From positions 1-25,661 of IMG/VR virus record IMGVR_UViG_3300031629_000069: a stretch of DNA of 25,661 nucleotides. One strand, given 5' to 3'. The notes under the pieces were generated by a model. The model was not told the origin of the DNA, made no database searches, and was given only the letters and a program-made list of their open reading frames with translations. The DNA is from a virus. Both the position numbers and the translations under genes were made by a program. The first letter of the stretch is position 1. Each line of letters opens with the position of its first letter. Of the stretch, positions 1 through 25,661 are shown in pieces.

Positions 1-9
1 GAGAACATT

Positions 10-711
10 ATGGCTCTTGATTGCCAGATAGGCGCTTTAGGAGAGTTAGCGGACGAACTCGACGGCGTTTTCAAAATTATAGATGATAAGATCGCGTTTG
101 TCCAGAACAAGATAAATGCAATTCCTGGATTGGTAGATGCTGAACTAACTGCACAGATTGTTATATTAAAAGCGCAAATGGCAGAGCAGTTCCCACAGTT
201 GGCTGCATTAAGTGATCTCAAGTTGGCATTGCCAGAAGAGATTAAAAATATAGTAGACCTTGCACAAGATGCAGTTGCATTTGCAGGAGAGATTGAAAAC
301 TTAAAAGAGAAGTATGCCGACGCGGACATAGACCTGCTGAAAGACCCGGCTAATATTAGCAACTTGTTGCGTGATATCCAAGGAGACTTAAACAGGTTAT
401 GTGATTTAGTTCCTACTCTGGTAGAAGTAGAAGTAGAAGAATGTGAACCGGATACCACAGACGATGATGGCAATGCGGTAGCAGGCGCGTGTAAAATGGT
501 AAAGAAGACTGAATTGCGAGGCAGAGGAAATACTAAGATAGAGTTAAACTCTCGCCCTAACATAGATGTCAAGTCACTATTCACTAAGCAAGGAAGAAAA
601 GCCGCGGTTCAAGATATCAAAGAAGCTGTGCAAAATGCTAGAATTACCTTTGTTGATGAAGATGGATCAGGTAAAATCACAAAAAGTGGTTTTAATACTT
701 ACGGCTGGTAA
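10..711 (+). CDS. Uncharacterised helical virion-associated protein with C-terminal EF-hand-like loop
   Basis: I do not recognise the family. The 233-residue product is predominantly helical and acidic over residues 1-140, with leucine-rich heptad-like stretches that could form coiled coils. A charged acidic segment around residues 135-155 (run of V-E pairs, then D-D-D) leads to a more basic beta-like tail. Residues 216-227 read D-E-D-G-S-G-K-I-T-K-S-G, which fits an EF-hand-type calcium loop (D at 1, 3; S at 5; G at 6; I at 8) except that the final Glu is replaced by Gly. There is no signal peptide or membrane segment. The gene lies directly upstream of gp25 and the PAAR tip, so a baseplate, hub or spike role is the natural guess by synteny only. 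The ATG at position 10 has only a short upstream context in the window. Confidence 0.8.
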   Translation: MALDCQIGALGELADELDGVFKIIDDKIAFVQNKINAIPGLVDAELTAQIVILKAQMAEQFPQLAALSDLKLALPEEIKNIVDLAQDAVAFAGEIENLKEKYADADIDLLKDPANISNLLRDIQGDLNRLCDLVPTLVEVEVEECEPDTTDDDGNAVAGACKMVKKTELRGRGNTKIELNSRPNIDVKSLFTKQGRKAAVQDIKEAVQNARITFVDEDGSGKITKSGFNTYGW

Positions 712-719
712 AGGGGTTG

Positions 720-727
720 TATAAATA
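720..727 (+). promoter_or_regulatory. T4-type late promoter octamer upstream of gp25
   Basis: Exact TATAAATA. In T4 late promoters this octamer spans about -13 to -6 and is read by RNA polymerase carrying gp55. That places the predicted start site at about 733, the A of the gp25 ATG, so the transcript could be leaderless. No experimental support. Confidence 0.6.
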
Positions 728-732
728 GAACT

Positions 733-1128
733 ATGAAGAAGCAACCAACAAAACTATACACAGATATAGATATGAAGTTCACTAAGAACTTTATTAGTGG
801 GGATATTGGAAAGAAAACCGATGTCCATGCCATAAGACAAGCAATAAAGAACATCATTTACACTAATATAAATGAAAGACCGTTCGATCCTACCTGGGGA
901 TCACAAATCAGGGAGCTTCTCTTTGAGCCTGTCGATGATTTGTCGAGTGGAGTATTGGAGAATCTCATTCAACAAGCTATAGAGAATCACGAACCTAGGT
1001 GTCAAGTGAAACAGGTTAGAGTTACAGCCGCCGCAGATGATAATTCGTATGATGCTGAAGTATATTTTTATGTATTAGGAATGAGAGATATGCAAAAACT
1101 GAGTGTTGTTTTGTCGAGGTTACGATAA
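733..1128 (+). CDS. gp25: Baseplate wedge subunit gp25
   Basis: The 131-residue product matches T4 gp25 (132 residues), the small wedge protein of the inner baseplate that belongs to the gp25/GPW family conserved in contractile injection systems and sheath-like baseplates. The N-terminus K-L-Y-T-D-I-D aligns with the start of T4 gp25, and the family hallmark R-P-F-D-P-T-W-G, followed by I-R-E-L-L-F-E-P, sits at residues 49-66. The start at 733 keeps the conserved N-terminus, although the nearest purine-rich stretch (AGGGG at 712-716) is about 16 bases upstream, too far for a normal ribosome-binding site. The stop shares one base with the start of the PAAR gene (TAATG), indicating translational coupling. 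Confidence 0.93.
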   Translation: MKKQPTKLYTDIDMKFTKNFISGDIGKKTDVHAIRQAIKNIIYTNINERPFDPTWGSQIRELLFEPVDDLSSGVLENLIQQAIENHEPRCQVKQVRVTAAADDNSYDAEVYFYVLGMRDMQKLSVVLSRLR

Positions 1129-1439
1129 TGCCCAGTGTACTGGTTGGACCTGCAACCGCTGGTGCAGACACTGCCCATGTTGGTCCATTTGGAGTTGGAG
1201 CAGTTTCCCTAGCCAACGTGACCGTTAAAGCTGGAGCAACTTATATAGTATGTGTTGGGGATGTTGTGGCACCCCATAGCGGAACTTCCTCAACTCCTCA
1301 CGTGGCACCGCTTACGGTAAGTACAGGATCTAGTACGGTAAAAATAAATGGAAGAGCCGTGGCTATGGTAGGTTCAGTGGCTTCATGTGGGGGAATTGTC
1401 ACTACAACTCCTTACCCTACTGTCATAATTGGCGCATAA
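1128..1439 (+). CDS. gp5.4: PAAR-domain baseplate spike tip protein (gp5.4-like)
   Basis: The 103-residue product is glycine- and valine-rich and has the PAAR-repeat pattern of short beta strands that form the sharp cone at the end of the central spike. T4 gp5.4 is of similar size and binds the tip of the gp5 beta-helix. Possible metal ligands for the zinc site are C42, H50, H58 and C87; the PAAR family uses three His and one Cys, so the exact set is uncertain. The segment around residues 70-80 (V-K-I-N-G-R-A-V-A) is the typical PAAR strand. It starts within the stop codon of gp25 and precedes gp6, the order expected for a T4-like baseplate cluster. Confidence 0.9.
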   Translation: MPSVLVGPATAGADTAHVGPFGVGAVSLANVTVKAGATYIVCVGDVVAPHSGTSSTPHVAPLTVSTGSSTVKINGRAVAMVGSVASCGGIVTTTPYPTVIIGA

Positions 1440-1442
1440 ATA
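1435..1442 (+). promoter_or_regulatory. Probable late promoter variant upstream of gp6
   Basis: CATAAATA, one base off the T4 consensus and consistent with the NATAAATA late motif described for marine T4-like phages. It overlaps the end of the PAAR gene; the predicted start near 1448 leaves about 14 bases of leader containing AAGAGA before the gp6 ATG at 1462. Confidence 0.5.
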
Positions 1443-1461
1443 AAACAAAAAGAGACAAGTA

Positions 1462-3372
1462 ATGGCAATTAAAAATGTTACTAATTTAGACTTTGACACG
1501 ATCAAAGCGAATCTGAAAAATCATCTCTCAGCACAGAGTGAGTTTTCTGATTATAATTTTGAGGCATCTGGTCTTTCCACTATAGTGGATCTTCTTGCAT
1601 ATAATACACATTACAATGCTGTCATGGCACACTTGGTTGCGAATGAATCTTTTATAGACAGCGCAGTAAAGAGAAATTCAGTGGTATCTATAGCGAAGAC
1701 TATGGGATACACTCCACGATCTGCTAAATCGGCTCGTGCGACTATAACATTGACCGTTAAGCCGGACACTACTTACACTTCAAACACGCTGTACATTTCA
1801 AAAGATACTGTATTTACCAGCACAGTTAATGGTAAAGCATATACATTTACTCCTTTAACAGATGTGACAATAACCAGAACATATGATGCCGCAGGTTTAG
1901 ACCAGTTCGTAGCAACTGGTATGGTATTGGTAGAAGGAAAAAGAACAAACACATCTATGCTTATCGATGCAAACAGTTTACAGGGTCCAGTTGTTATTCC
2001 TAATGATGGCGTAGATACTACTACAATAACCTGTACGATCAAAGATAATATTAATAGTAGTTCCACGACAGCTTATTCTCATGCTGCCAACATTCTTGAT
2101 ATTGATTCTACCTCAAAGATATTCTATTTAGAAGAATCTACTAATGGAAGATATCAAGCAACTTTCGGCGACGATGTGTTGGGTAAGAAACTTGTTGCTG
2201 GTAATGTCGTGAGATTGGAATATGTTGTTTGTGCAGGGGCTGCCCCGAATGGAACCAAATCATTTAAAAACTCTGTCAATTTTACTGGCACAAGTGAGTC
2301 TGTTACAGGTACTGTTTCATTGGCAGCATCCGGTGGAGCGGCACTAGAAGACATCGCAAGTATTCGGTTTAATGCACCCAGATTTGCCGCAACTAAGAAT
2401 AGAATTGTCACGAAGACTGATTACGAGACTGTTATTAAGGCATCCAATGCAAACATCAAAGCAGTCACCGTTTGGGGTGGAGAAGATAATATTCCTCCCA
2501 TCTATGGAAAAGTGTTCGTTTCATTGCAAGCACAAGCAGGACTTGTAATAACAAAAGCAGAAAAGAATACATTACTGAATGACGTTATTGCAATAAAGCA
2601 ACCAATAACAATGACCACAGAGTTCGTTGATCCTGAGTTTACCTACCTTGGTATGAATATCAGCGCATCATATGATGCTAAAGTTACGACAGCATCTTCC
2701 GCAACTTTACAGGCGGCAATTGTCGCCGAAGTAGAAAGCTATTTTGATGGTACACTAAATACATTGAAGAAGAACTTCTATTACTCGTTCATTGCGAATA
2801 GAATCAATAATGTTTCAAACTCTATTATTGGTAATAATATTGAATTGCGTATTCAGAAAAGACTGACTCCTGTACTCAATTCTGTTGGTCGATATGAGCC
2901 AAAATTTAATAATAAGATATTGCCTAGTTCAATTAGAACCAACCATTTTACTGCTAAGATAAATAATACAACGTACACATGTAATATTCAAGATCAACCC
3001 GATGCAGAGGTTATTGCTCCTGTATATTCAGGAAAGGGAGTTCTTCAACTTGTTGTTGTTGGTTCTGGTATAGTAATTAATGATAACTTAGGAACGATTG
3101 ATTATGATACCGGCGCGATAGATATATCTTCACTGTATATAGTTTCTGTTCTTGGTAGTGTTAATACTGTGCGAGTAAGTGCTACTCCACACGAAGGATC
3201 AAAAGATATATCCACAGACGTACTTGTTCGTACAACTGAAGAGCAGTTATTTGCCGTTGTTCCACAACCAGCAAGAAACATTATTCTTACTCTTGACAAG
3301 AGCGCGTCCGATATACCAAACAATATTAGACCGGGAATTTCTGTAACTATGGTACCGAGAGTAGCTGACTAA
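1462..3372 (+). CDS. gp6: Baseplate wedge subunit gp6 (baseplate J-like)
   Basis: The 636-residue product is close in length to T4 gp6 (660), which forms the continuous inner ring of the baseplate by dimerising between wedges. The N-terminal helical block (L-D-F-D-T-I-K, then L-L-A-Y-N-T-H-Y-N-A) is the characteristic start of gp6 in marine T4-like phages. The baseplate-J core signature appears as A-P-R at about residues 305-307, then K-T-D-Y-E and W-G-G-E-D-N at 338-343 followed by P-P-I-Y-G-K-V. The C-terminal part is beta-rich. The stop overlaps the ATG of the following gene by one base (TAATG at 3370-3374), so gp6 and the gp7-position protein are probably translated together. Confidence 0.93.
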   Translation: MAIKNVTNLDFDTIKANLKNHLSAQSEFSDYNFEASGLSTIVDLLAYNTHYNAVMAHLVANESFIDSAVKRNSVVSIAKTMGYTPRSAKSARATITLTVKPDTTYTSNTLYISKDTVFTSTVNGKAYTFTPLTDVTITRTYDAAGLDQFVATGMVLVEGKRTNTSMLIDANSLQGPVVIPNDGVDTTTITCTIKDNINSSSTTAYSHAANILDIDSTSKIFYLEESTNGRYQATFGDDVLGKKLVAGNVVRLEYVVCAGAAPNGTKSFKNSVNFTGTSESVTGTVSLAASGGAALEDIASIRFNAPRFAATKNRIVTKTDYETVIKASNANIKAVTVWGGEDNIPPIYGKVFVSLQAQAGLVITKAEKNTLLNDVIAIKQPITMTTEFVDPEFTYLGMNISASYDAKVTTASSATLQAAIVAEVESYFDGTLNTLKKNFYYSFIANRINNVSNSIIGNNIELRIQKRLTPVLNSVGRYEPKFNNKILPSSIRTNHFTAKINNTTYTCNIQDQPDAEVIAPVYSGKGVLQLVVVGSGIVINDNLGTIDYDTGAIDISSLYIVSVLGSVNTVRVSATPHEGSKDISTDVLVRTTEEQLFAVVPQPARNIILTLDKSASDIPNNIRPGISVTMVPRVAD

Positions 3373-6300
3373 TGAGCGCACCAAGATTTAAGAAGTATAT
3401 AAAAGCGATTGCCGTCGCCAATGGCGGCACTGGTTATCAGCCAAGTGGTAATATCCTCACATCTGGCGACCAACAATATGCTCTTGATTATTTTGGAGAA
3501 AACTATGTCATTTATTTTGGTCAATCTACAACCACATTTGCCATAGACTTAAAAGTAGTAATTAGTGCGCCAACAAGTACTATATCTGGTGATACTCTTG
3601 TGCAAGCAACTGCTACCTTAACATTAAGTTCTGGTGTTATTACAGCAATTACTTTGACAGAGATTGGTGATGGATATATTACTGCACCAACGGTACATCT
3701 GACAGGTACGCCCACTTCACTTACGAATGCATCCACTATTGATTTATCACGAGATGATGGCACTTATACTTCCATTCCTACTACATCGCTTGATGGTATT
3801 GGTACTGGTACTACGGTTGATATAACAGTGGAATCTGGTAAGATTGTACAGATTATTCCAAGTGTTGGAACAAACTACAGAGTAGGCGAAATGCTTACTG
3901 TAAGTGCAGTTTCTATCGGTGGTACTGGCTCAGAAGATCCCATCAACTTTACCGTGTCACAAATCAACGGTGGCATTGGCGCATCATTCACAGTCGAACT
4001 TGGGCAGATTGCTAAGCCAGATACATATCATAAGCCTAAAGTATATCCGGTTATAAAGAATCAGATACCAGAATTTATTAGAGAAGAATATCCTACTCTG
4101 GCTACATTCGTTGAGAAATATTACGAGTTCAACGATCTAAACACCACTGCATATGGCATAGGTCCTACTAATATATTGCATACTATGCAAGATAGAATGG
4201 ACCTTGGTTTTCAGAATTACGGAGAAGAAACTAAGACTGATTTCTTAGATACATTCTTTGAGCAGTACGGCAAAGATTTCCCAGTGACGCTTGCCGCAGA
4301 TAAAAATATACTACTAAAGAATATTAAAGACTTTTACACAGCTAAAGGTTCTGTAAAAGGAATTGAACTTCTATTCAGAATCATGTATAATGAGACTGTC
4401 GAAGTATTTGTGCCAAATCAATACACACTGCGCCCCTCTGCTAATGTATGGTCTAGGGAGTATGTGGTAAAAGTATATGCCAATGCGTTTATTCCATTGT
4501 TTGGTGATTTTGATATTTATGATCCAACTGAATTCGATGGGAAAGCGGTATCAGTACATTACCAAGAGTCTATTGGATCTGTTACTGCCCATAGAATAAA
4601 ACCGGCTAATGTAACTCAGGTTAAAGAGATTGCATACACTTCTCCTACGGCATATGAACTTACACTAGACATTGATCCAAGTTTTACTATACAGAGTAAC
4701 GGTGCAGGATTTGAAGCTACCGCTGTTGTTGGTGGCAAGATAGCGACTATTGACACTATCTCGCAGGATGCATCACGCGCTCATGGCACATACACAATTT
4801 CGCCTTCTGGTTCCACTTCATCTGTTACTGGTGCAGGTGCAACATTTAGTGTTGTTGTAAATAGTTCAGACGGGACTACTGTAACAGTCACGGGTGTTGG
4901 TGATAGTTACGCGCCACTAGAAACTATCACCATACTTGATAGTACCTTGGGTGGTGGCGGAGCGGCTTCACTTACATTTAGAGTTGCCACGATCACTGAT
5001 GGTAAGGTAAATAGTGTAACTATAACATCGGCTGGTTCACAGTACGGACACAATCCTGATATAGCGGTAACGCCTGCAAGTGGCGATACGATAACAACTG
5101 CTGTACAGTTGGAAAGTAGAGTAACTGATGGTAAAGTTACTTCTATATTGTTTACTGATGATGTGCAGGGACTAGGATACAATAACCCTCCTATAATTAG
5201 AACCCCAATATATCCAACTTCAAGTTACCTAAGTTTAGCATCAGAAGACGGCTCGGAACCACAACACAAGAAAGCAATAGTACAGAGAATTCTTACTGGT
5301 GCTGTATATAAATCAAATTCGGGCGCCGCAAATGGCGGATTCAAAGTCGGTGAAACATTCACAGTAAATGAAGGATCATTGTTAGCCGAATATGCTACCG
5401 ATTATTTTGCAGAGGACTACACTCTGCTCACTCTAGCCAACAATGCGTTTGTGCGAATTTCTAAAATTGATTCTGCTGGCTATCCTAAAATACTTGAAGT
5501 TATCTCTATCGGCATTGGATTTCAGACTTCTACTTTCGATTTTGCAATCGTTTCTAAAACTGGTGCTACTTCTACACTAACAGCAACTACTGGATACAAC
5601 GCTGTCTATCCTGGCGTATATCAAACAACTTCTGGATTTTTGTCTAACGTAAACAAATTACAAGACAATAAGATTTATCAAGCATTCTCATACCAAATTC
5701 GTTCTGACAGACCTAAATCAGATTGGGGCGAATACGTTAAGAGAGCCGCACATCCGGCTGGCATGATTGGATATGCTGACTTACAAATTACTGGTTCAGT
5801 CGATGTGGGCAACACCATGTCGGTAGACACTGATTTGATCTTCTACGTTGTTACACCGGACATCGAAGTTGTTGTAACGCAAGAGGTTGTTACTAGAGAC
5901 ATAGAATCTAATGGACATGCAGATACATTCGCAACCGCAGAGCCAATATTCTTTACTGGACCAGGATTAGTAAAGAATGATATTCCTGTTATGCAAGATG
6001 CCGCACCTATCTTTGATGTGGAATCTGTTCTTACTGAAGTATATCAGGTAGATGAATCAACCGCATTTGTCTTTGAGAAAAATGCGATAGTTGATACTTA
6101 TGCCACGCAAGATGCTATTACAAGAGAATGGGTGGCATTGATAAGTAGGGCAGATACTGCGGACGCTGGCGATACTATCAACACCAAAGAAATTCGTCCT
6201 GTGTTGGAAAGTTCTATCCACACAGAAGATGAGCAATCAGTATATGCGATAGATTATTTCTTGGAAGATTATGTTGCTAATAATAATCCAGAATTTGTAA

Positions 6301-7019
6301 TTGAGATGAACGCAGTAACAGATTCTTCTGCGATACAAGACGCACCCGCACTTGATATAGTATTTGCGGCTAACAAAATAACAGACTCAACCACGGTACA
6401 AGATAGTCCAGTAACTGTTCTTGGATTTCTCAGATACTTTGTGGGTGCAACCGGTGATGATGTGGTTATGAGTGATGTGGTAAACAACCTACATCCATTC
6501 TTGTTCAAGACTGAACAGCCCGTTATCGCAGACGTACCCAGCTTGCAATCTGGATTACCAAAAGCTGATTCATATGCCACGCAAGATGCTATTACAAGAG
6601 AATGGGTAGCATCGTTAAGTAGGACAGATACTGCGGCGTTCACAGATACAGTTGGTTGCAATGATATGCAAGTGTTCAAGGGTGATGGTGCCGCGATGGC
6701 GGATGTCATTGCTAAGGTCATGGTGAATACACTTACTACAGAAACTTACACTGTGGGCGATATAGCAACCCGAGGGTTCAATAAGAATGGTATAAGTGAT
6801 AGTGGAGCATTACAGGATGTATCAATCACTACTCCCGGTCTACATAAAGCGGAAGTAACGACTGCGACTACCACAAATGTCGTAACATTCCCAGACATAA
6901 ATAGAACAGATACGCCTGTCACTACAGAAGGTGGAAGTATCACAATGCAAGATTTCATAGGATCTTCTGACTACTTCTTAGAAGATTATGTTGCAAGTGA
7001 AGTCAGAAGTATCGCATAA
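3372..7019 (+). CDS. gp7: Giant baseplate wedge protein in gp7 position, repeat-rich
   Basis: The 1215-residue product lies between gp6 and gp8, where T4 encodes gp7 (1032 residues), the wedge-assembly initiator; the assignment rests on position and size, not on recognised T4 gp7 motifs. Residues about 11-215 and 440-605 are built of short beta repeats ending in G-x-G-Y or similar followed by P-x-V/I. Residues about 220-365 form a helical conserved block (F-I-R-E-E-Y-P at 235-241, then a G-S-V-K-G-I-E-L-L-F segment) seen in marine T4-like baseplate proteins. Residues about 870-1195 carry at least seven D-x-x-x-x-Q-D repeats, two of them embedded in a near-identical 64-base DNA repeat. A separate motif D-Y-F-x-E-x-Y occurs four times (39, 677, 961, 1200). 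The C-terminal repeat zone may form an extended arm or fibre-binding segment. Confidence 0.85.
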   Translation: MSAPRFKKYIKAIAVANGGTGYQPSGNILTSGDQQYALDYFGENYVIYFGQSTTTFAIDLKVVISAPTSTISGDTLVQATATLTLSSGVITAITLTEIGDGYITAPTVHLTGTPTSLTNASTIDLSRDDGTYTSIPTTSLDGIGTGTTVDITVESGKIVQIIPSVGTNYRVGEMLTVSAVSIGGTGSEDPINFTVSQINGGIGASFTVELGQIAKPDTYHKPKVYPVIKNQIPEFIREEYPTLATFVEKYYEFNDLNTTAYGIGPTNILHTMQDRMDLGFQNYGEETKTDFLDTFFEQYGKDFPVTLAADKNILLKNIKDFYTAKGSVKGIELLFRIMYNETVEVFVPNQYTLRPSANVWSREYVVKVYANAFIPLFGDFDIYDPTEFDGKAVSVHYQESIGSVTAHRIKPANVTQVKEIAYTSPTAYELTLDIDPSFTIQSNGAGFEATAVVGGKIATIDTISQDASRAHGTYTISPSGSTSSVTGAGATFSVVVNSSDGTTVTVTGVGDSYAPLETITILDSTLGGGGAASLTFRVATITDGKVNSVTITSAGSQYGHNPDIAVTPASGDTITTAVQLESRVTDGKVTSILFTDDVQGLGYNNPPIIRTPIYPTSSYLSLASEDGSEPQHKKAIVQRILTGAVYKSNSGAANGGFKVGETFTVNEGSLLAEYATDYFAEDYTLLTLANNAFVRISKIDSAGYPKILEVISIGIGFQTSTFDFAIVSKTGATSTLTATTGYNAVYPGVYQTTSGFLSNVNKLQDNKIYQAFSYQIRSDRPKSDWGEYVKRAAHPAGMIGYADLQITGSVDVGNTMSVDTDLIFYVVTPDIEVVVTQEVVTRDIESNGHADTFATAEPIFFTGPGLVKNDIPVMQDAAPIFDVESVLTEVYQVDESTAFVFEKNAIVDTYATQDAITREWVALISRADTADAGDTINTKEIRPVLESSIHTEDEQSVYAIDYFLEDYVANNNPEFVIEMNAVTDSSAIQDAPALDIVFAANKITDSTTVQDSPVTVLGFLRYFVGATGDDVVMSDVVNNLHPFLFKTEQPVIADVPSLQSGLPKADSYATQDAITREWVASLSRTDTAAFTDTVGCNDMQVFKGDGAAMADVIAKVMVNTLTTETYTVGDIATRGFNKNGISDSGALQDVSITTPGLHKAEVTTATTTNVVTFPDINRTDTPVTTEGGSITMQDFIGSSDYFLEDYVASEVRSIA
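6099..6162 (+). repeat. Direct repeat copy 1 within gp7-position gene
   Basis: A 64-base segment repeated at 6573-6636 with four mismatches; the first 35 bases are identical. It encodes Y-A-T-Q-D-A-I-T-R-E-W-V-A and following residues. In-frame, 474 bases (158 codons) between copies. Confidence 0.9.
6573..6636 (+). repeat. Direct repeat copy 2 within gp7-position gene
   Basis: Second copy of the 64-base repeat at 6099-6162, 60 of 64 bases identical. The nucleotide identity exceeds what protein conservation alone requires, which points to recent duplication or gene conversion inside the C-terminal repeat zone. Confidence 0.9.
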
Positions 7020-7023
7020 CTCT

Positions 7024-7031
7024 TATAAATA
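7024..7031 (+). promoter_or_regulatory. Late promoter octamer before the 150-residue virion protein gene
   Basis: Exact TATAAATA just after the gp7-position stop codon. Predicted start near 7037 gives a leader of about 54 AT-rich bases. The leader ends in a strong ribosome-binding site, AGGAGAAG at 7079-7086, four bases before the ATG at 7091. The combination suggests high late expression. Confidence 0.75.
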
Positions 7032-7090
7032 AAAGAGAATATATTATATATTACACATATCACATTACAAAAAAAACTAGGAGAAGTTAA

Positions 7091-7543
7091 ATGTTAAATA
7101 AAATAGCTAAAATGAGCGCCAAGGGCAAATTGCATGTCGCACTTTATGGACCAGATGGTGCCCTAAAAGAAGAGCGCCTTGTGACTAACGTAGTTGTAGA
7201 CGATGGACTAGACTACATTGCATCACGGATTAAAGATGCATCTGCGACTGCTATGAGCCATATGGCTTGTGGTTCAAACGCTACCGCCGCCGCGGCTGGC
7301 AACACCGCACTTGGTACAGAACTTGGTCGTGTTGCATTAACATCAACCACTGTAACAAACGCATCTGTTCAGTATATTGGCGATTTCCCTGCTGGTACTG
7401 GTACTGGCGCTGTTGTTGAAGCTGGTGTCTTGAATGCATCATCGGGTGGTACGCTCTTATGTCGTACAGTATTTGCTGTTGTCAACAAAGGCTCGGCTGA
7501 TACTCTGAAAGTTACTTGGACCGTAACAGTTGCAGATTCATAA
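7091..7543 (+). CDS. Small conserved virion structural protein
   Basis: The 150-residue product begins with a short helix and then K-G-K-L-H-V-A-L-Y-G-P-D-G, V-V-V-D-D-G-L-D-Y-I-A-S-R and alternating Thr/Val/Gly-rich beta strands to the end. This layout resembles small beta-sandwich proteins found between baseplate genes in many tailed phages, usually annotated only as structural; I recall the pattern but cannot name a family. No signal peptide or membrane segment is present. The gene has its own late promoter (7024-7031) and the best ribosome-binding site in the window, so it may be needed in more copies than the wedge proteins around it. It separates gp7 from gp8, which are adjacent in T4. 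Confidence 0.85.
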   Translation: MLNKIAKMSAKGKLHVALYGPDGALKEERLVTNVVVDDGLDYIASRIKDASATAMSHMACGSNATAAAAGNTALGTELGRVALTSTTVTNASVQYIGDFPAGTGTGAVVEAGVLNASSGGTLLCRTVFAVVNKGSADTLKVTWTVTVADS

Positions 7544-7575
7544 GAATCATTAAATTAACTGAAGAGGTTTAACTA

Positions 7576-9204
7576 GTGGCTCTATTATATACAGATCAAG
7601 GCAGACAACAGTCTGCCAGATCATTTTTTCGAGACATCCATAATGAGAATGACTACTTCTATTTTTATGCAAGTAGAGCATTGCCTTGGGAAAATGATGC
7701 TGTGCCTGATACTCCAGAGGATGCTCAGAAGCAGTTAGCTGAATGTAGAAAACAGACTCTTTTTGTTAAAAAGGTTCAGGCGGCTGATGCATGTCTTCTA
7801 GCAAGACGCATAGACTGGATCAACGGCACTGTATATGATGAGCATGATGACGGATATGAAGCGGCATTGACAGCAACGGGTGGAGCCACTACACTCTCTA
7901 CGTCAAATTTTTATGTTATGACATCTGATTTCAATGTCTATAAATGTATTGAAAACAATAATGGTGGAACAAGCATAAGAAAGCCAACTAGTACTGGCAC
8001 AGAAACATTCACATTGAATGATGGATACAAATGGAAATTCATGTTTCAGGTAAGTGTTGCTGATCGCGGTAAGTTTCTCACATTGGATTATATTCCCGTG
8101 AGAAAAGTATCTGGATCAGGGCAACCTACATTTGATGTCAATGGTGAAATAGATGCTATTGTTGTTACTGCGGCTGGCTCTTCGTATGAAACAGTTCCTG
8201 CTGTCACTATAGAAGGTGATGGCACCGGTGCATCTGGTACTGCTGTAATGTCCGGTGGTGCTGTTCAAAGTATCACAATCGATACAGAAGGATATGGATA
8301 TTCATTTGCTAGAATTAGATTTACTGGTGGTGGCGGATCCGGTGCAGCCGCAACTGTCACCTTAGGTTCTTCTGAAACTCCTTCTTTGCAATCTGCGGTT
8401 GAATCAACTGCCATTAAAGGAACGATTGATAAAATAAAAGTTCTTACTACTGGTACAGATTATGTTACTAATGATGCTATTGTAGTTATTACTGGTGACG
8501 GTTCTGGTGCCTCGGCATCACCTGTCATTAATGTGCGAGGAGAGATCACAGGAATTACTGTAATAGCTCCTGGTACAGGCTATACGTTTGCTGATATTAC
8601 AATCACGCAGACTTTAGGTAATGGAACAGGTGCTACGTTTAGACCTGTTTTGTCGCCCAGATTTGGACACGGTGCTAATCCACAGAAAGAATTGTTTGCG
8701 AAGAATGTTGCAGTCAATGTCTCATTTATAAATGACAATCAAGACATTGTAATTGGAGATGAACTTAGATCGAATCCTCCAGCCGGAAATGATTTCAGAC
8801 AGATAGGCATAGTCAAGAACATTCAAAATTTTGCACAGACTGCCAATTTTACTGAGATAGTAGGTACGCCGTGTTATGTAATCACAGTTTCTAATCCAGC
8901 TGTCTACAACTTGGACGACATCATTACATCATCTGATGGCGGTAAATTTATTGTAATACAAAAAGTCGATACAAATAACGACGGCACATATGATGTAGTT
9001 TATTTGCAAAGATTTTATGGAAACATTACTGCAAGTTCTACTCTCGCCAACGTGACATCTGGTGTTTCTGGACTGAGTATAAATACTGTTACTGCACCAG
9101 AGATTGATGTATATTCTGGAGACATTATCTACATGGATAACAGACGTCCTATAATTAGGGATGTAGATCAAACAGAAACCATTAAAGTCGTATTTAAATT
9201 TTAG
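7576..9204 (+). CDS. gp8: Baseplate wedge subunit gp8 with beta-repeat insertion
   Basis: The 542-residue product is much longer than T4 gp8 (334 residues), a wedge protein that dimerises at the baseplate rim. The C-terminus I-I-Y-M-D-N-R-R-P-I-I followed by D-V-D-Q-T-E-T-I-K-V matches the end of T4 gp8 closely, and F-R-Q-I-G-I matches its F-R-Q-I-S-I. The N-terminal half also keeps T4-like segments such as D-G-Y-K-W-K-F-M-F-Q. Residues about 185-355 are inserted relative to T4 and consist of four units with the pattern hydrophobic strand, G-x-x-Y, then a D/G-G-x-G-A turn. A further stretch near residues 430-500 is also absent from T4. Translation starts at GTG (7576), preceded by GAAGAGG at 7561-7567. 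Confidence 0.92.
   Translation: MALLYTDQGRQQSARSFFRDIHNENDYFYFYASRALPWENDAVPDTPEDAQKQLAECRKQTLFVKKVQAADACLLARRIDWINGTVYDEHDDGYEAALTATGGATTLSTSNFYVMTSDFNVYKCIENNNGGTSIRKPTSTGTETFTLNDGYKWKFMFQVSVADRGKFLTLDYIPVRKVSGSGQPTFDVNGEIDAIVVTAAGSSYETVPAVTIEGDGTGASGTAVMSGGAVQSITIDTEGYGYSFARIRFTGGGGSGAAATVTLGSSETPSLQSAVESTAIKGTIDKIKVLTTGTDYVTNDAIVVITGDGSGASASPVINVRGEITGITVIAPGTGYTFADITITQTLGNGTGATFRPVLSPRFGHGANPQKELFAKNVAVNVSFINDNQDIVIGDELRSNPPAGNDFRQIGIVKNIQNFAQTANFTEIVGTPCYVITVSNPAVYNLDDIITSSDGGKFIVIQKVDTNNDGTYDVVYLQRFYGNITASSTLANVTSGVSGLSINTVTAPEIDVYSGDIIYMDNRRPIIRDVDQTETIKVVFKF
9078..9085 (+). promoter_or_regulatory. Candidate late promoter inside gp8 for the 2142-residue gene
   Basis: Exact TATAAATA followed by CTGTT, close to the extended T4 late consensus. 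It lies in the coding end of gp8, with predicted start near 9091, about 126 bases before the ATG at 9217. A chance octamer is possible. Confidence 0.45.
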
Positions 9205-9216
9205 GAATAAAAGAAC

Positions 9217-12200
9217 ATGGCATTAGACTTAAACATTTCACCCTATTATGATGACTTTACGGCTAGTAAGCAGTACGAGAAGGTATTATTCAAACCGGGT
9301 GTAGCAGTTCAGGCTAGAGAACTGACGCAACTTCAATCCTACCTTACCGCAGCCATAGGTAATCATGCACAATTTAATTTGTCTGAGGGCGCGCGGGTAG
9401 ATGGTGGAGAGTCTACCATACTACGAAAGCCTTTCATTAAAATTAATGATGTCGATGCCGCATCTACCACTATCGTAGATTCCGAACTCACTAACTATAC
9501 CGGTGATACAGTCACTGGCTCTATAACTGGAATTACTGCAAAGATTCTGTCTAGCGCAATTGGTAGCGACAGTCATGCAGTAGATAAAAAGACATTATAT
9601 CTTGCTTATACTGGTGGTAATCCAACAGAAGCTGGAAGTGAAGCTAGTTCTATTCACTTCATTGCAGGCGAAACCCTTACAGTCACAAGTACAGATTCTG
9701 GAAGAAATGCTGATACATTTGTTGTAGATAATAACATAAGCGCAACTGTAACTAATCAGAATTATTATGGATACGGTCTGTTCTTTGTAATCTCTGATGG
9801 TATTTTCTTCCTGAAGAATCAATTCGTAACTCACTTACGACAAGAAATTGTTGTAGACAAGTACAACCCAATTGCAAGTTCTTATATTGGACTAAAAGCC
9901 AAAGAGTCTATTGTAAATTCAGACACAGATACTAGCCTACTTGATCCAGCATCAGGTTCTTTCAACTACAACTCTCCCGGAGCAGATCGATATAAGATAG
10001 CAACAGAGATTGCTATCCTGGGAATAGATGTAGATGGTGATGCGGATTTCGTAGCCACCGATAAAATCGTTGACGGTGAATACTATCAGAAACAGCCAGA
10101 AGGCGTTAGTATGCTTTCTATGCTTGGAAAGATTCTCGCAGAAAGAACTTCTGAAGAATCCGGTGACTATGTAACAAAAAAATTCGATATCAATATCGAT
10201 GAGCATTTGGCTACTTCCAATAATCAAGGTAAATTTTCTGCCGCAGATGGTGGAGATGCATTAAAACTTGCTCTATCTATTGGTGGCGGTACTGCATATG
10301 TTAATGGATACAGACATGCGTATGGTACGAGTACTGTACTTCCCGTAAACAAAGGCACCTCAACCCTAATACAAGAAGGTCAAACAGTATCTACAGCATA
10401 CGGAAACTACTTCATAGTTGATGAGTATTGTGGGCTGTGGAACATTGAAGATGGCAATCTAGTCACTCTTTACTCAACCGCCAAAGACGCAGTAACGGCA
10501 GGTACACATGGATCGACAGCGGCTCCTAGTACTGCCCAAATTATTGGACAAGCTAGAGTTAAACATATCTCGTATGATCAGGGCACTCTCGGTACAGCCA
10601 CATGTAAATATCGTATATATCTTTATGACATTAAGATTACAAAAGGCACCCTGTCTAGCGTTAGAGGAATTTATTACTCCGCTGGTACAGATAGTGGCTT
10701 TGCTGATGTTGTTCTAGAAAGTGGTGTTGCGGTACTAAAAGAACCTAATCAGAATAAATTAGTATTCCGAACTCCATATAGAAGTGCTAAGACACTTGCT
10801 GCCGCCGGTGGCGGCTCATATGATACTGCATATTACCATCAAGAAGAGTTCATTGTAACCTTTGCCGCAAACGGCACATCGACACTTGGTGCTACCGGAT
10901 CAATGACTTTTCCGTATTCTTCAAGCATCACTCAAACATTAATTGATCAGAACTTTATCTGTGTTCTCACATCTGCCCAAACTATTAATAGTGTGGCAAT
11001 GGTTGAAGGTCAAGTACTTCCATTAACCGCGGCTATGTTTACTGCTGTTAATGCGACATCAATTTCACTGGATGTTGGTAGCGCAAGTGGAACATTCAAT
11101 GCTAAAATATTCGTGAATGTTAAGAATACAGACACTACTCCTGTTCCCAAGACATTAGTATCTAACGTATACGTCAAGATTAATACTGCAACAAACTCAG
11201 GTGGACGATATGGACCATGGAACTTGGGTATTCCTGATGCATTTAAGATTCAGAATGTTTATGTTAATGGAACTGCTTTTTCTGAAACTGGACAAGATCA
11301 AAAGAATAAATTTACCCTAGACAGTGGACAAACTGACAATCTATATGAACATTCTAAATTGATTGCTAACCCAGATCAATTAGATAATTTAAATAAGTTT
11401 ATTGTTGTTAAGTTACAATGTTTTACTCCAAATTATACCTCCACTAATGGCACTTGGTTCTCAGTCGATTCATATCCTGTTAATGATACTGGTACTGCAA
11501 GTACTATTTTCACTTATGAGATACCCAATTTTAGGTCTAAGAAAGGTGGACTATATGCACTTAGGGATTGTATTGACTTTCGTCCATATGTTTTAGCTAG
11601 TGCTAACATCAGTGGTGTGCTGGCTGATGCAACAATAAATCCCGCTACTGGTACGACTTTACTTAAACCTGATGATGGAATACATGTTCCTGGTCCCATA
11701 ACCAACTTTTCAACTGACGTGGAATTTTATCTTCCTCGTATGGATAAAGTTGTAATATCCGAGCAGGGCGAATTTGTTGTCGCTGAGGGAATTCCTAGTG
11801 TTTCACCACGACCTCCTGTTACAGATTGGGGAATGACTATTGCGGAGCTTAATATTCCTCCGTATCCTTCTATCTCACCCTTTCTAGGAAAGGTACATCA
11901 GAAGCCACATATGACTGTCGGCAAACGCATTCAACAGACAAGACGTTATTCAATGAATGATATTGCTGCCATTGAAAAGAGAATTGGCAGACTAGAATAT
12001 TACACGGCTCTATCCTTGATGGAAAGAGAAGCAGATAGTATGAAGATTCTAGATGCTAGTGGAAATGATCGATTCAAGAATGGAATCTTTGTCAATGTAT
12101 TTGACAGTCATTCGTTAAGTGCAGTTGGCGACCCAGGATTCAAGTCATCAATTAATCCTGTAACTAATTCTGTTGGACCAGCATACGTTGAAGACAATAT

Positions 12201-15200
12201 TAACCTAGACTTCAATTCTTCTGCCTCCAGTAATATTACAAAAACAGGAAGTCTATTAACTCTTCCTTATAGTCCAGTAGTATTCAGTAATAATAGATTT
12301 AGTTCTAAGACTAGAAACTGTGTTGGTGAATTGTTGTTTGACTTTTATGGTGATCTTACTGTCTATCCAAGATCACAGAATCACGTTGATACGTCACGGG
12401 CACCAGATTTAGAACTCATAGATAATTCATTGAGTTTATTTGCTGGTGCTCTAGCCAATAATCTAAACAATGCACAGATCACCTCATCATATGAAGTTAG
12501 CTTTGCCGGTGTAGCAAATGAACCAACATCTGCATCCTTTTATGCTGAAGCAACCGATACAGCCGCATTCTCTGGCACTGCTGATTTCAACGCTACAGCC
12601 AGTGCTGGAGCAAGCGCGACCGATAGCACTGCACGTGGGCGAGTAACAGTACAATCTGATGTCACTGGTATAGTTGATATTTCTGGTAGTGTTGGTATCG
12701 ATGGAGAGATAGGTGTATCAGGATTCATCACTGGTGATGTTATCACATCGACACAGACTGTTACCCAGAGTGCCACCAGCAGAATGCTCACAGCAACTGC
12801 CGGTCCATATACAGAGAACACAATGCAACTGGGCAGCAAGTTAATTAATGTTGATATTAATCAGTTTATGAAGCCTGTACTTCTGTGTGTTATTGGCAGA
12901 CGTATGAAGCCAAATACAAAACTATATGCATTCTTTGATGGTGTTGCAGTTAGTACTTCCTGCACTCCAGTGAATCTTACCTCAGCAACAGACATCGTTG
13001 CCAATCACGCAGAAGCAACTTGGTCATCTAAGTTTCAGAATAACTCAATAGGCGCCCTAGGATCTGCTATTACGACTGATGCTCAAGGAAATTTTGCGGC
13101 AACCTTTAGAATACCCAGTGGAACATTCATCACGGGTGAAAGAATTCTAAGATTCTCTGATGACGCTAAAGATAGAAAAGCATTCGTCACTACCTCGAGT
13201 AACGCATCATACTCATCTTATGGACTATCTACAGTCTCACAAGAGACAGTGATTAGTACACAGGTTCCATCTGTTAACTTTGGACAGACTTCGCCTCGAA
13301 CTACAATCATAGGTTCACAGACCAGTGTAACTGGTGTAGAGATGAAGAATGTGGTAATGGAGCTCGATGCAACTGCATCCGCAAAAGTCACGGCTCAAGC
13401 TGATGCCGACCTTCAACTTACACAACACATTCAAGTAACTGGCGGATTCGATCCTATCGCACAGACTTTTACTGTTCAGTCACCCACTGGAGTCTTCACT
13501 ACTTCAATCAAAGTATTCTTTTCTAGTAAATCGGCAGATATGGGCATCACATGTCAACTACGAGAAGTTGTTAATGGATATCCAGCAAGATCAGTTCTTC
13601 CATATGGAGAAGCATATCTTACTCCAGCACAGGTCAAAGTCACCACTGAAGATTCTGATGGTGTTATAGGGTTTGGCGCCGGAGGCAATCTAGCAACAGA
13701 ATTTACTTTTGAAGCACCTGTGTATCTTAAAGGTGCCACAGAGTATTGTTTCGTACTTCTGCCACAGGGCAACTCACCTGATTACAACATCTGGGTATCT
13801 AAGTTGGGTGATAACAAGATTAATACCACACAAAGAATCTTTGCTGAAGATACTAACATCGACGGTATTCTCTTTACATCGGCAAACAACAGAACGTGGA
13901 ACGCTCACCAAGCTGAAGATATTACCTATCAGATATTGAGAGCAAACTTTACATCTACTTCTGGTTCACTGCAAATAGAGAACTCGGATGTAGATTATCT
14001 TCAGCTTGCTGATTACACGGCTGGTAGACCAATAGTAGGAGAGATGATTCATGGATGGAAGACTTCTATTGCTAATTCTGGATCTGGATATGAAGCTGGT
14101 GATATTATAACACTGGCTAGTTCAGTCGATTCCGCCGGCAAGACACTAACTGGAGTTAAGATTCAAGTAACTGCACCCGCAGTTGGTGCACCCGGTGCGA
14201 TACAAACATATGTTGTTACTGATCCCGGCAGCTTAGAAGCGACATGGGCAGAAGGCGAGAATCCAGGAAACACCGCACAAGCCAGTGTCGCTATTGGCAA
14301 CTTAGGTGGGGGAGATTCAAACGGCAACGGAACTGGTGCAATTATCAACTTGACACTAGCCCGCGGCGTATGCAGTGAAATGAATTCACTGAAAGAGTTT
14401 GGAGCGTTTCAAGTAATCGATGGTCACTTTAGAAATCAATCCTCTCCAGGAGCGATCATTACACCAGTTAGAAGCGGCGCAAGTATAATGACTGTGGCTG
14501 ATATTATCGATAGGAAGTTCAACGAACTGAGAACACTTATTGGTAATATTGATTTTCCTCAGACTTCGTTGCAACATTCATTTGCCGCAACGAATCCTTC
14601 TGGTGTTTCTACTGCTAATTCAACATACGAAGCTATTCCAGTTGACACACGCAAGGGTATTTCTGTTGAAAAAGCAGTCCGATCTTACTCAAATGAGGCA
14701 TACTATCTCACCGGTACAAGTAAGAAGACAATCAATCACAAGATATTATTCGCCACTACTGATGCTAAATTATCTCCTGTTGTAGATGTTACCAGAATGT
14801 CAATGCTGGTTAAGAGTAATATTATTAATAATGTATCTACAAACGAGACAGGAAACAATGGTGGCGCATTATCTCGCTATATCAACAAGCCAGTAATATT
14901 AGCAGACGGACAAGAAGCTGAAGATATTCTTGTGCAGGTTGCATTGAAGCAACCAGTAGGATCGTCAGTTAAGGTTTACGGCAAGTTTATGTCTGCTGAA
15001 GATGATGCAAATTTCATCGATGATATCCCTTGGATTGAATTGGTGCTAAACGATGACTGGAGTCCTAAGACTCCTTCACTATCGGAAACCTCGTTTATTG
15101 ATTTTGGATATAAGATACCTACTGCAAATTTAAATTCATCTGACGCATTTGAGTACACAACAGATCGAGTAACCAATCTAGTTATAGGTACTGTTGGTAC

Positions 15201-15645
15201 AGGATATACTTCTGCACCTGAACTTAAATTTAGTTCTGGCGTGGCTAGTGGATATTCTTTGCTAAGTGGTAGTGGAGTAGGAACAGTCACATTGACTAAT
15301 CCAGGCAGAGATTACGGATCAACTCCTACAATTGAAGTTGGAACGCAGTGGATAACAAATACATCTTATGCTACCGGTCAACAAATATTTCATCTTGCAA
15401 ACTTGTACACAGTAACTAGTGGTGGTAATGTAGGAACTAGTGCTCCGACTCATACATCTGGGTCGCAGACTATGGGAACTGCAACTGTTGCATATGCAGG
15501 AGCAGCCGCGAAAATAACTGCTGTTGTAAGCACAGTAACATTTACTAAGTTTAAGAAGTTTTCGACTAAGCTAGTGTTCCTGTCATCCAACACTTCCAAG
15601 ATACCTCAAGCTAAGGAACTACGATGCATAGCAATGCAAGCCTAG
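9217..15645 (+). CDS. Giant DUF4815-type baseplate/tail fibre protein
   Basis: At 2142 residues this is the largest gene here. The N-terminus (N-I-S-P-Y-Y-D-D-F, then F-K-P-G-V-A-V-Q-A-R-E-L-T-Q-L-Q) is the hallmark of DUF4815-type phage structural proteins, which occupy the gp9/gp10 position in marine T4-like phages. Further typical blocks are a helical segment at about 913-935 (A-I-E-K-R-I-G-R-L-E-Y-Y), M-K-P-N-T-K-L-Y-A-F-F-D-G at 1230-1242, and D-P-I-A-Q-T-F starting at 1412. An Ala/Ser/Thr-rich stretch spans about 1095-1200. G-x-G-Y beta repeats recur at about 1621 and 1990. Residues about 2043-2095 resemble a small carbohydrate-binding module (W, then Y-A-T-G-Q-Q, then L-Y-T-V-T-S-G-G). 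Expected role: peripheral baseplate or host contact. An AGGA overlaps the gp8 stop at 9203-9206. Confidence 0.88.
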   Translation: MALDLNISPYYDDFTASKQYEKVLFKPGVAVQARELTQLQSYLTAAIGNHAQFNLSEGARVDGGESTILRKPFIKINDVDAASTTIVDSELTNYTGDTVTGSITGITAKILSSAIGSDSHAVDKKTLYLAYTGGNPTEAGSEASSIHFIAGETLTVTSTDSGRNADTFVVDNNISATVTNQNYYGYGLFFVISDGIFFLKNQFVTHLRQEIVVDKYNPIASSYIGLKAKESIVNSDTDTSLLDPASGSFNYNSPGADRYKIATEIAILGIDVDGDADFVATDKIVDGEYYQKQPEGVSMLSMLGKILAERTSEESGDYVTKKFDINIDEHLATSNNQGKFSAADGGDALKLALSIGGGTAYVNGYRHAYGTSTVLPVNKGTSTLIQEGQTVSTAYGNYFIVDEYCGLWNIEDGNLVTLYSTAKDAVTAGTHGSTAAPSTAQIIGQARVKHISYDQGTLGTATCKYRIYLYDIKITKGTLSSVRGIYYSAGTDSGFADVVLESGVAVLKEPNQNKLVFRTPYRSAKTLAAAGGGSYDTAYYHQEEFIVTFAANGTSTLGATGSMTFPYSSSITQTLIDQNFICVLTSAQTINSVAMVEGQVLPLTAAMFTAVNATSISLDVGSASGTFNAKIFVNVKNTDTTPVPKTLVSNVYVKINTATNSGGRYGPWNLGIPDAFKIQNVYVNGTAFSETGQDQKNKFTLDSGQTDNLYEHSKLIANPDQLDNLNKFIVVKLQCFTPNYTSTNGTWFSVDSYPVNDTGTASTIFTYEIPNFRSKKGGLYALRDCIDFRPYVLASANISGVLADATINPATGTTLLKPDDGIHVPGPITNFSTDVEFYLPRMDKVVISEQGEFVVAEGIPSVSPRPPVTDWGMTIAELNIPPYPSISPFLGKVHQKPHMTVGKRIQQTRRYSMNDIAAIEKRIGRLEYYTALSLMEREADSMKILDASGNDRFKNGIFVNVFDSHSLSAVGDPGFKSSINPVTNSVGPAYVEDNINLDFNSSASSNITKTGSLLTLPYSPVVFSNNRFSSKTRNCVGELLFDFYGDLTVYPRSQNHVDTSRAPDLELIDNSLSLFAGALANNLNNAQITSSYEVSFAGVANEPTSASFYAEATDTAAFSGTADFNATASAGASATDSTARGRVTVQSDVTGIVDISGSVGIDGEIGVSGFITGDVITSTQTVTQSATSRMLTATAGPYTENTMQLGSKLINVDINQFMKPVLLCVIGRRMKPNTKLYAFFDGVAVSTSCTPVNLTSATDIVANHAEATWSSKFQNNSIGALGSAITTDAQGNFAATFRIPSGTFITGERILRFSDDAKDRKAFVTTSSNASYSSYGLSTVSQETVISTQVPSVNFGQTSPRTTIIGSQTSVTGVEMKNVVMELDATASAKVTAQADADLQLTQHIQVTGGFDPIAQTFTVQSPTGVFTTSIKVFFSSKSADMGITCQLREVVNGYPARSVLPYGEAYLTPAQVKVTTEDSDGVIGFGAGGNLATEFTFEAPVYLKGATEYCFVLLPQGNSPDYNIWVSKLGDNKINTTQRIFAEDTNIDGILFTSANNRTWNAHQAEDITYQILRANFTSTSGSLQIENSDVDYLQLADYTAGRPIVGEMIHGWKTSIANSGSGYEAGDIITLASSVDSAGKTLTGVKIQVTAPAVGAPGAIQTYVVTDPGSLEATWAEGENPGNTAQASVAIGNLGGGDSNGNGTGAIINLTLARGVCSEMNSLKEFGAFQVIDGHFRNQSSPGAIITPVRSGASIMTVADIIDRKFNELRTLIGNIDFPQTSLQHSFAATNPSGVSTANSTYEAIPVDTRKGISVEKAVRSYSNEAYYLTGTSKKTINHKILFATTDAKLSPVVDVTRMSMLVKSNIINNVSTNETGNNGGALSRYINKPVILADGQEAEDILVQVALKQPVGSSVKVYGKFMSAEDDANFIDDIPWIELVLNDDWSPKTPSLSETSFIDFGYKIPTANLNSSDAFEYTTDRVTNLVIGTVGTGYTSAPELKFSSGVASGYSLLSGSGVGTVTLTNPGRDYGSTPTIEVGTQWITNTSYATGQQIFHLANLYTVTSGGNVGTSAPTHTSGSQTMGTATVAYAGAAAKITAVVSTVTFTKFKKFSTKLVFLSSNTSKIPQAKELRCIAMQA

Positions 15646-15851
15646 AACAAAATTCTCGTGATAAATACACACGAGACACCGCGACAGGCGCATTGTTATG
15701 CGTGGACAATAATGGACTAGCGGCTTATAGAAAACAGAAAGCTCGTTCACTTCAAATGGATAAGATGTGTGATGATATAAATAGTCTGAAAGAAGAACTT
15801 TTTGATATAAAAAATGTCCTTAAAACCATCATACAAAAATTCGAACCATAG
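15624..15851 (+). CDS. Small coiled-coil protein overlapping the giant gene
   Basis: The 75-residue product starts inside the last 22 bases of the preceding gene in another frame, with AAGGAA about six bases upstream of its ATG. The N-terminal half contains R-D-K-Y-T-R-D and N-N-G-L-A-A-Y-R-K-Q-K, a pattern I associate with small proteins next to fibre genes in marine T4-like phages. Residues about 45-73 form a short amphipathic helix likely to be a coiled coil. Overlap plus ribosome-binding site suggests translational coupling to the giant protein and perhaps a role as an assembly factor or small virion component; no function is established. Two late-promoter-like octamers lie inside it (15660-15667 and 15776-15783), apparently serving the next gene. 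Confidence 0.75.
   Translation: MHSNASLEQNSRDKYTRDTATGALLCVDNNGLAAYRKQKARSLQMDKMCDDINSLKEELFDIKNVLKTIIQKFEP
15660..15667 (+). promoter_or_regulatory. Weak late promoter-like octamer
   Basis: GATAAATA, one mismatch from the T4 consensus, inside the 75-residue gene and about 193 bases before the next ATG. A better-matching octamer lies downstream at 15776, so this one may be incidental. Confidence 0.3.
15776..15783 (+). promoter_or_regulatory. Late promoter octamer before the duplicated beta-rich gene
   Basis: Exact TATAAATA inside the 75-residue gene. Predicted start near 15789 gives a leader of about 72 bases to the ATG at 15861, which has AGGAAAAGG at 15850-15858 as ribosome-binding site. 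Confidence 0.55.
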
Positions 15852-15860
15852 GAAAAGGCA

Positions 15861-16700
15861 ATGGCAACTATTACACTGAGAGCGACTAAGGGTTCTCCCT
15901 TAACAAATACCGAAGTTGACAACAACTTCACCAACTTAAACAATGACAAGTACGAGTCGGGTGATAGTGTTGCCGTTGCCGCATTAACTGCAACGGGCAA
16001 TTTAACACTCTCGACTGCGGCTACAGTAACCGCGGCAGGTACTACCCAAGGCGGCGGTACTGCTATAACAAAGACTTACAACATTGTATCGACTGCAAAT
16101 GCTAACCAAGGCGTAGTACTACCCGCGGCACTCATTGGTAAAGTCATTAATGTGTATAACATTTCTGGTAATACTATTAAAGTATATCCGGCTGGTGGAG
16201 AATCAATCGATGGTGGATCAGCTAATGCACCGGTCGAAATTGTTGATGATAACGGTAAAGAACTTGTAGGTACAGGAACTGGCTCATGGAGAGCAGTTGG
16301 ATCTGGCGGAAATAATGTACAAGACTTTATCATAAATGGAAGTGCATCATTACTTGGATCTTTGACATATGGTGTAGAGGCTATATCAGCCGCAGGATCT
16401 AATCAAGGTAATGCAACTAGTATAGCTGAGACTATCAGCATTGTAACTTCGGCTAGTGCGGCACAAGGTGTTAAATTACCTACAGCGGCTGCCGGATTAC
16501 ACATCAGTGTTCAAAACACTACTTCCGCAGATATTATTCTATATCCAAATACATCCGATAAAATTGATGGCGGCACGGCTAACGCTGGAGTAGCACTCCC
16601 CGCAAATACAACTACCACTGTAACCTGTAAGGATGCAGTAGACTGGATCAGACATCGCGGTTTGGCAGTCTATAATTCTTCTGGTACATTGATTAACTAA
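15861..16700 (+). CDS. Beta-rich virion protein with two tandem domains (gp10/fibre-like N-terminus)
   Basis: The 279-residue product starts with an N-terminal segment (L-T-N-T-E-V-D-N-N-F-T-N-L-N) that is common at the start of phage tail fibre and short-pin proteins and resembles the I-N-E-N-F-D-E-L-Y stretch of T4 gp10. It is followed by two copies of one domain, about residues 45-146 and 164-268. Both copies contain T-x-Q-G or N-Q-G, an I-V-S/T-x-A-x-A-x-Q-G-V strand, a loop I-x-V-x-N-x-S/T, Y-P, and I-D-G-G-x-A-N-A. This fold fits a trimeric fibre or pin shaft attached to the baseplate. It sits between the DUF4815 protein and the YxG fibre, so it is probably an exposed virion component. 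Function is inferred from pattern and position. Confidence 0.83.
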   Translation: MATITLRATKGSPLTNTEVDNNFTNLNNDKYESGDSVAVAALTATGNLTLSTAATVTAAGTTQGGGTAITKTYNIVSTANANQGVVLPAALIGKVINVYNISGNTIKVYPAGGESIDGGSANAPVEIVDDNGKELVGTGTGSWRAVGSGGNNVQDFIINGSASLLGSLTYGVEAISAAGSNQGNATSIAETISIVTSASAAQGVKLPTAAAGLHISVQNTTSADIILYPNTSDKIDGGTANAGVALPANTTTTVTCKDAVDWIRHRGLAVYNSSGTLIN

Positions 16701-16712
16701 GGGGATTAAAAG

Positions 16713-17732
16713 ATGGCTGGTCCATTAACACTAAAATCGAGTTCTGCACCTGCGACAGCGGCGAACCTCGAAGGGTTGAGGGAGCTTACTTCTTCTGAAT
16801 TGCGAGATTATGTCTCGTATGCCATTTCGAGTCAGTTCGCTGGAGGCAGTATCGCTTCCGCCTTATTGACTGTTACTACTGGAAGTTTGAGTGGAAGTTT
16901 CGATTCAATCGGAACATTTTCAAACAGAGAAAGAACCCAGGCAGTAGGAACTCACCCAGCAAGTGGCGCAGTAACTACGACTACACATACTTTTGGACAG
17001 AACAACACAATTCCAGCCGGTGGTGCCATAAATCGTCCTATAAGATGGGACGGCAATGACACAGTAGAGTCTACTGATGCTCAGATAAACACTGAAGTGC
17101 TAGACGAAGCAATCGCGGCAATGGTTGGCGAAGATGCTAATACTGTAGGTCAGTATAAGATAGGAACAAGTTCTCCTTCTGGCGGCACTTGGACTGCTCG
17201 TTTCACAATCGCTGAAACGCAAATAGATGGCACAGACGTTAGTTATAAACTGTGGCAGAAAACTGGTGTCACTACTACTCCCGCTACCAACACAAACGCT
17301 CTTATAAAATCGGCAGCTAATGGGCAGTTTAGTGAGATGACCATTGGTAATATACAAGCATTGACTCAAAGGTTTGCTAATCGAATTCTAAGTAGTGGTA
17401 TAGGAACGTATCGTCTTACAACTGGCGTACCAACAGATACTGGTTCATGGACTCAAGTCGGTTCTACAATGACAGACCAGTTGAAGACTATAACAAACGT
17501 AAATTACGTCGGTACCTATAGTGGTGCTTATACAGGCAACTATTCTGGTTCTTATACTGGTTCATATCAAAGGTTTTTTGCAGGATATTTGAACGGTGCT
17601 TATGATGGTTCTTATAGTGGCACATATACTGGTTATTTTACTGGTTATTATGATGGTACTTATGCTGGTGCCACCGTACAATCTGCAAGCTCTACACAAG
17701 AAACAAAAGCATTGTTCATAAGAACTGCTTAA
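16713..17732 (+). CDS. Tail fibre-like protein with C-terminal YxG repeats
   Basis: The 339-residue product has a short N-terminal helix (residues about 18-40, L-R-E-L-T-S-S-E-L-R-D-Y), a Thr/Gly/Ser-rich beta region, and a central conserved part with I-R-W-D-G at about 109-113 and a helix around 125-145. Residues 265-319 consist almost entirely of Tyr-x-Gly-x units (Y-V-G-T, Y-S-G-A, Y-T-G-N, Y-S-G-S and so on), interrupted once by Q-R-F-F-A-G. Repeats of this kind are known in tail fibres of marine T4-like phages and are expected to form a stacked aromatic beta structure at a receptor-facing end. The gene ends with a short non-repetitive tail. It is followed by a promoter and inverted repeat, so it probably closes the fibre operon. 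Confidence 0.82.
   Translation: MAGPLTLKSSSAPATAANLEGLRELTSSELRDYVSYAISSQFAGGSIASALLTVTTGSLSGSFDSIGTFSNRERTQAVGTHPASGAVTTTTHTFGQNNTIPAGGAINRPIRWDGNDTVESTDAQINTEVLDEAIAAMVGEDANTVGQYKIGTSSPSGGTWTARFTIAETQIDGTDVSYKLWQKTGVTTTPATNTNALIKSAANGQFSEMTIGNIQALTQRFANRILSSGIGTYRLTTGVPTDTGSWTQVGSTMTDQLKTITNVNYVGTYSGAYTGNYSGSYTGSYQRFFAGYLNGAYDGSYSGTYTGYFTGYYDGTYAGATVQSASSTQETKALFIRTA
17505..17669 (+). repeat. Coding tandem repeat, Tyr-x-Gly-x
   Basis: About 13 units of a 12-base codon pattern (TAT/TAC-NNN-GGN-NNN) within the fibre gene. Codons vary at the third and at the x positions, so it is conserved at the protein level rather than a simple microsatellite. Confidence 0.85.
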
Positions 17733-17739
17733 TAAGTGA

Positions 17740-17747
17740 TATAAATA
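17740..17747 (+). promoter_or_regulatory. Late promoter octamer before the helical protein gene
   Basis: Exact TATAAATA in the 67-base gap after the fibre gene. Predicted start near 17753 and leader of about 47 bases; AGGA at 17790-17793 precedes the ATG at 17800. It overlaps the left arm of an inverted repeat. Confidence 0.7.
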
Positions 17748-17783
17748 TACGGTGAAGCATATAAAGTGCGACCCGTATATTTA
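17742..17783. repeat. 11-base inverted repeat overlapping the late promoter
   Basis: Arms TAAATATACGG (17742-17752) and CCGTATATTTA (17773-17783) are exact reverse complements with a 20-base spacer. In a read-through transcript this would be a hairpin without a strong U-tract; as DNA it could be an operator-like site. Function unknown. Confidence 0.7.
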
Positions 17784-17799
17784 ATTTATAGGATATATT

Positions 17800-18255
17800 A
17801 TGAAAGATTCAACCTCCGATGACCTTATACCTAAGTATAGACATCCTTACTTCCTAGACAAATCCGTTCGCTCCATGAAAGCAGAAATTCTGGTTGCGGG
17901 TGAATATCAAGAATGCATTATCAATGCAGGTGCACCAGAAACTGGTTATGTCAATGCTGACTATGACGCAATCATGGAGGAGTACGGTGAAGAAGAACTT
18001 GATAGATTAACTGCACTAGTAAATGATATTGAATCAGAAAAACTAGAGAGGCATGAAGAGCAGAAGACAATCCGCCTTAACAGAATGAAGCAAGAGACTT
18101 TATTCAACATTAAATTGGAAGCATTTGAAATTGAAATTGTTAAGAATTCAAAAAATAAAGAATTAAAAAAGCTAATACGAAAAGCAAAAACTCCAATTGA
18201 AGTACAAGCATACGCAACTATTCTTATACAGAGAGAAATGGATACTCATGAGTAG
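17800..18255 (+). CDS. Uncharacterised charged helical protein
   Basis: The 151-residue product is not recognised. Its first part contains P-K-Y-R-H-P-Y-F-L-D and I-I-N-A-G-A-P-E-T-G-Y; residues about 55-150 are highly charged helix (E-E-Y-G-E-E-E-L-D-R-L, then R-L-N-R-M-K-Q-E-T-L-F and a Lys-rich stretch K-N-K-E-L-K-K-L-I-R-K) with likely coiled coil. There is no membrane segment or known catalytic motif. It has its own late promoter and overlaps the following glycosyltransferase gene by eight bases, suggesting a two-gene unit. An assembly or attachment helper for the nearby fibre, or a partner for the glycosyltransferase, are both possible; neither is shown. Confidence 0.82.
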   Translation: MKDSTSDDLIPKYRHPYFLDKSVRSMKAEILVAGEYQECIINAGAPETGYVNADYDAIMEEYGEEELDRLTALVNDIESEKLERHEEQKTIRLNRMKQETLFNIKLEAFEIEIVKNSKNKELKKLIRKAKTPIEVQAYATILIQREMDTHE

Positions 18256-18937
18256 GGGCTATATATATGTGGCTTCCTTCAGGAAAGAATACTACAATGC
18301 TGCCAAAATTTCTGCTGAATCTTTATTAGAATTTTATCCTGATGCTCAAATAACTCTGGTCACACAGGCAGAATGGGTAGAACCCACCGACATTGAACTG
18401 TTCAGTACGATCATAACAGAAGATGTACCAACAGATAATAGAGCCAAGCTATGGGCGTTATCACGCACCCCATATGATGTTACAATGTACATCGATGCGG
18501 ACACCTATATTCAAAGCGAGGATATAGAACATGTGTTTGATTTTATTGGTGATAATGATATCATCTTTACTAGAAACAGACCTTACAACTCCAAAATAAC
18601 CAAGTTGAATGACACTGAAGAGATGATCTATCACTGTGGTATTTTTGTTTATCGCAAGAATGACACGATGAAATATCTAACAGATGATTGGTATAAGCAA
18701 TACTTAATACAAATTACACCAGAGTATGATGTCAGTCCTTATCCAGAAAAAGTAAAACCATGGGACACATTTACTATGTGGTGGCTACTGAATAAGACAG
18801 CACATAAATATTCGGTTAAAGTTGGAGAGTTTCCTGCGCCGGATGCAAGGTGGAATTTTTGTATGGGTCAGAAGCCAGAAGAACTTGATGGTCAAGAAAT
18901 AGTAATTACACACTATAGAATGAAGCACCAACACTAG
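18248..18937 (+). CDS. Glycosyltransferase, DxD (GT-A fold) type
   Basis: From the ATG at 18248 the product has 229 residues. The nucleotide-sugar metal-binding motif is M-Y-I-D-A-D-T-Y with D83 and D85, preceded by a region that reads as GT-A strands (G-Y-I-Y-V-A-S, then A-Q-I-T-L-V-T-Q). A late W-D-T-F segment and H-Y near the C-terminus fit the acceptor and metal-ligand positions of family-8-like transferases. I chose 18248 rather than the in-frame ATG at 18197 because the longer form adds a non-homologous extension deep inside the upstream gene. It differs from the minus-strand transferases (DAD rather than DLD, no K-W-G-x-K-Y start). Its stop shares a CTAG palindrome with the stop of the convergent oxygenase gene. 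Confidence 0.85.
   Translation: MSRGYIYVASFRKEYYNAAKISAESLLEFYPDAQITLVTQAEWVEPTDIELFSTIITEDVPTDNRAKLWALSRTPYDVTMYIDADTYIQSEDIEHVFDFIGDNDIIFTRNRPYNSKITKLNDTEEMIYHCGIFVYRKNDTMKYLTDDWYKQYLIQITPEYDVSPYPEKVKPWDTFTMWWLLNKTAHKYSVKVGEFPAPDARWNFCMGQKPEELDGQEIVITHYRMKHQH
18934..18937. other. CTAG palindrome giving both convergent genes their stop codons
   Basis: Bases 18935-18937 are the TAG stop of the + strand glycosyltransferase and the complement of 18934-18936 is the TAG stop of the - strand oxygenase. The two genes overlap tail to tail by four bases, so no intergenic terminator can exist here. Confidence 0.95.
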
Positions 18938-19572
18938 CCTTCTATGTCTTCTATCATCATCTCCCACATATCTTTATGTGGAATAACAAATCCCAGAGTC
19001 TGTCTAGGAGAGTCTGAGCCTGCACAATGCCAGTAGTGTAAGTCCTCAGACTCTTTTTTGCCACCATAATAACCTACTTTACAAGACCATCCTATTGTGT
19101 CTTTCATGGTTATAATTTCTTTCGTCACCGAGTCACGATACCGGAAGAATCCTTTTCCATCTGGGCTGTGACTTATTAGAATATTATATCCCGGACAGTC
19201 CCAGTTGTTATGCCATCCCATGAATCCACCAGTTGGATAATAAACATGTACTGCATTGAACTTAGCACCAAGAAACTCCAGAAGTTCGTCACATAGTTCA
19301 GCCGATTTGTTTCTAAACTTAACTGGCACGAGTGGAGTATATTGAAAATCTGTCACTAGTGCGACTTCTGGAATTCCACCGTGTGAGTCTTTCATCACTG
19401 ATTCTAGATACTCAGTTGATGTCGCGCTTGCTAAAGTATGTCCCTCTATTCTTTTTTCATCGATTGGCAGTTTTAATCTTCCGTGACCGAAGTTCACAGC
19501 TTGGTCAAACCATTTTGTATATTCATCTAGTATGACAAGCAGTTCGGGAGACATTTTCTTTAATAGTCTCAT
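18934..19572 (-). CDS. 2OG-Fe(II) oxygenase-like protein
   Basis: The 212-residue product resembles phage 2-oxoglutarate/Fe(II)-dependent oxygenases, which hydroxylate proteins, sugars or small molecules. The first ligand region is Y-Y-P-T-G-G-F-M-G-W-H-N-N-W-D with H121; the expected HxD appears as H121-N-N123. The distal part is Y-W-H-C-A-G with H182, then P-R-Q-T-L-G-F with R190 as the likely 2OG-binding arginine. A double-stranded beta-helix core is suggested by the strands between (Y-N-I-L-I-S-H-S, G-F-F-R-Y-R-D). It is the last gene of the minus-strand operon and begins in the TAATG overlap with the methyltransferase gene. Substrate is unknown; context suggests modification of a glycan or virion protein. 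HxN could mean altered metal binding. Confidence 0.78.
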   Translation of the reverse strand: MRLLKKMSPELLVILDEYTKWFDQAVNFGHGRLKLPIDEKRIEGHTLASATSTEYLESVMKDSHGGIPEVALVTDFQYTPLVPVKFRNKSAELCDELLEFLGAKFNAVHVYYPTGGFMGWHNNWDCPGYNILISHSPDGKGFFRYRDSVTKEIITMKDTIGWSCKVGYYGGKKESEDLHYWHCAGSDSPRQTLGFVIPHKDMWEMMIEDIEG

Positions 19573-20267
19573 TAGAAGAATCCTTCTCGTTGACCTATAA
19601 TCATAAATCGGTCATATTCTTTCTTGCCATCCCACGAGTAGTATGTCTGTTTCTTTGTTCCTTCAAACCCAACTTCATCAATTCCGACTTGTTCTTTGAG
19701 ATCATCTAGACTACTCACGCAGTTAATACCGTACATCTCTTCAACCACGTTTGAATTCTGCACGGCTAGTATTGCCTGTGGATTCTTAGTGGTTAGTTCT
19801 TTCAATGGATACATCTGCTCCGTACATATACAGATAACTAAGTCAACATCAATTTTATTCAGATTATCAAACTCAAATGGAACATCTAGATTCCAGTGAC
19901 GTATGTTGATGAACTTTTCCTGTGCGTAGTGTTTGTGAAAAATCTTTGATAGTTCAATTGACTCTTCATCAATGTCTACTAGATGCAATTGTGCAACATC
20001 AAGATTCTCGCATAGTAGTGGTACGAGTGGAATACCTAACCAAGAGTTGAGTATCAACACACGCAATGATCCAGTCTTGGCGTAATACTCTTCAATATAC
20101 TTTTGCACTTCCTCTACTAGCCAAGTAGATGCTTCCATATTGTTGGCGTCAAGAGATTGTCTGAAATCAGTTAACTTATGTGGCATCTTTGCTTCAATCA
20201 CGGAGAGACCTTCTCCCCAGTTCTTGAAGTTATTCAGAAAATTGTAGTTTAAATTAGAACTTGACAT
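19572..20267 (-). CDS. Class I SAM-dependent methyltransferase-like protein
   Basis: From the chosen ATG at 20267 the product has 231 residues. Motif I is degenerate: L-R-V-L-I-L-N-S-W-L-G-I-P at residues 68-80 lacks the usual G-x-G-x-G. The acidic residue after strand 2 is present (L-H-L-V-D-I-D, D98), followed by a helix, then N-I-R-H-W-N-L-D-V-P and a strand-4 segment V-D-L-V-I-C-I-C-T-E-Q-M. This is a Rossmann methyltransferase layout as found in marine T4-like phages. A longer reading to 20324 would add a hydrophobic leader inside the upstream gene and was rejected; the shorter start has GTGAAG just upstream and overlaps the preceding gene by 14 bases. Methyl acceptor unknown; a sugar is plausible among glycosyltransferases. 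Confidence 0.75.
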   Translation of the reverse strand: MSSSNLNYNFLNNFKNWGEGLSVIEAKMPHKLTDFRQSLDANNMEASTWLVEEVQKYIEEYYAKTGSLRVLILNSWLGIPLVPLLCENLDVAQLHLVDIDEESIELSKIFHKHYAQEKFINIRHWNLDVPFEFDNLNKIDVDLVICICTEQMYPLKELTTKNPQAILAVQNSNVVEEMYGINCVSSLDDLKEQVGIDEVGFEGTKKQTYYSWDGKKEYDRFMIIGQREGFF

Positions 20268-20931
20268 CTTCACTTTTCCCCATTGAGTCAAAAATACATA
20301 TGTAAGGCAGATCACGATACACATGCTTCTCTGTGTCGTGTGGATAAATATATCCCTGATTGAAGCTGTAGACCCAACCTATGGGAAACAGTTTCATCTT
20401 TACTATTCTGCGGTTGTAAAAGAAGTTATCTAGACCACGATAATACCATAATATTTGTGACTTGTACTTATTAAAATAATCGAATATCTCACTACTATTT
20501 AGACTGTCATTCCATCTAAGAACAGATGAGTTTAAGTCTGTATATTTGTGTTTGATATGTCGGGTGTCTTTGAATTGTGTTTCTAGGTCGTGCCAGAATG
20601 TCTTCACGAAGCACAGACTGTCATCACATGGATAGTTCACAATATCATCAATGTTCTTCTGTAGAATAACGTCCAGGTCAAAGAACAACTTTTCACCTTT
20701 CTGTGTCACAATGTCCTCATCAAAAAGATACATTTTATTCCACCACTTTACTAGTTTGTTGCCAGCAGGGAACGCAAGAATTTTTATATCTTCATGTATG
20801 TCTTTTGCATCTTCTGTTAGACAGTGTAATACAAAATCGCAACTTATGTGTTGCTTGCACGTTTCATATAGCTGATTCACATGAGAAGCAACATACTTGT
20901 TGCCCCATTTAACGGTATAGATATTCAACAT
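20254..20931 (-). CDS. Glycosyltransferase, DLD type (paralogue 4)
   Basis: The 225-residue product has the GT-A pattern shared by the minus-strand set: Y-T-V-K-W-G-N-K-Y near the N-terminus, the metal-binding F-F-D-L-D-V-I-L-Q with D85 and D87, then D-L-N-S-S-V-L-R-W, G-L-D-N-F-F-Y-N-R-R and G-W-V-Y-S-F-N-Q-G near the C-terminus. It is expected to transfer a sugar from a nucleotide-sugar donor in the cytoplasm; donor and acceptor cannot be deduced. It is separated from the upstream transferase gene by one base and overlaps the methyltransferase gene by 14. Its length equals a bare catalytic domain, with no extra binding module. Confidence 0.85.
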   Translation of the reverse strand: MLNIYTVKWGNKYVASHVNQLYETCKQHISCDFVLHCLTEDAKDIHEDIKILAFPAGNKLVKWWNKMYLFDEDIVTQKGEKLFFDLDVILQKNIDDIVNYPCDDSLCFVKTFWHDLETQFKDTRHIKHKYTDLNSSVLRWNDSLNSSEIFDYFNKYKSQILWYYRGLDNFFYNRRIVKMKLFPIGWVYSFNQGYIYPHDTEKHVYRDLPYICIFDSMGKSEDVKF

Positions 20932-20932
20932 A

Positions 20933-21745
20933 TTATCGCCAGTGTGCCAATAGTTCTGGATTTACTAAGTCATCTTGTTTAGTGCTTCCGCGACTTGCAT
21001 CTTCAAACGGTAGAAGATCAATGTTGAAAACACATACGATGCAATTAGGTCTGTACTTCTCAATAGTTAAATCATCTTCATCCCAAGATCGACCTCTATT
21101 CCAAGAGTATGCCATCCAAGATGGAAAGTGATCCCATAGATTCTCACCATATCTACCCCACTTCCAAGAGTGATAGTTGTCAGTGCCATCTGTGTATGTG
21201 AACCATATCTTTTCTTGATTTTCTAGTACGTCTTCCCATATACATTCACACTGATCATCTGACCACACTTTACATGAGCCATTTGTATATGCTCCATGTG
21301 ATAGTTTGAATCTTCTTGTTTTCATTGGTCTTGGATCTTGCCAATGGGATTGCATCTTTGTAGGTCTTTCCATATTATATGTAATTATAGGAGTTAGATC
21401 GCCTTGAATAATTACGTCCAAATCGAAAAATATGAAGCGACCGCTAGGTTTGTCAGGAGCAAAATTATGACTATTAAACACAAAAGTTTTTGCTCTGTCC
21501 CAACACCTTGCCATTCCGTACTTAAAATCTTCCGCACCAAACCAATACTTAGGATGAATATTAGGAATATCAGGAAAATCGATAATAGTAACATCGTCAT
21601 CTATACCTTCTGCGTCATCAGTATAGCAATAGAAATGAAAGTCAAATTGACTTGGTATATTTCTTTTTGCCATCTCTTTTAATTTGTTTACAAAGTGAGG
21701 ACCATATTTAGTTCCCCACTTAGCGCATACCACATTAACTCTCAT
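20933..21745 (-). CDS. Glycosyltransferase, DLD type (paralogue 3)
   Basis: The 270-residue product shares the set's layout: V-C-A-K-W-G-T-K-Y at the start, I-H-P-K-Y-W-F-G at about 63-70, C-W-D-R-A-K at 81-86, then F-F-D-L-D-V-I-I-Q-G-D with D108 and D110. Later blocks are G-T-D-N-Y-H-S-W and W-M-A-Y-S-W-N-R-G. H-P-K-Y-W-F-G and C-W-D-R-A-K are also in the 832-residue fusion, making the two each other's closest relatives here. It differs in having Y-T-N-G-S-C-K-V-W where the others have N-S-S-V-x-x-W. Its ATG overlaps the stop of the fusion gene by four bases (ATGA), the usual sign of coupled translation. Confidence 0.86.
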   Translation of the reverse strand: MRVNVVCAKWGTKYGPHFVNKLKEMAKRNIPSQFDFHFYCYTDDAEGIDDDVTIIDFPDIPNIHPKYWFGAEDFKYGMARCWDRAKTFVFNSHNFAPDKPSGRFIFFDLDVIIQGDLTPIITYNMERPTKMQSHWQDPRPMKTRRFKLSHGAYTNGSCKVWSDDQCECIWEDVLENQEKIWFTYTDGTDNYHSWKWGRYGENLWDHFPSWMAYSWNRGRSWDEDDLTIEKYRPNCIVCVFNIDLLPFEDASRGSTKQDDLVNPELLAHWR

Positions 21746-24240
21746 TTACATTTTCCACAGTTCTGTACGCATACATTCAGAGGTCTTCTTTTAAGTTGTT
21801 CGCTCACATTTTGAAAGTCACTGTTATCTAACACCTCGCCCACAGTGAAGTTAGCAAGACTATTATAACGCATATTGAATGGATAGTCAATAGGATGATA
21901 AGGTAAAAATTTATTCTCCATAACATCTCTCGCAATAAATGCACACGGAGATGCCACACTGTTGCTACTCACATAAAAATATCCACTCTTTCTTGCATCA
22001 CACCACACAGGATCTTTCTCTTTCATCTTGGGCTTCACTGTTCTGATTTCATCGGTATGTCTAAATGATTTCAGTGTATTGAAGTCTACTGGTATGTCTT
22101 TGTGTATGATAGTCTGTATCTTTTCTTCTGTCTCTGTCTGTTGTTTAGGTGCCACGACTTCAATTGTGTCCACATAATCGTATGTACCGGACGCAAAGGT
22201 CTGTAGATGTACAGTCACCTTTTTCTCCTTGAAGTATTTGCATATAGCCTCAAACTGCATACAGTTGACAGGATCAGTTATCTCGCACATGAATGTTACC
22301 CACGATACATTATAGCTGTCAAATATGTTTCTGATAGTCTTTAAGGTATGCTCATACCCGTCTACAAATATATCATTGAACTCAATGCCGCTATCGTTCT
22401 GCCTAGTTGATAGCTGAATCAATGCACCATTTGGCGCGCCATCTTCATATAGACCCCTGTAGAGATCACTGTACTGCTCACCATGCATCGAGAAGTATTT
22501 TATGAGTGTGTTACTATCATCATCTTTCTGATTAAGTATGGTTAATAGTTCTTCTTTGGGCATGATGTTATATAGACGTTCAAAGACTTGTTCATAGTCT
22601 TCTTTATAGAACAGTTCTTTTAGATAATCCATATAATATTTCTTATACAGACTTTGAATCTCTGACTCAGATGAGTCCCAAAATATTCTCTGTATGCCAA
22701 ACTTGGAGATATTGTCCATGTAGTCTTTCTTTATCGCGGGAAGGGTGTTCTTATTCCAGAGTCTACGATATAGGGCAAGACATTGTAACCTGCTTATGTT
22801 CCAGAAATATCTCACAATACCATGTTCTTTTGCTTCATCAGCTACTACGTCATGCATTTTGACAATGTATCTACTTTTGTATATACCGTATATTTCTTCA
22901 GCGGTCTTATTCCAGTATAGTGATTGATCACCTTTCTGTATGTGATCATCATCTGGAAAGTCAGAACAGAATTTGAGATGCATCGAAAGCATATCACCAG
23001 ACTCATATAGTTCTTGTATCTGTGGTCGGTGATGTTTCTGAATCTGTTTTATAAATTTAATATCGGATATTTCACGCTCAAGTTCTGGAATATCTTTCTT
23101 GATGGTTGTGACTGTGCCTAGTAGTTGTGACTGTAACTCTGGAAAGTCTCCCATAAACTTATCAGCAAGAGATGCTAGGTCATTTTCGCTCAGTAGTTTC
23201 TCAATGTCTGCAATCACCTCAGAATTCATGTAGTTCTTTTCTAGATCAGAATCGTCAAGTGATGAGAATCCAAGCCACTCTTTCAGTGTGGCGAATTTGG
23301 TTGAGTATTGCAGCCAGTCATTATGTAGACTTGGCAAGTCTTTCTGAAATTTAGCTTGCAGAGTATCGTAGTCCGAATTGCGGAGAAGTGCTTTCACCTT
23401 TTCAGTGTGTTTATTGTGTGTGAAAAAGTTAGATGGAAACTTAGGCAGCCATAGATTCTCAAACTCATCTTTGCCATGCCAATGAATTAGCAGATTGTAG
23501 TTCTTTAATTCATGTGGCTTTACACCAATGGTATTCTTGCCCCTCACATCGACATTGAACAAGGCAAACTTAGCCTTCTCTCTGTACAATTTCTCTGTTA
23601 AGTCTTCTGGATACTGCTGTCCTCTATTATAAGAGTACACCCAATCAGCGGGCAAGAAGCTCCAGTAGTTATCTCCAACTACATCGTGTTCTCTGTAAGG
23701 ATAATAATTGTCGGTGCCTTTGAAGAAGGTTTGGAATACAGTATCTTTATGTTTCAGCACATCATTATAAATCTTTTCACCTTGATCGGTGCACCATAAC
23801 ATGACGCTAGAGTTGTACAGTGATCCACGTACATCCGTGAAACGTCTGTCTCGCAACACTTCAGGATTCTCCCAATTAGAATAAATCATGTGGGGAGATT
23901 TGGCTAGCTCGTCTATTTCATCGATGTTGTTTTGGATGATAATGTCGAGGTCTAAATAGCAGAATGGACCTTTTGTCTTTAGCCATATATGAGAGTTGAG
24001 TACTAGAAACTTGGCTCTGTCCCAACAGTGATTCTCTCTACCGAACCAGTATTTTGGATGTAGGGGGTTTACGTCTGGTATAGATCGTACTGTGATGTGT
24101 TTATTAAGCCCAGCGGGCTCATCCGTATAGCATACGAATTTGAAACGCTTTGAATAATTGCGTTTGATCATTCCATGAAGGTTGTTTACATAATCAGGGG
24201 AGTACTTGTTGCCCCATTTCATGCAGATAAAGTGCATCAT
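21742..24240 (-). CDS. Glycosyltransferase fused to helical repeats and a cysteine-less radical-SAM/SPASM-like domain
   Basis: The 832-residue product has three parts. Residues 1-265 are a DLD transferase (C-M-K-W-G-N-K-Y, H-P-K-Y-W-F-G, C-W-D-R-A-K, D97/D99, N-S-S-V-M-L-W, G-T-D-N-Y-Y, W-V-Y-S-Y-N-R-G). Residues 280-600 are helical and repetitive. Residues 604-832 look like a shortened radical-SAM protein: strand A-L-I-Q-L-S-T-R, then Q614-x3-G618-x2-F621 where CX3CX2C is expected, a strand F-M-C-E-I-T-D-P (650-657) in the place of the G-E motif, V-T-V-H-L-Q-T, and a SPASM-like end with C747, C766, C824, C828 and C831. C747-x13-S-x4-C766 fits the SPASM entry motif except for Gly to Ser. The SAM cluster appears lost, so the module is probably non-catalytic or binding. 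The ATG at 24240 lies inside the upstream transferase gene, overlapping it by 47 bases. Confidence 0.85.
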   Translation of the reverse strand: MMHFICMKWGNKYSPDYVNNLHGMIKRNYSKRFKFVCYTDEPAGLNKHITVRSIPDVNPLHPKYWFGRENHCWDRAKFLVLNSHIWLKTKGPFCYLDLDIIIQNNIDEIDELAKSPHMIYSNWENPEVLRDRRFTDVRGSLYNSSVMLWCTDQGEKIYNDVLKHKDTVFQTFFKGTDNYYPYREHDVVGDNYWSFLPADWVYSYNRGQQYPEDLTEKLYREKAKFALFNVDVRGKNTIGVKPHELKNYNLLIHWHGKDEFENLWLPKFPSNFFTHNKHTEKVKALLRNSDYDTLQAKFQKDLPSLHNDWLQYSTKFATLKEWLGFSSLDDSDLEKNYMNSEVIADIEKLLSENDLASLADKFMGDFPELQSQLLGTVTTIKKDIPELEREISDIKFIKQIQKHHRPQIQELYESGDMLSMHLKFCSDFPDDDHIQKGDQSLYWNKTAEEIYGIYKSRYIVKMHDVVADEAKEHGIVRYFWNISRLQCLALYRRLWNKNTLPAIKKDYMDNISKFGIQRIFWDSSESEIQSLYKKYYMDYLKELFYKEDYEQVFERLYNIMPKEELLTILNQKDDDSNTLIKYFSMHGEQYSDLYRGLYEDGAPNGALIQLSTRQNDSGIEFNDIFVDGYEHTLKTIRNIFDSYNVSWVTFMCEITDPVNCMQFEAICKYFKEKKVTVHLQTFASGTYDYVDTIEVVAPKQQTETEEKIQTIIHKDIPVDFNTLKSFRHTDEIRTVKPKMKEKDPVWCDARKSGYFYVSSNSVASPCAFIARDVMENKFLPYHPIDYPFNMRYNSLANFTVGEVLDNSDFQNVSEQLKRRPLNVCVQNCGKCK

Positions 24241-24868
24241 ATTTTTGTCTCAGATTCTCTTCAATTTCACTCTGCCCGTTTAACAATACTATAGGATAAT
24301 CTGATTTCATTTGATACGCTCTGGGTGGGGTATCAGTCTGAACATCTACTCCGCATAGAAACGAGTAGATCAACCCCCTAGGAAACACAGCTTGGATCAA
24401 GTGTTCATTATATAAGAACCAATCATCATTATCAAGATATTTCGTGATGTAATAATCATCATTTTCTAAGAAGTATTTATACACATGCTGGGCACTATCA
24501 TTCTCCCATGCCATCACACTTGAATTATACTCAGTAGGAAACTCATCTTTGTTCTTCCAATATGTTTTGCAGATTGTTGGTGTTGAGCAATATTCAAACA
24601 GTGGTTCGATGTCTCCCTGAATAACAGTATCTAAATCTATATAAATAACTTTACCAAGATCTGGTATATTGAATAGTTCCAACTTCCTCCAATGGGATTC
24701 AAGCGACTCATCAAGCAAAACAGTCTTGATATTCGGATGGATGTGTGGCTGATTCTGGCGATCTGTTAAGCAGACGTAATTATATTTACCTTTTGTAGCC
24801 TTATAAATATAATCGACATCACTTGAACTATATTTATCACCATAAAGGAGTGTTAAAATAGTCTTCAT
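24194..24868 (-). CDS. Glycosyltransferase, DLD type (paralogue 1, operon head)
   Basis: From the ATG at 24868 the product has 224 residues: M-K-T-I-L-T-L-L-Y-G-D-K-Y matches the K-W-G-N-K-Y start of the other transferases. The metal-binding motif is I-Y-I-D-L-D-T-V-I-Q-G-D with D78 and D80; later come E-Y-N-S-S-V-M-A-W and R-G-L-I-Y-S-F. An in-frame ATG at 24949 would give a longer form, but that extension would run through the promoter and ribosome-binding site of the divergent gene at 24917 and has no family resemblance. GGGAG lies about 12 bases upstream of the chosen start. It is the first gene of the leftward operon; no clear late octamer was found upstream on this strand, so early or middle expression is possible. 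Confidence 0.83.
   Translation of the reverse strand: MKTILTLLYGDKYSSSDVDYIYKATKGKYNYVCLTDRQNQPHIHPNIKTVLLDESLESHWRKLELFNIPDLGKVIYIDLDTVIQGDIEPLFEYCSTPTICKTYWKNKDEFPTEYNSSVMAWENDSAQHVYKYFLENDDYYITKYLDNDDWFLYNEHLIQAVFPRGLIYSFLCGVDVQTDTPPRAYQMKSDYPIVLLNGQSEIEENLRQKYDALYLHEMGQQVLP
24474..24481 (-). promoter_or_regulatory. Candidate minus-strand late promoter octamer
   Basis: The plus strand reads TATTTATA, giving exact TATAAATA on the minus strand. It lies within the first transferase gene, about 234 bases before the start of the 832-residue gene. It is the only exact late octamer I found reading into the island; chance occurrence cannot be excluded. Confidence 0.35.
24802..24809 (+). promoter_or_regulatory. 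Candidate late promoter antisense to transferase paralogue 1
   Basis: Exact TATAAATA reading rightward inside the minus-strand gene. Predicted start near 24815, about 102 bases before the ATG at 24917; such a transcript would run antisense to the first 54 or so bases of the transferase gene and its ribosome-binding site. Confidence 0.4.
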
Positions 24869-24890
24869 ATTATAGCTAAACTCCCACAAT

Positions 24891-24898
24891 GATAAATA
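24891..24898 (+). promoter_or_regulatory. Late promoter variant upstream of the 109-residue gene
   Basis: GATAAATA in the 48-base divergent gap. Predicted start near 24904 coincides with the ribosome-binding site AAAGGAA at 24904-24910, six bases before the ATG at 24917. Confidence 0.5.
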
Positions 24899-24916
24899 CA
24901 TATAAAGGAAACTTGA

Positions 24917-25246
24917 ATGGCAACCATAGCAAATCTCACTATCGACCAAGGCACAACCGTAAGTATTGTTGTGCCTGTGAAGAACACCGATGGTACTGTG
25001 AAAGACCTAACTGGATATACAGCCTATTCGCAGTTTCGCAAAAGTTATTACTCTACTACTTATACGACCTTCACCGCGACTCACGATGACGCAGGAGGCA
25101 ATATAACACTTGCATTGACTGCAATTCAATCTAGTGCTGTAAAAGCAGGTAGATACGTCTATGATGTAGAGACACTAACAGGAACAACAGTAGCCAGGGT
25201 GCAAGAAGGCATTATCACAGTGAATCCAGAAGTCACGAAGGTTTAA
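24917..25246 (+). CDS. Small beta-sandwich virion protein next to the neck gene
   Basis: The 109-residue product has the layout N-L-T-I-D-Q-G-T-T, then D-L-T-G-Y-T-A-Y-S-Q-F-R-K-S-Y, a beta hairpin region, and A-G-R-Y-V-Y-D-V-E-T-L followed by R-V-Q-E-G-I-I-T-V-N-P-E-V-T. This arrangement is widespread in small tailed-phage proteins that resemble the immunoglobulin-like N-terminal domain of receptor-binding-protein holders such as BppU, and in marine T4-like phages it is found just upstream of neck genes. It occupies the position of T4 wac (fibritin) but has no coiled coil, so it is not wac. It ends 10 bases before the neck gene, whose ribosome-binding site AAGGAGA overlaps its stop. Structural role likely, exact place unknown. 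Confidence 0.82.
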   Translation: MATIANLTIDQGTTVSIVVPVKNTDGTVKDLTGYTAYSQFRKSYYSTTYTTFTATHDDAGGNITLALTAIQSSAVKAGRYVYDVETLTGTTVARVQEGIITVNPEVTKV

Positions 25247-25256
25247 GGAGAAAATA

Positions 25257-25661
25257 ATGGCTAATGCATCAAGACAAGATTTAATCGACTACTGTATGAG
25301 GAGACTCGGGTTTCCTGTCATAGAGATAAATGTCGATGAAGATCAGGTCAGCGATAGAGTAGATGACGCACTACAATTCTTCAATGAATATCATTTTGAT
25401 GGCGTTGAGAAGACATATGTAAAGCATCAGGTTACTGGATCGACAATAAACATAACTAGTTCTGTAGACGCTTTCAATGCCACTGAGACAATAACCGGCT
25501 CCACTAGTGGCGCAACTGCTGAAATAGATACGTCTACCGTAGCGGGAGGCACAGCATTCATAGTTCGTAGAGTAACAGGCACATTCACTGCTAGTGAAAC
25601 TATCACTGGATCTGAATCTGGTGTTACTGCAACCACTACCTCATCCAATCCTCACATTGCA
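25257..25661 (+). CDS. gp13: Neck protein gp13, N-terminal part (runs off the window)
   Basis: The 135 visible residues start R-Q-D-L-I-D-Y-C-M-R-R-L-G-F-P-V-I-E-I-N and continue D-D-A-L-Q-F-F-N-E-Y-H-F-D-G-V-E-K, which aligns with the start of T4 gp13 (L-R-R-L-G-A-P-I-I, then E-Y-H-F-D-G-V). In T4, gp13 forms the neck with gp14 and seals the filled head for tail joining. From residue about 60 the sequence departs from T4: a beta repeat F-x-A-x-E-T-I-T-G-S-x-S-G-x-T-A occurs at 73 and again at 110, a 37-residue period, and resembles an inserted domain. The gene is incomplete, so total length and the rest of the fold cannot be judged. A strong AAGGAGA lies upstream of the ATG. Confidence 0.85.
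   Translation, partial: MANASRQDLIDYCMRRLGFPVIEINVDEDQVSDRVDDALQFFNEYHFDGVEKTYVKHQVTGSTINITSSVDAFNATETITGSTSGATAEIDTSTVAGGTAFIVRRVTGTFTASETITGSESGVTATTTSSNPHIA

Follow-up and report, generated by a model that had tools for sequence, protein, structure and literature searches.

The operon and its fusion gene

The window, that is the whole stretch of DNA analyzed, is a 25.7-kb virus fragment carrying T4-like baseplate genes, tail-fibre-type genes and a gene for a 2142-aa protein matching phrog_358, which is presumably VrlC given its position and size. The nearest counterparts of its gp6-like baseplate protein are those of Pelagibacter phage HTVC008M and Methylophilales phage Melnitz (34-35% identity), and the fragment probably comes from a pelagimyophage-type phage. 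In pelagimyophages, VrlC is followed by a host recognition cluster that is rich in GT8 glycosyltransferases (GT) and sometimes carries radical-SAM cassettes (PMC7029224).

The genes of interest form an operon, A-B-C-D-E (GT-fusion-GT-GT-methyltransferase-like), which is syntenic in the examined loci wherever the contig reaches far enough (Table 1). Beside it lies gene F (18934-19572, minus strand), which displays an HxxxD...H pattern (GWHNNWD...HCAGSDSPRQTLGF), has no match in Pfam and could, at a guess, code for a 2OG-Fe(II) oxygenase.

Table 1. Features of the operon, of gene B and of its counterparts in other loci (residue numbers refer to the gene B protein)
Feature	Position	Strand	Evidence
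Gene A, GT8-like glycosyltransferase	24194..24949	-	PF01501 and phrog_1962 matches; synteny
Gene B, whole fusion gene, 832 aa	21742..24240	-	open frame; full-length conservation in many marine viral contigs
GT8-like glycosyltransferase domain, residues 1-265	23446..24240	-	alignment A4 invariants; paralogy to adjoining GT genes
All-helical insert of variable length, residues 266-600	22441..23445	-	AF2 and length variants
First half of radical-SAM barrel (b1-a1-b2-a2-b3), cluster motif missing, residues 604-700	22141..22431	-	hmmsearch (profile 32-93), hhalign, AF2
Q614-F621 (QNDSGIEF), stretch read as substituted CX3CX2C	22378..22401	-	N615-D616 invariant, other residues variable
D656-P657, remnant of GNxGDP (GGEP-like) motif	22270..22275	-	D656 near-invariant, P657 invariant; aligned with GDP of intact relatives
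SPASM/twitch-like C-terminal part, residues 735-832	21745..22038	-	hmmsearch (profile 189-315); PF13186 in relatives
C747, first SPASM cysteine	22000..22002	-	37/37 modules
C766, second SPASM cysteine (first C of PCC in intact relatives)	21943..21945	-	37/37 modules and alignment
C824-X3-C828-X2-C831, SPASM tail cysteines	21748..21771	-	37/37 modules and alignment
Gene C, GT paralogue	20933..21745	-	40% identical to GT domain of B; syntenic
Gene D, GT paralogue	20254..20931	-	30% identical to GT domain of B; syntenic
Gene E, methyltransferase-like	19572..20324	-	weak Pfam match, E 0.014; syntenic
Sister-slot proteins, ~500 aa	L298 4392-5909, L325 4808-6301, L393 5722-7233	+	same operon slot, fuller barrel, SPASM end

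Gene B, which an earlier note had delimited from the open reading frame, is real and conserved, as borne out by the uninterrupted frame and by dozens of relatives in IMG/VR. These homologues measure 481, 735-739, 811-812, 837-842 or 911-916 aa and differ mainly in the middle region, the helical insert being longer in the 911-916-aa proteins and absent in L292, where the GT is joined straight to the C-terminal module. The AF2 model of the full-length protein is all helix at residues 280-540 (pLDDT about 75-90); a repeat structure considered for this middle region was dropped when a strict regular expression matched just two copies. Neither the whole protein nor a divergent version of the module had a match in INPHARED (50,697 phage records), in line with the earlier remark that no phage protein of this architecture had been described, and a pattern scan of GTDB bacterial genome contigs gave no relative. 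The combination of GT and module was likewise found neither in cultured phages nor in the titles and abstracts of the literature searched.

The transferase announced by a DLD motif in residues 1-265 is indeed present: D97-L-D99 and H253-W-H-G256 are invariant in alignment A4, corresponding to the DxD metal-binding and C-terminal HxG-type motifs of GT8. This domain shares 40%, 30% and 27% identity with the three adjoining GT genes. It has no match to PF01501, while its paralogue A reaches E 3.8e-5 (23.8 bits, below the cut-off of 24.3) and matches phrog_1962 at 1e-21. Sequence searches of the PDB with the GT domain and with the module returned nothing useful. The GT8 of pelagimyophages (PF01501; PMC7029224) is also a DxD-type enzyme located in the host recognition cluster after VrlC, but gene B differs from it by the additional C-terminal helical insert and pseudo-radical-SAM/SPASM module.

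A module related to radical-SAM/SPASM proteins

Residues 604-832 are homologous to phage radical-SAM/SPASM proteins. The first signs were a match to phrog_21308 and matches to PF13186 (SPASM) in relatives, above the cut-off in three related records (G005, G007 and G009), whereas the window copy scores nothing. Single-sequence scans of the window C-terminus against Pfam, NCBIfam and PHROG gave no radical-SAM match, nor did PF04055 match the window. A profile was built from 42 intact phage radical-SAM/SPASM proteins. With HMMER, all 23 modules (23/23) match it over two collinear stretches and score 46-61 bits, profile positions 32-93 corresponding to about residues 625-682 and positions 189-315 to the SPASM part. 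With hhalign, an alignment of 29 modules matches the same profile with a probability of 97.9% in local and 98.7% in global mode and an E of 5.7e-13, a value for a single comparison since two chosen profiles were compared; the maximum over 50 column-shuffled control runs was 3.3%. Profile searches, which the earlier note had proposed as a check, find the module's kinship through relatives and profile-profile methods, but not through single-sequence scans of the window. At the level of sequence profiles, these results confirm that the module derives from a phage radical-SAM/SPASM enzyme.

Radical-SAM genes with an intact CX3CX2C exist elsewhere in related phage genomes, some with a C-terminal SPASM. 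Those carrying CQARCPMC (for example L158 and L163) share with the module the b1-a1-b2-a2 region with GNxGDP and a SPASM with C..GxxxPC and a terminal C-x3-C, but their CX3CX2C is intact and their barrel full, and none of those examined is fused to a GT. The L116 and L122 relatives match phrog_21308. Other layouts were also observed. A 582-aa ORF in L116 (1450-3195, plus strand) codes for an intact radical-SAM that has SPASM at its C-terminal end and, behind it, an apparent short-chain dehydrogenase-like domain (TGNNRGLGLDL...YAIAKDAL), and in L122 (1471-2497) and L105 (639-1692), both on the plus strand, radical-SAM and SPASM lie on two overlapping ORFs (261-270 and 92 aa), as if split. The SPASM/twitch enzymes PqqE, SpeY and SuiB resemble the module in their SPASM-type cysteine arrangement and appear as weak Foldseek matches; unlike the module, they are catalytically active and have both CX3CX2C and a full barrel.

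The signature of the radical SAM superfamily (PF04055), a CX3CX2C on the loop after b1, is absent from the module, and none of the 37 distinct complete modules harbors it in the barrel part (first 90 aa), which answers the earlier question of whether any homologue keeps it. The stretch QNDSGIEF is present at residues 614-621, where it had been read as the motif in exact spacing with Q, G and F in place of the cysteines. This reading lacks support because these positions vary in the family (for example Q/R/H/I/T at 614, G/N/D/K at 618, F/Y at 621); what is conserved is N615, D616 and T/S617, with ND[TS] in 37/37 modules. A matching spacing in a stretch that holds no cysteine is no evidence in itself. 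Moreover, 47-48 residues separate the first cysteine from the residue before GNxGDP in intact relatives, against 38 from Q614 to C652, and both hhalign and MAFFT open a 9-residue gap opposite CX3CX2C and place Q614 after it. Q614, G618 and F621 are thus probably not substituted cysteines, and the motif region looks deleted. Aligners, however, favour a gap at this place because three mismatched cysteines cost much, and a substitution of the cysteines together with a nearby deletion may be an alternative. The asparagine said to be retained after the first cysteine is indeed invariant (N615), but it is a weak argument, the closest intact phage family having mostly Gln there (CQARCPMC).

The earlier note missed that the second barrel half is short of some 75-95 residues: profile positions 94-188 (~95) have a counterpart of just ~20 residues in the modules. 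Contrary to the partial TIM barrel proposed up to about residue 740, the homologous part stops near residue 690. At the end of b2, only DP is kept of GNxGDP (GGEP/GxxDP). In place of the (ba)6 partial TIM barrel of the superfamily, AF2 gives b1-a1-b2-a2-b3 plus a short strand. In the structure check suggested earlier, the module modelled alone has a mean pLDDT of 53.5, with about 70-93 over the b-a-b-a-b half barrel at residues 626-696; the SPASM part stays below 50, as does most of the GT part in the full-length model. Radical-SAM proteins rank high in Foldseek but E is never below 0.1 (PFL-activating enzyme, PqqE and SpeY at 0.1-0.3), and these matches were not used as proof because the AF2 models are good only at about residues 626-696 and 280-540.

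The SPASM end is much better preserved. The five cysteines listed in the earlier note (747, 766, 824, 828 and 831) are kept in 37/37 distinct modules, all of which display the pattern C-x17-20-PC...C-x3-CG-x-C. In the first SPASM motif, C-x(9-15)-G-x4-C, both cysteines are invariant and correctly spaced, the glycine being present in many relatives and replaced by Ser in the window. C824-C828-C831 reads C-X3-C-X2-C yet aligns with the SPASM tail and not with the SAM motif, a point that had escaped notice. Less certainly, the SPASM part may fold around one auxiliary Fe-S cluster or zinc ion, as suggested by cysteine conservation, on which we rely here because of the low AF2 confidence in this part.

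Variants of the operon slot

Three states of the slot were found in the scanned loci: a fused gene B, a GT-only B with a ~500-aa sister protein after it, and a GT-only B directly before C; no intact radical-SAM gene was found in the slot among these loci. The sister family comprises 36 distinct sequences, counted by the C-terminal part. Like the module, these proteins have a SPASM end, occupy the same operon position and have no CX3CX2C in the barrel region of the sequences aligned, but they differ by a fuller barrel, a separate gene and their own N-terminal ~200 aa. Compared with the profile of intact radical-SAM proteins, their last 300 aa reach a probability of 99.7%, over a stretch that starts immediately behind the motif region and extends into SPASM. 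Most retain only two or three SPASM cysteines, whereas the L393 sister keeps all five (tail CKLKCGAC); metal binding is therefore not required in every version. A GT-like nature of the sister N-terminus was considered but found no support (hhalign probability of just 12.6%). In a third group (L388, L392, L396 and L401) the operon has a GT-only B and no pseudo-radical-SAM module, and the module is thus not essential for the GT core. Since modules of this kind are either fused to the GT or encoded next to it, a joint action with the glycosyltransferase is probable, as gene fusion would suggest.

Possible roles of the module

We propose that gene B codes for a GT8-like glycosyltransferase whose C-terminal module descends from a phage radical-SAM/SPASM enzyme. 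The cluster motif and the second barrel half are gone from this module, and it would have lost the binding of the SAM [4Fe-4S] cluster and radical chemistry; the SPASM cysteines, like DP from GNxGDP, persist under strongly purifying selection. The earlier idea of an inactivated radical-SAM scaffold tethered to a transferase finds support in the profile homology, the missing motif and the invariant SPASM cysteines. More tentatively, the SPASM part would hold its cluster or zinc ion, and the module, most likely a part that docks an acceptor or a partner, would be a platform presenting an acceptor to the transferase; candidates could be a glycan intermediate, a peptide, or a protein of the virion, for instance one of the tail-fibre proteins encoded nearby. 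Such a targeting or acceptor-binding role is plausible, and fits the operon slot because modules of this kind occur there fused or as a neighbouring gene. We would give an even chance to the overall picture of a GT8-like transferase with a non-catalytic, radical-SAM/SPASM-derived module for acceptor docking. A somewhat lower one goes to the broader proposal that a radical-SAM/SPASM enzyme turned into a class of SPASM pseudoenzymes acting in acceptor docking, fused or separate in the slot, of which the fused form would be a half barrel with the auxiliary-cluster end.

The strict synteny with A, C, D and E and the occurrence of fused and separate forms within one slot could also be expected of a pure assembly scaffold for these enzymes that binds no acceptor, but the operon also occurs without the module, and we consider this explanation unlikely. 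The invariance of the five SPASM cysteines (37/37 modules) might instead reflect a redox or iron sensor, in which an oxygen-labile cluster switches the glycosyltransferase on and off; the loss of some of these cysteines in most sister proteins, and the fact that no precedent among SPASM domains was found in this analysis, make this rather improbable. It is highly improbable that the module has remained a radical-SAM enzyme by way of an unusual cluster on C824-C828-C831: the spacing is literally CX3CX2C, but what this segment aligns with in intact proteins is the SPASM tail, and these proteins carry a separate motif at the N-terminus as well; besides, the second barrel half is missing. Even less credible is a chance likeness, residues 604-832 adopting another fold, perhaps zinc-binding; the window sequence alone matches no Pfam radical-SAM/SPASM model and the Foldseek matches are weak, but the two collinear HMM segments, the hhalign probability far above its shuffled control, the match of the fuller-barrel sister family and the PF13186 hits in relatives all speak against it. 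Finally, the loss of the active-site motif and of half of the barrel might suggest a decaying, functionless remnant, the least likely explanation of all, contradicted by an intact frame, conservation in dozens of loci and strongly purifying selection (Nei-Gojobori omega of 0.028, 0.028, 0.055 and 0.071 in four close pairs over residues 601-832, similar to 0.028-0.082 for the GT domain).

The radical-SAM superfamily is among the largest enzyme superfamilies; the titles and abstracts returned by full-text literature searches described no pseudoenzyme of the module's kind. A conserved lineage that has lost the SAM cluster and kept SPASM would make the contribution of SPASM without radical chemistry, for example to substrate binding, accessible to testing. 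The module would, moreover, be a lead to the targets of glycosylation within the host-recognition region of marine T4-like phages.
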